DNA of 61,951 bases. Source: an uncultured bacterium. Its GTDB lineage: Bacteria > Cyanobacteriota > Vampirovibrionia > Gastranaerophilales > Gastranaerophilaceae. Positions 1-61,951 of the stretch are shown here, piece by piece. Under the pieces are notes generated by a model, which was given only the letters and a program-made list of their open reading frames with translations, made no database searches and was not told where the DNA came from. The stretch's first letter is position 1, and each line of letters begins with the position of its first letter. The stretch spans positions 1-61,951 of the forward strand of contig CASFPS010000011.1 in NCBI GenBank assembly GCA_949296355.1, in the 5' to 3' direction. The position numbers and the translations under genes were made by a program.

Positions 1-167
1 CAGGAATTTCATTTTTAGCGATTTCCGACTAAAAAAATCAAGATATATTTGAAACACACCCCTATTAGTTCAAAAAAATCAAATTCCTGCAATGTCTGTC
101 AAACCATACCCAACCGACAATTTATTCTATAGACAACGAACTGGACATTAAAATACATTCTAAAACA

Positions 168-190
168 AAAGCAGGGCAAATCCCTGCTTT
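168..190 (-). terminator. Terminator after tRNA-Asn
   Basis: A 9-bp perfect stem (AAAGCAGGG / CCCTGCTTT) with a 5-nt loop lies just downstream of the tRNA-Asn gene on the minus strand and is followed on that strand by a T-rich run. Bases 1-167 hold no gene that I can see; a 9-bp inverted repeat links bases 1-9 and 80-88 but is cut by the window edge. Confidence 0.7.
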
Positions 191-207
191 AATTTTGCAA
201 TAAAAAA

Positions 208-279
208 CTCCCCAGGTTGGACTCGAACCAACAACCTACCGGTTAACAGCCGGTTGCTCCGCCATTGAGCTACTGAGGA
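208..279 (-). tRNA. tRNA-Asn (anticodon GTT)
   Basis: The reverse strand folds as a full cloverleaf: a 7-bp acceptor stem (TCCTCAG with CTGGGGA, one T-G pair), a D-arm GCTC..GAGC, an anticodon loop CTGTTAA giving GTT, and a T-arm with GGTTCGAGTCC. The discriminator base is G and CCA is not encoded. A terminator hairpin follows at once. Confidence 0.95.
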
Positions 280-470
280 TTATTCAGTCATATTCAATTT
301 ACTCTTTTATAGTATCAAATAAAAATTTTTTGTAAAGAGGTTTCTATTTATAACATTTTTACAATTAACCGGTTAATAAATCCCGTATGTGCTACCTAAG
401 CCATGCACTGCAGGATAATATCTATTTGCGCTGATTTTGTTATAAAATAATATCAAACGGAGAAACAGAA

Positions 471-1139
471 ATGAGAGTTGTAGAAGTATATGCAGGGGCT
501 TACGCAAGCGGGAAATCAGAAACTTCAATAAATCGCGCCAGGCAGTTTGCGAAAATAAACAAGCCCGTTACACTCGTTGATTTAGATACGGTTGAGCCGG
601 CTTACACCCTGCGCCCGATTGCAAAGGATTTACGCGAAACAGGAATAAATGTCATAACTCAGCCGGATAACTTCGGGCTCGGAGAAGCCGCCAGCTACGT
701 TACCCCCGCACAGGTTAACTGTCTTTCAGAGGAGGGAGATATTATAATTGATGTCGGCTACGGCGCCGGAGGTCTTGATATTCTTGATATTTTAACCGGT
801 ATCAGGAAAGAAAAAAATCTTCAAATCTATCTTGTCGTTAATACAGCTAAATTTGAGACCTCAACCGTTGAAAATATTATTGAATATGTAGATTTTGCAC
901 GCGGTACGAACGGGCAATACAATTTTACCGGCGCAATTTCAAATACGCATCTGGGTGACGAAACTACAAAAGAGGATGTAATAAACGGGTATCATAAATT
1001 AAAAGAAGCCTGTTCAAAAATTAATCTGCCAATTCGCGCAATCGGAGTCGATGAAAAACTCGCACCGGAGTTTGATTTAACTTATGACAATACAGAAATC
1101 TGGTTATATAGACGCCTTATGCCGAAAGCCTTCTGGTAG
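471..1139 (+). CDS. P-loop ATPase/GTPase of the MinD/CobQ type
   Basis: This 222-aa protein begins with a beta strand and a Walker A loop GAYASGKS at residues 9-16. It continues with a VDLDTVEPAY segment near residues 35-45 that looks like a switch I strand, and IIIDVGYGAGG near 91-101 that fits a Walker B / switch II position. This is the plan of SIMIBI-class NTPases that handle cofactors, metals or partitioning. No membrane segment or extra domain is visible. GGAG lies 9 nt before the ATG, with a TATAAA-like box upstream. It is monocistronic, between tRNA-Asn and a repeat block, so the context gives no role. The fold is fairly secure and the function is unknown. Confidence 0.75.
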   Translation: MRVVEVYAGAYASGKSETSINRARQFAKINKPVTLVDLDTVEPAYTLRPIAKDLRETGINVITQPDNFGLGEAASYVTPAQVNCLSEEGDIIIDVGYGAGGLDILDILTGIRKEKNLQIYLVVNTAKFETSTVENIIEYVDFARGTNGQYNFTGAISNTHLGDETTKEDVINGYHKLKEACSKINLPIRAIGVDEKLAPEFDLTYDNTEIWLYRRLMPKAFW

Positions 1140-1805
1140 TTTTAAAAGAGTTAATATCGGACTCTCCACACTACTGACTGCAAACTTGGAAGTGAGCCGA
1201 CAAACTTGCCGTCATTGCGGGGGTAAATGAATTAGGTTAGTAAGTGGGACTACAAATCGGGCGTCATTTCGGGGGTAAATGTATTGGGCTGGTAGTCAAT
1301 ACAACCAGTAGAGCGTCATTGCGAGGCGCGTGAGCGCCGTGGCAATCCATTTAGTTAATGTTGGGCAAGTATGCCCAACCTACTATTCTATTTTATATAT
1401 CTTCGTTTTTTCTTCTTTGAAAAACAAAGAAGAAAAAACGAAGCAAAAAAGAAGAAACATTGTTGTTATGAATGCTCTTAAGAGCATAGGATTAAATAGC
1501 TGTTGCGGGCAAAGCCCGCTCGTTGCCCCTCGCTAAAAAACGCTCGGGCGGGCTTCGCCGCTGTTAGAAATTGTTTTATAGCAGTAGGTGTAGGGTGGAG
1601 CAAGCTCCACAACCATTGTGCAAGTCGGCGTAGGGTGGGAAAAGCGTCAGCGTTCCCACCAAAAGTTATTGTCAGGTAAAACCTGCTTTACAGTTCTCTT
1701 GTGGAGCAAGCTCCACACTACTATTTTTATTTCCTCCGTCACTTAATCACTTAGTCACCAGCCCCCTCTCTTGATCACCCGGTCACTTGCTCACTGCCCA
1801 CTCCC
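1140..1805. repeat. Intergenic block of dispersed palindromic repeats
   Basis: No gene is supported here. In order the block holds CATTGCGGGGGTAAATG-type units, a TCATTGCGAGGCGCGTGAGCG unit (about 1315-1350), the 300-bp composite hairpin element (1361-1660, listed separately), a second GTGGAGCAAGCTCCAC palindrome near 1700, and a run of TCACTTAATCACTTAG-type octamers (about 1737-1800). The same motifs recur in other gaps of the window. A 68-codon open frame inside is only a translation of repeats. Confidence 0.85.
1361..1660 (+). repeat. Composite hairpin element, copy 1
   Basis: This ~300-bp mosaic recurs at 54002-54301 and 61548-61820 in the opposite orientation. It contains TTGGGCAAGTATGCCCAA; a perfect 19-bp stem at 1401-1419/1425-1443 with a 5-nt loop; the palindrome ATGCTCTTAAGAGCAT; GCGGGCAAAGCCCGC; a GC-rich TCGGGCGGGCTTCGCC segment; GTGGAGCAAGCTCCAC; and GGTGGGAA..TTCCCACC. 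No coding signal is seen. Confidence 0.85.
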
Positions 1806-1854
1806 CCTTCACACCATAATTATGTTATAATTTAATCAGTTTAGGAGGAATGTT

Positions 1855-3036
1855 ATGAAAAAAAGGGCAGTGATTATTGTAATAGATTCCATGGGAATCG
1901 GCGCCATGCCGGATTGCGAAGAATTTGGCGATATAAAAGAATGCAACACATTAAAAAATGTTTGTGAATTTAACGGCGGGCTTAATCTTCCTAACCTTGA
2001 AAAAATGGGGCTTGGAAATATTCAGGATTTTAAAGGAGTTAATAAGACTGAAAGCCCGATAGCGCAATACGGAACTTTGAAAGAAAAATCCAAAGGCAAA
2101 GACACGACAACCGGTCACTGGGAAATTGCGGGGCTCGTGTCGGAAAAACCGTTTGCAACTTTTCCGGAGGGTTTTCCGAAGGAACTTATTGATAAATTTA
2201 TAGAAGAAACCGGATGCGGCGGTGTTCTGGCAAATATTCCGGCAAGCGGAACGGCAATTATAGAAAAATTAAACGATGAACATCACAGAACAAAATATCC
2301 GATTGTATACACCTCAGCCGACAGTGTATTTCAAATTGCTCTGGATACTGACATTATACCGCTCGAAACTTTATACGAATGGTGTAAAATTGCAAGAAGA
2401 ATTCTTGATGAAGGCAGATATAATGTTGCAAGGGTTATTGCACGTCCTTACAAGGTTATTGACGGCAAGCCGACAAGGATTTCCAAGGATAGAAGGGATT
2501 ATTCCATGGCGCCTCCAAAGGATACAGTGCTGGACAAAGTTAAAAAAGCCGGCGCAAAAGTTATCGGAATCGGGAAGATTGAAGATATTTTTTCAAAAGC
2601 AGGCATAACTCACGCTATCCATACGGGTTCAAACAGGGAAGGCTTAGAGCTTACAATAAAAGCGCTGGACGGAAGTCTTAATTTGGAAAGCATTAAGTAT
2701 CAGGGTGTAAATATTACCGATAATGACAGAGAAATAATTTTCACCAACCTTGTAGACACTGATATGCTTTTCGGTCATAGAAACAACGCAAAAGGTTACG
2801 GAGAAGCGATTGAAGAAATCGACAGGTATTTGACAAAAATTCTGCCGCTAATCGGTAAGGATGACCTTTTGATAATAACTGCAGACCATGGCTGCGACCC
2901 TACTGTTCCGGGTACTGACCACACAAGGGAGCAGGTTCCGGTACTTTATTACTCGCCGTCAATCGAGCCGAAAAATCTCGGAATAACAACCGGCTTTGAT
3001 TCAATAGCTGAGAGGGTATCCGGTTGGTTATTTTAA
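1855..3036 (+). CDS. deoB: Phosphopentomutase
   Basis: Phosphopentomutase interconverts (deoxy)ribose 1-phosphate and 5-phosphate in nucleoside salvage and acts in the cytosol. The 393-aa length is the family norm. The metal-binding motifs of the alkaline-phosphatase superfamily are visible: DSMGIGAMPD at residues 11-20, DTTTGHWE near 83-90 (the Thr that becomes phosphorylated), and TADHGCDP..TDHTREQVP near 340-360. A strong GGAGG site lies before the ATG and a TATAAT box about 25 nt upstream. No other nucleoside-catabolism gene is adjacent; the gene is alone between repeats and a ferredoxin gene. Confidence 0.95.
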   Translation: MKKRAVIIVIDSMGIGAMPDCEEFGDIKECNTLKNVCEFNGGLNLPNLEKMGLGNIQDFKGVNKTESPIAQYGTLKEKSKGKDTTTGHWEIAGLVSEKPFATFPEGFPKELIDKFIEETGCGGVLANIPASGTAIIEKLNDEHHRTKYPIVYTSADSVFQIALDTDIIPLETLYEWCKIARRILDEGRYNVARVIARPYKVIDGKPTRISKDRRDYSMAPPKDTVLDKVKKAGAKVIGIGKIEDIFSKAGITHAIHTGSNREGLELTIKALDGSLNLESIKYQGVNITDNDREIIFTNLVDTDMLFGHRNNAKGYGEAIEEIDRYLTKILPLIGKDDLLIITADHGCDPTVPGTDHTREQVPVLYYSPSIEPKNLGITTGFDSIAERVSGWLF

Positions 3037-3062
3037 TTTTTCGGATTTGAGTGTATAATTAA

Positions 3063-3148
3063 GAAAGTTTAGAAGGAAATAGGTTTAGAAGTTTAAAAGA
3101 AATATAACTTCTTCTCAACTCCTAAACTTCTAAACTCCTCAACTGATT
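3063..3148. repeat. TTTAGAAGTTT inverted repeat, copy 1
   Basis: The segment has arms of the type GTTTAGAAGTTTAA and the reverse CTAAACTTCTAAACTCC, enclosing AT-rich DNA. Two related blocks occur near 27222-27315 and 32819-32910. It sits between deoB and the ferredoxin gene. Its role is unknown. Confidence 0.7.
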
Positions 3149-3169
3149 TAATAAAAAAGGAGAAAACAA

Positions 3170-3346
3170 ATGAACGTAACAATTAATGATTCATGTATCG
3201 GATGCGGCGCTTGCGAATCAATCTGCGACGCAGTTTTTCACGTAGAAGATAGAGCAGAAGTAACTCCTGCAGGCATTGCAGGAAACGAAGAATGCGTTAA
3301 AGAAGCAGCTAACGCTTGCCCTGTTTCTGCAATCGAAGTTGAATAG
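3170..3346 (+). CDS. Small [4Fe-4S] ferredoxin, 58 aa
   Basis: The protein contains CIGCGAC at residues 9-15 and ACPVSAI near 49-55. These are the three-plus-one cysteines of a single-cluster ferredoxin of the thermophile/clostridial small type. Two further cysteines (19 and 42) sit where single-cluster ferredoxins often carry a disulfide or a second-site remnant. Charge is strongly acidic, as expected of a soluble electron carrier. GGAG precedes the ATG at good spacing, and a strong terminator follows 24 nt after the stop, so the gene is a one-gene transcript. Likely partners are oxidoreductases such as the KorABC enzyme encoded at 31-34 kb, but this is inference. Confidence 0.9.
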   Translation: MNVTINDSCIGCGACESICDAVFHVEDRAEVTPAGIAGNEECVKEAANACPVSAIEVE

Positions 3347-3369
3347 TTTTAAAAAAAATATTTAATCAG

Positions 3370-3404
3370 GCGGTCGGAATCAAATTGATTCCGACCGCTT
3401 TTTT
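3370..3404 (+). terminator. Terminator after ferredoxin
   Basis: A perfect 14-bp stem (GCGGTCGGAATCAA and its complement) with a minimal loop is followed by six T. It also ends 7 nt before the stop of the converging acetolactate-synthase-like gene and may serve both directions. Confidence 0.9.
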
Positions 3405-3410
3405 GCAAAC

Positions 3411-5015
3411 TTATATATTCTCAAACGAATCAATTACTATATCAACAATTGCAGTCCCCGGATAATTAATTGCTTTTTCTAATGCCGGAATTAATTCATC
3501 TTTCTCTTTAACGCGGATAGCAAATAAATCGTAAGCTTCCGCAATTTTTGTAAAATCAGGGTTAATCATCTCAACCTGATACCGCGTTTTGTAAATTTTT
3601 TCCTGAAGCTCCCTTACCATGCCGAGATAACTGTTGTTCATTATAATAATTTTTACGGGAATTTGATGCTCCCTGCAAGTTGCAAGCTCCTGCAAATTCA
3701 TCTGAAAAGAACCGTCACCCGTGATATTCAGGATTAAATTATCCGGTTTGGCAATATGCGCGCCGATAGCTGCCGGAAGCCCGAAGCCCATTGTGCCGAG
3801 TCCACCCGAGGTTATAAATTTTCTCGGCTTGTTGAAATTAAAAAACTGAGCCGTAAGCATCTGATGCTGCCCGACATCGGTTACAACAACAGGTTCGTAG
3901 TATTTTGTATATTCCGATAGAGTTTCAAGAACAAAAGACGAATGCAAAAAACTGTTCGTCTCACCTGCCGGCTCCGGCTCTTCTTTATATACATCAACTT
4001 CCATACGCCATTTGTCACTTGAGTGAAATTTGTGTTTTTCCCTTAAGCATTCTCTAAGAAAGCTTTTTACATCAGCGTTTATCTGGAGTTCAAATTTTCT
4101 TTTTAATGGCTGAATATTGACCGATATTACTTTGCAGTTTCCGGCAAAATCGTTTTTTTTGCAGGTTGACCGGTCAGAAAAAGCTGCCCCGAGTGCAATA
4201 AGAAGGTCACACTGACTCAAAGCTTCGTTTGCGGAATCAACACCGTTAAGCCCTATCATTCCGAGATATAGATTGTTTTCGGAAGGATAAATCCCGATTC
4301 CCATAAGTGTGGATACTACAGGGATTTGCAGAGTTGAGACAAATTGTTCGACTTCGTCCGGGGCGTCAATACATCCGCCGCCTATTAGAATAAGCGGATT
4401 GCGGGCAGAATTTATCATAGAAATAAATTCCGGCATTTTATCAACGGAACTGCCTGCGGGTGATTCAATTTCAAAAATCTCACTGTTATTTTTAGCCGGA
4501 GCTTCAAGAATGTTTCTGGGAAGAGCCACCACAACCGGACCTTTGACGCCTGATTCCGCTTCTCTAAATGCTTCTTTTATAACTTCTGCCGCATTTTCTT
4601 CTTTTGTAAGTGTAAAAACTTTTTTACATATAGATTTTGTAATGTCCTTAATATCGACTTTTTGAAAAACTTTGTCACAATGACTTGATACTGCAACATC
4701 TCCTGCCAGAATAACAAGCGGAGTCGAGTCTGCATAAGCATTTGCAATACCTGTAATAGTGTTTGTAAACCCCGGACCTGATGTTACGAGAACAACACCG
4801 GTTTTTCCGCTCGCTCTTGAATAACCTTCCGCCGCGTGGACAGCAGCCTGTTCGTGCCTCACCAGATAATGTTTAATACTTTTTTGTTTGGAAAGTTCAT
4901 TGTAAATACTCAGAACCGAGGCGCCCGGATATCCGAAGATACTGTCAACGCCAAGCTCTATGAGCGTTTCTATAAGAGCGGATGCTGATGTTTTGACCTG
5001 TAAAAGATTTGTCAT
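3411..5015 (-). CDS. ilvB: Acetolactate synthase large-subunit-like ThDP enzyme
   Basis: This 534-aa protein has the three-domain layout of ThDP-dependent acetohydroxyacid synthases. The Pyr domain carries VRHEQAAVHAAEGYSR with the catalytic Glu. The middle domain has GGGCIDAPDE. The PP domain has the ThDP/Mg motif GDGSFQMNLQELAT followed by IIMNN. The enzyme condenses pyruvate to acetolactate (valine/leucine route) or serves acetoin fermentation. No ilvN regulatory subunit lies nearby, so a catabolic or orphan role is possible. I place the start at the ATG at 5015: the longer frame's first ATG codons overlap a TATAAT box at 5030-5025, so transcription would begin only 2-3 nt before this ATG. 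It is convergent with the ferredoxin gene. Confidence 0.85.
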   Translation of the reverse strand: MTNLLQVKTSASALIETLIELGVDSIFGYPGASVLSIYNELSKQKSIKHYLVRHEQAAVHAAEGYSRASGKTGVVLVTSGPGFTNTITGIANAYADSTPLVILAGDVAVSSHCDKVFQKVDIKDITKSICKKVFTLTKEENAAEVIKEAFREAESGVKGPVVVALPRNILEAPAKNNSEIFEIESPAGSSVDKMPEFISMINSARNPLILIGGGCIDAPDEVEQFVSTLQIPVVSTLMGIGIYPSENNLYLGMIGLNGVDSANEALSQCDLLIALGAAFSDRSTCKKNDFAGNCKVISVNIQPLKRKFELQINADVKSFLRECLREKHKFHSSDKWRMEVDVYKEEPEPAGETNSFLHSSFVLETLSEYTKYYEPVVVTDVGQHQMLTAQFFNFNKPRKFITSGGLGTMGFGLPAAIGAHIAKPDNLILNITGDGSFQMNLQELATCREHQIPVKIIIMNNSYLGMVRELQEKIYKTRYQVEMINPDFTKIAEAYDLFAIRVKEKDELIPALEKAINYPGTAIVDIVIDSFENI

Positions 5016-5024
5016 AGCACTGGT

Positions 5025-5030
5025 ATTATA
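5025..5030 (-). promoter_or_regulatory. -10 box giving a near-leaderless mRNA for ilvB-like gene
   Basis: A perfect TATAAT lies 9 nt upstream of the ATG at 5015, with a TTTACG-like -35 at 18-bp spacing. There is no room for a Shine-Dalgarno sequence in the transcript. Similar spacing is seen at panE, ribE and anmK in this window. Confidence 0.55.
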
Positions 5031-5164
5031 CATCAAATAACTGTATGTCGTAAATAGTTAAATTCAGAAATTAAAAACAAAGGGTTGATTTATAATTTTG
5101 TTTAACGTAGAATAGTCATGCACTTTCAGCCGTGTAAGGTTTTGAAAATTTAATAAAATATGCG

Positions 5165-5325
5165 GGACAGATATTGCTGTAAAAGTTAATGTTGGGCTAC
5201 CATCTGTCATTGCGAAACCCGAGAGGGTTGTGGCAATCCATAAAGTTAATGTTGGGTTTCACCCAACCTACTAACTATTTTGTCATTGCGAGGCGTGTGA
5301 GCGCCGCGGCAATCCACAAAGAATA
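5165..5325. repeat. Dispersed palindromic repeats upstream of tRNA-Pro
   Basis: The block holds TCATTGCGAAACCCGAGAGG..GGCAATCCA and TCATTGCGAGGCGTGTGAGCG..GGCAATCCA units around TTGGGTTTCACCCAA. No gene is supported between the ilvB-like gene and tRNA-Pro. Confidence 0.8.
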
Positions 5326-5327
5326 TT

Positions 5328-5365
5328 TGAAAATTGAATAATAACTACGGGATGTAGCAGGGTCG
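5328..5365 (+). repeat. Partial duplicate of the tRNA-Pro 5' end and leader
   Basis: The stretch TTGAAAATTGAATAATAAC followed by TACGGGATGTAGC closely matches the sequence that leads into tRNA-Pro (5471-5503). It carries the leader and the first ~10 nt of the tRNA, then diverges into unrelated GC-rich sequence. It cannot fold as a tRNA. Confidence 0.7.
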
Positions 5366-5491
5366 CCCGTTGACAAGGTGCCGGTGGCACGTTGGAAATG
5401 GGGCAGGCGAGTTGAGAGCGTGAGCTCGAGCGAGCCGTTTAGAAAATATACCAAACTGCGCATACCGGATTTGAAAATTAAACAGTAACTA

Positions 5492-5568
5492 CGGGATGTA
5501 GCGCAGTTTGGTAGCGCACCTCGCTTGGGACGAGGGGGTCGCACGTTCGAATCGTGTCATCCCGACCA
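5492..5568 (+). tRNA. tRNA-Pro (anticodon TGG)
   Basis: The full cloverleaf is visible: acceptor CGGGATG/CATCCCG, D-arm GCGC..GCGC, anticodon stem CCTCG/CGAGG with loop CTTGGGA (TGG), variable GGGTC, T-stem GCACG/CGTGT (one G-T pair) with loop TTCGAAT. The discriminator is A and CCA is encoded, unlike the tRNA-Asn and tRNA-Phe genes here. A terminator follows. Confidence 0.96.
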
Positions 5569-5576
5569 TTTAAATA

Positions 5577-5610
5577 AAAGAGTTTCAGAAATTTTCTGAA
5601 ACTCTTTTTT
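5577..5610 (+). terminator. Terminator after tRNA-Pro
   Basis: A 14-bp stem AAAGAGTTTCAGAA / TTCTGAAACTCTTT with a short loop is followed by a T run, nine nt after the tRNA-Pro CCA. Confidence 0.9.
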
Positions 5611-5698
5611 ATTGCCATTATGTAAATATTATGAATCGTATTGAAATAAGTTAAAAATGTTTTAACCAAAGGTCTTTTTACTAAGAACTTGACTTTCC

Positions 5699-5733
5699 GG
5701 CAATAATATGGCAAAATAATGGCAATAATATGG
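5699..5733 (+). promoter_or_regulatory. Direct repeats over the Fic promoter (candidate operator)
   Basis: GGCAATAATATGG occurs twice, at 5699-5711 and 5721-5733, exactly 22 bp apart. That is about two helical turns and ends 7 bp before the Fic ATG. The spacing suits binding of a dimer on one DNA face. The Fic protein itself carries a C-terminal winged helix that could bind here; this is inference. Confidence 0.5.
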
Positions 5734-5740
5734 TAAGTTT

Positions 5741-6823
5741 ATGGCAAAGTTTAATCCAAAATATTCAATCACTAATTCCATTGCAAATAACCTTCTTGAA
5801 ATCGAAAGAGTTAAAGAAGGGATTAAAACTCTGCCGATTAATCCTAAACTTTTAAGCTCTTTAAGAGAAACTGCTAAAGTTGCAACTATTCACTATTCGA
5901 CCCAAATTGAAGGCAACAGACTTTCCAGAGAAGAAGTGTTTGAGGTTATTAAGAAAAACAAGGTTATTTCAAACACCGGAAGAATACGTGATGAGAAGGA
6001 AATCAGAGGCTACTATGCAGCCCTTGATTACATTGAAAAACTTGCTAAAAGTAAATCACCTATATCAGAGGATAATATTAAACTTATCCATGCCTATGTA
6101 ACCGGAGGCGGAAGTACAAAGGTAAAACCTGATGAATATAGAGAAGGGCAAAATGTAATTACTGACTCATTATCGGGTAATATAGTCTATATGCCGCCGG
6201 AAGCAAATGACGTACCGGAATTAATGAAAGAATTTGTTAAATGGATTAACAATACTAATGACATTCCGATACCGATAAAAGCAGGAATTATTCATTATCA
6301 GTTTGTAACAATACACCCTTATTTTGACGGTAACGGAAGAACTGCAAGACTTTTAACAACCCTTGCTCTGCATAAAGAAGGGTATGACCTTAAAAGTATC
6401 TACTCTCTGGAAGAATACTATGCAAAGGATTTGCAGGGATATTATGACGCAATAACTATAGGAACTTCACACAACTACTATATGGGGCGTGCTGAAGCGG
6501 ATATTACAAAGTGGGTAGAATACTTTATTGAGGGAATGGCAGTTGCATTTAAATCAGTCTATAAAAAAGCCAAAGACAATGAAAGTTCTAAGGATGAAGT
6601 TAAAGTATTAAGAGAACTTGACTCTAAACAAAGACAAATACTTAATTTGTTTGAAACACAAAAGTATGTTACAGCAAAAGATATTGCCGATTTCTTCAAA
6701 TTTGCACCACGTACTGCAAGACTGCTTGCTTTAGAATGGACAGAAGCAGGGTTTATTATTGCCCAAGGTGAAGGAAGAAAACGGAAATACAGATTGAATG
6801 ATAAATACGAGGCTATTTTGTAG
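5741..6823 (+). CDS. Fic-domain AMP-transferase with C-terminal winged helix
   Basis: Fic proteins transfer AMP (or related groups) to hydroxyls of target proteins. The catalytic motif HPYFDGNGRTAR is intact at residues 192-203. The auto-inhibitory motif S-T-Q-I-E-G (residues 53-58, pattern S/TxxxE G/N) lies in an N-terminal helix, making this a class II, self-inhibited Fic. Residues ~290-360 form a winged-helix domain (KYVTAKDIADFFKFAPRTARLL), the common Fic-HTH arrangement. The 360-aa length fits. The gene lies just after tRNA-Pro in an accessory-looking patch, with paired direct repeats over its promoter. No antitoxin gene precedes it; inhibition is built in. Targets cannot be read from sequence. 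Confidence 0.9.
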   Translation: MAKFNPKYSITNSIANNLLEIERVKEGIKTLPINPKLLSSLRETAKVATIHYSTQIEGNRLSREEVFEVIKKNKVISNTGRIRDEKEIRGYYAALDYIEKLAKSKSPISEDNIKLIHAYVTGGGSTKVKPDEYREGQNVITDSLSGNIVYMPPEANDVPELMKEFVKWINNTNDIPIPIKAGIIHYQFVTIHPYFDGNGRTARLLTTLALHKEGYDLKSIYSLEEYYAKDLQGYYDAITIGTSHNYYMGRAEADITKWVEYFIEGMAVAFKSVYKKAKDNESSKDEVKVLRELDSKQRQILNLFETQKYVTAKDIADFFKFAPRTARLLALEWTEAGFIIAQGEGRKRKYRLNDKYEAIL

Positions 6824-6849
6824 TCCTGCAATCTATAAACATTTTTTAT

Positions 6850-6893
6850 ACAAAAAAGGACAGCATCTCATAACTACTGTCCTTTTTTGTTAA
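6850..6893 (+). terminator. Bidirectional terminator after Fic gene
   Basis: A 14-bp stem ACAAAAAAGGACAG / CTGTCCTTTTTTGT separates the converging Fic gene and the minus-strand small-protein operon. T runs on both strands make it usable in both directions. Confidence 0.85.
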
Positions 6894-6930
6894 AAATTAG
6901 TCCGCTGAAACAATGAGCCTACTTTGCAAA

Positions 6931-7164
6931 TTAACCGGTATAATAACTCATCAAATTTGCCAGACGGTGCTGCTTTTCTGCAGCTCTTTCAATGTTTTGC
7001 TTGATTTCGTCAAGCTCTTTTAATAAAGTATTCAGATCTTTACGTCGTTTGCTCTCTAGGCGTTCCTCCTTTACTGTCTGCCCTTCTTCTGATTCCGTCA
7101 AATCAACTTCAAGCCAATTTGGCGAAAAACAATTATTTTTATATTCTTTTTTATCAATACTCAT
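6931..7164 (-). CDS. Small coiled-coil protein, 77 aa
   Basis: I do not recognise a family. The protein is hydrophilic. Its second half (residues ~35-70, RLESKRRKDLNTLLKELDE..) is a predicted amphipathic helix or coiled coil rich in Lys, Glu and Leu. AAGGAG lies 7 nt before the ATG. It is the second gene of a two-gene unit, starting 8 nt after the stop of the 57-aa gene, and both lie behind a sigma-28-type promoter at 7463-7489. That suggests, without proving, a role tied to motility or to a late-expressed regulon. Confidence 0.65.
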   Translation of the reverse strand: MSIDKKEYKNNCFSPNWLEVDLTESEEGQTVKEERLESKRRKDLNTLLKELDEIKQNIERAAEKQHRLANLMSYYTG

Positions 7165-7172
7165 AATACTCC

Positions 7173-7346
7173 TTAATAGTTTTTTGCGGTTTTTAAAGTA
7201 TTAATAACACCTCGTACAAATTGCATGATGTTAGATACAACATCCCTGCATTCAATGTAATCCCTGCGAACTTCCTGAAACTCTTTTGAATTAAAATCAA
7301 ATGATGTCATCTCGGAATATTCAATTAGTGCTTCATGTTCGTCCAT
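7173..7346 (-). CDS. Small acidic protein, 57 aa
   Basis: This frame reads MDEHEALIEYSEMTSFDFNS and ends GVINTLKTAKNY. AAGAGGT lies 8 nt before the ATG, and the TAA is immediately followed by the ribosome site of the 77-aa gene, so the two are likely co-translated. It is largely helical, acidic at the N-terminus and basic at the C-terminus. No family is recognised. The first gene after a sigma-28-type promoter about 120 bp upstream, it may belong to a flagellar-class regulon. Frame, ribosome site and coupling make it a real gene in my view. Confidence 0.6.
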   Translation of the reverse strand: MDEHEALIEYSEMTSFDFNSKEFQEVRRDYIECRDVVSNIMQFVRGVINTLKTAKNY

Positions 7347-7462
7347 CACTATACCTCTTAATCAACAGCCGGGAAGGAAATAAATAATTTTTGTTCAATA
7401 TCTTTATTGCCGTACTCCCTTTATACACGATTTTGTTTTGCTTTGTTTTGCTTACAGATATG

Positions 7463-7489
7463 TTAACGGCATTTTTTTCAAAAACTTTA
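7463..7489 (-). promoter_or_regulatory. Sigma-28 (FliA)-type promoter, copy 1
   Basis: On the minus strand: TAAAGTTT, an 11-bp spacer, then GCCGTTAA. This matches the FliA consensus TAAAGTTT-N11-GCCGATAA with one mismatch and exact spacing. It points to the small-protein operon at 7346-6931. Identical architecture is found at 16844-16870 and 57014-57040. Confidence 0.7.
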
Positions 7490-7616
7490 GGGTTTTTGAA
7501 AAAATGTTTACAATTTGTTACACTAACCCCCGCAAACCCGCACTGTTAGAGGATTAACAAAAGTATACAAAGATATAATTCCGGAATATGACAAAAGAAT
7601 ACATCTTTAACAAAAT

Positions 7617-7677
7617 ATGCCAAGAACTCTGTTCAAAACGATACTCAATCGTTTTGGACAGAGGAAGTCAAATCCGG
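7617..7677. repeat. Hairpin direct repeat flanking the zeta module, copy 1
   Basis: A 16-bp stem (7627-7642 with 7648-7663, one G-T pair) encloses the loop ACTCA. Flanking bases (TATGCCAAGAA.. and ..AGTCAAATCCGG) match copy 2 at 8510-8573. Together the two copies bracket the kinase and its small partner gene. Confidence 0.75.
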
Positions 7678-7691
7678 AAGAATTGATAACA

Positions 7692-7856
7692 TTATGAAAA
7701 ACTGTATTGAGTTGTAATTTCTCCATTCGGCAGTTCAAAAATAATTTTACCGTTTATGCTGTATACGTTCGGAATACCGTTTTTACGGTTATTTTCCTGA
7801 GCTTTTTTTATAGCTCTGTTACCAAGTTTTAACAGTTTTTCAGATAACTTTGTCAT
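7692..7856 (-). CDS. 54-aa protein, candidate antitoxin of the zeta-like kinase
   Basis: The 54-aa frame has a basic amphipathic N-terminal helix (KLSEKLLKLGNRAIKKAQ) followed by GIPNVYSINGKIIFELPNGE, a short beta hairpin with a G-x-P/Y-x-x-NG pattern. Small proteins of this shape (helix, then a G/P-x-x-Y-x-x-G-x segment) commonly sit beside zeta-family kinases. Its ATG overlaps the TGA of the kinase gene (ATGA), implying translational coupling, so the kinase is encoded first and the small protein second. Antitoxin activity is an inference from gene pairing only. Confidence 0.65.
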   Translation of the reverse strand: MTKLSEKLLKLGNRAIKKAQENNRKNGIPNVYSINGKIIFELPNGEITTQYSFS

Positions 7857-8425
7857 TGTTTAAAATCCTTTATAAATTCATTATACAAATTTTCGTTGTA
7901 TATTTCAATCTTACTATCGCCGGATTGAGCAACTAAAATATACTCTGATGTTCCGTTATAGAACAAATTCCATTCATCAACCAAGTTTTTGTATATATTC
8001 CAAAAATTCTCTTTACTTCTGTAAAATCTTCTTATTATGTCACCTTTGGGAATATTGTGTCCGCCATTTAATACTCGGATTCTAATTCTGTTTTCGCATA
8101 AAATCGGACTATCAAGATAAGAATAGATTAAAACGATAAAATATCCTAAATACTTAGCTTTTTGAATAATTTTTATGTGATTTCTACCCGCAAGAGTCGT
8201 TTCTATAGCGAAAGATTTTTGTTTGTTTAGCAGTTTTTCCAGCTTTTCTAAAACAATCTTGCCAGCTTTTATTTTTACACTTTCAATATTTTCGGGACAG
8301 ATTTCTTTTGCGACTTCATCCGCATTTAAAAATTCAAGATTTTCTGAGGGCAAAAATTCACTTGCTAAGGTGCTTTTTCCGCTGCCATTTGCACCTGCAA
8401 TTATGTATAAAATCTTATCCTGCAT
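7853..8425 (-). CDS. Zeta-toxin-like P-loop kinase
   Basis: The 190-aa protein has a Walker A GANGSGKST at residues 11-19, then FLNADEVAKE (Asp36, the position of the catalytic Asp in zeta/PezT kinases), and AIETTLAGR near residues 73-81. The C-terminal part has the Arg-rich RNRIRIR-type segment used for phosphate binding. Zeta kinases phosphorylate UDP-N-acetylglucosamine and poison wall synthesis; other members of the superfamily are housekeeping kinases, so toxicity is not certain. The gene is coupled to a 54-aa gene and the pair is bracketed by hairpin direct repeats, suggesting a mobile cassette. A possible TTAACT-17-TAGCAT promoter ends 6 nt before the ATG, again hinting at a leaderless start. 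Confidence 0.8.
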   Translation of the reverse strand: MQDKILYIIAGANGSGKSTLASEFLPSENLEFLNADEVAKEICPENIESVKIKAGKIVLEKLEKLLNKQKSFAIETTLAGRNHIKIIQKAKYLGYFIVLIYSYLDSPILCENRIRIRVLNGGHNIPKGDIIRRFYRSKENFWNIYKNLVDEWNLFYNGTSEYILVAQSGDSKIEIYNENLYNEFIKDFKQ

Positions 8426-8509
8426 AGAATTATGCTAACACAAATGTAATAATAAGTTAATAATAAAATTTTCGGCTTGCAGTAAAAGACTAGCTCTTTA
8501 TCCCCAAAA

Positions 8510-8573
8510 ATATGCAAAGAACTCTGTTCAAAACGATTGAGTATCGTTTTGAATAGAGGGAGTCGAGTCCGAC
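8510..8573. repeat. Hairpin direct repeat flanking the zeta module, copy 2
   Basis: The same 16-bp stem as copy 1 (8522-8537 with 8543-8558) encloses the loop TGAGT, which is the exact reverse complement of the copy 1 loop. The flanks match copy 1. A GTCGAGTCCGACGGGAGTCGG segment follows. Confidence 0.75.
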
Positions 8574-8645
8574 GGGAGTCGGTGAGACGTATATAAGATA
8601 TAATTCCGAGTTGCGGAAATAAAATATATTATTGACAAAAAAATA

Positions 8646-8718
8646 TGCCGCAACTCGGAATTGAACCAAGGACACAGGGATTTTCAGTCCCTTGCTCTAC
8701 CAACTGAGCTATTGCGGC
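8646..8718 (-). tRNA. tRNA-Phe (anticodon GAA)
   Basis: The reverse strand folds with acceptor GCCGCAA/TTGCGGC, D-arm GCTC..GAGC, anticodon loop CTGAAAA (GAA), and T-arm CTTGG-TTCAATT-CCGAG. The discriminator is A and CCA is not encoded. The 5' part of this gene and its upstream DNA are duplicated next to it. Confidence 0.95.
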
Positions 8719-8868
8719 ATATTTTATTTAATTATCACGGGGTTGGTAGAGCAAGCTCTACGTTTTCCCTATACGTTTCGCCTCTCGGCTCCACTGGGGG
8801 AGCTATTGCGGCATATTTTATTTAATTATCACGGGGTTGGTAGAGCAAGCTCTACGTTTTCCCTATAT
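8706..8868. repeat. Tandem duplication of tRNA-Phe 5' end plus upstream DNA
   Basis: About 68 bp beginning GAGCTATTGCGGCATATTTT, which is the tRNA-Phe 5' end (minus strand) and its upstream region, occur at about 8706-8773 and again at 8800-8867. Each copy carries the palindrome TAGAGCAAGCTCTA, a variant of the GTGGAGCAAGCTCCAC family. The second copy contains only the first ~15 nt of the tRNA. The 93-codon frame over this DNA is not a gene. Confidence 0.85.
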
Positions 8869-9012
8869 TATCACGGAATTGGCAGCGCCCTGCCGTTCCC
8901 TATGCTTTCTAACTTACAGCCCCTTAAAGAAGCCTTCCAGCATATTTTTATTCTACTTGCTAAAGATTATTAATCAAGTCTTTTTTGTAAACTACTCGTC
9001 TAATTAGTGACA

Positions 9013-9555
9013 TTAATTCTGCGGAGCAAGCCAGGCAGTAACGTTTCTGCCTTCTATCATAGGCTTCTTCTCGACAACAACAGGGTCATTTGCTAAATCT
9101 GTAATAAATCTGTTTGCAAGCTCTACTGCCAGAGCAGAATGCTGCATTTCCCTGCCTCTAAGCATTACAACAATTTTAACTTTATTACCCTGAGAAATAA
9201 ATTTTCTGATATTTTTCAATCTTACTTCGTAATCGTGAGTATCTATTTTATAACGTACTTTAATTTCTTTTATATCAATAACGTGTTGTTTTTTCTTAGC
9301 TTCTTTTGCCTTTTTTTCCAACTCGTATTTATACTTACCGTAGTTTAAAATCTTTGCTACCGGAGGAGCCTGATTCGGGCTGATTACCACTAAATCTAAA
9401 TCGGCTTCTTCTGCCATTCTTAATGCTTGTGATGTCGGTACAATTCCGTGATTATTACCATTTTCATCAATCAATCTTACTTCTTTTGCTCTGATTCTTT
9501 CGTTTATCAGAGGCTTGTCCTTGCCTTTATTCTGGCTTCTTTCTTCGTTTGCGAT
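9013..9555 (-). CDS. infC: Translation initiation factor IF-3, apparent AUC start
   Basis: IF-3 binds the 30S subunit, checks start-codon pairing and blocks subunit rejoining. The 180-aa product has the N-domain (INERIRAKEVRLIDENGNNHG), the basic linker helix (YKYELEKKAKEAKKKQ) and the C-domain (EIKVRYKIDTHDYEVRLKN..GNKVKIVVMLRGREM). A ribosome site GGAG at 9567-9564 lies 8 nt before an ATC codon at 9555. A TTG at 9573 lies upstream of that site, so ATC is the better start. A non-AUG infC start is known in E. coli (AUU) as the basis of IF-3 autoregulation. rpmI and rplT, its usual partners, are absent; tRNA-Phe lies downstream. Confidence 0.93.
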   Translation of the reverse strand: MANEERSQNKGKDKPLINERIRAKEVRLIDENGNNHGIVPTSQALRMAEEADLDLVVISPNQAPPVAKILNYGKYKYELEKKAKEAKKKQHVIDIKEIKVRYKIDTHDYEVRLKNIRKFISQGNKVKIVVMLRGREMQHSALAVELANRFITDLANDPVVVEKKPMIEGRNVTAWLAPQN

Positions 9556-9624
9556 GGTTTTATCTCCTTTCAATTCTTTACTAATATTTATAATATCATG
9601 CCAAAATCTATTTTCAAGTATCCG

Positions 9625-10671
9625 CTAATTCTCAGCTACATAATCCCTGCTAATTGCAAGCCATTTGTACCCTTCATTGCCCTGAGGAATATCTGTTACA
9701 AATGTTCCGCCCCAGCGTCCGCGGACAAAGGTTATATACCCCTCTTCCGACAGATTATCAAGTGCTTTTTTTACGGTTTTGGCGCTCACCCCGTACTGTT
9801 TTGCAAATTCCGCTATCGATGGCAGTCTGGAGCCAACCTCACAATTTTCAATAATATAATTATTCAGTTTTATCTCAACCCTCTCATAATGATACTGAAT
9901 ATTTTTATTTATATTATTAACAACAACAGTACCGTATTGTCCGCGTCTTGTATACAAAATCCCTTCTTTTGAAAGCAATTTAAGCGCGTCATGGATTGTT
10001 TTTATACTTACATTAAATTTTTGCGCCCATTCCTGATTAACAGGCAGCTTCTCACCTGCATGATAATTCCCGCTTATATATAATTTTATTTCTCCAGCAA
10101 TTTTCTCCACAAGGGTCTGAACCTGAACATCTTCTAATTGAAAATCCGTTCTTGTTACGACAAAAATATTATTTTCTTTTTTGATAATTCCTTCGCTAAT
10201 CAGACTGCCTATTGCAATTCTGATTGTAGCAGGAGAAATTCCGGTTATTGAACCGAGTTTTCTGATTGAAATAAGGCAATCACCGGGCTTATATCCATTC
10301 TCGCAAAGATATTTTTTTATCGCTTCTGCTGCAAATTCCCTTTTAGATGTCAGTTTTTTTGTTGTATTATTTCCGCATCCGTCCTTAATATAAGTGCCGA
10401 TTCTTTGTTTTGACTCCAGAAGTCCATAGTCCTCTACAAATCTGAAAACACTCTGTATAGTCCCCTTGCTCACTCCGGTATGGAATGCCAAATCTCCCTT
10501 TGAAGGCAGCAGGTCATAAGGCTTGATACTTCCTTTTTTCAATGATTTTTCTATCCAGGCTATCAGCCACGACGATATTTTATTAACCTTGTTCTCACCC
10601 GGTGCAAAACTGTGAACATGCGGCGCCATCTCTGCAACAGTTATTTGCCTCGGCAGATTACTTTGTGACAT
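9625..10671 (-). CDS. Regulator with four tandem GntR-type winged helices
   Basis: The 348-aa protein contains four GntR-family DNA-binding domains and no recognisable effector domain. They centre on LPSKGDLAFHTGVSKGTIQS (about residues 53-97), ISIRKLGSITGISPATIRIA (~128-175), LPVNQEWAQKFNVSIKTIHD (~203-252) and LPSIAEFAKQYGVSAKTVKK (~286-333). The first, third and fourth end with the wing signature G-T/GT-V; the second is more diverged. Ordinary GntR regulators have one such domain plus a ligand-binding domain. It is monocistronic and divergent from a repeat block. Its role is unknown; it could bridge distant sites or bind repeated DNA. Confidence 0.85.
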   Translation of the reverse strand: MSQSNLPRQITVAEMAPHVHSFAPGENKVNKISSWLIAWIEKSLKKGSIKPYDLLPSKGDLAFHTGVSKGTIQSVFRFVEDYGLLESKQRIGTYIKDGCGNNTTKKLTSKREFAAEAIKKYLCENGYKPGDCLISIRKLGSITGISPATIRIAIGSLISEGIIKKENNIFVVTRTDFQLEDVQVQTLVEKIAGEIKLYISGNYHAGEKLPVNQEWAQKFNVSIKTIHDALKLLSKEGILYTRRGQYGTVVVNNINKNIQYHYERVEIKLNNYIIENCEVGSRLPSIAEFAKQYGVSAKTVKKALDNLSEEGYITFVRGRWGGTFVTDIPQGNEGYKWLAISRDYVAEN

Positions 10672-10784
10672 AGATTTTCCTTTTATTGGGTTATTCTACA
10701 ATAATACTCAATAATATAAAAACATTCAATATGATGTGAAGATATATTAAAGGCGTTGTTTGCCGGAACTTTAGTATTGCAGTT

Positions 10785-11250
10785 ATTGGCTGAGAAAAGT
10801 AGGTTGAGTGAAACCAAACAATAATCTGAATGGATTGCCGCGGCGCTCACGCGCCTCGCAAGGACAGCACTCCGGCGGGTAAACCTACTAGTTAGGTGTC
10901 AATGCGGGGGTAAATGATTTTAGTCATAAGTTAAGGCTACGAGTCCCACGTCATTGCGAGGGAATAACCATTCAGCCCGAAGCAATCCAAAACAAATGTG
11001 ACAATTTAATAAAAAATGGATTGCCACAAAAATCAAAGTTAATGTCGGCTTTATCAAGCCAACCTACATTTCTGCCACACTACAATCAAACATAAGCGTG
11101 CATTCCCTCTCTCTTTGCAAAAACATCCTGCTTGTAGAATTACATACCAAACCAATACATATACCCCCTTTTGAGGAAGGGTAAAACAACAGCATTAGCG
11201 TGGAGCAAGCTCCACGCTAATGCCACTTAAAAATTATTGTTGGAATACAT
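10785..11250. repeat. Intergenic block of dispersed palindromic repeats
   Basis: No gene is supported. The block carries a GGATTGCCGCGGCGCTCACG..CGCAAGGA unit (10832-10865), GGGGGTAAATGA units, further CATTGCGAGG and GGATTGCC fragments, and GCGTGGAGCAAGCTCCACGC near 11199-11218. Confidence 0.8.
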
Positions 11251-11274
11251 CCCGCGATTTATAAACAAGATTTA

Positions 11275-11463
11275 CTAATCCAGAAGAGCTTCCAGAATTG
11301 CAGCATTTTTACCAGCCATTGTATTAGCTTTAACTCTGCTTTTGTACATGTAGCTTCTTAATGCTTCTCTGATTAATTCTGAACGTGTTCTGTTTTCGCC
11401 CTCTGCAACTTTGTCAATTCTGTCTAAAAATTCTTCAGGCATTGAAATTAGTACTCTTGCCAT
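11275..11463 (-). CDS. Ribbon-helix-helix (CopG-type) DNA-binding protein, 62 aa
   Basis: The first 45 residues follow the ribbon-helix-helix pattern: a short strand (RVLISMPEEF), helix 1 (FLDRIDKVAEGE), the turn NRTRSE, and helix 2 (LIREALRSYMY). Such dimers bind DNA with the strand pair and usually act as small repressors or antitoxins. AAGGAG precedes the ATG at good spacing. No toxin gene is adjacent, and the gene stands alone between a repeat block and the divergent HD-GYP gene, so it may be a free regulator. Confidence 0.85.
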   Translation of the reverse strand: MARVLISMPEEFLDRIDKVAEGENRTRSELIREALRSYMYKSRVKANTMAGKNAAILEALLD

Positions 11464-11721
11464 ATATTTCTCCTTTACTGTATAGTGATTACTGATATCC
11501 TATATATATAAAGTTGCGGAAAAAATAAAAATTGCTTTTTTGAAAGCAAATGTTAAGTTATATTAAGTTTACATTTTTTGAATCTTTTTCTTTGCTATTA
11601 TTAATATTTAACTAAAGTTCATTTTAAGATTTATTGTAAAAATTTGTAAAAAGTATTAGCCACCCGGGCAATTTATAATTAAAAAAATACTTTATATGAC
11701 TATAGGTAGAAAATTTAGTGT

Positions 11722-12480
11722 GTGAAGATGACTTTCGTATATAATACCCCGATATTCAATAAAATTAATATTCCGAACTTACAGTTCCGCTCTGCGGCAG
11801 TAAATCAGACAGAGCCAGCCGGAATAAAACAGGATTCCTTTGCAACAAATCCTTTGTATGCAAATTTTGTTGACAAAAACACCTTAACGCGTATTGCAAA
11901 GTCTAACCCGCAGATTATGAGTTTATTAAAAGAGAATAATATCCGCCTGAATGTGAATTCTAATGAGCTGGAAAAACTAAAACACGGGCATTTGATGGAT
12001 ACGCGTATAACTGCTGCAAAAATGTATTCTGCACTTCCTGCAGATATCAAAGCTAATATTAACCTGAGCGACCTGCAGCAGGCATCAATGCTTCACGACT
12101 ATGGCAAAGTTTTAATTCCGGAAAAAATTCTCAATAAAACAAGTAAACTTAATGACAAAGAACGCCGGATTATGAAGCTGCATTCAGAATTAGGCTACGA
12201 GCTTTTGAAGGATCAGGGAGTAAAAGAGGAAGTTCTGAATCTGGTTAAATATCACCACCAGACACCTGATGGAAGCGGTTATCCGGAAATCACGAACGGA
12301 TTCAAACCTGAAATCCCATCCCAGATTCTGACTGCCGCAGATAAATACTCTGCTCTCAGAGAAAAGAGAAGTTACAAAGACGCCCTTTCAAGAGACGAGG
12401 CTCTTGAAATAATTAAGAAAGATGTTGAAAAAGGTTTGATTTCTCCGGAAGTATATAGTGCGTTGGAAAAAAGTGTTTAG
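11722..12480 (+). CDS. HD-GYP domain protein with FRSA-type N-terminal motif
   Basis: The 252-aa protein carries an HD-GYP phosphodiesterase domain (residues ~85-250): HGH at 88-90, HDYGK at 125-129, a metal-binding His at 154, HH at 178-179 and GSGYP at 184-188, with AADKYSA later. All metal ligands of cyclic-di-GMP phosphodiesterases are present, so activity is plausible. The N-terminal ~45 residues are low-complexity and include QFRSA (21-25), matching the short Phe-centred motif seen in neighbouring proteins. The start could be GTG at 11722 or ATG at 11728; neither has a clear ribosome site. It ends 4 nt into the convergent gene at 12477. Confidence 0.8.
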   Translation: MKMTFVYNTPIFNKINIPNLQFRSAAVNQTEPAGIKQDSFATNPLYANFVDKNTLTRIAKSNPQIMSLLKENNIRLNVNSNELEKLKHGHLMDTRITAAKMYSALPADIKANINLSDLQQASMLHDYGKVLIPEKILNKTSKLNDKERRIMKLHSELGYELLKDQGVKEEVLNLVKYHHQTPDGSGYPEITNGFKPEIPSQILTAADKYSALREKRSYKDALSRDEALEIIKKDVEKGLISPEVYSALEKSV

Positions 12481-12743
12481 GCGAGCAACAACGTCAAAAG
12501 TTTTATAGTTTTTACGGCTAAAGATGTGCCGTCTTTTATTTTAACATTATTACAAATGTTTTTAATAGCTTGTCCGCCTCTTACAAAATTTTCATACAGT
12601 TTTGCATAAGTTTTGACTCTCTTAGCTTTAGCATTTTGGATAATTTTTAATAGTGTTTGTGTATATTTTATATCCTGCTTAGAATAACCAGCCCTTTTTG
12701 TAAAATCTACTATTGTATTATATTGTTCACCATACTTATTCAT
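12477..12743 (-). CDS. Small helical protein, 88 aa
   Basis: No family is recognised. The protein is basic and helical with a hydrophobic C-terminus (TIKLLTLLLA). I chose the ATG at 12743: it shares an A with the TAA of the preceding 63-aa gene (TAATG), a typical coupled start, whereas the longer frame begins at a TTG inside that gene. It is the last gene of a three-gene minus-strand unit after the M16-like protein. Confidence 0.5.
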   Translation of the reverse strand: MNKYGEQYNTIVDFTKRAGYSKQDIKYTQTLLKIIQNAKAKRVKTYAKLYENFVRGGQAIKNICNNVKIKDGTSLAVKTIKLLTLLLA

Positions 12744-12934
12744 TATGATTTTGATGCTTCTTCTTTCATCCGGTTCCAATTAATTGGCATATATGCAACT
12801 AGTGGTGTTGTGGCTAGAAATGCTTCTTTTTTGATAAATTTATCTTTAAATTTATTAAATAAATTTTTAACAGGATATATATCCTTGTTTTTATTTTTTA
12901 CATATTTAGATAAACTAACTGGCGCAATTTTCAT
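12743..12934 (-). CDS. Small basic protein, 63 aa
   Basis: The frame starts MKIAPVSLSKYVKNKNKD, has a Lys/Phe-rich middle and a short hydrophobic stretch (FLATTPLVAYMPI). AGAGG lies 8 nt before the ATG. The start overlaps the last 20 nt of the upstream M16-like gene, and its stop is fused to the start of the 88-aa gene, so the three are an operon. The N-terminus (MKIxPVxxS) resembles the leader region of neighbouring proteins but lacks the Phe-centred core. Function unknown. Confidence 0.5.
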   Translation of the reverse strand: MKIAPVSLSKYVKNKNKDIYPVKNLFNKFKDKFIKKEAFLATTPLVAYMPINWNRMKEEASKS

Positions 12935-14402
12935 TGTAAACCTCTTTTAAATTTTCCCCATTTATGACAATAACAGGTTTCTGATTGATGACATATTTGC
13001 TAATAGCCTGTTTTATGTCAGAAGCCTCTATAGAATCATTAATTTCATATAAATTAAATAAATTATACCCAAGATTATATAATGCATTATTGTTATAATT
13101 AACATCAAATTCATTATTTAATGCATTTTGCCAAAATTCTTTTTTATAGCTTTTTATTCCCTCCAACTCCTTTTTAAAATCTTGTTTAAATAAATCGTAT
13201 AACATACCTTTTTCCACCATTATTGCATTATCAATATTCACAAAATTTTTCATTTCCTCTTTCGGAGGATTAAATTTAAAATTCAAAAAGGCATTATTAA
13301 AAGTTGAAGAAGAATTTAGCGTTATTGGCAAGGAATATTGTTGAGTTAGGGAATCCTCCGTAATATACGGTTTACGAAGGAAATTTGCTAAAATATTTGT
13401 ATAATCGCAAATTAATTTATCTCTGTATGAAGTATCGTTACAAGGGTAGTACAGCTCCACTAATGAATCATTTTTTTTATTCACAAAGACTTTTTCTTTA
13501 TCATTCGGGTGAAATGTAGTTGTTGATTTGTCAGCTGTATTATGACGTAAATAAGGATTCTCAATATTATTATTCAAAATTTTAAAAATAGAATCCTTAT
13601 TTTTGTTAAAAAATTCTTTGTCCAAAGTTATATAATATTGAGCCTCGGAGTTATTTATACATTCCTTATAATATTTTTTTATATCATTAAGTTTTATATT
13701 TTTAATTTCTTCAATAACATCATTATCTGAACGCAAATCGGAATTAGCCGCTGCAAGCATCTCTACCGGCGACATTTTTTTGTTGGATAATTGTATTTCC
13801 TTAACTAAATCATTTTTTATATCATTCAGATCCTGTTGAGTAAAATTAGGGGTATTTATTATTTTATTAAATTCTTGAAGTTTTTCACATTGTGTCTTAT
13901 TAACAGTTGTCACAAGAGTATAAAAACCTTGATTATTTTTTACAACATTTGTATTGTTATCTTTTTGATTAACAAGTTTATTTAATAGACGAACACAAAT
14001 CTCTTTTTTAATAAGCGACTCATTTTTCTGATAATCTCCATTAACATATAATTTAACTTGAATCCTGCTGGCATATTTTTTCATGTTCGGATTTTCATCA
14101 ATAAATACCTGAAGATTCGTGTCAGGAAATTCATACACGTGAATGTTCGGCAAATCAAGGTGGTCTTTGCCTTCAACTTTTTTGTCGTACAAACTAGTTA
14201 CTTCGACAGGTTTAGCAAGGTTTTTGAAGGTTATACCGCTCATGCCGGCAAACGCCCGACCAACTTTGTAATTGAGAGGGTATAATTCTGTTTCTCGTGC
14301 AGTAAAAGAAGATTTTTCATCAGATTTTTTTGTCTCAAATCTTGAATATCTATTTATACTGTTAACACCTATAGGATTTATCACACAAATACCTTCTTTC
14401 AA
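12915..14402 (-). CDS. M16-like (insulinase fold) protein lacking the zinc site
   Basis: The 495-aa protein resembles a single M16 half-pair. The segment around residues 85-130 (LPNIHVYEFPDTNLQVFIDENPN, KKYASRIQVKLYVNGD) matches the first strand of an M16 domain. Helical regions follow (TQQDLNDIKNDLVKEI) and a second domain begins near residue 300 (VFVNKKNDSLVELYYPCNDTSY). The HxxEH zinc motif of active M16 peptidases is not present. I infer an inactive or adaptor-type homologue; the similarity is weak and should be tested. The N-terminus has SSFTARET (~31-38) and GITFKNL (~55-61), like the leader motif of neighbours. The gene leads the operon 14402-12477. Confidence 0.45.
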   Translation of the reverse strand: MKEGICVINPIGVNSINRYSRFETKKSDEKSSFTARETELYPLNYKVGRAFAGMSGITFKNLAKPVEVTSLYDKKVEGKDHLDLPNIHVYEFPDTNLQVFIDENPNMKKYASRIQVKLYVNGDYQKNESLIKKEICVRLLNKLVNQKDNNTNVVKNNQGFYTLVTTVNKTQCEKLQEFNKIINTPNFTQQDLNDIKNDLVKEIQLSNKKMSPVEMLAAANSDLRSDNDVIEEIKNIKLNDIKKYYKECINNSEAQYYITLDKEFFNKNKDSIFKILNNNIENPYLRHNTADKSTTTFHPNDKEKVFVNKKNDSLVELYYPCNDTSYRDKLICDYTNILANFLRKPYITEDSLTQQYSLPITLNSSSTFNNAFLNFKFNPPKEEMKNFVNIDNAIMVEKGMLYDLFKQDFKKELEGIKSYKKEFWQNALNNEFDVNYNNNALYNLGYNLFNLYEINDSIEASDIKQAISKYVINQKPVIVINGENLKEVYNENCAS

Positions 14403-14505
14403 CTATTTTAAAAACCGCTAATAATAAAAATTGACAATATATTGAACAAATTTAACAAAAATTTACATCTTATCAAAAAAATTTTTTCTGTGATTTATAA
14501 CTAAT

Positions 14506-15345
14506 ATGAAAATTCAGCAAGATAATTTAAATTTTCGTGCAGGAATGACGAAGGCAATCAGACAGGAGATTAATTCTGTAGATGTAAATAAAATATCTAA
14601 TATGCTTTTTAGAGAAAACGGCATTGTAAGCGACTTTAAGCAAAATAAAGTTGCTGCCTGGTGTTCGCTAAAATGCGTTGAATTAATACAAACACTGAAT
14701 AAAAATTATAACCTCAAACTAGGGCTTCCGCAAGGATTATTTGTTGAAGATTTTAAAGAATTACATATAAATGACAAGATAGCTACAGGTACTACAAACT
14801 TTCTTCCAACACGGCTCTACGAAAACAGTAACGAAATAGTTCCGGAAAATACAATATTTTTCAACGAATTTAAAGGATTAAATCACAAAAATGGCAATGA
14901 ATACTGGGACAAAATTGATAAATGGGCAGATATAAATTTTGATGAACATATCTCTGCGACAGATTTTTTTATGGAAATATTTATACATGAATTTGCCCAT
15001 GTAGTACATAATAATAATTTATTAAAAAATATGAGCATGCCAAAACTTGCAGAAAAACTTAAACTGACCCAAAATCCGATTTATCTGCGCAAATTTCAGG
15101 ATAAATACGAAAACCGGCTTGATAAGATATGCACTTACGCTTCTTCCCATCCTTTTGAAGCTGTTGCCTGCGACTTATCAAAAAGAATTATTGATAATAC
15201 TGATAAAAATACTTTGGAAATAAGAAAAAATATCGTTTCACAAAGTCCTTATGAAAGAACAAATTTTATAACAAGAAAATTAAAATACAAAGATATACTT
15301 GATAAACTGCTCAATTCCATCTGGCGGGGCAAGATTGATATATAA
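14506..15345 (+). CDS. HExxH zinc metallopeptidase with NFRAG N-terminal motif
   Basis: This 279-aa protein has IFIHEFAHVVHNNN with His161-Glu162-His165 as a zincin active site. Glu218 in SSHPFEAVACDL, about 50 residues on, could be the third ligand in gluzincin style. There is no classical signal peptide; instead the N-terminus reads MKIQQDNLNFRAGM, with NFRAG at 9-13. I recognise no named family. It is transcribed divergently from the M16-like gene and ends at a bidirectional terminator. A TATAAC box lies only 4 nt before the ATG and no ribosome site is visible, so the mRNA may be nearly leaderless. Confidence 0.65.
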   Translation: MKIQQDNLNFRAGMTKAIRQEINSVDVNKISNMLFRENGIVSDFKQNKVAAWCSLKCVELIQTLNKNYNLKLGLPQGLFVEDFKELHINDKIATGTTNFLPTRLYENSNEIVPENTIFFNEFKGLNHKNGNEYWDKIDKWADINFDEHISATDFFMEIFIHEFAHVVHNNNLLKNMSMPKLAEKLKLTQNPIYLRKFQDKYENRLDKICTYASSHPFEAVACDLSKRIIDNTDKNTLEIRKNIVSQSPYERTNFITRKLKYKDILDKLLNSIWRGKIDI

Positions 15346-15353
15346 ATACTAAA

Positions 15354-15388
15354 CGGGCGGGTTCTAAAACAACCCGCCCGATATTTTT
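15354..15388 (+). terminator. Bidirectional terminator
   Basis: A 10-bp GC-rich stem CGGGCGGGTT / AACCCGCCCG with a 7-nt loop is followed by ATATTTTT. It lies between the zinc peptidase gene and the converging GAF/HD-GYP gene. Confidence 0.9.
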
Positions 15389-15390
15389 GA

Positions 15391-16761
15391 TTAAACTGCA
15401 TTTACTACTTCGAATAGTGCATTTACTACCACCGGATCCCACTTAACTCCGGCTTCTTCTTTTATAATCTCTAACGCCTGTTCTTTATCCATTGCTTTTC
15501 TGTAAGACCTGTCTGATGTCATAGCTGTATAAGCATCGGCAACAGCTATAATTCTTGAGCCGAACGGGATGGAATTTCCTTTCAATCCTTCCGGTTCGCC
15601 GCCGCCGTCCCAGCGCTCCTTGTGGTAATGAATATACGGAATTACTTCTGAGAGGAAATTTATATTCATCAAAAGATTTACGCCGACATTCGGATGGTTC
15701 TGGAGTTTTTCCCACTCTTCTTTTGAAAGCTTGCCTTTGTTTGCAAACAAGGATTCCGGAAGGGTAATTTTTCCGATATTCTGCAATAATCCGGCATAAT
15801 AAACCAGATCTGTTGTTTTTTCGTTCAGACCCAGCTGTCTGCATAACTTTCTTGATAAATCTGCCGTGTTCTGAGAGTGGGCAACTTTGTACTGACCTTT
15901 TTCATCAACGGCTTTTGCAAGTTTTTCTACAAACGCCTGCTGGTTTGCACCCAAATCACCGATCAATGCGGTTAATTCTGCTCTCTTGTGCTGTAAATCC
16001 TCAGCAAAAACACTTTCGTCATTAATCAGGGCTTCTGTCTCTTCGATTGTTTTTTGAAGATGCATTGATGTACCGAACAATCTTCCTATAGTTTCCAAAA
16101 GATTCATATAAGCACGTTTGATTGTTTTTTCCCTGTAATTTTCAATAACAATTACACCTACGACATGCGCATTGTTATGCATCGGAACCACTGCCAGAGA
16201 TTTTACATCATACTCTTTTAATTCATATTTAGGAATAAAATTATCAATCTTTGACACATCTTTAATCTGTACTTTCTCCAGCGTATTGAAAGATTTAACT
16301 ACAATAGACTTGTCATCTGCAGTATATCCTAATTTTTTGGCATAAATATCTTCATCAAAATCCACGGAAGAACCGGCAAGCCCGAGAACTTTATTTTCAA
16401 AGTCCAAACCCTTGGTAAACTCATTTGTAAGATAGATATGGCAGGCATCTACATCAAGTATCTGGGTTAATGTTTTGGCAATAGAGTTATAAACTACATA
16501 CTCATCCTGAGAGTTAAATCCGAGTACACAGAGTGTGTTATCCAGTGAATATATTGAAATTAATTCCTTAAGCTGGGATTTTAATCTTGTTGTCTTATCC
16601 TTGACATCCTTGCCTATCTTACCGGCAAGTTCTTCGGAAATCAAATATTCAGATACAAAGTCGCCGATATTCAACGCAAAGATTTCCTCAAGCGGATCAT
16701 CTTCCATCAAGTCTATTGAGCGGCTGAAGAGTGATGCACCCATTTCTTCTTTATCTGTCAT
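15391..16761 (-). CDS. GAF plus degenerate HD-GYP sensor protein
   Basis: The 456-aa protein has a GAF-like sensor region (about residues 60-225) and a C-terminal HD-GYP fold (about 285-440). The fold is clear from AHSQNTADLSRKL, the NHPNVGVNLL segment and AVADAYTAMTSDRSYRKAM. Key catalytic residues are changed: the HD pair reads QN (GLLQNIGK), the HH pair reads HK (HYHKERWDG), and GYP reads GEP. The domain is therefore probably catalytically dead and may act as a binding or signalling partner. The gene lies behind a sigma-28-type promoter at 16844-16870, linking it to a flagellar-class regulon. A cytosolic location is expected; no membrane segment is visible. Confidence 0.8.
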   Translation of the reverse strand: MTDKEEMGASLFSRSIDLMEDDPLEEIFALNIGDFVSEYLISEELAGKIGKDVKDKTTRLKSQLKELISIYSLDNTLCVLGFNSQDEYVVYNSIAKTLTQILDVDACHIYLTNEFTKGLDFENKVLGLAGSSVDFDEDIYAKKLGYTADDKSIVVKSFNTLEKVQIKDVSKIDNFIPKYELKEYDVKSLAVVPMHNNAHVVGVIVIENYREKTIKRAYMNLLETIGRLFGTSMHLQKTIEETEALINDESVFAEDLQHKRAELTALIGDLGANQQAFVEKLAKAVDEKGQYKVAHSQNTADLSRKLCRQLGLNEKTTDLVYYAGLLQNIGKITLPESLFANKGKLSKEEWEKLQNHPNVGVNLLMNINFLSEVIPYIHYHKERWDGGGEPEGLKGNSIPFGSRIIAVADAYTAMTSDRSYRKAMDKEQALEIIKEEAGVKWDPVVVNALFEVVNAV

Positions 16762-16843
16762 AACTTTCCTTCCTATACTGCTTTTTTAACCTGTCCATAA
16801 ACCTTAGCTTATCATGTGTAAGCTGTTATTCTTTATATTCTAT

Positions 16844-16870
16844 ATAACGGCACAAATTTCAAAAACTTTA
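16844..16870 (-). promoter_or_regulatory. Sigma-28 (FliA)-type promoter, copy 2
   Basis: On the minus strand: TAAAGTTT, an 11-bp spacer, GCCGTTAT. It lies about 80 bp upstream of the GAF/HD-GYP gene. Both boxes and the spacing fit the FliA consensus. Confidence 0.7.
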
Positions 16871-17015
16871 ATGTTTTTTTAAAATTTTATACTTTAGTTG
16901 GAGAAAAATTATACTTATCTACTAAAATCAATGGTTTTAGGGGTTTACAAAAATTAATATTTATTGCAGACAGAGGCTTCTGCTGACTCAAAGAAAGGAA
17001 ATAGTGCTTAATTGA

Positions 17016-17043
17016 AGCCCGGCAATTTAAAAATTGCCGGGCT
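17016..17043 (-). terminator. Terminator after 633-aa protein gene
   Basis: A perfect 13-bp stem AGCCCGGCAATTT / AAATTGCCGGGCT with a 2-nt spacer lies 14 nt after the stop of the minus-strand gene at 17057. The trailing T run is weak. Confidence 0.75.
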
Positions 17044-17056
17044 CTTATTTCTATAC

Positions 17057-18958
17057 TCATGCCTTTTTATTAACCGTTCGCTTTAACTTGCCGTATTGTT
17101 GAATCTTAGCCTCATAAAGGTGGTTATAATACTGCCTTGCATCGCGTGCGCGGTATTCCGGATTTGTTCTCTTCGCCTCCTGAATCTTTGCTTCTGCTTT
17201 TTTAAGCATTGAGATTATATCCTTAACCTCAAACATGCGTGTATTATCAACATTTCTCTTTTTCAAAAGATAATTGACATATTTCTTATTGTTGCCGTTA
17301 ATCAATAAATACAAATCCAGTGCATCTTTGTTTGAAGAATTTATGCGGTATTTGCCCGCAGCCCTGTCAGCTTTTCGTGTATCGGCTATTGATGAGAAAA
17401 TTTCAGGCAGCATGCCGAGACGGATTTTTGTTGCATAAGCTCCATACGCATCCTGCTGTACGGCGTACGCTTTTGGTCCCAATTTTGATGATATTATTTC
17501 AAAAACATTCTTTTTAACTTCTTCTCTGGAGGTTTTCTTTGAAACAACAGGCTTGACAACGCTTTCTTCCTCTTTATAAGCCTCCTGTATTTTTTTATCC
17601 AGAGCTTCTACAACATCAATTTCTTTTGTCTGAACCGGCGGAGTTTTTTCCGGTTTGGCAATTTCCGGCATAACCGGTTCTTCCGGAGCAATATGTCTGT
17701 ATTGCAAAATTTTTATTTCATTTTTAAGCTTTATTATCAGAGTTTGCAGGTAAGACCGTTTCTTTGCATATCCGTATTTTTCAGCTTTTTTTCTGTTACC
17801 AGCCGTCATTTCTGTTTCAAAGAACGGATTTTCCAGTTCGTTTATTAATGTTTTAATTCGTTCTTCCCCGCTTGTCTGACGGATAATATTTTTGGCATTT
17901 TCGCTAAACATTGCAAGTTTTGCAGTAGGAATAATTGTCAGTATTTTATTCATGCTTCTTGCGGAGATAATATTATAAACCGGCTTGTTTACAAAATCCT
18001 GTATAAATTTTTTTGCATTTGAATCTTTGTCAATTGTCTCATACAACTTGTTCAACTCTTCAAATTGTTCCATCTGGACTTTTAAATCATTATGCGGAGC
18101 TCTTATTCCGCCCAGAATCTTTGTCAGTTCCGTTCTGAGATTAATATTTTCATCAGTACTGGTTTTATACATGTTAAACAATAATTTGTCTGCCCCGAGT
18201 TTTAAAAGCTCTTTGTCTATATAGAAATGTGTTACCATATACTCTAAAAACTCTTTACCCGCTTTAGAATAATTTTCTACAAAGTGTTCTGAATTAAACA
18301 CATCCGTCTCCGGTAAACGGAATTGTGAACGCAGATTTTTATTTTCGTACAAAATATCATATTTTTTCTTATCAAATGTGCCGTCTGCAACCATATTATC
18401 AAGATTTTTGATAACGTCTTTATCTTTTCTATGCAGCTTCAAATAAGACTTATATTTAGAATAATTTTTTACATACTCACTGCTGTTTGAAGATTCAAGC
18501 AGCTCCGGCAATAAATCGTGATTTGCATCAGGGTGCAGTGAAAGAATTTCTCTGTTAACTCTTTCGGCAAAGACCGTACGTCTGAATTTATGCGAAGTAT
18601 TGGCAAAAATTCTGTACAACTGTTCCATTGACCCGTTGAAATTAGAAACTAAGTCATTATGTGCCTCTCCGGGAAATTTTATTACCTTAAAAATTTGATT
18701 AACAAGTGTTGAGTCTTCCCTGTCTTCTACTGCACGATAATAATTATCTTTATTATATCTGTCCGTCAAATTTCTGATAAAACTTAACCGGTCTCTGGAA
18801 GCGTGTTTTGTCAGAGTTAATATATCTTTTTCATCCTGTGCAAGAATATTAGAAATAATCAACGCGCTATTTTTTCTCTGCGGCAGTGTTGCTCTTCTTA
18901 AAGCTGAAAGCCCCTTAAAATTTACATCGTTTCCATAATTGCTATTTATATTATTCAT
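17057..18958 (-). CDS. Large helical protein with NFKGL N-terminal motif, 633 aa
   Basis: I do not recognise a family. The protein is largely alpha-helical, charged and soluble-looking. A Pro/Glu-rich linker lies around residues 435-475 (EEPVMPEIAKPEKTPP) before a basic helical C-terminal region. The N-terminus MNNINSNYGNDVNFKGLSALRR carries NFKGL at 13-17, the leader motif shared by several nearby proteins. The start at 18958 has AAAGGGA about 7 nt upstream; the frame extends 24 codons further upstream without support. It follows the glycosyltransferase gene by 84 bp at the end of the pyrH operon and ends at a terminator. Confidence 0.65.
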   Translation of the reverse strand: MNNINSNYGNDVNFKGLSALRRATLPQRKNSALIISNILAQDEKDILTLTKHASRDRLSFIRNLTDRYNKDNYYRAVEDREDSTLVNQIFKVIKFPGEAHNDLVSNFNGSMEQLYRIFANTSHKFRRTVFAERVNREILSLHPDANHDLLPELLESSNSSEYVKNYSKYKSYLKLHRKDKDVIKNLDNMVADGTFDKKKYDILYENKNLRSQFRLPETDVFNSEHFVENYSKAGKEFLEYMVTHFYIDKELLKLGADKLLFNMYKTSTDENINLRTELTKILGGIRAPHNDLKVQMEQFEELNKLYETIDKDSNAKKFIQDFVNKPVYNIISARSMNKILTIIPTAKLAMFSENAKNIIRQTSGEERIKTLINELENPFFETEMTAGNRKKAEKYGYAKKRSYLQTLIIKLKNEIKILQYRHIAPEEPVMPEIAKPEKTPPVQTKEIDVVEALDKKIQEAYKEEESVVKPVVSKKTSREEVKKNVFEIISSKLGPKAYAVQQDAYGAYATKIRLGMLPEIFSSIADTRKADRAAGKYRINSSNKDALDLYLLINGNNKKYVNYLLKKRNVDNTRMFEVKDIISMLKKAEAKIQEAKRTNPEYRARDARQYYNHLYEAKIQQYGKLKRTVNKKA

Positions 18959-19042
18959 ATTTATCCCTTTTTTAATTTTTTTCCGCTGATTACTGGTTAT
19001 AAAACCCGTAAAAATATTTTTTGTTATCATATTTGCAAATAT

Positions 19043-20065
19043 TTACAAATTATTCAAATAATTAAGCGCAGCCTTTTCTGATGTATAGTTTAAAACTGCA
19101 GAATAAGTATTTTCAAGTATTTTATTTTGATTTTCAGAATCAATAATTTTTTTTATAATTCCCTCCCGCCAGAAAAAGCCGTTCTCACCGTCTTTTATAA
19201 TCCCTGCCGCTCCGTCGTTTTCAGAGCAGATTGTAATACAGCCTGACGCCATTGCTTCAAGATACACCATTCCAAAAGTTTCATTCACGCTCGGAAGCGC
19301 AAAAATATCGGATTTTCTCATCTCTTCCAAAACTTTTTCATGCTCCATCCAGCCTAAAAACCGCGGTTTTAAAGAGAGTTTTTTTAAATTCTTCAATTCC
19401 CTCCCGTCTCCGACGATTGTCAAATCAACATCAAGTTTTTCACACTCTTTTATAACTTTATCCACATTTTTCCGCTTAATGAGATTTGCGCAGGTAAGAA
19501 CTTTGACTTTCCCCTCCGGCTTCCATTCCCTTTTTATGATTTCAGAGTCAACGCCTGAAAAACAAACGAAAGTTTTTCCTTCAAATTCAGGATAAAGTTT
19601 CAGAAATTTCTTTTTTATGACCTCCGAGCGGCATGCAATTTTTCCGGCATTTCTGTAAGCACGCTCAAGTTCCGGCTTAAAATAAATTGAATACAGCGGG
19701 TTTGTCAAAACTTCTAAATCAGAAACATGGACTCCTGCCGTGAATTTTAACCCGAGCCTGTTTGCAAAGATAATTCCCGAGGGCATGTGTGCAACAACCT
19801 TATCCGGCTTAAATTCCGTCTTTATTTTTTCCCTTATGTTTCCCCAAAACGGGAAAAAATAGTTAATATTTTCAACATTTCCGTAAATTCCGCTTTTATA
19901 GAAAGGTTTTTTTCTTATAAACGAATTGAAAATAAAATTCGGCTTGATGACTTTAACCTCATGCCCGAGTTTTTCCCACCCCCGGACAAAATTCAAAATA
20001 GTCCGCGGTGTAAATTTTTCCTCCTCATTTACCGGATACAAATCTGTAATAACAAGAATTTTCAT
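19043..20065 (-). CDS. GT4-type glycosyltransferase
   Basis: The 340-aa protein has the GT-B fold of family 4 retaining transferases. It shows an N-terminal Rossmann start (MKILVITDLYPVNEEEKFTP), a second-domain start VKVLTCANLIKRKNVDKVI, and the EX7E donor-binding motif in SVNETFGMVYLEAMASG. It probably transfers a sugar from a nucleotide donor to a lipid or polysaccharide; donor and acceptor cannot be read. Its ATG overlaps the TGA of the upstream permease gene by one base, so the two are translationally coupled. Confidence 0.88.
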   Translation of the reverse strand: MKILVITDLYPVNEEEKFTPRTILNFVRGWEKLGHEVKVIKPNFIFNSFIRKKPFYKSGIYGNVENINYFFPFWGNIREKIKTEFKPDKVVAHMPSGIIFANRLGLKFTAGVHVSDLEVLTNPLYSIYFKPELERAYRNAGKIACRSEVIKKKFLKLYPEFEGKTFVCFSGVDSEIIKREWKPEGKVKVLTCANLIKRKNVDKVIKECEKLDVDLTIVGDGRELKNLKKLSLKPRFLGWMEHEKVLEEMRKSDIFALPSVNETFGMVYLEAMASGCITICSENDGAAGIIKDGENGFFWREGIIKKIIDSENQNKILENTYSAVLNYTSEKAALNYLNNL

Positions 20066-20937
20066 CAGATATCGCTGTATTTATTCCTTTCAAAACACAA
20101 AATATTAATCAGTGAAAATAACATTACAACAACAAGCAGGACAACAGCAAGCGCGGACGCGTACCCCAGATCAAGATTCTCAAACGCCCTTTCGTAAATA
20201 TAATAAACAATTGTTTTGGTGGAATTCAAAGGACCGCCTTTTGTCATAACATAAATTTCCGCAAAAACTTTCATGGCGGAAATCGTACTTATTGTTGATA
20301 CAAGAGCAATTGTAGGCATTATATGCGGAACAGTTACGGTCAGATGTTTGGTAAGAAAATTCGCCCCGTCAATATCGCACGCCTCATAAAGTTCCTGCGG
20401 AACACCCATAAGAGAGGCAAGATAAATCATCATATAATACCCGATACCCTTCCAAATAGTAACAACCGCAACGGAAAAAAGCGCCCGGTTGGTATCCACA
20501 AGCCAGCCTACCGATTTAATATTGAACAAAGACAAAACATAATTTAAAACTCCCTGACTTGCATAAAGCCATTTGAAAGCAATTGCCGCAACAACTATCG
20601 ATACAATTACCGGAAGATAGAGAAGAATTTTGTACAGAGTTAACCCTCTGATTTTCCGGTTAATCAGAATTGCAAGAAACAGAGGAAAAATTACCAGAAA
20701 AGGAACTGCAATAATCAGGTACAAAAATGTATTAAACATGACCTTATAAAATACAGGCTCCTTAAAAAGTTTTATATAGTTGTCAACACCGCAGAATGAC
20801 GGATTATAAAGACTTGATGAATAATCAAAAAAGCTCAGCCCGAAAGTTTGAAAAAACGGTATAAAAAAGAAAACCATCAACACTGCAAGTGCAGGAATCA
20901 AAAACAAATACGGCGTATATTTTTTATAATAATTCAT
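20065..20937 (-). CDS. ABC sugar-transporter permease (MalF/UgpA type)
   Basis: The 290-aa membrane protein has about six transmembrane helices, a first helix at residues 10-32, and the EAA loop YEACDIDGANFLTKHLTVTVP that docks the ATPase. It belongs to the carbohydrate-uptake (CUT1) permease family. No second permease, solute-binding protein or ATPase gene is adjacent, so partners must be encoded elsewhere. It starts 7 bp after the rnc stop and is coupled to the glycosyltransferase gene. An orphan CUT1 permease inside a housekeeping operon is unusual. Confidence 0.88.
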   Translation of the reverse strand: MNYYKKYTPYLFLIPALAVLMVFFFIPFFQTFGLSFFDYSSSLYNPSFCGVDNYIKLFKEPVFYKVMFNTFLYLIIAVPFLVIFPLFLAILINRKIRGLTLYKILLYLPVIVSIVVAAIAFKWLYASQGVLNYVLSLFNIKSVGWLVDTNRALFSVAVVTIWKGIGYYMMIYLASLMGVPQELYEACDIDGANFLTKHLTVTVPHIMPTIALVSTISTISAMKVFAEIYVMTKGGPLNSTKTIVYYIYERAFENLDLGYASALAVVLLVVVMLFSLINILCFERNKYSDI

Positions 20938-20943
20938 AAAATT

Positions 20944-21618
20944 CTACTCTTCTATAACACCAAGCTCTCTGCAAGCTTCGTAAGCGCAATTTTGCTGGGC
21001 TTCTTTTTTGGTCTTGCCTTCTGCTTTTGCAATAATCCTGCCCTGCCACTCAACCTCAATCTCAAATACAGGCTTATGTGCAGGACCTTTTGTTCTTACG
21101 GTTCTGTATACAGGAAGTGTTTTATCAATTCCCTGAGTATACTGCTGCAAAATATCTTTTGCATTATATTTAACAAAGTGTTTATCAACATCATCGGCGT
21201 AAATCATCACATAATCTTTGATAAATTTTTCAATCTTTTCAGCCTGACCGCTAAGATAATATGCCCCCAAAACTGCTTCCGTTGCGCAGGCAAGATTAGA
21301 TTCGCGCTTTCTCCCGCCCTGCTTTTCCTCTGCAGGACCGAGAATAATTTCCTTATCAATTCCGATTTTTATGGCAGCCTTTGCAAGAATTGCGTCTGAT
21401 ACAAGTATTGAACGGATTTTGGAAAGCTCACCCTCGGGAGATTCAGGATAAGTTTCGTACAAGAGTTTTGACGTAAACAACTTCAAAACAGAATCCCCGA
21501 AAAACTCCAGCCTTTCATAGTTTTCAAGCGGGCTTAATTCGTTCTCGCTTGTGTAAGAAGGGTGTGTAAGCGCCTGCTCTACAAGTTCGTTTCTTTCTCC
21601 GAATATATCCTCTAGCAT
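20944..21618 (-). CDS. rnc: Ribonuclease III
   Basis: RNase III cleaves double-stranded RNA in rRNA and mRNA processing. The 224-aa length is standard. The signature YERLEFFGDSVLKLF (residues ~29-43) and the second catalytic Glu in ATEAVLGAYY (~113-122) are intact. Residues ~150-220 form the dsRNA-binding domain ending KKEAQQNCAYEACRELG. It overlaps the cdsA stop by 7 nt within the pyrH operon. Confidence 0.95.
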   Translation of the reverse strand: MLEDIFGERNELVEQALTHPSYTSENELSPLENYERLEFFGDSVLKLFTSKLLYETYPESPEGELSKIRSILVSDAILAKAAIKIGIDKEIILGPAEEKQGGRKRESNLACATEAVLGAYYLSGQAEKIEKFIKDYVMIYADDVDKHFVKYNAKDILQQYTQGIDKTLPVYRTVRTKGPAHKPVFEIEVEWQGRIIAKAEGKTKKEAQQNCAYEACRELGVIEE

Positions 21619-22481
21619 GGGAATATTCCTCTGAATAAATCAAAGAAATTGTTTACCACAAAGAAATATAAATAATAATGCAGAACCGGAATTGTTAAAA
21701 TATAGCTGTCAGTTCTGTCTAAAAAGCCGCCGTGTCCCGGAAGAAGGTTGCTTGAATCCTTAACTCCCGCATCACGCTTTATCATTGATTCACAAAGGTC
21801 GCCAATCTGGGCAAATCCTGCAATCAAAAGCCCGATAATTATGCTGTGATACCATGGAATTTGTATTACAGGTCCAAATATAATACAGAAAATCATACAG
21901 GTTAAAGTCCCGCCGATAGCACCTTCTACAGTCTTGTTCGGGCTGATAACTTTTGATAATTTATGTTTTCCAAACCTTAATCCGGCATAATAGCAGAAAG
22001 TATCGGTTAAAATTACCGCAAACAGTAAGAATAAAGCATAACACGCGCCCTGATAAGTCACGTTGTATTTAATTATTCCGGAATATGCAGGCAGGCTGCC
22101 TAAATCTCTTAAGAATAAAAGATGAAGCGGAAACCAGCCGCAATAAACAAATCCGAGAATAGTTGTCGCCACATTTGCAATATAAGGCTGCTTACCTTTA
22201 AACAGTACTGACATAAATGCCATTATAGAACAGGCTGAAAACGCTAACGCCACAAGGTCAAACCTGTTAAAGTACGCAAGCGCCGCAAAAATTAAGCTTG
22301 AAAGTATTATTATTTTGAAACTCGGCAAAAACCCTTTATGCTTCAAAATAAACGTATACTCCCTTGCTGCCAGCACTACTATTGTCAATACCAGAGCTAC
22401 CAGATACAACCCGCCCGCAAGTATTGCAAACAAAGCGGCGAATCCGAAGACAAGCCCCGTAAGCAGTCTTTTATTCTTCAT
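21612..22481 (-). CDS. cdsA: Phosphatidate cytidylyltransferase
   Basis: CdsA makes CDP-diacylglycerol from phosphatidate and CTP in the membrane. The 289-aa protein has about eight hydrophobic helices. It carries the CTP-transferase signature, here SMIKRDAGVKDSSNLLPGHG followed by GFLDRTD, near residues 230-258, preceded by SPNKTVEGAIGG. It starts on the frr stop and overlaps rnc, in the common pyrH-frr-cdsA order. uppS and dxr, often found here, are absent. Confidence 0.95.
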   Translation of the reverse strand: MKNKRLLTGLVFGFAALFAILAGGLYLVALVLTIVVLAAREYTFILKHKGFLPSFKIIILSSLIFAALAYFNRFDLVALAFSACSIMAFMSVLFKGKQPYIANVATTILGFVYCGWFPLHLLFLRDLGSLPAYSGIIKYNVTYQGACYALFLLFAVILTDTFCYYAGLRFGKHKLSKVISPNKTVEGAIGGTLTCMIFCIIFGPVIQIPWYHSIIIGLLIAGFAQIGDLCESMIKRDAGVKDSSNLLPGHGGFLDRTDSYILTIPVLHYYLYFFVVNNFFDLFRGIFPC

Positions 22482-23047
22482 TATACAGTCATAACCTCTT
22501 TTTCTTTTTCCGCTACAAGCGAATCAATTATCCCTACATATTTATCAGTCAGTTTCTGAATCTTATCCTGATTGTCTTTTACAGCATCTTCAGGCATATT
22601 TTCTTCTTTTTCAATCTTCTTCAAAGAATCAACCATATCGCGTCTTACGTTTCTCACTGCAACTTTAGCATCTTCGCCGTATTTTTTAACTTCTTTTGCA
22701 GTTTCTTTTCTTCTCTCCTCTGTCAAAGGCGGGAAGTTTAATCTGACACAAGTTCCGTCATTATTAGGCGCAACCCCGAGTTCTGCCTTTATAATAGCTT
22801 TTTCCAATTCTTTCATAATACTTTTATCAAAAGGAGTGATTACAAGTGTAGTACCTTCGCTTACACTAACCTGAGCCATCTGCCTGATTGGAGTCGGAGC
22901 TCCGTAGTATTCAACAATAACCTTATCTAAAATACCCGGATTGGCACGCCCCGTACGAACAGACGAAAACTCTTTCTTCATCTGGGCTACAGCCTTTTCC
23001 ATCTTTTCTTCACCAAATAAATACATCTCATCAAGAGCTTCTGACAT
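22481..23047 (-). CDS. frr: Ribosome recycling factor
   Basis: RRF, with EF-G, splits post-termination ribosomes. The 188-aa sequence has the family hallmarks: FSSVRTGRANPGILDKVIVEYYGAPTP (about residues 27-53), QMAQVSVSEGTTLVITPFD, and the RNVRRDMVDSLKKIEKE helix. Length matches the family norm. It lies 22 bp after pyrH and abuts cdsA, the usual order. Confidence 0.97.
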   Translation of the reverse strand: MSEALDEMYLFGEEKMEKAVAQMKKEFSSVRTGRANPGILDKVIVEYYGAPTPIRQMAQVSVSEGTTLVITPFDKSIMKELEKAIIKAELGVAPNNDGTCVRLNFPPLTEERRKETAKEVKKYGEDAKVAVRNVRRDMVDSLKKIEKEENMPEDAVKDNQDKIQKLTDKYVGIIDSLVAEKEKEVMTV

Positions 23048-23069
23048 AATTTTCTCCTTTATAAAAATA

Positions 23070-23786
23070 TTAACTTACGTACGTCCCGACGGCTTCGCCG
23101 TTCATAATTCTTGCTAAACTTCCTTTTGCTTTAAAATCAAATACAATAATCGGAATTTTGTTCTGCTTGCATAAAGCGCAGGCAGAGGTATCCATAATCT
23201 TAAGTTCATTCTTGATTATGTCATCATAAGACATTCTGTCAATTTTTTTAGCCTCCGGATTTACCTTCGGATCATCACTGTAAACCCCGTCGACTCCGTT
23301 TTTCGCCATCAGCATTGCTTCCGCGTTAATCTCGGAAGCCCTTAGAGCAGCAGCAGTATCGGTTGTAAAGAACGGATTACCCGTACCAGCCGCAAAAATT
23401 ACAACTCTTCCTTTTTCTAAGTGTCTGATTGCTCTATGCCTTACATAAGGCTCGGCAATCTGGTTCATATCAATAGCTGTCTGAACCCTGCATTCCACAT
23501 CAATTTTCTTAAGCGCGCATTGAAGAACTACGGCGTTCATAACAGTAGCGAGCATGCCGACATAATCACCAGAAGCCTGATCCATCCCTAATTGTGCACT
23601 ATTTTTCATCCCGCGGAAAATATTCCCGCCGCCGACTACGACAGCAACCTGAGCGCCCTGTTCGTAAATGGATTTAATCTCCTGAGATATCATCTCAACA
23701 GGCTCATAATCAATCCCGAACTGCTGATTCCCGAGCAGTGCTTCTCCGCTAATCTTCAATAACACACGTTTATATTTTGTAACCAT
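23070..23786 (-). CDS. pyrH: Uridylate kinase
   Basis: UMP kinase makes UDP from UMP and ATP. The 238-aa amino-acid-kinase-fold protein shows [25 protein letters not shown] (about residues 51-61), [20 protein letters not shown], and [13 protein letters not shown]-type residues ([16 protein letters not shown]). It leads an operon pyrH-frr-cdsA-rnc-permease-glycosyltransferase, and is divergent from the sigma factor gene. Confidence 0.97.
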
Positions 23787-23946
23787 TAGTAACCTCTCAT
23801 TGTATTAATAGTATTAAAAAATGGGATAAAAGTAAAGGGGGGAAATGTATTTAACCGGAATAGCAGATACATCATGCCGGAAGTTCGGAACTTTTTTTAA
23901 AAACTTTCGTCTATAGATTTAGAACAGCTTGAGAGAGGAGAAAAAG

Positions 23947-24876
23947 ATGAGCAGAGCGTTTAACAATGCTGAATATATTGACAGCACGGAAATAGAAGCA
24001 CCAAAAACTTTCAGCACAATTGTAAATAATGATGATATTTTACAAATGTACCTGAAAGAAATCGGGCGTAAAAAGATGTTGACAAAAAGCGAGGAAGCCG
24101 AGCTGGGGCGCAGGATTCAGGAAGGCAATGCAATTGAGCGCGAGCAGGCAAAACGTGAACTTATACAGGCAAATTTGAGACTTGTTGTAAGTATTGCTAA
24201 AAAATACATCGGGCAGGGAATTCTGTTTATGGATTTAGTTCAGGAAGGCTCTCTGGGCTTAATTAAAGCAGCAGAGAAATTTGATTATAAAAAGAACTTC
24301 AAGTTCTCGACCTATGCAACCTGGTGGATTAAACAGACGATTATACGGGCTATTTCCAACCATTCCAGAACAATCAGAATCCCGGTGCATATGCTGGAGA
24401 AAATTCGTAAATACAAAAAAGCCTGCAGCATTGCTGCCTTTGACGAAAATATGGAGATTGACAATGAAACGATATCAAGACTTTCGGGTCTGGACAGCAA
24501 AAAAATCGACGAGGTTAAGAATGCCCTCAAAAAAGAACCAATCAGCCTTGATACGTTTGTAACAGATGATTTGTGTATACAGGATTATATCGAGGATACA
24601 TCTTATTCGTCGCCCGAAAGCAGCGCCCAGATGAGTTTAAGAAACAAAGACGTAAAGCGGCTGTTGAACAAGCTTGATAACAGAGAGCGTGAAATTTTAA
24701 CAAGAAGGTTCGGAATAGGAAACGAAGAGCCGAAAACTTTGGAACAGATAGGAAATGACCTTGGCTTTTCAAAGGAAAGAATCAGACAGCTTGAAAATAT
24801 TGCAATTCAAAAATTGAGGAAAGTTGAGCGTATAGAGAGATTAAGAACTTATATTGATGAGGACTCTGCAGGATAA
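23947..24876 (+). CDS. Sigma-70 family factor (group 1/2 type)
   Basis: The 309-aa protein has region 1.2 ([21 protein letters not shown]), region 2 ([24 protein letters not shown] and [19 protein letters not shown]), region 3, and region 4 ([30 protein letters not shown]). Region 1.1 and the non-conserved spacer are missing, so this is a short primary-like or group 2 factor. It is not a FliA-type factor, and so is unlikely to read the sigma-28 promoters seen here. GAGAGAGGAG lies 6 nt before the ATG at 23947; an in-frame TTG upstream is less likely. Confidence 0.92.
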
Positions 24877-24883
24877 TAAAAAA

Positions 24884-24912
24884 AGCAGGCTGATTAAAAA
24901 GCCTGCTTTTCG
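24884..24912 (+). terminator. Terminator after sigma factor gene
   Basis: A 7-bp stem AGCAGGC / GCCTGCT with a 10-nt loop is followed by TTTTCGTTTT. An A run upstream suits use in the other direction for the converging SLH gene. Confidence 0.85.
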
Positions 24913-24933
24913 TTTTAGCGAACGACTTACTTA

Positions 24934-26883
24934 CTATTCGCCGCTGCAACCAAATGCAATGGTTACATGTTCTTTCGGATTGATGGCAGAAATTTTGTAT
25001 CCCTTAGCGTCAACTAAGTATCCGACTTCGTCGCCGGTTGCCTGTACTAAGCCTACAGTACCTGAAATTGCAGTTCTTGTAAGGTCAATAGGTGCTTTGA
25101 TTGTATCTTTAACAACATCTCCGACACTTCTTGCAGAAGCCATAAACTGACCCTGGAATGCTTCGCCGAGTGCAATACCTGTACCTGATGCAACATCTTC
25201 AAGTGCGTTACCGAGGTTAGATAACATACCACCGGTTGTACGACCTACAATACCTAACATCTGACCGCCCCATGTAAGAGGTGCTGTAACGATTCTTGAT
25301 ACAATGTTCGGAGTGTTAGATTTGTTGATTTCAGCGTTAAGAATTTGTCTAGGAAGTGTTGCTTTGCAGCCGCAATTTTCAATTTCCGTAAATGCAAGTT
25401 TTAATGCACCCTTCTGACATCCTGAAGGTCTTACGACTTCTACAACTTTACCGTAAACCTTTGAACCGCAAGGGAATAATTTACCGTTGATTGTAACATC
25501 TTCTAATGTCTTAGCTGCAAATCTCTGACCTACGTGAGAAGATTTTGCGCTGACCTGATCCTTGAATTCCAACTTAAGTGTAGGAATCTGAACAAGTTCT
25601 TCGTTTTCAATGAATGCTTTTTTGTCAACCGGACACATAGGGCAATCATTGTTTGCAGTTACAGGGTTCTTGTCAATACCTGCCGCAACACGGATATTTT
25701 GTAACATAGCTGCTATATCGGCACGTGAAGCATCTTTAAACGGAGCAATTGTGTTAGGGTTAGGCGAATTGTTTAAAGCGCCTTTATCTAACGCAATTGC
25801 TATAGGAATTTGCGCCCATTCAGGAACTGTATTTCCGTCGCAGTATTTAGACAGAACTTCCTGAGCTTTGCATTTGTCCATTGTCGGGCATTGAATACCT
25901 TTAGACAAAGCGCAAAGTGCTTCTACCCTTGTTACGTTGTGGTTTGGAAGGAATTTGCCGTCAGGATATCCTTTGAGCAAGTCCTGATGAACCGCAACTG
26001 TAATAGCGGAATTAGCCCAGTGGTTTGTCGGAACGTCTGAGAATAATTTTTCAGGAGCGCAAGAGTACATGTCTTTGTCAAAACCTTTGACTAACATTGT
26101 TGCAAACTCAGCACGTGAAATATTCTTAGACGGCTTAAACAATCTGTCCGGATAACCTACAACAACATCGTTTGTTGCAAGTTTATCGATTTCGCAAGAT
26201 GCCCAGTATCCGTCAGGAACATCAGGGAACATCTGCATGCCGGCAGCAGCACCAGTCATATTGCTGAAAGGCGAAAGGTCAAACGGTACTAATGTCTTTT
26301 TAACTGCCTGAATTGAGTTTGCCGTACCCATCTGGATAGGGCAGCCGTTACCGTCCATATTAGCTTCGTCTCTTACAATCGGCGCGCCTGTATGTCTCGG
26401 CATATCGTTAAGACAAGGAATATCAGTTGCCGCGCCTGTAATTGAGCCGTCTGAAGCTACAGTTGTACCCATTGTGCCTGCTGTAAGTTTGTTAATTTCT
26501 CTGTTTACCGAAAAGCCTTCTGCAGTGTAGATAGAATCTTTTTCTGTACCTACAAAGTTGTTGTAGCCGTAAACAGCGTTAGGATAAGAGTAAACCTGCT
26601 TCATATCAGCACGTGAAAGGTCTTTTGTTCCCGGGCATAATGCACACGAAGGAACAGGATCCGGTTCGCATTCCGGTGCTGCATTACAGCCGCAGTCAGG
26701 TGCCGGTGGTGTTTCACAAGGGCAGGCTGCTCCTGTAATCTCCGGAATGTCATCACAAGGACAAGCTCCCTGCGTTACTACAGGTCTCTCGTCGCACGGG
26801 CAGGCTGCCATTACCGTATTGAACGAACACGTTGCTATCCCGACGGCAATTGCAGCTGCCACAGTAAGTTTTCTAATCGTCAT
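24934..26883 (-). CDS. Secreted SLH-domain protein with Cys-rich N-terminus (SLH-1)
   Basis: The 649-aa protein begins with a signal peptide (residues 1-26, cleavage after VMA). A Cys/Pro-rich stretch follows (~27-85) with repeated CPCD/CPC units. Three SLH domains are visible (FPDVPDGYWASCEI.., FSDVPTNHWANSAI.., then a weaker VPEWAQIPIAIAL..). The C-terminal region (VGQRFAAKTLEDVTINGKLFP.. to the end) is shared with the SLH protein at 34148. SLH domains bind pyruvylated wall polymers; csaB for that modification is at 43457. AGGAGG lies 6 nt before the ATG at 26883. Five 53-bp hairpin repeats lie upstream. The mature N-terminus starts Ala-Cys, so lipidation cannot be excluded. Confidence 0.85.
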   Translation of the reverse strand: MTIRKLTVAAAIAVGIATCSFNTVMAACPCDERPVVTQGACPCDDIPEITGAACPCETPPAPDCGCNAAPECEPDPVPSCALCPGTKDLSRADMKQVYSYPNAVYGYNNFVGTEKDSIYTAEGFSVNREINKLTAGTMGTTVASDGSITGAATDIPCLNDMPRHTGAPIVRDEANMDGNGCPIQMGTANSIQAVKKTLVPFDLSPFSNMTGAAAGMQMFPDVPDGYWASCEIDKLATNDVVVGYPDRLFKPSKNISRAEFATMLVKGFDKDMYSCAPEKLFSDVPTNHWANSAITVAVHQDLLKGYPDGKFLPNHNVTRVEALCALSKGIQCPTMDKCKAQEVLSKYCDGNTVPEWAQIPIAIALDKGALNNSPNPNTIAPFKDASRADIAAMLQNIRVAAGIDKNPVTANNDCPMCPVDKKAFIENEELVQIPTLKLEFKDQVSAKSSHVGQRFAAKTLEDVTINGKLFPCGSKVYGKVVEVVRPSGCQKGALKLAFTEIENCGCKATLPRQILNAEINKSNTPNIVSRIVTAPLTWGGQMLGIVGRTTGGMLSNLGNALEDVASGTGIALGEAFQGQFMASARSVGDVVKDTIKAPIDLTRTAISGTVGLVQATGDEVGYLVDAKGYKISAINPKEHVTIAFGCSGE

Positions 26884-26938
26884 TTTAACCTCCTTTGGTA
26901 TTAGGTGGAGTAGATTTACGTTCATTCTGCAAACTTCA

Positions 26939-27193
26939 TTTACCCCTTTTTTTATTATGCGGAGCGGCTGGTTTTAACCCCTCCGAGATTGATTTACCCC
27001 TTTTATAATATGCGGAGTAGTTGGTATTTACCCCTCCGAGATTGATTTACCCCTTTTATAATATGCGGAGTAGTTGGTATTTACTCCTCCGGGATTCATT
27101 TACCCCCTTTTTATTATGCGGAGCGGCTGGTTTTAACCCCTCCGGGATACATTTACCCCTTTTTATGTAGAGAAGCTGGTATTAGCTTCTCCA
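26939..27193. repeat. Five tandem 53-bp hairpin units upstream of SLH-1
   Basis: Units start at about 26939, 26993, 27046, 27099 and 27152. Each begins TTTACCCC, has an AT-rich TTTTATAATATG segment, then an inverted repeat CGGAG..CTCCG enclosing ~17 nt. Pairs of units share variants (GCGGCTGG versus TAGTTGG); the last unit changes both arms together (GGAGA-type to GAGAAG..CTTCTC), keeping the stem. On the coding strand of SLH-1 each unit shows GGAGGGGTAAA. Confidence 0.85.
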
Positions 27194-27214
27194 AACTTTA
27201 TTTGCTTTAGTTTA

Positions 27215-27775
27215 GCAGTTTAGAAGTTGAGCAGTTGAGAAGAAGTTTTAATTAAGCTTTATTTACTTTGAATTTTAAAGAGCTTCTGTTCTTCTAAACT
27301 CCTAAACTTCTAAACTTTATTTCATTGACACCTAAATTATGTGGGGTTTCGCAAATTAAAACATTACCGAAAAAGAGAGTCCAGTCGGGTGATTAGTGGT
27401 TTCGTCTTTTAAAGCGCTGTCATTCTCGGGAGAGGGGTAAATGATTTTAGTCCTGAAGTCGGTGTAGGGTGGGAAAAGCGTGAGCGTTCCCACCGGAATA
27501 GAAAAAGTTTTTGTCAGGTATAACCTGACCTACAGTTCTTGTGGAGCAAGCTCCACACTACTGTCATTGCGAGGCGCGTGAGCGCCGTGGCAATCCATTT
27601 TTATTTAGTTATTGTCGGGCTAAAACCCGACCTATCTACTTTTCCGGTGGGAACGCTCACGCTTTTCCCACCCTACTACTTGTGGAGCAAGCTCCACACT
27701 ACTATTTTTATTTCCTCAGTCACCAACCCACCTTCTTGGTCACTTGATCACTGTTGAAAAACACCCGCCTGAACA
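27215..27775. repeat. Intergenic block of dispersed palindromic repeats
   Basis: No gene is supported. The block holds a TTTAGAAGTT inverted repeat (27222-27315), GGTGGGAA..TTCCCACC units (near 27468-27495 and 27645-27675), GTGGAGCAAGCTCCAC at 27541 and 27682, a TCATTGCGAGGCGCGTGAGCG unit (27563-27598) and CAGTCAC/GATCACT octamers (27717-27757). Confidence 0.8.
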
Positions 27776-29320
27776 CTACTCTCCCAAACTCTTAATAAAA
27801 TCCTCCGCCGAAAACTCTCTGCCGGTTAATTGTTTAATTAAATCGTATTCTTCAACCGAGGCTCCAACCTTGAAAATATTGTCATTCATAAATTCCGCAC
27901 TTCTAGAATTCTCCGTCAAATTTCCGAGTACGGATTTGAGGTAATTGTAAATCTGAACTTTCATCAGGTTTGCGCGGAAATAGTTCTGATAATATGCAGG
28001 ATGCGAAAGATAATGCGGAATTGTTGCCCACTCATTATCAGGCGTAACTCTTCGATTCAAATATTTTTCAGTTAATTTATTCCACAACTCTTTTGGATTC
28101 TGTTCAGGATTTGAATAGAATTGACGTTCAAAATCTATAATCAAAAGGCTTTTAGCGACAAACCCCGCTTCATCCTCAATATGCGTTGCTTTGAATTTCT
28201 CCAAGAGTTCTAAAGGTACAATACCGGCAAGAACATTTTCCGTTTTTATAATATCACCCATCATCATTGCAACAGCTTCCGTAACTGCAGGCGAAGAAGC
28301 TCGTTTGTCAAGAAATGTCAGAGAATTTGATATCCCTAAATCATAAACACAATGCCCCAGTTCATGATTTAATGTATCAAGGCTCGTAACATTGTTTGTT
28401 AAATTCGCAAGTATCCGTGAGTCCTTCCCTGCCTCGACTCCGAAGCAAAATCCGTGTGTATTTTTGTTCTTTCGCGGAAACAAATCCAGAGTAATTTTAC
28501 CAGCTTTCTCCAATTCTTCAATATCATATCCCATATCTTTGTACATTTTTTTAGAAATCGAAACAATATCATGCCTTTCAAGTATTGCATTTACCCCTTT
28601 TTCCGGATTTGTATCCAGTAAAAGCCCGTAGTGGTAACTTTCCAGAGAATCAATTTTGAAAAATTCTTTGAGTTCTTTTTGTTTCTTCTCCAGTATTGTT
28701 TTTATTTTATTGCCGGATTTTGAATAAGTTTCGTCAATCAATTTGTCCAGAAACTCTAAATCAACGTCATAATCTTTACCGAGTTTGTATTCAAAAAAGT
28801 TTTCATATCCTTTGTTTTTCGCAAAATTATTCCTCATTTTAACAAATTCAATCATCTCATCAGCGATTAAGTCACCGCCTTTAATTTTGGCATCATACGC
28901 TTTTTTTCTGACCTCCGGATTGGTTTCGCTCTGGAGGATTTTAAAAATCTCTGTCTTTGTAACTTCTCCGCCGTCAATTTTCGGAACATAAGAATTAAAC
29001 TTTTTAGCAATCTCGTTTTCCTTTTGTCTCAAAGCTTTCAACTCTTCTCCGGTATTCAATTCTTCGTCAAATTCTTTCAGCAAATCTTTAAGCTGTTTCT
29101 GCTCGTGTTTTGAAAGAGTGTTTTTATCAATTTCTTTAAACTTTTTGTACAAATCCCCGTTTCTGAAAAGTTTTGAATACTCTTCCTGAATTTCTTCATA
29201 CTTTTTCATATTTTCCGGAGTAGAATTTGTATAAAAATCCCAGCAAGACTTTTCAAGAGCAATTGAAACTCTCTCTAAATCTTTGCAAAACCCGTCTCTT
29301 AAACTGATAAATTCACTCAT
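27776..29320 (-). CDS. M3/M2-type zinc oligopeptidase
   Basis: The 514-aa protein is helical throughout with NHELGHCVYD at residues 318-327 (His319, Glu320, His323). Glu348 in SSPAVTEAVAMMMGD about 25 residues later fits the third zinc ligand of the M3/M2 clan (oligoendopeptidase F, angiotensin-converting-enzyme-like). No signal peptide is seen, so it probably degrades short peptides in the cytosol. It is shorter than typical PepF (~600 aa). AGAGGG precedes the ATG. The gene is single and its 3' end runs into repeats. Confidence 0.82.
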   Translation of the reverse strand: MSEFISLRDGFCKDLERVSIALEKSCWDFYTNSTPENMKKYEEIQEEYSKLFRNGDLYKKFKEIDKNTLSKHEQKQLKDLLKEFDEELNTGEELKALRQKENEIAKKFNSYVPKIDGGEVTKTEIFKILQSETNPEVRKKAYDAKIKGGDLIADEMIEFVKMRNNFAKNKGYENFFEYKLGKDYDVDLEFLDKLIDETYSKSGNKIKTILEKKQKELKEFFKIDSLESYHYGLLLDTNPEKGVNAILERHDIVSISKKMYKDMGYDIEELEKAGKITLDLFPRKNKNTHGFCFGVEAGKDSRILANLTNNVTSLDTLNHELGHCVYDLGISNSLTFLDKRASSPAVTEAVAMMMGDIIKTENVLAGIVPLELLEKFKATHIEDEAGFVAKSLLIIDFERQFYSNPEQNPKELWNKLTEKYLNRRVTPDNEWATIPHYLSHPAYYQNYFRANLMKVQIYNYLKSVLGNLTENSRSAEFMNDNIFKVGASVEEYDLIKQLTGREFSAEDFIKSLGE

Positions 29321-29402
29321 AATAATAATGCACCCTCTTAAGCTTAGACTTACAATTACTGTTTATTATAGAATTATCTGCTTTATGTTTCAAATATTTT
29401 TT

Positions 29403-29430
29403 TGCTTCACATCAAAAATTGATGTAAAAT
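29403..29430 (+). promoter_or_regulatory. Promoter giving a leaderless panE mRNA
   Basis: TTGCTT, a 17-bp spacer and TAAAAT end 6 nt before the ATG at 29437. Transcription would start at or beside the A of the start codon. No Shine-Dalgarno sequence is present between them. Confidence 0.6.
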
Positions 29431-29436
29431 ACTTTT

Positions 29437-30342
29437 ATGAAAAATGTTTTAATATGCGGTCTCGGCGCTGTAGGGCTTACGTACGCGGTCAAGTGGAAAA
29501 AGCATCCGGATAAGTGTAATCTGAAAATTCTTGTTGATAAAAAGCGGTTAGAAAGATACTCCGTCCAAAAGCCTGTATTTAACGGGGAAATATTGGAATT
29601 TGATTATATTTTGCCTGACCGGAGAGACTTTAGTGCAGATTTAATCATCATTGCCACAAAATTTCAGGGACTCGAATCTGCAATAGATAACATTAAAAAT
29701 TTTGTAACGCCTGATACAAGGATTATTTCTCTCCTGAACGGGGTTTCTTCAGAAGAAATAATCAGCCGAAGATATCCGGAAGCACGGGTTTTAAAATCCT
29801 ATTTTATCGGACACAGCGCGGTCAGAGACGGTAACAGTGTTACTCAGGACGGAGTCGGGGAAATTGTTCTGGAATATGATGAAGAAACAATCAGGTTTCT
29901 GGATGAGTGTGATATAAAATACTCAATTCCGGAGGATATTAATTATGCGCTCTGGCTTAAATTCACAATGAACATTTTTTCCAACCAGATATCTGCCATA
30001 CTCAATATGAATTTTGGAGAACTTAAACACAACAAGACTTTCAGAGAAACGGCAAAAAAAATCATCTCGGAAGTCAGAAGTATTGCAGAAAAAAAAGGGG
30101 TGAAGAATCTTGAAAACCTTGAATCCGACGCGTTTAAAGCACTGGATAGAATGTGTGACGAAGGTAAAACCTCTATGCATCAGGATATCCTTGCAGGACG
30201 CAAAACAGAAGTTGATATGTTTGCGGGAGAGATTATCAAACTCGGAAAAGAGTTCGGAATTCCTACACCTTACAATCAGACTCTGTACGATTTAATCAAA
30301 ATTAAGGAAGAAAACAATGAATACAGCTTTCATTCCTGTTAG
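29437..30342 (+). CDS. panE: 2-dehydropantoate 2-reductase-like protein
   Basis: Ketopantoate reductase reduces 2-dehydropantoate to pantoate with NADPH. The 301-aa protein has the Rossmann motif CGLGAVGLTYAVKW at its N-terminus, IIATKFQGLESAI (the family K-x-x-x motif region) and a C-terminal helical domain with LDRMCDEGKTSMHQDILAGRKTEVDMFAGEI. The SSMxxDxxxGRxTEID-type signature is well matched. It overlaps the neuA-like gene by 26 nt, so they form an operon with no obvious metabolic link; a role on another 2-keto acid is possible. Confidence 0.82.
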   Translation: MKNVLICGLGAVGLTYAVKWKKHPDKCNLKILVDKKRLERYSVQKPVFNGEILEFDYILPDRRDFSADLIIIATKFQGLESAIDNIKNFVTPDTRIISLLNGVSSEEIISRRYPEARVLKSYFIGHSAVRDGNSVTQDGVGEIVLEYDEETIRFLDECDIKYSIPEDINYALWLKFTMNIFSNQISAILNMNFGELKHNKTFRETAKKIISEVRSIAEKKGVKNLENLESDAFKALDRMCDEGKTSMHQDILAGRKTEVDMFAGEIIKLGKEFGIPTPYNQTLYDLIKIKEENNEYSFHSC

Positions 30343-30994
30343 AGGCGGGAGTAAATCAATTCCTCTTAAGAATATCAAAATTTTAAACAACAAACCGCTT
30401 GTATACTGGACAACAAAGGCTGCTAATAATGCGGAATGTATTGATAAAGTTATTGTAGCGACTGACAGCGCTGAGATTAAAAAAGTCGTTCAATCTTTTA
30501 GCTTCCCGAAAGTTGAAATATACGACAGGAACCCCCAAAACGCTTCCGATACCGCATCTACCGAAAGCGTTATGCTGGAATATCTGGAAAAAGCCCGTCT
30601 TAGGGGAGAAGATTTATTTTTTCTTATACAGGCAACCTCACCAATGCTTAAATCCGAAAATATTGACGGCATGTACAAAAGTTTTATTCAAAGCGGTGCA
30701 GATTCGATGTTTACCGGTGTTATAGAAAAGCAATTCCACTGGAGATATGAAGATTCAGAAATTGTACCGGTTAATTATGATTACCGGAATCGTCCGCGAA
30801 GACAGGATTTTGAAGGACTGATTGCTGAAAACGGAGCCTGTTATATAAATTCTGTTAAAAACATTTTGCGTGACAAATGCAGGCTTTCCGGCAAGATAAA
30901 AGCTTATGAGCTGCCTTCATACACTTCTTATGAAATAGATGAAGAATCCGACTGGGTTATTGTTGAAGAGCTGATGAAAAGATTTGAATCGTGA
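30317..30994 (+). CDS. neuA: Acylneuraminate cytidylyltransferase-like protein
   Basis: This 225-aa enzyme of the CMP-sugar synthetase family would activate a nonulosonic acid or related sugar with CTP. The N-terminal nucleotide motif FIPVRGGSKSIPLKNIK is intact, as are VATDS and LFFLIQATSPM (the QxTSP motif). Which sugar is used cannot be read; no sialic or legionaminic acid synthase lies nearby. GGAAG lies inside the end of panE. A strong terminator follows. Confidence 0.85.
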   Translation: MNTAFIPVRGGSKSIPLKNIKILNNKPLVYWTTKAANNAECIDKVIVATDSAEIKKVVQSFSFPKVEIYDRNPQNASDTASTESVMLEYLEKARLRGEDLFFLIQATSPMLKSENIDGMYKSFIQSGADSMFTGVIEKQFHWRYEDSEIVPVNYDYRNRPRRQDFEGLIAENGACYINSVKNILRDKCRLSGKIKAYELPSYTSYEIDEESDWVIVEELMKRFES

Positions 30995-31015
30995 ATTTAT
31001 GGCTTAAGCTAATAA

Positions 31016-31044
31016 AACGCCGCGGTATTTGATACCGCGGCGTT
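31016..31044. terminator. Hairpin terminator between neuA and kor ferredoxin genes
   Basis: A perfect 13-bp GC-rich stem AACGCCGCGGTAT / ATACCGCGGCGTT with a 3-nt loop lies between two converging genes. Confidence 0.85.
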
Positions 31045-31072
31045 AATATCTTGCTAAAAAAGTATTCTTCAA

Positions 31073-31342
31073 TTATTTTCTTACAATTCTTATTGCGCTG
31101 TCCGGACAGGTCATTTCACATTGACCGCACGCTATGCAGATTTCCGGATCCGGAGCAACTGCAGGTGTCTGGTACAAACCGACTTCTTTTGACCATTGAA
31201 GGCAGTTTTTGCCGGCTTTGTTCATCGGGCATTTAGCTATACAGAGCCCGCAGCCTTTACAAAGGTCTGTATATACATAATAATCAGCCTTGCCCTTGCC
31301 GACACCTTCTATTTTATATCCTTTGTATTGTTGTTCTGTCAT
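31073..31342 (-). CDS. Two-cluster [4Fe-4S] ferredoxin of the 2-oxoacid oxidoreductase
   Basis: The 89-aa protein has two full cluster motifs: CKGCGLCIAKCP (about residues 28-39) and CIACGQCEMTCP (~69-80). It resembles the delta/ferredoxin subunit of KorABCD or PorABCD enzymes. It lies ~140 bp after korC with a repeat between them, so it probably belongs to the same operon. It would accept electrons from the ThDP subunits. Confidence 0.88.
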   Translation of the reverse strand: MTEQQYKGYKIEGVGKGKADYYVYTDLCKGCGLCIAKCPMNKAGKNCLQWSKEVGLYQTPAVAPDPEICIACGQCEMTCPDSAIRIVRK

Positions 31343-31479
31343 TGTTTTATCCTTTCATTTGTTAGTGAATAGTGAGGAGTGAATAGTGAATAGAAATTTT
31401 ATCAATGTAGGTCGAGTGTACTAACCCGACAATAACTTTTAAAATTCCAGTCACCAGTCACTATTCACCAGTCACTAAT

Positions 31480-32043
31480 TTAAACTGCCGCTCTGTCTTT
31501 AACAAGCCCCATTCCCATTTCAAGAGCCTTGTAGTTCAACTCTCTTAATTCCGGTTTTGCGGCAAATTTTTTGCCAAGAGCCTGCTCCATTGCGTTTTTA
31601 ATATCACCCAATTCCAGCACGTGAGTCGCTTCAAGCAGCACGCCCAAAATTATGATATTGAAAACTCTTGCGCTTAACTGTTCGTTTGCAATCTTATTAG
31701 CGTCAACGCCTATTATTTCCTTGCATTTAATCTCAGGTTTTTTTGTGCAGACAGAAGTATCGTAAACAACAACAGAATTTTCATCAACATAAGTTGAACA
31801 TCTGTCAATGGCTCTGTCTGAGAGCATTATAATAATGTCGCCTTTGGCAAATCTCGGCTCTCCGATGGTTTCATCAGCAATCTGACAGAAAGCAATCGAA
31901 ACGCCGCCTCTTTGTTCAACACCGAAGTTCGGAATATACAGAACCTGTTTACCTGCTTCATATCCTGCTTCTACAAGTATTTTAGCAACAGATTGAACGC
32001 CCTGCCCGCCTTCTCCGGCTAATACTATTTTTGTTCTTGACAT
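31480..32043 (-). CDS. korC: 2-oxoacid:ferredoxin oxidoreductase, gamma subunit
   Basis: The 187-aa protein starts with AGEGGQGVQSVAKILVEAGYEAGKQV, the Rossmann-like coenzyme A-binding motif of gamma subunits, and has NFGVEQRGGVSIAFCQI next. It is 1 bp from korB. The complex oxidatively decarboxylates a 2-oxoacid (2-oxoglutarate, branched-chain or similar) to an acyl-CoA and reduces ferredoxin; the exact substrate is not clear from sequence. Confidence 0.92.
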   Translation of the reverse strand: MSRTKIVLAGEGGQGVQSVAKILVEAGYEAGKQVLYIPNFGVEQRGGVSIAFCQIADETIGEPRFAKGDIIIMLSDRAIDRCSTYVDENSVVVYDTSVCTKKPEIKCKEIIGVDANKIANEQLSARVFNIIILGVLLEATHVLELGDIKNAMEQALGKKFAAKPELRELNYKALEMGMGLVKDRAAV

Positions 32044-32044
32044 A

Positions 32045-32797
32045 TTACACCCCCTCCGGAACTAAGAATTCCTTAACTTCAAAAAATTCTTCCATCTGAG
32101 CAAGTCTGCCGAAAGTATCGACATTATTTGTTCTCCAGTTAAGAGGGCAGATTGAAAGAACTTCCACAAAAGAGAATCCGCCGTTTTCTACGTTCTTGAG
32201 CGCTTTGACAAAAGTTTGTTTCAATTTCATCATATTTGAAACAGAAGAGCGGGCAACGAAAGACTTTTGCGGGTCGGCAATCGCTGCAACCATCTCGGCA
32301 GCTTTTGCCGGCTTACCTGTTACAGAACAGTCTCTTCCGTAAGGCGTTGTCTCGGTTTTTTGCCCCGGCATTGTTGTAGGTGACATTTGACCGCCCGTCA
32401 TACCGTAGTTTGTATTGTTTACAACGATTATAAGCATTCTCTCACCTCTGACCGTTGCGTTAACAAGGTGCTGCGCGCCGATTGCAAGACCGCCGCCGTC
32501 ACCCATATAGGCAATACCGATTGCTTCAGGATTTGCTCTTGTAAACCCGTAAATAACAGGGGTTGTTCTTCCGTGGTGGGTCTGGACAGTGTCTAAATCC
32601 ATATAGTTCCATGCAAGCAAAGAACATCCTATATCACATCCGAAAACTGTTTTTTGTTTAATACCAAGTTCGTCCACTGCTTTAGCCAGTGCTTTTAAGG
32701 TTATACCGTGACCACAGCCCGGGCAAAACTTGCTTGCTCCGACTTCCGCATTCTGCGCATCAGGCAGATTAGGCGGCATTGTTAATATTTCTGACAT
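32045..32797 (-). CDS. korB: 2-oxoacid:ferredoxin oxidoreductase, beta (ThDP) subunit
   Basis: The 250-aa beta subunit has CPGCGHGITLKAL near the N-terminus and the ThDP motif GDGGGLAIGAQHLVNA followed by NNTNYGMTGGQMSPTT, typical of KorB. It is immediately followed by korC. A TTTAGAAG-type repeat separates it from korA. Confidence 0.94.
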   Translation of the reverse strand: MSEILTMPPNLPDAQNAEVGASKFCPGCGHGITLKALAKAVDELGIKQKTVFGCDIGCSLLAWNYMDLDTVQTHHGRTTPVIYGFTRANPEAIGIAYMGDGGGLAIGAQHLVNATVRGERMLIIVVNNTNYGMTGGQMSPTTMPGQKTETTPYGRDCSVTGKPAKAAEMVAAIADPQKSFVARSSVSNMMKLKQTFVKALKNVENGGFSFVEVLSICPLNWRTNNVDTFGRLAQMEEFFEVKEFLVPEGV

Positions 32798-32818
32798 TAT
32801 TTAATTCTCCTTTTTTTG

Positions 32819-32910
32819 AGTTTAGTAGTTGTAAAGAAGTTATAAAGATTTCTTTAGTGTTAGCAAATTTATTTTCTTCTAAACTTCTCAACTTCTAAAC
32901 TCCTAAACTA
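32819..32910. repeat. TTTAGAAGTTT inverted repeat inside the kor operon
   Basis: GAGTTTAGTAGTTG.. and CTTCTAAACTTCTCAAC.. arms enclose AT-rich DNA between korA and korB, related to the blocks at 3063-3148 and 27222-27315. Confidence 0.65.
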
Positions 32911-32912
32911 TC

Positions 32913-34010
32913 TCACACTGCTGCAGCCGCCATCGACTCGACTTTGTTTACGATATCGTCGCCGGTTACGCCGACACCCATTTTGAAGAGTGTTGAATAC
33001 GGTGTATTTAAGCCGTAGAGTTTTTCAAGAACCATTTGTGCAAGCTGCCCGTTTGCAGATTCCGTAAACAGAATCTGTTTGGCGCGGCTTACAGCTGCTC
33101 TTAACGGTTTTACAGCCAGCGGTCTGATTGTAATAGGTCTGAATAAGCCGGCTTTAATTCCTTTTTCTCTCAACTCATCAATAGCCGTTCTTGCAGAACG
33201 TGCAACAATACCGTGAGCAATTACAAGAATTTCCGCATCTTCTGCTTTGTATTCTTCCCATTCCTGAACTTCTTCGGACATTTTTTCATAATCCGCTTTG
33301 TATCCTTCAAGAACCCCCATCAACTCTTCTTCCATGTTGTAAGTGTTTCTTAAATGTGCGGATTTTCTGTCAACTCCGATTTGACCTTCCGCTAATAGGG
33401 CTTTCGTCGTCGGAACCATAGATATACCACGGCTTGCCGGATCATAAAGAACAACCGGTTCTCTCATCTTACCCTGATATCCGTCAGCAAGAACGTAAGT
33501 CGGGAATCTGTACTTCCAGGCGGTATTGAAGGCTTTAATCATATAATCATACAAGTCCTGATGACCGGCTGTAGAGTATACAATTCTAAATCCTTCGCCG
33601 TTTCCGCCAAAACAGGTAAGTCTTGTTTCCTGCTGGGCATAAATTACTGTTGCGGTAGACGGTCCGCCTCTTTGCATAACAGCACAAACGAACGGAATTC
33701 TCATCATCTCTGCCATTGACTGCGCATCCTGCATGATAACATTACCCGGACCTGCAGTTGCAGTAAAAGCTCTTTTGCCTGCCAAAATACCGCCGATTGT
33801 TGAAAATCCGGCGGAAATTTCATCTTCTGTCTGCAAAAATCCCGCACCGGTTTTCGGAAGCAATTTACACCATGTGTGCATAATTTCATTCTGCGGTGTA
33901 ATCGGATATCCGTACATAAACTCGGCTTCTGCGGAATTGGCAGCGTATGCAAGCACCTCATTTCCGGTGAGGAACATCTTTGTGTCCTCTTTGATAAGTT
34001 TGTTTACCAT
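32913..34010 (-). CDS. korA: 2-oxoacid:ferredoxin oxidoreductase, alpha subunit
   Basis: The 365-aa alpha subunit has MYGYPITPQNEIMH, DEISAGFSTIGGILAGKRAFTATAGPG, and a C-terminal transketolase-like domain (EILVIAHGIVARSARTAIDELREKGIKAGLFRPITIRPL). Two starts are possible (34010, or an ATG 11 codons on with its own AGAGG). It leads korABC-ferredoxin. Confidence 0.92.
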   Translation of the reverse strand: MVNKLIKEDTKMFLTGNEVLAYAANSAEAEFMYGYPITPQNEIMHTWCKLLPKTGAGFLQTEDEISAGFSTIGGILAGKRAFTATAGPGNVIMQDAQSMAEMMRIPFVCAVMQRGGPSTATVIYAQQETRLTCFGGNGEGFRIVYSTAGHQDLYDYMIKAFNTAWKYRFPTYVLADGYQGKMREPVVLYDPASRGISMVPTTKALLAEGQIGVDRKSAHLRNTYNMEEELMGVLEGYKADYEKMSEEVQEWEEYKAEDAEILVIAHGIVARSARTAIDELREKGIKAGLFRPITIRPLAVKPLRAAVSRAKQILFTESANGQLAQMVLEKLYGLNTPYSTLFKMGVGVTGDDIVNKVESMAAAAV

Positions 34011-34092
34011 ACTAATAACCTTCCATTATTAAAAATCTACAAGAATATTTTACTACAATTTTGAGTTTAAGAAAAGAATCATTATTCATAAA

Positions 34093-34128
34093 AAATATCC
34101 CTGCTAACCGGAGTCAACAGGGATATTT
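34093..34128. terminator. Hairpin upstream of korA, downstream of SLH-2
   Basis: An 11-bp stem AAATATCCCTG / CAGGGATATTT with a 14-nt loop lies 20 bp after the stop of the minus-strand SLH-2 gene and before the korA start. It most likely terminates SLH-2. Confidence 0.75.
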
Positions 34129-34147
34129 GAATATTATCTTCTAATTC

Positions 34148-35572
34148 TTAGTAAAGAATTGTAAGCTCTTCATCCGGATTCAAGCTTGAATCGTTTGTTG
34201 TATTAGGAACGAAGATATATTTTGCTTCGTCAACAAATTCATAGCAAACACCGAATACACCGCTTCCGGTAGCTTTAAGGATATTGTAAACACCTTTACC
34301 GATTGTGATAAAGCTGCTTCCGACACTCTTAAGACCTTTGAGCGGGTGAAGTGAAGCTGTATCGCAGAATGCGTCAGACCAGTTGTCGCCGAATTCTTCA
34401 ACACCGTTTCCGATAACTTCAACGTCAGTTGAAACTGTTCTTCCTGCAACACCTGCTATTCTGCCTACCATTGAGAACGGAGCTGCAAGAACTCTTGATA
34501 CAATGTTAGGATTCTTAGCTACATCAACTGATGCATTAGACATAATTTTAGGGAATTCTGCACAGTTGTCCCCGTTTGTGATTGTCTTGAATTCAATAGC
34601 AACATAGCCGGGGTTCTTAACTCCGGGTCTTGATACAGATGAAACTACGCCTTTAACAGTTGAGCCTGCAGGGTAGCAAACTCCGCCGATTGTTACATCT
34701 TCTGTTGTTTTAGCAGTGAAAGTGTCGCCTACGTTAGAAGTTCTTGCACTGATTCTTTCAGACAATTTAATCTTCATAGTAATAGGTTCGCTCTTTGTTG
34801 CGCAATTCAAGATACCGTTTTTAGTATCAATATTGAAAGATGCTTTCATAGCGCCTAACATATCAGCAACCTGTTCTTTTGAAAGATATTCGTCATTAAC
34901 AACTTTATCTTTGTCAGAAAGTTTGTCTAAGATACCTGATGCAACAACTTCATTTGTAGCGCCGTATGCCCATACAGGAACATGCTTAACAGTTTGACCT
35001 TCAAAAGTAGGTGTTGCATTCTTATCAGCAGAAACATCCATTAATTTTGCAAAAGTTGCAAAAACTTCTGCCTTTGTAATAGGCTGATCAGGTTTGAATG
35101 TTGCATCCGGATAACCAATCATAACATCTGCGCTTAAAGCTCTGTCAATCTGATCTTTAGCCCAGTAGTCAGTTGTTACGTCAGTATAGCTGTTTGCTTT
35201 AACTTCTTTCAAATCCAAACCGTCTGAAAGGATAAACGCAAGTTCTGAACGCAATACAGGCATTTTAGGATTGAAGAGATTAGCTCTCTTTGGATCCATT
35301 TTGCTCTTCATCTTGTCAAGCATTTCTTTTGAAAAACGTGCTATAACAACATTTTGTTTCTTTTCCATTGTCTTAGCAGTACAAGGTTTGTAAATCTTAC
35401 CGCCAATGATTACATTACTGTCAGTATTAACAAGTGTTTGAGCCTGTGTACCGAATAATGTAGGGTGAGCATAAGCCTGAACATCTGCAGGTTCAGGAGC
35501 GCCTGCCATTGCGACACCTGCGGTCACACATACAGCACCGAGTGCTGCAAGAATTTGTTTAGATAGTTTCAT
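34148..35572 (-). CDS. Secreted SLH-domain protein (SLH-2)
   Basis: The 474-aa protein has a signal peptide (residues 1-24, AMA/G). Two to three SLH units are visible, the clearest being YTDVTTDYWAKDQIDRALSADVMIGYPDATF. The C-terminal domain is shared with SLH-1: ARTSNVGDTFTAKTTEDVTI here versus AKSSHVGQRFAAKTLEDVTI there, then PNIVSRVLAAPFSMVGRIAGVAGRT. It lacks the Cys-rich stretch. AAGGAG lies 6 nt before the ATG. It is likely anchored to pyruvylated wall polymer through the SLH domains. Confidence 0.85.
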   Translation of the reverse strand: MKLSKQILAALGAVCVTAGVAMAGAPEPADVQAYAHPTLFGTQAQTLVNTDSNVIIGGKIYKPCTAKTMEKKQNVVIARFSKEMLDKMKSKMDPKRANLFNPKMPVLRSELAFILSDGLDLKEVKANSYTDVTTDYWAKDQIDRALSADVMIGYPDATFKPDQPITKAEVFATFAKLMDVSADKNATPTFEGQTVKHVPVWAYGATNEVVASGILDKLSDKDKVVNDEYLSKEQVADMLGAMKASFNIDTKNGILNCATKSEPITMKIKLSERISARTSNVGDTFTAKTTEDVTIGGVCYPAGSTVKGVVSSVSRPGVKNPGYVAIEFKTITNGDNCAEFPKIMSNASVDVAKNPNIVSRVLAAPFSMVGRIAGVAGRTVSTDVEVIGNGVEEFGDNWSDAFCDTASLHPLKGLKSVGSSFITIGKGVYNILKATGSGVFGVCYEFVDEAKYIFVPNTTNDSSLNPDEELTILY

Positions 35573-35643
35573 ACTTCTCCTTTCTCTTTCTCAGATTATT
35601 TTACCCGAAAGTAAAATATAAGTATTTAAACCATGTAGTGTAT

Positions 35644-36633
35644 TTATTTTTTAGGAAGCAGATACGCCTGAGGGTAGCAAAAATCTTCTCTAAATCCGAT
35701 TCTACGGTACATTTTCAACGCTTTATAATTGTTCGTCTCAGTCGTAACGTTGATTTCACTAAAAACTCTCTTTCCTATTTTGGTCCAATCAACTATTGTT
35801 TTGATTGAACGGTTTAGTAAATGCTCCGAAAAGCCATGCCCTCTATGTTCTTTTTCAATAGCAACAAGAGGAAGATTGGCAATATCACCGCCGGTTACGT
35901 TTGCGAAGGCAAATCCGACAGGGGAGCCTTTATACAAAAGAACGGAAGTTACATCCGGCAAAAACTCGCCGTATACATTTTCCACAATCTTATTAATTAT
36001 ATCTTCCGTACCTTCAGGCGACTTGAATCTTGTATCAAACAGGGCATCCTGAGTATCTTTAAACGATTCATGAATAACCCTTATTGCATCTTTGCGGTAA
36101 GATTCGTCATAACCCACGATTTTGTAATCTTCCGGTCTTTCGGACAGTTTCATATTTTCAAGTATCCGCTCTGACGAAGCATTGCCCATCATGAACCTTA
36201 AAACAGCCTGCCCTACGTATTTGAATCCAAACTTTGCAATATCGGCAGTGAATACAGATTGATGACCTATCATCGGATACGAAACGATTTTATTAATACG
36301 CTCTTCTGCAGTAAGTTCCAGAAATTTTTCTATCAGGCGTTTGACTTTTGTTGTCTCATCTTCGGTTCCCAGACAATGAATAAGGTTTAGTTCAACGGCT
36401 TCGGAAATCAAGGTTGTATAAACTAGAAATGCCGTTGGAATTTCGTTTTCTTTAAGGACAATACACTGCATGTATTTTTTTTCGACAGCATCAATAAACT
36501 CTTCATAACCAAGCGGTTCAAGTTCAAATTTGTAATCGCTTACGGCTTTTGCCTTAAAATCATTGTACACACCCGCAAAGATTTTTGAAATGTTGCCGTT
36601 TAATAATTCTACTTCATAAGTTGTTTCTGCCAT
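35644..36633 (-). CDS. GNAT-family acetyltransferase, 329 aa
   Basis: The C-terminal half (~170-329) is a GNAT domain with acetyl-CoA-binding LPLVAIEKEHRGHGFSEHLL and the strand-turn NYKALKMYRRIGF. The N-terminal half looks like a second, diverged GNAT fold (IVLKENEIPTAFLVYTTL), so the protein may be a tandem GNAT. The substrate is unknown. It starts 71 bp upstream of the SLH-2 end region and is 12 bp after ribBA, so it is probably the last gene of the ribE-ribBA transcript. Confidence 0.78.
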   Translation of the reverse strand: MAETTYEVELLNGNISKIFAGVYNDFKAKAVSDYKFELEPLGYEEFIDAVEKKYMQCIVLKENEIPTAFLVYTTLISEAVELNLIHCLGTEDETTKVKRLIEKFLELTAEERINKIVSYPMIGHQSVFTADIAKFGFKYVGQAVLRFMMGNASSERILENMKLSERPEDYKIVGYDESYRKDAIRVIHESFKDTQDALFDTRFKSPEGTEDIINKIVENVYGEFLPDVTSVLLYKGSPVGFAFANVTGGDIANLPLVAIEKEHRGHGFSEHLLNRSIKTIVDWTKIGKRVFSEINVTTETNNYKALKMYRRIGFREDFCYPQAYLLPKK

Positions 36634-36645
36634 AAATTGTCCTTT

Positions 36646-37851
36646 TTACATTAGATGATGCATTTTTTCGCGCTTGGTATTTATATAGCGCTCATTGTAT
36701 TTATTAACTTCCGATTTCAGGTTAATATTTTCGTGTATTGTAAGCCCGTAACCTTTAAGTCCTATGATTTTTTTAGGGTTATTTGTAATAAGGTTAAAAT
36801 TATTGAATCCTAAATCAAGAATAATCTGCGCTCCGACTCCGTAGTTCCTTAAATCCGGCGCAAACCCGAGTGATACATTAGCTTCAACCGTGTCCTGACC
36901 CTGTTCTTGGAGTTTGTAGGTTTTGAGTTTGTTAATAAGACCGATTCCTCTGCCTTCATGGTCTCTTATATAAATCAAGGCGCCTTTTCCGTATTCGTTA
37001 ATCATTTTTAAAGCGGTATGAAGCTGCCAGTTGCAGTCGCATTTTAAACTATGGAAAATATCACCTGTCAGGCATTCGCTATGAACGCGGATTAGAGGAA
37101 TTTTATCCGACCCGTCGTCTTTTACAAGCGCAACATGCTCGCATCCGGTAATCGTATCAGTGTAACCCACAATATTGAAATCACCGAACTGAGTCGGAAG
37201 GAAAACCTCTATTTCTCTTTTAACAAATCTTTCGCGCTTAATTCTGTACGCAATTAAATCTGCAACGGTTATAAATTTAAACCCGTATTTTTCGGCAAAT
37301 TCGTGCAAATCATCTCTTCTTGCCATCTCGCCGTTTTCTTTCATAATCTCGCACATAATTCCGGCTTCTCTATGTCCGCAAAGCTTTGCTAAATCAACAA
37401 CGGCTTCTGTATGCCCGCATCTTTTAAGAACTCCGCCTTTTCTTGCAACACACGGGAACAAATGTCCCGGTCGGCGAAGGTCTGAAGGCTGAGCGTCCGG
37501 AGCAATTGCGACTTCTATAGTCTTTGCTCTGTCAAAAGCTGAAACACCGGTAGTTACGCCGTATTTAGGATGGGCGTCAATACTGAGTGAAAAAGCTGTC
37601 TGCATACTTTCAGTATTTTTTTCAACCATTTGCGGCAAATCAAGCTGATGAGCTATTTCCTGAGAAATTGCAAGACATACAATACCGCGGCATTCTTTTG
37701 TTATAAAATTAACAAGTTCCGGTGTTACAAACTGCGCGGAACAAATTAAGTCGCCTTCGTTTTCCCTATCCTCGTCATCCGCTACAATAATAGGTTTTCC
37801 CGCTTTAAAATCCTCTAATGCTTCTTCTATTGTGTTAAATTGATTTGTCAT
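36646..37851 (-). CDS. ribBA: Bifunctional DHBP synthase / GTP cyclohydrolase II
   Basis: The two domains are DHBP synthase (1-200: DDEDRENEGDL, GHTEAVVDLAKLCG) and GTP cyclohydrolase II (200-400: VRVHSECLTGDIFHSLKCDCNWQL with the three zinc cysteines, and YIRDHEGRGIGLINK). They supply both precursors of riboflavin. I chose the ATG at 37851, 2 nt after the ribE stop, over a TTG three codons upstream. Length 401 aa. No FMN riboswitch was seen upstream of ribE. Confidence 0.96.
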   Translation of the reverse strand: MTNQFNTIEEALEDFKAGKPIIVADDEDRENEGDLICSAQFVTPELVNFITKECRGIVCLAISQEIAHQLDLPQMVEKNTESMQTAFSLSIDAHPKYGVTTGVSAFDRAKTIEVAIAPDAQPSDLRRPGHLFPCVARKGGVLKRCGHTEAVVDLAKLCGHREAGIMCEIMKENGEMARRDDLHEFAEKYGFKFITVADLIAYRIKRERFVKREIEVFLPTQFGDFNIVGYTDTITGCEHVALVKDDGSDKIPLIRVHSECLTGDIFHSLKCDCNWQLHTALKMINEYGKGALIYIRDHEGRGIGLINKLKTYKLQEQGQDTVEANVSLGFAPDLRNYGVGAQIILDLGFNNFNLITNNPKKIIGLKGYGLTIHENINLKSEVNKYNERYINTKREKMHHLM

Positions 37852-37853
37852 AA

Positions 37854-38483
37854 TTAGCAAAACCCGTTTTTAACAAGAAAATCCATGTTTATACCTGACT
37901 TATTATCTCTCGTTGATAAAAATTTTTCAACATATTTAGCCAGAATATCGACCTCAATATTAACAAAATCTCCCGTCTTTAAATCAGAAAGATTTGTCGC
38001 TTCCCACGTATGAGGAATTACTGCAAATTCCGCTCTTTCACCCTCAATATCCGCAATTGTGAGACTTACTCCGTTTACGGTAATTGAACCTTTCTTAACT
38101 GTATAACGAATTTCATCTTCATTTAGTTCAATTATTAAATTATAAAAATCATTGTTTTTCACAATTGAAATAACTCTTGCAGTTCCGTCCACATGCCCGG
38201 AGACAATATGTCCGCCGAACCTTCCCTCTGCAGGCATTGCGCGCTCAAGGTTCACAAAATCACCGGTTTTGAGTTTTGAAAACGCCGTTACTTTGAAAGT
38301 TTCAGGAGAAACATCCGCTTTAAAAAAGTCTCTGCCGATTTCCGTAAGGGTAAAGCAAACCCCGTTAACTGCAATACTGTCTCCTATATTGCTTCCTTCT
38401 AAGACCTTAGAGCATTTAACAATAATATAATCATTTCCGATAGATTGGATTTTGCCTTTTTCTTCCGTAATTCCCGTAAACAT
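37854..38483 (-). CDS. ribE: Riboflavin synthase alpha chain
   Basis: The 209-aa protein has the internal lumazine-binding duplication: MFTGITEEKG.. with GDSIAVNGVCFTL in the first half and GSITVNGVSLTIADI in the second. It dismutates lumazine to riboflavin. The ATG at 38483 gives the family's canonical MFTGI start, and a TATAAT box at 38495-38490 lies 6 nt before it; so the mRNA probably begins at the start codon. ribD and ribH are not in this window. Confidence 0.95.
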   Translation of the reverse strand: MFTGITEEKGKIQSIGNDYIIVKCSKVLEGSNIGDSIAVNGVCFTLTEIGRDFFKADVSPETFKVTAFSKLKTGDFVNLERAMPAEGRFGGHIVSGHVDGTARVISIVKNNDFYNLIIELNEDEIRYTVKKGSITVNGVSLTIADIEGERAEFAVIPHTWEATNLSDLKTGDFVNIEVDILAKYVEKFLSTRDNKSGINMDFLVKNGFC

Positions 38484-38489
38484 GCGCAT

Positions 38490-38495
38490 ATTATA
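38490..38495 (-). promoter_or_regulatory. -10 box giving a leaderless ribE mRNA
   Basis: A perfect TATAAT sits 6 nt upstream of the canonical MFTGI start; an in-frame ATG overlaps its end. The nearest TTGACA is 28 bp further upstream, too far for a -35, so the promoter's -35 is weak. Confidence 0.5.
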
Positions 38496-38555
38496 CCATG
38501 AGCAGGGGTAAATGTATAGTAGCTGTCAATCCTGCAGCAAGATAAAACACCGCCC

Positions 38556-39122
38556 CTAAAGGGTTTCCGGTTCCCAGATATAATCAAGCTTGCCTTCTTG
38601 TAAAACATTAAACTTATTTCTTGTATAAAACTCCGTTACTTTAAAATCAGAATTTAATGTTATTGTTTTTTTGTAGAAATTTTTTAAAAAATCCAGCATG
38701 CAGCTTCCGATTCCCTTGTATTTACGGGACTCTTCCGGATAAGCATATTTAGGGTTTACTTCAAGATAATCCAAATGTACTTCATCATTATTGCGTTTAT
38801 CTATTTCTGCAAGTGCAATAATTTTTTTACTGTTTAATTTATTAAAATTCTTTTTTTGCGTAGTGATTGCAAGTACGGATTGTTCTTTCTGGCTTACAAA
38901 CCCCGCAAAAATACAGTCAAGCATTGACCTGATAGCCGGAGCATAGACAGCATTTTTCCATTTTTTTACGGCATTGCTTACAGCTTTGACGTCAGCTTCA
39001 TTTACCCCGTCAATCTGAACAATGCTTACTTTTCTGGGAGAATAAACTCTTGTCAGAAGGTCACGCTGCTGAACACTGCCGCCTGTTATATATCTTGCGC
39101 CGAAAGTTATTGAATTTATCAT
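38556..39122 (-). CDS. GNAT-like protein with ITFGA N-terminal motif
   Basis: The 188-aa protein is most like a GNAT acetyltransferase. IIALAEIDKRNNDEVHLDYLEVNPKYA fits strands 3-4, and KYKGIGSCMLDFLKNFY the acetyl-CoA loop G-x-G/S, followed by a hydrophobic end. The N-terminus MINSITFGARYI carries ITFGA at 5-9, another version of the Phe-centred motif. It lies between ribE and the cyclase gene on the same strand. The substrate is unknown. Confidence 0.65.
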   Translation of the reverse strand: MINSITFGARYITGGSVQQRDLLTRVYSPRKVSIVQIDGVNEADVKAVSNAVKKWKNAVYAPAIRSMLDCIFAGFVSQKEQSVLAITTQKKNFNKLNSKKIIALAEIDKRNNDEVHLDYLEVNPKYAYPEESRKYKGIGSCMLDFLKNFYKKTITLNSDFKVTEFYTRNKFNVLQEGKLDYIWEPETL

Positions 39123-39157
39123 AGTACCGTTATTAAAACACGTAAAAATTATTTTTG

Positions 39158-41143
39158 TCAGTCAATAACTTTTAATACTTCATAAATATTCATCTTATGA
39201 GACTTACCTCTGATTTCAACATCGGAAATCTTCATAACATCAATAAAACTTTTTGTTTCTTCATAAGTCGAGGCGCTTATTAATATTTTTGTTTTATAAA
39301 CTTTGTTATAACTCTCCAGCCTGCTTGCAAGGTTTACCGTATCACCGATAACAGTGTATTCCATACGATTAACCGAGCCGATATTACCGACAAAAACTTC
39401 GCCTGTATTAATCCCGATTCCGATTTCAATTTTCGGCTTGCCTTCTCCTGCCCATTTTTTCTGGAGTTCTTTTACTTTGAGAAGCATTTCATACCCGCAG
39501 CGGACAGCGTTTGAAGCATGATTTTTGTCTTGAATCGGCTCTCCGAATATTGCCATAACAGCGTCACCTATGAATTTATTTATAATCCCGTTGTACTTGG
39601 ATATAATAGGCTCCATCTCGGTAAAATATTCATTAAGGATTTCCGAAACCTGCTGGGCAGACATAGTTTCAGACATTGATGTAAATCCTCTTATATCCGC
39701 AAAAAGAACCGTAACAGTTGCTTTCTTTCCGCCGAGCCCGAGGTTGTCAATATTTTGTATAACCCTTTTCATAACATCTTCGGACATATATTTGCCCATA
39801 GCGGATTTAACCTTTTCTTTGCTTCTGTTTTCCAGTACAAATTTATGTGTGTATCCGACAAGCATTGTTACAATAAACATTACCGGCGGAGTCATGACAT
39901 TGATTACAATTCCGGAGTAAAAACATATTGAAGCCAGAATTATATATCCGGCAATAATACTGACAGAAAGTCCGATTGATTTAAATAAATCACAAAGTCT
40001 TATAATTCCGTATACAATAAGCATTCCCAAAATTGTTACAAGAAGATTAATTGAATGCGGAAGAACTTTTAAGAAATCATTGTGGATAATATTATCAATA
40101 GCTGTCGCCTGAATATCAACCCCCGGGTGGTTTGAAATAACGGGAGTGTTTTTGTTATCGTTCAAACCTGTTCCTGCCGGAACATTAGCCCCTATTACAA
40201 CAATTTTGTCTTTAAAAATTTCCGGATTTATAACCGGCTCCCTGCCTTTTGACAGATTATCAAAAGAGTCCATTACATCAACCGCGGAAATTTTTGTATG
40301 TGAATATCCTTCTTTATTGAGTTTATAGAATTTAAGCGGCACAATTGACTGATATTTTGTTGTACGCTGCGGGATTTTGCAGTTAAGTTCCGGAAAAAAG
40401 ATTGATGAGTTTGTCACAACCATCTCAGGATTATTGTTTTTCATCAAAAACGCTTTCATTGCTACAGAGGGGTAAATATTTCCTTTGTATTTGAGAACAT
40501 ATTCATGGTTTCTGAAAACTTCATCCATAGAGTAAGACGAGAGGCTGCCGTTAATAAATCCCGGAAGCATTGAAACGGAACCTGCATTTTTTACTGAATC
40601 AAAGTATGGTTTTGGAAACGGCATTAAGCTTGAATAAAAATCCGGCATAGATGTGGTTTTATCAACGGCTTTTACGGCAAATTTTTTGAATGCACTATCA
40701 TAAACTTCTCCAAAAGCTTCGCTCTGCCAGCCCGCAACAGACGGCATAAATCCCACAATAAGATTATCCAGTTTGCTTACGGAATTAAAAAATTTACGGT
40801 CGGATTCAGGGTAATCATTATCTAAAGTGGCAATTATTGAATCATGTACCACAAGCGCCGGATGCGCGTATTTTTGAAAATAATCATAAATTTTGCAATT
40901 CAATTCTCTTTTCCACGGCCAGCGGTATTTATCAACTGTTTTGGAGTCGATTACAACAAGCATGACGTCATCGCTTCCGTAAACCTGTTTCTTGTTATCA
41001 AACGGAAGTTTTTCAGTGAGAGCATGTTTCACCATAAAATCATACCCTTTAGGCTCAACAAAATTGTAAGTTACAAAATATACAAATATTAAACCTGCAA
41101 AAATTATTATACTTAATGTTAATGCTTTGATTTTGTTAAACAT
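39158..41143 (-). CDS. CHASE2-domain class III adenylate cyclase
   Basis: The 661-aa membrane protein has an N-terminal helix (~8-27), a long extracytoplasmic CHASE2 sensor domain (~30-345: KQVYGSDDVMLVVIDSKTVDKY), about three transmembrane helices (~355-430), and a cytoplasmic cyclase domain (~465-660). FADIRGFTSMSE and KFIGDAVMAIFGEP contain the two metal-binding Asp, and VIGDTVNLASRLES follows. The Lys in NKFIGD favours ATP, so cyclic AMP is the likely product. It would convert an unknown outside signal to cyclic AMP. It is monocistronic, upstream of a repeat block. Confidence 0.9.
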   Translation of the reverse strand: MFNKIKALTLSIIIFAGLIFVYFVTYNFVEPKGYDFMVKHALTEKLPFDNKKQVYGSDDVMLVVIDSKTVDKYRWPWKRELNCKIYDYFQKYAHPALVVHDSIIATLDNDYPESDRKFFNSVSKLDNLIVGFMPSVAGWQSEAFGEVYDSAFKKFAVKAVDKTTSMPDFYSSLMPFPKPYFDSVKNAGSVSMLPGFINGSLSSYSMDEVFRNHEYVLKYKGNIYPSVAMKAFLMKNNNPEMVVTNSSIFFPELNCKIPQRTTKYQSIVPLKFYKLNKEGYSHTKISAVDVMDSFDNLSKGREPVINPEIFKDKIVVIGANVPAGTGLNDNKNTPVISNHPGVDIQATAIDNIIHNDFLKVLPHSINLLVTILGMLIVYGIIRLCDLFKSIGLSVSIIAGYIILASICFYSGIVINVMTPPVMFIVTMLVGYTHKFVLENRSKEKVKSAMGKYMSEDVMKRVIQNIDNLGLGGKKATVTVLFADIRGFTSMSETMSAQQVSEILNEYFTEMEPIISKYNGIINKFIGDAVMAIFGEPIQDKNHASNAVRCGYEMLLKVKELQKKWAGEGKPKIEIGIGINTGEVFVGNIGSVNRMEYTVIGDTVNLASRLESYNKVYKTKILISASTYEETKSFIDVMKISDVEIRGKSHKMNIYEVLKVID

Positions 41144-41159
41144 GGTTGTTCCTTTTTGT

Positions 41160-41880
41160 TTAGTGAATGGTGAGGAGTGAAGAAAATGTAGAATGGTGAC
41201 TAAGTGATTGAGTGACTAAGTGACTAAGCTCTGTAGGTTGGGTGAAACCCAACAATAACTATTCAATTGTCAAATTTGTTTAAGATTGCTTCGGGCTGTC
41301 TTGGCTGTTCCCTCGCAATGACGCTAAGCAAGGTCGGGCTTTAGCCCGACAATAACTTAGTTTTTGTTGGGTTGGTAAACCCAACCGACATTTCTATCTT
41401 TCTATACGCAAATCAATTGATTTTTATATAATCTATTTAATTGTCAAATATTATTTTGGTATTATAACTTACCGGAGAGCTGTCATTGCGAGGCGCGTGA
41501 GCGCCGCGGCAATCCATTAACCGTCATTGCGAGAAAATCTTTGATTTTCGTGGCAATCTATATTTTATTTAGTTGTCAAATATGTTTCGGATTGCTTCGG
41601 GCTGTCTTGGCTATTCCCTCGCAATGACGCCAGATTTGTCGGCTTACTTCACAACTAAAATCATTTACCCCCGCAATGACGTCGGGCTTGTAGTCTCACC
41701 TGACAACCTAAATACATTTAACCCTGCAGTCACTCAGTCACCGGTTTTTATATATTTTATTCAGTTGTCAAATGTTAGTTATTGTTGGGTTTCACCCAAC
41801 CTACAGATCTTAGTCACTCAGTCACCATTCTACATTTTCTTCACTCCTCACTATTCACTACCCAACTACTATTTATGTTA
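41160..41880. repeat. Intergenic block of dispersed palindromic repeats
   Basis: No gene is supported. The block contains GTGACTAAGTGATTGAG-type octamers, TAGGTTGGGTGAAACCCAAC (41231) and TTGGGTTTCACCCAAC (41785), TCATTGCGAGGCGCGTGAGCG (41482) with two more CATTGCGA/GCAATGAC variants, GGCTTTAGCCCG-type units and GGGGGTAAATG complements. It ends with TCACTCAGTCACC octamers ahead of the eda promoter (TATAAT near 41876). Confidence 0.8.
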
Positions 41881-41910
41881 TAATAAATTATTAGAAAAGG
41901 ATACATACAA

Positions 41911-42540
41911 ATGAGTGAGAATTATATTGGAATTATAAAGGAAGATAAGGTTTACCCGATAATAAGGACAAAAGAGCCGGAGCAGGCAATAGAGACAGCA
42001 AAGGCGCTTGTAGAGGGCGGAATAAGGGTTCTGGAAATTAATGTTGAGAATCCTTCCTTGTACAAAGCAATATCGGAGGTTTCAAAATTTGCACACGTAT
42101 GCGCGGGCGGAATAATAACTGCAATGCAGGCAGATGCGGCGTTTGAGAGCGGAGCAAAACTCATTGCTTCTCCGATTTTTCAGATGAATATGGTTAAGAT
42201 TTCCAAAAACAGAAGAGTTCCGTTTATTGCCGGAGCTTCAACAGCTAATGAAGCTTATAACGCTTGGAAATCCAGAATTCCGCTTATCAAGCTTTATCCG
42301 ACAGACGCTATGGGCGGGGTTCAGTATATTGAAGAAATTTTAAGACAAATGCCGTTTTTGAGCCTTATGCCGACAGGAAATATTAAACTGGGTGAAGTCG
42401 TAACGTACATAAAAGCAGGCGCTGCAGCTGTAGGCGTGGGAAGAGACTTCTATCTCGGATTTACTCCGAAAGAAATCACCCAGCGTACAAAAGAGATTAT
42501 AAAAGAAGTTAAGGATTTCACTGAATGGACTCAAAAGTAG
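41911..42540 (+). CDS. eda: 2-keto-3-deoxy-6-phosphogluconate aldolase
   Basis: KDPG aldolase splits KDPG into pyruvate and glyceraldehyde 3-phosphate. The 209-aa TIM barrel shows RVLEINVENPS (the catalytic Glu), IAGASTANEAYNAW, and the Schiff-base Lys in IKLYPTDAMGG. It overlaps kdgK by 16 nt, so the two form an operon for keto-deoxy-sugar acid use; edd is not in this window. Confidence 0.92.
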   Translation: MSENYIGIIKEDKVYPIIRTKEPEQAIETAKALVEGGIRVLEINVENPSLYKAISEVSKFAHVCAGGIITAMQADAAFESGAKLIASPIFQMNMVKISKNRRVPFIAGASTANEAYNAWKSRIPLIKLYPTDAMGGVQYIEEILRQMPFLSLMPTGNIKLGEVVTYIKAGAAAVGVGRDFYLGFTPKEITQRTKEIIKEVKDFTEWTQK

Positions 42541-43460
42541 ATATTGCAATTATCGGCGAATGTTTGATAGAACTGTCTGCAAACGGAACACTTGCAGATA
42601 CGTCGACTCTTAATAAATACTTCGGCGGAGACACCGTAACAACTGCCGTTGCGATAGCAAGACTCGGCGGAAACGTTACTTATGTTACAAAAGTCGGAAA
42701 TGACGGCTTTAGCGAATTTATTCTGTCAAGCCTCCGGAAAGAAGGAATTGACACTTCTCTTATCAAAACCGGTGATGAACAGAACGGAATGTATATTGTA
42801 TCAAGAACTCCGGAGAAGAACGAACTTTTGTATTACAAGCGCAAAACCGCCGCGGCAAAATTATCTATAGAAGATTTGCCGGAAGATTGCATAAAAAAAC
42901 TCAAACTAATCTATTCAACAGGTGTAGTCCAGTCATTGAGCGCCTGCTCAAGAGAACTGGTGAGGGAAGCTTTTAAAATAGCAAAAGAAAACGATGTCTT
43001 AACCGCGTATGACCCTAATTACACCTCCTGTTTTATGAATTCTGCTGACACAAAAGAGTATTTTGAAGAAATTGTTGAGTTTACGGATATTATATTTTTG
43101 AGCCTGAAAAACGATGCCGTAAAATTATACGAGATTGATTCCATGGAAAAAGTTATGAAATACTTCTGGGATAAAGGAGTTAAGATTGTTGTTGTAAAAT
43201 CTCATGTTGATAACGGATATTATACGGGCTATAAGGGTGAGATTAGTTTTACCAATTTTTACAACAACCAGAAGGCTATAGATTTAACGGCTTCCGGAGA
43301 TGTATTTAACGGCGGATTTTTGTACGCACTAACTAACGGACATACGCCTGTTGAGGCGACTAAGTTTGCAGCAGTGGTTTCAGGACTTCAAACCCAAAAC
43401 TACGGGGCTATTCAGGCAATACCTTACAAGAACGCCGTTCTGGAGAATTTGCAGCAATGA
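42525..43460 (+). CDS. kdgK: 2-dehydro-3-deoxygluconokinase, PfkB family
   Basis: The 311-aa PfkB kinase has GGDTVTTAVAIARLGG near the N-terminus, AKVGNDGFSEF-like YVTKVGNDGFSEF, and the catalytic DLTASGDVFNGGF near residue 250, where the usual TGAGD reads TASGD. Placed after eda it would phosphorylate KDG to KDPG. It overlaps csaB by 4 nt. Confidence 0.9.
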   Translation: MDSKVDIAIIGECLIELSANGTLADTSTLNKYFGGDTVTTAVAIARLGGNVTYVTKVGNDGFSEFILSSLRKEGIDTSLIKTGDEQNGMYIVSRTPEKNELLYYKRKTAAAKLSIEDLPEDCIKKLKLIYSTGVVQSLSACSRELVREAFKIAKENDVLTAYDPNYTSCFMNSADTKEYFEEIVEFTDIIFLSLKNDAVKLYEIDSMEKVMKYFWDKGVKIVVVKSHVDNGYYTGYKGEISFTNFYNNQKAIDLTASGDVFNGGFLYALTNGHTPVEATKFAAVVSGLQTQNYGAIQAIPYKNAVLENLQQ

Positions 43461-44383
43461 CAAAATACGTTGTATCCGGATATATCGGATTTGATAACTT
43501 CGGAGACGAAGCTATTGCAAGGGTTTTGACCGACAGGTTGAAAAGAGAGGGAGCGGAAAAAATTACTCTAATTTCTTCCAACCCGCAAAAAACCGCACAA
43601 ATCCACGGGGTTGAAAGCTGCGGAATGCTTGATTTCTTTAAGAGTATAAAGGAATCTGACGTTTTAATCTCCGGCGGCGGAAGCCTTTTGCAGGATGTAA
43701 CAAGCTTCAAGAGCCTCTTATATTATCTCGGGGTAATTTTTACGGCGCTTTTTTCAGGGAAAAAAGTTGAAATATATTCGCAGGGCATAGGTCCTATCCG
43801 CTCAAAAGCCGGACAAATTTTAACCCGTCTTGCGCTTAAAAACGCTTCAAAAATTTCAGTAAGAGACAAAAAATCACAGGAGCTTCTCCTGAAGTGGGGG
43901 ATTAAATCAGAGCTGGTCAAAGACCCGATTTTTAGTCTGGAGCTTCCGCACAAAAATAAAAAAGGAACCGTCGGGATTCAATTAAGGGATTTTCCGACTC
44001 TTACGGATAAATTCCTGAACGCTCTTGCGGATGAAGTTATAAAAAGATTTCCTGATAAAAAAATACAAATAATCTCTCTTCAAGACAGCATTGACCTTGA
44101 AGTATGCGAAAAATTTAAACGAATACTTTCTAAAAAAGAGCGGGAAGAAAATGTTGAAGTTTTGAGCGGGCTTTCAATCAATGAAGTTTTTGATGTGATT
44201 TCAAATCTTGAATACTTGATTGCAATGCGTTTTCACGCAAACGTTGCGGCAATAAAATCCGGCGTAAAATCTCTTGCAATAAATTATGATATCAAGATAA
44301 AAAAACTTGCGGAAGAATACAGCCTGCCGGTGATTGAATTGAATCAAACAGATTTTAGTAAAGAGTTTAACGCTCTTCAATAA
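43457..44383 (+). CDS. csaB: Polysaccharide pyruvyl transferase (CsaB)
   Basis: CsaB transfers pyruvate from PEP to a wall or outer-surface polysaccharide, creating the ketal that SLH domains bind. The 308-aa GT-B-like protein shows GYIGFDNFGDEAIARVLTDRL at its N-terminus, SGGGSLLQDVTS and YSQGIGPIRS motifs, and a C-terminal IAMRFHANVAAIKSG. Its substrate polymer in this organism is unknown. The presence of SLH-1 and SLH-2 in the same window supports the link, though the gene is co-transcribed with eda-kdgK. Confidence 0.92.
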   Translation: MTKYVVSGYIGFDNFGDEAIARVLTDRLKREGAEKITLISSNPQKTAQIHGVESCGMLDFFKSIKESDVLISGGGSLLQDVTSFKSLLYYLGVIFTALFSGKKVEIYSQGIGPIRSKAGQILTRLALKNASKISVRDKKSQELLLKWGIKSELVKDPIFSLELPHKNKKGTVGIQLRDFPTLTDKFLNALADEVIKRFPDKKIQIISLQDSIDLEVCEKFKRILSKKEREENVEVLSGLSINEVFDVISNLEYLIAMRFHANVAAIKSGVKSLAINYDIKIKKLAEEYSLPVIELNQTDFSKEFNALQ

Positions 44384-44386
44384 ATA

Positions 44387-44416
44387 GAGTTGAAAAGATT
44401 GAAATCTTTCCAACTC
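44387..44416. terminator. Hairpin between csaB and the M49-like gene
   Basis: A 14-bp stem GAGTTGAAAAGATT / AATCTTTCCAACTC with a 2-nt loop and one G-T pair separates two converging genes. The T run is weak on both strands, so it is a probable rather than a sure terminator. Confidence 0.6.
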
Positions 44417-44441
44417 ATATTTATATAAGTAAAAACTTTAA

Positions 44442-46343
44442 TTACCCTTCTGCAAGCAGCTTGTCTGCAAGCGGAGATTCAACTTTTCCGTTAAGAGTTT
44501 TGGAAACTTTTTTGATATTATCCGCCATAGTCTGCATTTCAGGCGTCCAGACAAAATTATCCATAACGTATTTTTCGCCTTTAGAAAAATCACCCTTCAT
44601 CTGAACCTGAATAATTTCTTCGAGCATTTTTCTTGCCGTAGGAACCATTTTGTCTATATTAACGTTCAGAATTCCGTCCGGTGTAATTTCCATTGCGCCT
44701 TCTTTGATGAAATAATAATTCTGCATAACCGAGCGGACTCTATGCGCCTGACTCAAAGTAGGTTTTGATGTCATCATATTGTCAGCTGCATACGTCACAA
44801 TAATCTGATTTCTCTGCTCCGGAGTGTACATGCCGGCTTCCGTTAAGATATCAAGCATTGCAAGAGAGACCATATCAGCTTTATTTTCTTCAATAATTGA
44901 TTTATATTTGCCTAATCCTTCCGTACCGGATTTTGGACCTAAAGAGTGACCGTTTTCGTGTCCGACAGTGAACCAGTGGTCAGCTTCGTCGTTGTAGTAT
45001 TTATGCAAATCCGGATTGAGTGTCGCATTCAACCTCTTTCTCATTTTTTCTCTGGCATCATCTGATGTTATCAAACGGATTTGTCTGTGGTAAACATTTC
45101 TTCTTCCGCCGTCTAATTCTTTTATAGACAATTTATCGTCGTTCGGAAGATTTTCAGCAAGAGTAATTCCCGCTCTGAATTCTCCGACATCACCTGTTAC
45201 CGCAACTAAATCCGCATCAACCATTGTCTGTTTGGAATCCTTGCTGTCAGGAGTAATATTCTGGATATAATCGTCTTTGAACGGCATATTTTGAGCCATA
45301 AGAGGAAGAAATCTTTTTACATTCAAAATAGCTTCCGTTCCTTTTTTGTTAATGATTCCGACTCTGCCGCCGAGAAAATCTTTAGCAGTCGGCACTATTC
45401 CGTTCTCATCAAGAAGTTTTTTAAGTTCCGGATTTTCTACAACTGTTTCAGTTAATTCATCAGAATAATTTTCTCTTGTGATGGTAAATTCCAGAGGCGT
45501 GTCCTGAAGAGTTGCCCATTTTTTATCAGCATAAGCGTCAAGCATCGGGTCGGCTGTTCTAAGCGCTTTTGCCTGCAAAATTAAAAACTCGTTAAAATCA
45601 GAGTTTGTTGAAGTCTCTGCCGCTTTTTCAAGTTCTGACGCCATATATGCAAAATCGTCTTTGAATTTGTCAACATAATCCGTTGCAACAAGTTCATTCC
45701 CGACTCTTTCAACAACGGAGCGCTGGTTAAGTATTTTTGCTACATCGTCAACCTTGCCGTTTTTGAGCATATTAATTAAAATCTGATGAAATTCTTCTTT
45801 CTCCAAATCCTGCGGATACACGCCTTTGCCCGGTCTTTCCGAAACACCTTTAGCCAGTTCAATCATATTGCTTTCTCTATCAAGAGAGCAGACACCTTTT
45901 TGCGCGTCGAAAAGAATTTTTGTTAACTCTGCTTTTTTATTTCCTTTAGCAATTTCAGATTCAAGATATTCCTTGAAAGGCAGGTTGTTTGGATTATCAA
46001 GCTGCATATTTACTTTATCCAATACTGCAGCAGCCTTAACAAGGTGCTTCAAAGCTTCTTTATCTCCCTCAGAAAGTTCCAAATATTCAGGAGCGTCGAC
46101 CGCAAGCATTTTTTTGGTAGTCAGATAATCTTTGTGTGTTCTTTTTTCCAACTCTTCCATAGAAAGATTCATTTCATAATCTTTTTTATTAATATTCACA
46201 TTATTAATCATACTCATCTTATCAAGCTCCTTTACTAACTTATTTTCATCAGGACTTATATCCGTTTTTGAATCGGATTTTTTGGATTTATTTTTAAAAT
46301 TAATAGCAAAATTACTTATATTGTTAATCGGGTTAATATTCAT
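44442..46343 (-). CDS. Dipeptidyl-peptidase III-like (M49) protein with INFKN motif
   Basis: The 633-aa protein carries VGHENGHSLGP (His462, Glu463, His466) and IIEENKADM (485-491), the spacing and residues of the M49 zinc site. M49 normally has HExxGH; here the motif is one residue shorter (HENGH), a form known from a few bacterial members. Length fits M49 (~600-700). DPP III removes dipeptides from peptide N-termini in the cytosol. The N-terminal 20 residues are Asn-rich and include NFAINFKN, the Phe-centred motif of this genome. It is monocistronic. Confidence 0.72.
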   Translation of the reverse strand: MNINPINNISNFAINFKNKSKKSDSKTDISPDENKLVKELDKMSMINNVNINKKDYEMNLSMEELEKRTHKDYLTTKKMLAVDAPEYLELSEGDKEALKHLVKAAAVLDKVNMQLDNPNNLPFKEYLESEIAKGNKKAELTKILFDAQKGVCSLDRESNMIELAKGVSERPGKGVYPQDLEKEEFHQILINMLKNGKVDDVAKILNQRSVVERVGNELVATDYVDKFKDDFAYMASELEKAAETSTNSDFNEFLILQAKALRTADPMLDAYADKKWATLQDTPLEFTITRENYSDELTETVVENPELKKLLDENGIVPTAKDFLGGRVGIINKKGTEAILNVKRFLPLMAQNMPFKDDYIQNITPDSKDSKQTMVDADLVAVTGDVGEFRAGITLAENLPNDDKLSIKELDGGRRNVYHRQIRLITSDDAREKMRKRLNATLNPDLHKYYNDEADHWFTVGHENGHSLGPKSGTEGLGKYKSIIEENKADMVSLAMLDILTEAGMYTPEQRNQIIVTYAADNMMTSKPTLSQAHRVRSVMQNYYFIKEGAMEITPDGILNVNIDKMVPTARKMLEEIIQVQMKGDFSKGEKYVMDNFVWTPEMQTMADNIKKVSKTLNGKVESPLADKLLAEG

Positions 46344-46408
46344 AGCTTGATTATAACATAAAATAAAACATTGAAAAAACGTAAAAATATGTTAGAATAA
46401 TGATATAG

Positions 46409-46447
46409 GGAAAAGACCTCAAGAGGTCGCACTCTCTTAAGGTCTTT
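46409..46447 (-). terminator. Terminator of the 20-aa peptide transcript
   Basis: A 13-bp stem AAGACCTCAAGAG / CTCTTAAGGTCTT (one G-T-type mismatch) with an 8-nt loop, followed by TTTT on the minus strand, ends a short transcript that starts near 46602. Confidence 0.8.
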
Positions 46448-46467
46448 CTTAACTTCCCTGTATGGTT

Positions 46468-46530
46468 TTATATTTTTGAGGCTACTATTATCGCAAATAC
46501 AAGTAATAGTAGCTTTATTAATATATCCAT
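46468..46530 (-). CDS. 20-aa hydrophobic peptide, candidate type I toxin
   Basis: The frame encodes MDILIKLLLLVFAIIVASKI: an acidic/basic tip, a 14-residue hydrophobic helix and a Ser-Lys end, a shape typical of Ibs/Fst-like membrane toxins. GGAGG lies 8 nt before the ATG, a near-perfect ribosome site. The ~195-nt mRNA has a TATAAT at 46614-46609 and a terminator. An upstream CCTCCTCC (46573-46580 region) is complementary to the ribosome site, and 46588-46595 pairs perfectly (8 bp) with 46453-46460 after the stop, as in 5'-3' locked toxin mRNAs. Toxicity is an inference; an antisense RNA has not been identified. Confidence 0.6.
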   Translation of the reverse strand: MDILIKLLLLVFAIIVASKI

Positions 46531-46608
46531 ACTTTCACCTCCTTTCCACTTTTGTCCCTTAACTCGTGTGTTGGAGGAGGCATTCTTCAGGGAAGCTTAC
46601 CCGGAATG

Positions 46609-46614
46609 ATTATA
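46609..46614 (-). promoter_or_regulatory. -10 box of the peptide transcript
   Basis: A perfect TATAAT on the minus strand with a weak TAGAAT-like -35 at 17 bp would start a transcript near 46602, about 70 nt before the peptide ATG. Confidence 0.5.
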
Positions 46615-46654
46615 TCAGAAAATATATTAAAATTCTATATATTTTAATTAAAAA

Positions 46655-47240
46655 TGCAGTCAGTAGTATGGAGCTTGCTCCACAAGAAATCTAACCTATC
46701 ATTAGGGGTAAATGAATTTTTTAACAGTGACCAAGTGATCAAGAAGGGGGGCTGGTGACTAAGTGACTGAAAATATAAAAATTGTAGTGTGGAGCTTGCT
46801 CCACAAGTAGGTCTGGTTTTACCTGACAATAACTAAATAAAAATGGATTGCCACGACCCTGACGGGTCTCGCAATGACAGCAAACTTGGAAGTCAGCCAA
46901 TAAACTTGCCGTCATTCAGAGCCCGACAGCAATTCAGGGGCGAAGAATCTCTTTAACTGGTGAATAGTGAGGAGTGAATAGTGAATAGAAAATTTTTACA
47001 GAAGTTATAGAGATTCTTCGGGCTTACGCCCTCTGAATGACGGCACTTTGGTAAGTCTCAATACCAGCCCAATGTATTTTCCCCAGACCTGTATTTTTCC
47101 TTAGTCACTCAGTCACTTAATCACTCAGTCACCTGCAAAATACATTTACCCCCGCAATGACGCTAAACTTGTAGGTTTACTTCATGACTAAAATACATTT
47201 ACCCCTCTGAATGACGGAATAAATTCTATTCACTATTCAC
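46655..47240. repeat. Intergenic block of dispersed palindromic repeats
   Basis: No gene is supported. It contains two TGGAGCTTGCTCCACAAG palindromes (46671, 46790), GTGACTAAGTGACTGA octamers (46725-46770), GGATTGCCACGACCCTGACG..CGCAATGACAG (46845-46880), GTGAATAGTGAGGAGTGAATAG runs, GGGCTTACGCCC, and GGGGTAAATG complements up to the mraY 3' end. Confidence 0.8.
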
Positions 47241-47251
47241 CAAAAAGAATC

Positions 47252-48211
47252 TTAAAGCATAAAATTCAAAACAACAGCCAGTATTGACAAAATCAATGAA
47301 ACAAGAGTAAATTCTTTGACTATCCTTATCTCTGAATGCCCGCAAAGCTCAAAGTGGTGATGAATCGGAGACATTTTGAAAATTCTTTTGCCGGTGAGTT
47401 TAAAACTCGTTACCTGCAAGATTACAGAAAGGGTTTCCATAACAAAAACACCGCCGAAAAGAGCAAGCAGAAGCTCACATCTTCCGATAACGGCAAGAGT
47501 TCCCAGCAGTCCGCCAAGCGCCAGAGAGCCGGTATCTCCCATAAATACCTGAGCTTTTGGTTTGTTGTATTTTAAAAATCCGATTAACGCGCCGATAACC
47601 GTTGCAGCAACAATAGCCGCCGCATTATGCCCGTCGGTAAATGCAAGAAAACCGCATGCAGCAAAAGCAGGAATTCCTGTTGAAGCTGCAAGACCGTCAA
47701 GTCCGTCAGTCAGATTGTAGGCATTAGAAGCCCCTGTTACAACAAAAACAGTAAAAAGAGGATATAAAATTCCCAAATCAAAAGTATGCGCCCCGAGAGT
47801 TATAACTGTTCCGTAAGTCTGCATTGCATAAACAGTCGGAATAAGGGCAATTAGAATTTGTCTTACAAGTTTTCCGCGCGGACTTAAACCTTTATTTTCA
47901 TGCCCTTTAATCTTTAAATAATCATCCTGCAGACCGGCAAGCGCCATAAAAAGAAATGTTATCAAAATTATCCATGCAGAATTATCCATCTGCTGATCCA
48001 TAAGAAGAGTAATAACCGATGATATAATGATTGCAAGTACAATAAAGACCCCGCCCGTTGTAGGTGTTCCCGCTTTCTTGGCGTGTTCCTCCGGCGCAAC
48101 ATCAAGAATATACTGACCGATTGTTTTTCTTCTCAAAAAATCAATATACGGAACGCCAAATAATAAACATAACACCATACTCATCAGCAATGCCACCGCA
48201 AGCATTATCAT
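47252..48211 (-). CDS. mraY: Phospho-N-acetylmuramoyl-pentapeptide transferase
   Basis: MraY makes lipid I from UDP-MurNAc-pentapeptide and undecaprenyl phosphate. The 319-aa protein has about ten transmembrane helices and the family motifs: EEHAKKAGTPTTGG, the Asp pair in AGLQDDYLKI, NLTDGLDGLA and SPIHHHFELCG. It stands alone, outside a mur/fts cluster. Confidence 0.96.
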   Translation of the reverse strand: MIMLAVALLMSMVLCLLFGVPYIDFLRRKTIGQYILDVAPEEHAKKAGTPTTGGVFIVLAIIISSVITLLMDQQMDNSAWIILITFLFMALAGLQDDYLKIKGHENKGLSPRGKLVRQILIALIPTVYAMQTYGTVITLGAHTFDLGILYPLFTVFVVTGASNAYNLTDGLDGLAASTGIPAFAACGFLAFTDGHNAAAIVAATVIGALIGFLKYNKPKAQVFMGDTGSLALGGLLGTLAVIGRCELLLALFGGVFVMETLSVILQVTSFKLTGKRIFKMSPIHHHFELCGHSEIRIVKEFTLVSLILSILAVVLNFML

Positions 48212-48267
48212 AATTACTTCTCCTTTTGTTATTCTTTTTTAAATCTTAACGCAAAAAGAATGAGAAG

Positions 48268-50019
48268 TTAAGAGTCTGCATTTTTAAAATACAGACAGTT
48301 TTGTTTTAAAATGTCATTTGAAATTTCTACAATCCGTCCGGCAAGTTCGGAATACACTCTTCTTGAAAAATGGTTGATACAGGTTGTGTAATCCTCATCT
48401 GATTTTATAAAATCAGTAAGCTCTATAATTTTAATATTATTTTGTTTTGCAAACTCTCTCACGCCAGCGTTTAAAACTTTGTGTCTTTCAGCCATATTTT
48501 CATACCCTGCCTGAACTTTGTCAGTCGGAATTTCACTTCCGAGAATCAAAACAAGATTCGTTTCCGCGCCTAAATTTTCTCTTATATATTTTAAATTACC
48601 TAAAACTGTCTCTACCGGAGGATTTCCGGCAAAAATATAATCTTTTTTAAACTCTTTTAACATCAGCAAATTGGGCGCCTTAGCTTCCTCCGGAAGCGGA
48701 GCAAGAATTTTTTCCCAATTGTTTTCATCTGTTATATCGCAATCTGCGTATCCGAAAACAACATACGCCCCGTCATGTTTGTTAATATAAAGCCCGCTAT
48801 GGGTTACAGTCAAAAGGCTCAGAAAAATTATATTGTACTTTTCATCAAAAAACTTTGTCTTAAATTCGTCTTTGTTAGGAAACGGAAAGCGGTTCGATAT
48901 TACATTCAATTTTTCCGACGAAAATTTGTGAGTCTGCTCTATAAAAGCGGTATGTGTATGGGCTAAAATATAGACAAGCTGCTTGTTCCAGTAAGGAAAT
49001 TCCGTATCAATATTGCAGTCGGAATCTATATAACTCAATGCGGAATACAAATCACAAGGACCTTTGAAAAGTATGTTTATATTATTTTCCGCCTTCGTCT
49101 CGACAGGCTTGATATCCAGATTTTCAACAATCTCTATCCAGTCAGGCGTTCCTTCAAGAATTGACGCGACTTCACCTTGAATTTCAATATCGGGTTTACC
49201 CAGATAAGAATACACAAACTGCTCTATTCCCATATTCATAATCCGGCAGGAAAACAGGAAATGAATAAGTTTATTTGTATTTTTATCTATAACGTAAAAC
49301 CCGCAAATCCCGTAGTTTCCGAACTTATCCTCAGCAATAATATACGCCGCATTATTATTTTTTATTGTCTCTTCTATATTCTCATCCCTGAACTTTGTAA
49401 AATTAAGCTGATTGGTTCTCAAAATAAGTTTTTTAATCCGCTCAATATTTTCAAGGCAGTCTGTTTTTATACAAATTTTTATTCCGCTGTCTCTCAAAAA
49501 ATCTTCATTAGAACTATTTTTAAGCGCAGCAGATTTCTTTTCAAGAATTTTATACTGCTTTAATCTTGTATGCTCAAAATCATAATCATTTACAAGATAA
49601 AGCTCTTCTGCCATTTTTGTAACGTTTTCAGGCATTGCCGTCATAATTTTCGGGCAGTAAAATTTTGCTTCATTGAGATTGGAAATATTATCGTCAATAA
49701 AAATAACGTTTTCTTCCTTCAAATTCATACTATTGATTATTTCCCTAATCCTTTCACCTTTAGGGAAATAATTAACTGACGGGAAAACAAACAAATCAAG
49801 AAGGTTCTTAAATCCGTTATTTATAAACTCTTCCTGAACCCTTGCCATATCATTTTTGGAACAGATAGAATTCATAATCCCTTTTGTAATAAGTTCCGCC
49901 ATAAACCTTATTGTTTCGGGCTTGAATTTAATCCCGCCCTCTCCGAGAGTTCCCTCCCAGAAGGTTTCGTCTAAATCCCATATAATTAATTTTGCTTTTG
50001 TTATATCGTAATTTTTCAT
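48268..50019 (-). CDS. FkbH-like HAD-IIIC protein, 583 aa
   Basis: The N-terminal ~140 residues are a HAD phosphatase-like domain: LIIWDLDETFWEGTL (DxDxT nucleophile) and NVIFIDDNISNLNEA (the acidic pair). A region resembling a GNAT fold follows (~165-290), then a C-terminal SGNH-like region with LVLILGS..and NHFSRRVYSELA. FkbH proteins load glyceryl or similar acyl units onto carrier proteins, but standalone members also occur in surface-glycan and modification loci. No carrier protein or PKS gene is near, so its role here is open. Confidence 0.8.
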   Translation of the reverse strand: MKNYDITKAKLIIWDLDETFWEGTLGEGGIKFKPETIRFMAELITKGIMNSICSKNDMARVQEEFINNGFKNLLDLFVFPSVNYFPKGERIREIINSMNLKEENVIFIDDNISNLNEAKFYCPKIMTAMPENVTKMAEELYLVNDYDFEHTRLKQYKILEKKSAALKNSSNEDFLRDSGIKICIKTDCLENIERIKKLILRTNQLNFTKFRDENIEETIKNNNAAYIIAEDKFGNYGICGFYVIDKNTNKLIHFLFSCRIMNMGIEQFVYSYLGKPDIEIQGEVASILEGTPDWIEIVENLDIKPVETKAENNINILFKGPCDLYSALSYIDSDCNIDTEFPYWNKQLVYILAHTHTAFIEQTHKFSSEKLNVISNRFPFPNKDEFKTKFFDEKYNIIFLSLLTVTHSGLYINKHDGAYVVFGYADCDITDENNWEKILAPLPEEAKAPNLLMLKEFKKDYIFAGNPPVETVLGNLKYIRENLGAETNLVLILGSEIPTDKVQAGYENMAERHKVLNAGVREFAKQNNIKIIELTDFIKSDEDYTTCINHFSRRVYSELAGRIVEISNDILKQNCLYFKNADS

Positions 50020-50039
50020 GCTTATTTAAGTTTTGCTTT

Positions 50040-50165
50040 CAGCCCAAGCTACCTACTAACCTAATTCATTTACCCCCCGCAATGATGTCGGGCTTGTAGT
50101 CTCACCTGACAACCTAAATACATTTACCCCTGCAGTCATTCAGAGGGCGTTAGCCCGACATTTAC
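50040..50165. repeat. Short repeat block after atpC
   Basis: GGGGGTAAATG-complement units, a fragment of GACGTCGGGCTTGTAGTCTC, and CATTCAGAGGGCGTTAGCCCG, all seen in other gaps. Confidence 0.75.
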
Positions 50166-50205
50166 ATAATTTTATACAAAAGCTTATTGACATATTAAAA
50201 AGAGA

Positions 50206-50604
50206 TTAGGCACCCTTATTAAGAGCGGCTTTCAGTCTTGCAAGAGAACGCGCAAGCGCTGCCTGCGCTCTATCCGCATCAATCTTTGCAGTCGCGTCCG
50301 CTAACCTTGCCTCTGCCCTGTTTTTAGCAGCATTTGCTCTTGTTACGTCAATATCACATCCGTCCTCGCAAACATCCGTAAGTATTGTTGCCGTATTGTC
50401 TTTAAACTGAAAAACACCGCCCATTGTCGCAAAGTACTTATACTTATCGCCCAATTTAGCTTTGGTAACACCGATTGCAAGCGCGGTCGTCATCGGAATA
50501 TGGTCTTTTAATATACCCATCTGACCGCTTGTCGTCTGAATAACAAGTTCATCGACTTCGCCTTCAAAAACAATTTTTTCGTGTGTAATTATTTTTAACT
50601 TCAT
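50206..50604 (-). CDS. atpC: ATP synthase epsilon subunit
   Basis: The 132-aa epsilon subunit has the N-terminal beta domain (MKLKIITHEKIVFEGEVDELVIQTTSGQMGILKDH..) and a C-terminal helical hairpin with repeated Ala/Arg. It regulates F1 rotation. It lies 87 bp after atpD, separated by octamer repeats. In cyanobacteria atpB-atpE (beta-epsilon) also form a separate operon, and the rest of the ATP synthase is not in this window. Confidence 0.94.
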   Translation of the reverse strand: MKLKIITHEKIVFEGEVDELVIQTTSGQMGILKDHIPMTTALAIGVTKAKLGDKYKYFATMGGVFQFKDNTATILTDVCEDGCDIDVTRANAAKNRAEARLADATAKIDADRAQAALARSLARLKAALNKGA

Positions 50605-50690
50605 TTTTCTAAACTCATATTCAGGTAATTAAGCAACCGTATAACAAGATTGAACTCACTTAGTCACTTAATCACTCAGTCACTTATTCA

Positions 50691-52106
<1,416 letters not shown>

Positions 52107-52425
52107 TCATCTCTCTTATTTATTATGTTCTGATTATAGCATAAAATTTCTATTTACAATAAGGGACAAATAGATAACTTGTATATCTGCAATAATTTTA
52201 ATTATTAAAATGAATCACAAATTATATAACCGGTATCCGACCCAGTTTTCACTCTGAAAAAGGTTTGTCAATACGATTTATGCACTTTTTTAACGTAAAC
52301 TTTTGTTAATTCGGATTTATTTTAATAGTCATGGGAAGCATGGGGAATTGTAAAAATTTTTCTAAATTCTTTACTTGATAAAAAGATTGGAAAATTATAC
52401 TATATACACATACCTGAAAGGAGTG

Positions 52426-52458
52426 ATGGCTACAAGACTTGGGAAGGATAAAAGATAG
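52426..52458 (+). CDS. 10-aa frame with strong ribosome site (MATRLGKDKR)
   Basis: The frame reads MATRLGKDKR and stops at TAG. AAAGGAGTG lies 5-6 nt upstream. It is too short to be sure of; it could be a leader peptide or a chance start inside a small RNA. Confidence 0.25.
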   Translation: MATRLGKDKR

Positions 52459-52662
52459 AAAAATTATACAAAACTTTTCTAAAAATTATCCGGAGGAGAA
52501 AGAGAAAAATTTAACAAATTATTTTTAATTTATTTTTGAACTTTTGACAACACAAATCAATTTATGAGAGAGACATTTACCCGGATAAAGGATTATTTTT
52601 ATCACAAATCAATATGAGATTTGAGGAATGTTAATTTTTGGGGTAGGAGATTATTGGGTTAA

Positions 52663-52698
52663 GAAGGTTTTCTATTTTTAGGAAACCTTTTTTTATTT
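52663..52698 (+). terminator. Terminator before anmK
   Basis: A stem AAGGTTTTC / GGAAACCTT with a 9-nt loop is followed by seven T. It ends the transcript of the AT-rich region. Confidence 0.8.
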
Positions 52699-52721
52699 GC
52701 TTCAAGAATAGCGCATTATGT

Positions 52722-52727
52722 TATAAT
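52722..52727 (+). promoter_or_regulatory. -10 box giving a leaderless anmK mRNA
   Basis: TATAAT lies 7 nt before the anmK ATG at 52735, so transcription would start at the A of the start codon. A TTGCTT -35 is 19 bp upstream. Confidence 0.6.
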
Positions 52728-52734
52728 TTGATTT

Positions 52735-53850
52735 ATGGAAGAAAAAACAGTAAAAAAAGTAATCGGTCTGATGTCGGGCACATCCTGTGATTCAATTGAT
52801 GCCGGATTATGCGAAGTTTATCCGGACATGTCGGTAAAATTGATTCACGGAATAAATTATTCTTATCCCGAACATATAAGGGCTAAACTTTTCTCAGCAT
52901 TCAGAGGAGAAATTTCAATTAAGGAATTGTGTCAGCTTAATTTTGCAGTGGGGAAATGTTTTGCAGATGCTGCAAAGATTCTTATTGAAGAGTTCGGAAA
53001 ACCTGATTTGATTTCAAGCCACGGTCAGACGGTTTACCATTATCCTTACGATGAAAAATTAGACAATATTTCACTCAAAAGCACTCTGCAAATAGGTGAA
53101 AGTTCTGTTATTGCAAAAGAAACCGGCTGCACGGTTATATCAAATTTCCGCGAAAATGATATTGCCTCCGGAGGTCAGGGCGCACCGCTTGTATGTTTTG
53201 CAGACGAAAAATGGTTCAAAAATTCGCTCGTCCAAAATATCGGCGGGATTTCCAACGTAACGGTTGTTTCGGATGAGTGCGAAACTTTCGGATTTGATAC
53301 AGGATGCGGAAATTTGATGATTGATTATTGCGTGCAAAAATTTTTCTCTAAAAAATATGACCACGGAGGAGAAATTGCAGCTTCGGGAAACATTTGCGAA
53401 AGCTGGCTGGACTGCCTTTTGCAGGATGAATATTATTTTCTTGAACCGCCAAAAACTACAGGAAGAGAATATTTTTCAAATAAATATATAGAAAATATTC
53501 TAAAAACTGCTCCTGCAGAACCCGCTGATATTATTGCAACATTAACGGCGCTTACTGCAAAAACAATTGCGCAGGCGTACGAAAGATTTGTTTACCCGCA
53601 GGTTCATGCAGATACGGTGATAATCGGGGGCGGAGGAGCTTATAATAAAACATTGATAAAATTTTTAAGAAACTATATCCCAAAACGTCTTGAACTTAAA
53701 ACCCATGAAGATTACGGAATTTCCAACAATTTTAAAGAAGCAATGGCATTTGCGCTTCTCGGTTACTGCACATATTACGGAATCCCCAATAATGTACCTT
53801 CTTGCACAGGGGCGGACAAGCGTACAGTACTCGGAAAAATCACCTTTTAG
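52735..53850 (+). CDS. anmK: Anhydro-N-acetylmuramic acid kinase
   Basis: AnmK converts anhydro-MurNAc to MurNAc-6-phosphate in peptidoglycan recycling. The 371-aa ASKHA protein has GLMSGTSCDSIDAGLCEV at the N-terminus, LISSHGQTVYHYP, GGQGAPLVCFADEKWF, NIGGISNVTVV and FDTGCGNLMIDYCV. All signature residues are present. murQ and other recycling genes are not nearby. The gene appears leaderless (TATAAT 7 nt upstream). Its stop is followed by repeats. Confidence 0.95.
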   Translation: MEEKTVKKVIGLMSGTSCDSIDAGLCEVYPDMSVKLIHGINYSYPEHIRAKLFSAFRGEISIKELCQLNFAVGKCFADAAKILIEEFGKPDLISSHGQTVYHYPYDEKLDNISLKSTLQIGESSVIAKETGCTVISNFRENDIASGGQGAPLVCFADEKWFKNSLVQNIGGISNVTVVSDECETFGFDTGCGNLMIDYCVQKFFSKKYDHGGEIAASGNICESWLDCLLQDEYYFLEPPKTTGREYFSNKYIENILKTAPAEPADIIATLTALTAKTIAQAYERFVYPQVHADTVIIGGGGAYNKTLIKFLRNYIPKRLELKTHEDYGISNNFKEAMAFALLGYCTYYGIPNNVPSCTGADKRTVLGKITF

Positions 53851-53859
53851 CCTTTCTTC

Positions 53860-54545
53860 TTCAAGCCATTTTGCTAAGGGTAAATGGCATTTACCGGTAA
53901 CTGAGTGATTAAGTGACTGAGTAACTGAGAAAATAAAAATAGTAGTGTGGAGCTTGCCACAAGAGAACTGTAAATCAGGTTTTACCTGACAATAACTTTT
54001 TGTGGGAACGCTGACGCTTTTCCCACCCTACGCCGACTTACACAATGGTTGTGGAGCAAGCTCCACACTACTACACCTACTGTATAAAACAATTTCTAAC
54101 AACGGCGAAGCCCTCCCGAGCGTTTTTTAGCGAGGGGCAACGAGCGGGCTTTGCCCGCAACAGCCGTTTAATCCTATGCTCGAAGAGCATTCATAACAAC
54201 AATGTTTCTTCTTTTTTGCTTCGTTTTTTCTTCTTTGAAAAACAAAGAAGAAAAAATGAAGATATATAAAATAGAATAGTAGGTTGGGCATACTTGCCCA
54301 ACCTTGGCGGCTTACTTCACAACTAAAATCATTTACCCCTCGCAATGACGCCAGATTTGTAGTCTCACTTACTAACCTAATTCATTTACCCCCGCAATGA
54401 CGCCCGACTTGTAGAAGTAGTGTGGAGCTTGCTCCACAAGAGAACTGTAAATCAGGTTTTACCTGACAATAACTTTTGTGGAGCAAGCTCCACACTACTA
54501 TTTTTATTTTCTCAGTCACCCAGTCACTTAATCACTCAGTCACCG
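53860..54545. repeat. Intergenic block of dispersed palindromic repeats
   Basis: No gene is supported. It holds GGTAAATGGCATTTACCGGT (53879) followed by GTGATTAAGTGACTGAG octamers; an asymmetric TGGAGCTTGCCACAAG (a palindrome that has lost TC, 53946); the composite element copy 2 (54002-54301); TGGAGCTTGCTCCACAAG (54421), GTGGAGCAAGCTCCAC (54478) and octamers (54518-54545). A 72-codon frame on the minus strand is a repeat translation. Confidence 0.85.
54002..54301 (-). repeat. Composite hairpin element, copy 2
   Basis: Same order of hairpins as at 1361-1660, reversed. The 19-bp stem is present with one arm base changed C to T (a G-T pair). Relative to copy 1 the loop of that stem is inverted. 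Confidence 0.85.
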
Positions 54546-55464
54546 GTAAATGCCATTTACCCCCATACCTGCCGGCTTTTTCAACAAGCTTTTTATCTTC
54601 TTCCGGAGAAAAACCTGTTGTGGTAAGATAATTCCCTACGATTGCAGAATCTGCACAATATTTGAATGCTTTTTCAAGAGTTTCTTCCGATAATCTTGCT
54701 TTCTTGCCGCCGGCAATTCTTATTGAAGCGTTCGGACAGGCTATCTTGAAGATTGCAAGTGTTCTCAAAACATTTTCTTCATCAATTTTATCCCAATAAT
54801 TCTCAAACGGAGTGTTTGGAATCGGGGTTAAAATGTTTACCGGAATACTTTCAGGATTGATTTCAGCAAGCTCAAGCGCCATTTCAACTCTCTGTTCTAC
54901 AGTTTCTCCCATACCGATTATAACGCCGCAGCAAAGCTCCATGCCGTATTTTTTGACGAGTTTTACAGTATTGATTCTGTCTTCATAAGTGTGCGTTGTG
55001 CATATTTGCGGGTGATAAGACTTGCAGGTGTTAATGTTGTGGTGAAACCTTACAAGACCTGCTTCGGAAAGCTTTTTAGCCTGCTCTTCGTTTAAAATTC
55101 CAATACTTGCACAGCTTTTTATTCCTTCTTTATTCAAAGCTTTAATCATATCGAGCATTCTGCCAAAGTCGCTTTCATCGGGCGTTTTGCCGGAAGTAAC
55201 GATTGCAATTCTGTCAGCTCCGTTTTTTACCCCGTCAAGTGCGGCGTGAACAATGGTTTCAACCCCCATTAGCGGATAAGTTTCGATATCGGTATTGTAG
55301 TGTGAGCTCTGGGCGCAATATTTGCAGTTTTGTGAGCATTTGCCGGAGCGGGCGTTAATTATCGAACAAAATTCGACTTTGTCTTTTAAGTATTTTTGAG
55401 ACTCTTTTAAAAGCTCGTCTAAATCCATATTGTATAATTTTAATAATTCATCTTTGCTTAACAT
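54532..55464 (-). CDS. bioB: Biotin synthase with a repeat-derived C-terminus
   Basis: BioB inserts sulfur into dethiobiotin using radical SAM chemistry. The 310-aa protein has SGKCSQNCKYCAQSSHY (the CxxxCxxC cluster motif) and FHHNINTCKSYHPQI, GVIIGMGET, and conserved Cys that hold the second cluster. Its last nine residues (GKWHLPVTE) and the TGA come from a dispersed repeat: the same GGTAAATGGCATTTACCGG..ACTGAGTGA occurs at 53879. bioA, bioD and bioF are absent from the window. Confidence 0.95.
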   Translation of the reverse strand: MLSKDELLKLYNMDLDELLKESQKYLKDKVEFCSIINARSGKCSQNCKYCAQSSHYNTDIETYPLMGVETIVHAALDGVKNGADRIAIVTSGKTPDESDFGRMLDMIKALNKEGIKSCASIGILNEEQAKKLSEAGLVRFHHNINTCKSYHPQICTTHTYEDRINTVKLVKKYGMELCCGVIIGMGETVEQRVEMALELAEINPESIPVNILTPIPNTPFENYWDKIDEENVLRTLAIFKIACPNASIRIAGGKKARLSEETLEKAFKYCADSAIVGNYLTTTGFSPEEDKKLVEKAGRYGGKWHLPVTE

Positions 55465-55499
55465 TATTTACCTCATTTTTTATGTTTTTGTATAAGTTT

Positions 55500-55712
55500 A
55501 AGAGATTCTTCACCCCTGAATTGCTGTCGGGCTCAGAATGACGGTAAGCTTGGCGTTTGACATACCAACTCAATACATTTACCCCCGCAATGACGGCATA
55601 TACTTGTAGATTTACCTGCCGGAGTGCCGTCATTGCGAGGCGCTTACGCGCCGCGGCAATCCATTTAGTTTTTGTTGGGTTTCACCCAACCTACTTTTCT
55701 CAGTCACCAATA
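55500..55712. repeat. Intergenic block of dispersed palindromic repeats
   Basis: No gene. It contains GGGGGTAAATG complement with CGCAATGACGG, a TCATTGCGAGGCGCTTACGCG..GGCAATCCA unit (55628-55663), TTGGGTTTCACCCAAC (55676) and a TCTCAGTCACC octamer remnant touching the 3' end of the dehydrogenase gene. Confidence 0.8.
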
Positions 55713-55717
55713 ACTCC

Positions 55718-56422
55718 TCAGCATCCGCATGTCAGCCCCGCACAAAGATTTATTGACTGCCCCGTGACTCCTCTTGCCTCGTCTGACATCAAATACTTAA
55801 CCATGCCGGCAACTTCCGGAGGTGTCACAAACCTTTTTTGCGGAATGCATTCAATAATTTCTTCTTTAGAGAAGTCTCCTTCCGAGGCGGAAGAATTTCC
55901 CATATCGGTATCAACCCAGCCCGGATTAATTGTGTTAACTGTAATCCCGTATTCTGCAAGCTCTAAAGCAAGGGATTTTGCCGCCCCAACAAGCCCTGAT
56001 TTTGCCGCTGAATACAAACTTGCGCCGGCTTCGCCCACAATTCCGCTTATAGACCCGATATTAATTATCCTTCCCCAATGATTCTTTTTCATATAAGGAA
56101 CCGACTTTTTTACTAAATATAAAGGCGCTTCCAGATTGGTTTTTATAATATGTTCAATTTGTGAAAGGCTTACATCTTCTATTGGAGAATAAATATACTC
56201 ACCGGCATTATTAACCAGAACATCTATGTTATTTTGTTCTATATAATCGCCTAAATCTTCAAGTTCACTTTGATTGGTCAAATCTGCAATAAAATAGTTT
56301 TCATACACTTTTAAAAGCTCTTCATTGCGTCCGGTTGCAAAAACTCTTTCACCTGCTTCCATACAAGCAGCTGCAATAGCTTTGCCGATTCCTCTTCCTG
56401 CACCTGTTATCAGTATATTCAT
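55718..56422 (-). CDS. Short-chain dehydrogenase/reductase
   Basis: The 234-aa SDR has the NAD(P) motif TGAGRGIGKAIA (residues 6-17), NNAGEYIY, the catalytic Ser in IGSISG, YSAAKSG (Tyr-x-x-x-Lys) and NTINPGWVDTDMG. The substrate is not predictable; FabG-like 3-oxoacyl-ACP reductases are the nearest well-known relatives. The C-terminus ends CGLTCGC-like (AGLTCGC), unusual Cys. It is monocistronic, following bioB by ~250 bp of repeats. Confidence 0.88.
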   Translation of the reverse strand: MNILITGAGRGIGKAIAAACMEAGERVFATGRNEELLKVYENYFIADLTNQSELEDLGDYIEQNNIDVLVNNAGEYIYSPIEDVSLSQIEHIIKTNLEAPLYLVKKSVPYMKKNHWGRIINIGSISGIVGEAGASLYSAAKSGLVGAAKSLALELAEYGITVNTINPGWVDTDMGNSSASEGDFSKEEIIECIPQKRFVTPPEVAGMVKYLMSDEARGVTGQSINLCAGLTCGC

Positions 56423-56474
56423 AATAAAAAATCCCTATGAATATTATATCATAAGGATAAAAAATCGAATCTAC

Positions 56475-56506
56475 CAAAAGGCGGTCTCACCGCTGCAAAG
56501 ACCGCC
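56475..56506 (-). terminator. Terminator after the 156-aa protein gene
   Basis: An 8-bp GC-rich stem GGCGGTCT / AGACCGCC with an 11-nt loop is followed by TTTT on the minus strand, 7 nt after the stop of the gene at 56513. Confidence 0.85.
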
Positions 56507-56512
56507 CTAAAC

Positions 56513-56983
56513 TTAGCTCATAAATTGCGCCTGATATGCTCTATATGTTATCGGCGCTTCCTGAGCTTCCGGCTTATTGGACAATCCAAAAGCCTGCTGC
56601 GCCTCAGATCTTAAGCCTGCAAAATATGTCATTGCCTGACCGTCAATTGCACTCTGGCTCAATAACTGAATGGCGTTGTTGAATGCTGCGTAATCTTTGT
56701 CATAATCACCTGTCGCCTGTATCCCGATTTGTGCCATAATTCCTGCCCAAGGTATAACCTTTTCATTATTCTGATTCTTAATCTGTTCCTGAACCTGCGC
56801 AGAATACTCTTCATACATTGCTTTGTTCAGTTTTTTCAAGTCATCAGTAGAACCGGTAGGGGTAATGTCAAAATCGTCAAAGGCTCTCTCCAAAGCAGCC
56901 GAATTAACCGGGACTCTGCCCAGATAAGAGTAAATGTTTGAACTTGTGTAAGTATATACTCCGTTGACCGTGAAGTTTGACAT
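56513..56983 (-). CDS. 156-aa protein behind a sigma-28 promoter
   Basis: No family is recognised. The N-terminus MSNFTVNGVYTYTSS is hydroxyl-rich; the middle and C-terminal parts are helical (LKKLNKAMYEEYSAQVQEQIKNQ), with a hydrophobic turn around PWAGIMAQIGIQATG. AGAGG lies 7-8 nt before the ATG at 56983; a GTG three codons upstream lies inside that site. A FliA-type promoter lies 31-57 bp upstream, so the protein may be a flagellar or motility-linked component, or a late secreted protein. It has its own terminator. Confidence 0.7.
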   Translation of the reverse strand: MSNFTVNGVYTYTSSNIYSYLGRVPVNSAALERAFDDFDITPTGSTDDLKKLNKAMYEEYSAQVQEQIKNQNNEKVIPWAGIMAQIGIQATGDYDKDYAAFNNAIQLLSQSAIDGQAMTYFAGLRSEAQQAFGLSNKPEAQEAPITYRAYQAQFMS

Positions 56984-57013
56984 GATACACACCTCTTATA
57001 TGATATATAATGT

Positions 57014-57040
57014 ATATCGGCATTTTTTCTAAAAACTTTA
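57014..57040 (-). promoter_or_regulatory. Sigma-28 (FliA)-type promoter, copy 3
   Basis: On the minus strand: TAAAGTTT, an 11-bp spacer, GCCGATAT. Seven of eight bases match each box consensus or better. It points to the 156-aa gene. Confidence 0.72.
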
Positions 57041-57393
57041 GAGTTTTTCAAAAAATCGTTACAAAAGTTTACATTACAGGGCTGAACACCAGTAATAACA
57101 AGAAAATTATTTTGTATATTAATAGCTTATTATATTAAGAAATGTAACAAAGACAGCAAGCTTTGAAATTCGCTTAAGCTTATAAACTTTATATATATGT
57201 AAGACGAATCTAATAAAAATAAGAGAGTAAAGATAATCGGCAAGTTAAATATTAAAGCTTTGACCGTTAATTCCGGTTTGAACTTTATAAATATTAACAG
57301 CCGGCTTAAGTAAAAATGCGCCAACAGAGCTTTACTGACGGGCTTAAGTAATTGCGCTCTTTTTATCAAAACTAAAGATGAGGTGAGAGAAGT

Positions 57394-57570
57394 ATGGCAC
57401 CATTACAATCATACGACATTAATGCTATGGCTACAAATATTTCAAGAGAGTTTTATATTCAGGAAAACCACGTAGACGACAAATCTTATGTCCTAATGGA
57501 TGAGATGCGACTTTTTGCAATGGATATGAAATCGAGAGTAACATTTATATCGCGCGCCAAGCGGCAATGA
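57394..57570 (+). CDS. Small protein, 58 aa
   Basis: The frame reads MAPLQSYDINAMATNISREF and continues to ISRAKRQ. GAGGTGAGAGAAGT gives a ribosome site before the ATG. It is helical with an acidic middle and a basic end. No family is recognised. It is divergent from the 156-aa gene, has a ~320-bp AT-rich upstream region with no clear promoter match, and a terminator 83 bp downstream. Real by signal context, function unknown. Confidence 0.6.
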   Translation: MAPLQSYDINAMATNISREFYIQENHVDDKSYVLMDEMRLFAMDMKSRVTFISRAKRQ

Positions 57571-57652
57571 GATATAAATGATGGTTACTCAAAAGAGATT
57601 TTTTATTATACCAAACCATCTACTTAACTAATTTAATTCCCCAATCTACAGT

Positions 57653-57684
57653 GCCTGATTTCAAAAGAATTAGGCTTTTTTTTT
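57653..57684 (+). terminator. Terminator after the 58-aa gene
   Basis: An 8-bp stem GCCTGATT / AATTAGGC (one G-T pair) with a 7-nt loop is followed by nine T. Confidence 0.88.
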
Positions 57685-57734
57685 GCTCTTTTATAGTTTG
57701 CTTTCTGTAACTGCATGGGGGGGGGGGATTTTAT

Positions 57735-58270
57735 TAGTGATTAGTGAATAGTGAGGAGTGAATAGAATGTAGAATGGTGACTGAGTGATTGAGTGACTAA
57801 GTGACTGAGAATGTAGAACCTGACCTACATCTCTACAAGTCTGGCGTCATTGCGAGGGAACAGCCAAGACAGCCCGAAGCAATCCCGAACAAATTTGACA
57901 GTTGAATAAAAAATGGATTGCCGCGAAAATCAAATATTTTCTCGCAATGACAGTTAATGGATTGCCACGGCGCTCACGCGCCTCGCAATGACGCCAGACT
58001 TGGCGGCTTACTTCACAACTAAAATCATTTACCCCTCGCAATGACGCTCTATTGGTTGTATTGACTACCAGCCCAATACATTTACCCCCGCAATGACGCT
58101 CTACTGGTTGTATTAACTACCAGCCCAATACATTTACCCCCGCAATGACGCTCTACTGGTTGTATTAACTACCAGCCCAATACATTTACCCCCGCAAGCC
58201 CGATTTGTAGAAGTAGCGTGGAGCTTGCTCCACAAGAGATTAAAAATAGGGTGCACTCGTGAGTGCACCC
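57735..58270. repeat. Intergenic block with dispersed palindromes and a 52-bp tandem array
   Basis: No gene is supported. A (G)9 run near 57718 precedes GTGAATAGTGAGGAGTG and GTGACTGAGTGATTGAG octamers, several CATTGCGAGG / GGATTGCCACGGCGCTCACG units, then three tandem 52-bp units starting at about 58039, 58091 and 58143. Each reads CAATGACGCTCTACTGG.. to ..CATTTACCCCCG. A TGGAGCTTGCTCCACAAG palindrome follows at 58218. Confidence 0.85.
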
Positions 58271-58292
58271 TACCTTTTTTAAACATTATTTT

Positions 58293-60950
58293 TTAAACAT
58301 TACCGTAGTAAGCGTCGATGTAGATTTTCTTGATGTCTGACATCAGCGGGTAAGCCGGGTTAGCGCCTGTGCACTGGTCGTCAAATGCCAGTTCAACAAG
58401 TTCATCCAGATTATCCATGAATGTTTGTTCATCTACGCCGAAGTCTTTGATTGACTTAGGAAGTTCAATCTTAGTCATCAAATCATCTACAGCGTTAAGC
58501 AGCAATTGTACCTTTTCATCATCATTATTGCCGCCGAGTCCGAGTTCGTCTGCTATCTGACCGTATTTAGCCTTAGCATTAGGGAACTTGTACTGCGGGA
58601 AGATTGCTTGTTTGTGCGGTGCATCAGATGAGTTATATTTCATAACCTGTCTGATAAGAAGGGCGTTAGCCACACCGTGAGGTACGTGATACATTGCACC
58701 AAGTTTGTGAGCCATAGAGTGGCATAATCCTAAGAAAGAGTTAGCAAATGACATACCTGCAATTGTTGCTGCGTAGTGCATTTTTTCTCTTGCCATAGGG
58801 TCGTTTGCGCCTTCTCTGTAAGATCTTTCTAAGTATCTGAAGATTAGCTTTGTAGCTTCTAATGCATTAGAGTTAGTGAAGTTTGTAGCCATATTAGATA
58901 CATAAGCTTCAAAAGCGTGAACTAATGCGTCGATACCTGAGGCTGCAGTTAAGCCTTTTGGCATGCCGTCTACAAAGTTAGGGTCAACGATTGCCATGTT
59001 AGGAGTCAAAGCGTAATCAGCGATTGCGTATTTTACGTGAGTTTCGTCATCAGTAATAATAGCAAACGGAGTTACTTCTGAACCTGTACCTGAAGTTGTA
59101 GGGATAGCAACCATTGTAGCTTTCTTGCCGAGTTCAGGAATACAGCAGATTCTCTTTCTGATATCCATAAATCTCATAGCAATGTCTTCAAAGTTTGTAT
59201 CAGGCTGTTCATATAATAACCACATAATCTTAGCAGCATCCATCGGTGAACCGCCGCCTACAGAGATAATTACATCCGGCTCAAACGGTCTTAGAATAGC
59301 CATTGCCTGATCAATTGTTGACAATGTAGGATCCGGTTTAACATCAAAGAATACTTCGTGGTCAATACCGATTTCATCAAGTACGTTAGTGATGGCATTT
59401 ACAGCACCTGAATTGAACAAGAATCTGTCGGTTACGATAAATGCACGTTTTTTACCTGCAAGTTCTCTGAGTGCTAAATCAACAGCGCCTCTCTTGAAGT
59501 AAACTTTAGCAGGAACTTTGAACCATAACATATTTTCTCTCCTTTCAGCAACAGTCTTGTAGTTCAGTAAGTTTTCAACGCCGATGTTACCTGAAACAGC
59601 GTTTTTACCCCAGGAACCGCAGCCGAGTGAAAGTGACGGTTCAAGTCTAAAGTTGTATAAGTCACCGATACCGCCCTGTGATGATGGTGAGTTGATTAAA
59701 ACTCTGCAGGTTGGCATCATTTCTGCATATTTATCAATTCTGTCTTTTTTACGTTCATCAGTGTAGAGAACGGAAGTGTGTCCTGCACCGCCTCTGATTA
59801 CAAGGTGATGAGCTTTTTCAGCAGCATCTTCGAAATCAGAAGCTCTGTACATTGTTAATACAGGAGACAATTTTTCTCTTGAGAACGGATCTTCCCAGTC
59901 AACTTCCGGTCTTTCAACAAGAAGAATCTTAGCATCTTCCGGAACTTCGTGACCAAAACCTGCAAGTTCAGCAATTCTATGAGGTTTTTGACCAACAACA
60001 TCCGGATGAGCAGTTCCTCTCTTTGGATCAATAAGCGGAAGATCAATTAATTTTTGTTTTTGATCATCGTTAACAAGGTAAGCGCCTCTGTACAAGAATT
60101 CGTTCTTAACTTCTTCATAAATGCTGTCAACAACGATAACTGACTGTTCAGAAGCACAAATCATACCGTTATCAAATGATTTTGACATAAGGATTGAAGA
60201 AACAGCCATTTTGATATCAGCAGTTTCGTCAATAACAGCCGGAACGTTACCAGGACCTACGCCTAAAGCAGGGTTTCCTGATGAGTAAGCAGCTTTAACC
60301 ATGCCAGGACCGCCTGTTGCTACGATGCAAGCGATTTGCGGGTGCTGCATTAATGCGCTTGAAAGTTCAATAGAAGGAACATCAATCCATCCGATAATAT
60401 CTTCCGGAGCACCTGCTTTAACAGCAGCTTCAAGAACTATTTTAGCAGCTTCGATTGTGCATTTTTTAGCTCTCGGGTGTGGTGAAAAGATAATTGCGTT
60501 TCTTGTTTTAAGCGCAATTAAAGATTTAAATATTGCAGTAGAAGTAGGGTTTGTTGTAGGAACGATACCTGCAAGCACGCCCAAAGGTTCTGCAACGATT
60601 TTTATACCGTTAATTTTATCTTCTTTAATGATTCCGCAAGTTTTTGCGTTTTTGTGTTTGTTATAAATGTATTCTGATGCAAAGTGGTTTTTGATAATCT
60701 TATCTTCCAAAATGCCCATGCCTGTTTCTTCAACAGCCATTCTTGCAAGAGGAATACGTGCTTTATCTGCAGCAGCGGCTGCGGCTTTAAAGATTGCATC
60801 AACTTTTTCCTGAGAGAAAGTTGCGAAAATCTTTTGTGCTTTGCTGACTCTTGAAATCAAACCTTCTAACTGATCAAGTGTTTCAACTACATTTGATGCA
60901 TTTAGAGATTTTTCCAAAGATTCAACGTTCTTTTTCGTTTTCGTTGTCAT
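58293..60950 (-). CDS. adhE: Bifunctional acetaldehyde-CoA / alcohol dehydrogenase
   Basis: AdhE reduces acetyl-CoA to acetaldehyde and then ethanol, regenerating two NAD+ in fermentation. The 885-aa protein has an N-terminal aldehyde dehydrogenase domain (to about residue 440; catalytic Cys in [15 protein letters not shown]) and a C-terminal iron-dependent alcohol dehydrogenase ([41 protein letters not shown] with the iron His). The ATG at 60950 has AAGGAGA at good spacing; the frame extends 16 codons upstream without support. A TTGACA-17-TGCAAT promoter is at 61015-60987. Confidence 0.96.
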
Positions 60951-60986
60951 ATTAAAATCTCCTTTTTTAAGTACGGCTATACCAAT

Positions 60987-61015
60987 ATTGCAACACAAAT
61001 GAAATTTCTTGTCAA
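60987..61015 (-). promoter_or_regulatory. adhE promoter
   Basis: TTGACA (61015-61010), a 17-bp spacer and TGCAAT (60992-60987) precede the adhE start by ~37 nt of leader that includes the AAGGAGA ribosome site. No clear Rex operator is visible. Confidence 0.6.
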
Positions 61016-61085
61016 CGCAAGCGTACAGGGAGATAGAGGGATAAAAAATATATACATTTGCTCAAACCCAGAGCCTGAAATAAAT

Positions 61086-61114
61086 TTAGCGAGTGTAAAA
61101 ATTACACTCGCTAA
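61086..61114. terminator. Hairpin upstream of adhE
   Basis: A perfect 13-bp stem TTAGCGAGTGTAA / TTACACTCGCTAA with a 3-nt loop. No gene runs into it now; it may be a leftover terminator or a regulatory hairpin. Confidence 0.55.
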
Positions 61115-61139
61115 AAAAGTTTAATATTTTCTTTATATT

Positions 61140-61860
61140 GTTTAGTGAAGGGGGAGGTGTTTAACTGGTGACTGAGTGATTAAGTGACTGAGTGACTGAG
61201 ATTATAAAAATATAGTAGTGTGGAGCTTGCTCCACAAGAGAAATGTAAATTAGTAGGTGTAGGGTGGGAAAAGCGTCAGCGTTCCCACCAAAATGGATTG
61301 CCACGGCGCTCACGCGCCTCGCAATGACGCCCGACTTGTCGGCTTACTTACTAACCTGATTCATTTACCCCCGCAATGACGCCAAGCTTGTAGTCTCACC
61401 TGACACCTCAAATACATTTACCCCTGCCGTCATTCAGAGGGCGCGAGCCCGATGAATCTCTATAACTTATGAAAATTTTCTATTCCACTCCTCACTATTC
61501 ACCAGATTTGTAGTCAGTAGGTTGGGTGAAACCCGACAATAACTTTTGGTGGGAACGCTGACGCTTTTCCCACCCTACGCCGACTTGCACAATGGTTGTG
61601 GAGCAAGCTCCACACTACTACATCGACTACCATATAACAATTTCTAACAGCGGCGAAGCCCTCCCGAGCGGTTTTTAGCGAGGGGCGAAGTGCGGGCTTT
61701 GCCCGCAACAACTATTTAATCCTATGCTCGAAGAGCATCCAAAACAACAAGGTTTCTTCTTTTTTGCTTCGTTTTTTCTTCTTTGTTTTTCAAAGAAGAA
61801 AAAATGAAGATATATAAAAAGTAGTAGCTAGTAGTGTGGAGCTTGCTCCACAAGAATAGT
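61140..61860. repeat. Intergenic block of dispersed palindromic repeats
   Basis: No gene is supported up to the window end. It contains GTGACTGAGTGATTAAG octamers, TGGAGCTTGCTCCACAAG (61217), GGTGGGAA.. (61265), GGATTGCCACGGCGCTCACG (61291), GGGGGTAAATG units, CATTCAGAGGGCGCGAGCCCG, TAGGTTGGGTGAAACCC (61517), the composite element copy 3, and TGGAGCTTGCTCCACAAG (61836). Bases 61861-61951 are AT-rich without visible features. Confidence 0.85.
61548..61820 (-). repeat. Composite hairpin element, copy 3
   Basis: Same order as copy 2, but the far end is a GTGGAGC-type palindrome rather than the TTGGGC one. The 19-bp stem has loop TTTTT in place of AAAAA relative to the plus strand. Confidence 0.82.
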
Positions 61861-61951
61861 AGATATTTCTCTTAATTGTAACGAAAAATTTACAATTAAT
61901 CAGCAAATAAGATTTTCCAAATAATGTCGGAGATTTTCCTAGCAAGGTGTT

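Follow-up and report, generated by a model that had tools for sequence, protein, structure and literature searches.

The question raised by the window analyzed here, a 61,951-nt stretch forming contig 11 of a 2.09-Mb, 99% complete genome, is what would transcribe the small genes lying behind positions 7463-7489 and whether these genes belong to motility. A motif scan of the window finds TAAAGTTT-N11-GCCGTTAA on the minus strand from 7489 to 7463, with the place, strand, and 11-nt spacer that a first-pass annotation had given for a sigma-28 (FliA) promoter; measured against TAAAGTTT-N11-GCCGATAA, it is off at 1 of 16 positions. The window holds seven matches with three mismatches or fewer, versus 1.5 expected, and none of 100 shuffles gets to seven, in line with the earlier view that chance is unlikely. 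The two further promoters with an 11-bp spacer that had been listed are also present (16870-16844 and 57040-57014).

Beyond the window, a scan of the whole genome for TAAAGTTT-N11-GCCGWTAW returned 20 exact and nine one-mismatch matches. A codirectional ORF lies downstream of all 20 exact sites and of 28 of the 29 sites overall, and the sole exception, C1:6567, falls within a coding frame. The motif is thus not randomly placed relative to genes.

Eight proteins with sigma-70 region 2 are encoded in the genome, among which the FliA candidate is C8:91659-92558. It scores 231.6 bits against TIGR02479 (FliA/WhiG; curated cut-off, 189.6) and 218.9 against PRK06986 (FliA; curated cut-off, 201), so that the proposed check for a fliA gene has a positive outcome. 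The flagellin gene at C16:21206 is preceded by TAAAGTTC-N11-GCCGATAA (C16:21140), which begins 66 nt before the start codon and has one mismatch to TAAAGTTT-N11-GCCGATAA. Because the FliA gene passes its curated cut-offs and flagellin has the same promoter, the reading of 7463-7489 as a FliA promoter appears to be right, and support for this predicted identity is about as good as sequence allows.

When the FliA sites of the genome were aligned on the -35 box, a second element was found. While the FliA core of the first-pass annotation stands, a phased upstream box is absent from it: at most sites the first base of TGTAA-N5-TGTAA lies exactly 33 bp before the T that opens the -35 box, and at one site it is found at -44, i.e., one helical turn further. 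Read on the opposite strand, this repeat matches the HLR1 consensus KTTACAWW-N2-KTTACAWW, which the response regulator RpaB binds in cyanobacteria (PMC13421787; PMC11633204). The consensus also predicts positions that lay outside our search pattern, namely, A or C following each TGTAA and two A/T positions ahead of the second, and these are as predicted in all 21 paralogous and all 56 orthologous sequences, with the outer WW present in 77 to 89% of the orthologous set. In the window, the 18-mer register of HLR1 is 7507-7524, AGTGTAACAAATTGTAAA, which starts with AG where the consensus has WW and is therefore one W position off.

The composite TGTAA-N5-TGTAA-N18-TAAAG has 21 exact matches in the genome; the composite pattern with a gap of 20 to 26 nt gave no match, the actual gap being 18 nt. 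Counted with two mismatches or fewer, composites number 20 in the source genome and 15 to 25 per genome in five congeners; the 117 genomes of the order together have 260, versus 1 for a reversed control pattern. Most genera of the same family have only 0 to 2 composites despite near-universal FliA (above cut-off in 114 of the 117 genomes of the order). Flagellin promoters served as a control: of 30 loci taken from the genus, 18 were resolved, and all 18 have the FliA core with 0 to 3 mismatches and lack the HLR1-type box, with 7 to 9 of 10 positions mismatched at the place of the box. We consider the RpaB-type box well supported as a putative functional element and, as a predicted RpaB site proper, reasonably supported.

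The flagellin promoters of the genus (L220, L228-L247) have a conserved upstream inverted repeat of their own, e.g., ATCATACAAATGTATGAT or CTCCATATGGAG, and TAAAGTTG is duplicated just before their -35 box.

Table 1. Predicted promoter elements and associated genes in the window
Feature	Coordinates	Strand	Remarks
FliA (sigma-28) -10 box GCCGTTAA	7463..7470	-	Motif scan; kept in all homologous loci
FliA -35 box TAAAGTTT	7482..7489	-	11-nt spacer to -10; kept in all homologous loci
HLR1-type direct repeat TGTAA-N5-TGTAA, predicted RpaB site	7508..7522	-	18 nt upstream of -35 box
TGTAAGCAAAAC	7445..7456	-	Directly after -10 box, around expected start; strongly conserved among homologous loci
57-aa gene (MDEHEALIEYSEM...)	7173..7346	-	Genus-specific; predicted two-helix protein
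77-aa gene (MSIDKKEYKNNCFSPNW...)	6931..7164	-	Genus-specific; predicted long C-terminal helix
Probable intrinsic terminator, GGACAG-13 nt-CTGTCC then T6	6846..6884	-	Identified by eye; bounds operon
Third FliA promoter, FliA-only class (HLR1 box absent)	16844..16870	-	Motif scan
GAF-HD (HD-GYP type) protein, 456 aa, behind FliA-only promoter	15391..16761	-	
Second FliA promoter TAAAGTTT-N11-GCCGATAT	57014..57040	-	Motif scan
HLR1-type box TGTAAACTTTTGTAA of second composite promoter	57059..57073	-	Kept in 30/30 homologous loci
156-aa genus-specific gene, after second composite promoter	56513..56983	-	

Behind the promoter are two small genes of no recognized family, as the first-pass annotation had described them. 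Neither the 57-aa nor the 77-aa protein has a Pfam match, and no credible family emerged for either from Pfam, PHROGs, PDB sequences, or Foldseek. The two-helix prediction for the 57-aa protein has a pLDDT of 91, while for the 77-aa protein the prediction is confident for a C-terminal helix and poor for the N terminus. The end of the 77-aa gene (6931-6936) reads ...YYTG, where its closest relative (L164, 97% identical) goes on with EFAK, making the protein four residues shorter here. The terminator listed in Table 1 is absent from the scanner output, its loop exceeding the length that the scanner allows.

Of 46 genomes of the genus, 44 have the 57-aa/77-aa pair, and 31 other genomes all lack it. 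Homologues of the operon are found in MAGs, many of them named Candidatus Gastranaerophilales and several coming from rumen, horse, goat, or yak gut, which places the source genome among the nonphotosynthetic Cyanobacteriota. All 55 homologues of the 77-aa gene in the named-MAG collection keep the composite with 0 to 2 mismatches in the 18/11 geometry, in a test that allowed 25 geometries; since these loci are related by descent, they do not amount to 55 independent trials. Shuffled upstream regions have 8 to 12 mismatches at best. A separate search, whose taxa overlap the 55, gave 30 of 30 loci with the composite at 0 to 2 mismatches, an 18-nt gap, and an 11-nt spacer. Positions between the boxes vary among homologous loci. 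At the second composite promoter of the window, loci of the 156-aa gene have the composite in 30 of 30 cases and the exact geometry in 28.

The conservation of TGTAAGCAAAAC, around the expected start, nearly equals that of the promoter boxes, and several paralogous sites have TGTAA at a similar place.

Do the composite promoters serve motility, as the first-pass annotation had suggested in proposing a motility-class regulon and a scan before flagellar and chemotaxis genes? Flagellin does have the motif, and the FliA-only class does contain flagellin and an HD-GYP protein; among the scanned targets of composite promoters, there are no flagellar families. Composite targets range in size from about 42 aa to >2000 aa and are mostly orphan proteins, genus-specific where tested. 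Few have a Pfam match, with weak EF-hand or LysM matches in some. Two of the first genes that were scored equal the signal-peptide controls in N-terminal hydrophobicity; one of these has a weak site only, and the other is 381 nt off, behind a possible small gene. One composite promoter precedes a 1047-aa gene, further downstream of which lie fliPQR-, flhB-, and flhA-like genes, named by eye (C4:86000-105999). Because signal peptides are missing and the 1047-aa gene has this fliPQR-like neighborhood, our guess is that the targets may be exported.

The source genome encodes FliA, flagellar FlhA, FlhB, and flagellin. The order as a whole has an FlhA-family gene in 117 of 117 genomes and a flagellar-type copy in 40, and nearly all genomes without the flagellar type keep a second, divergent FlhA. 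Two genomes without a flagellar-type copy, G087 and G105, have 9 and 11 composites, whereas many genomes with a flagellar-type FlhA have none, and for this reason the composite regulon does not follow the flagellum. The proposal that the size of the composite regulon tracks flagellar FlhA was rejected, as there is no such relation among the 117 genomes. What stands of the motility-class regulon is therefore the predicted dependence on FliA, with the FliA gene and the flagellin core in its favor; motility targets do not stand, given the orphan genes and the composites of G087 and G105. The label "motility regulon" would be at most half right.

The source genome also has a second full-length FlhA paralogue (C30:11844-13934), which adjoins a FliH-like gene, and a third protein, consisting of the FlhA C-terminal domain alone, on C15 (L075:10615-12087).

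These data bear on a rival explanation, that 7463-7489 is nothing more than a FliA promoter for a flagellar or chemotaxis gene and the TGTAA repeats are an A+T-rich UP element for the alpha subunit. The flagellar gene content of the genome would suit it, and the upstream region is A+T-rich, as are the box and the genome. However, the G residues of the repeat are fixed, its period is strictly 10 bp, and its gap is fixed at 18 nt; it is absent from flagellin promoters, its targets include no recognizable flagellar genes, and composites also occur in genomes without a flagellar-type FlhA. We consider this explanation improbable.

Which regulator might occupy the box? The genome encodes four OmpR-type regulators, only one of which passes the cut-off of the RpaB equivalog NF045944 (355.2 bits; cut-off, 330). 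This RpaB candidate is 64 to 69% identical to RpaB of Nostoc, and DTRVVDVHISRLRSKLE, its presumed recognition helix, is identical to that of Nostoc RpaB in the alignment. One of the other three is perhaps of the RpaA type. Half-sites can be common to related regulators, and any of these three could bind the box in RpaB's stead, which would make the partner of FliA an RpaA-type or another OmpR-family protein. Against such a substitution stand the single regulator above the equivalog cut-off, the shared presumed recognition helix, and the fit of the published HLR1 consensus at positions outside the search pattern, and we regard it as unlikely, if a little less so than the UP-element explanation. 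Homologues of RpaA, RpaB, and NblS were reported in Melainabacteria in 2013-2014 with their role left open, and the accessible text of these reports proposes no target genes or binding sites for RpaB (PMC3787301; PMC4040986).

The position of the box may speak to the sign of regulation. Assuming that the first transcribed base lies about 7 nt past the -10 box, the 18-mer would occupy about -68 to -51; in cyanobacteria, RpaB activates from HLR1 at about -66 to -45 (PMC13421787). RpaB could instead repress here, as cyanobacterial RpaB does from HLR1 sites overlapping the core promoter (PMC13421787), but the boxes lie clear of the core promoter and, counted from the expected start, near the activating position, and both modules are conserved jointly at fixed spacing. 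Repression from an RpaB site has, in our estimation, only a slim chance of being correct.

Just upstream of the likely fliA start (C8:92505-92542) lies an exact copy of the HLR1-type repeat that points the other way; three of five congeners have it with 1 to 2 mismatches. Because this box is only partly conserved, we do not claim that fliA is autoregulated through it.

Activation by RpaB together with FliA is the reading we prefer. RNA polymerase bearing FliA would recognize TAAAGTTT-N11-GCCG(A/T)TA(A/T), and a regulator of the RpaB family (OmpR/PhoB type) would bind the HLR1-type repeat about 51 to 68 bp upstream of the expected start, where, held on a fixed helical face, it would activate the FliA polymerase. 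FliA alone would then serve flagellin and a few other genes, whereas FliA with the response regulator would serve some two dozen other operons, the 57-aa/77-aa pair among them, whose products are mostly orphan proteins without signal peptides. That FliA polymerase and an RpaB-type regulator together drive a regulon outside motility from these composite promoters is, we think, quite probable; RpaB as the binder and activation as its effect we infer from the motifs and the orthologue. A further step is more tentative and, in our view, somewhat doubtful: RpaB, known from cyanobacteria as the light and redox regulator, may here be a co-activator of FliA polymerase in a large regulon whose orphan products leave the cell through a type III (flagellar-type) apparatus. 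That apparatus would perhaps be a second FlhA-type system kept after loss of the flagellum, and the specificity for HLR1 would then predate photosynthesis in the phylum.

Fixed phasing in such a promoter would link a two-component regulator to the flagellar sigma factor and would group the mostly orphan genes, two dozen per genome, into one coregulated set. The defined set of sites makes the role of RpaB without photosynthesis directly testable, and it suggests that HLR1 was already recognized before this lineage and the photosynthetic cyanobacteria split.

The composite promoters resemble several known systems in part. With the FliA promoters of enteric and other flagellated bacteria, they share the -35 box TAAAGTTT, the 11-nt spacer, and a -10 box of the GCCGATAA type, in a genome that has both fliA and flagellin; unlike the classic promoters, most copies here add the phased upstream box and serve orphan genes that are not recognizably flagellar. 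Chlamydial sigma-28 is likewise a flagellar-type sigma factor used outside motility, a likeness drawn at the level of the sigma factor, and we know of no RpaB-type box in the chlamydial sigma-28 regulon. The earlier accounts of RpaA, RpaB, and NblS in Melainabacteria, so far as their accessible text goes, concern the same regulator (PMC3787301; PMC4040986), and within the accessible portions of the open-access literature, a search for HLR1 in flagellar regulation, or for RpaB in this class, yielded no earlier report of a FliA-HLR1 composite. The closest likeness on the regulator side is to photosynthetic cyanobacteria, which have the same direct repeat with a 10-bp period, close to whose activating position the box here would lie, and an RpaB orthologue, and whose published RpaB regulons consist of photosynthesis and stress genes (PMC13421787; PMC11633204). 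In contrast to the cyanobacterial HLR1, the box of the composite promoters occurs in one orientation only, its distance to the FliA core is fixed, and its host is nonphotosynthetic.
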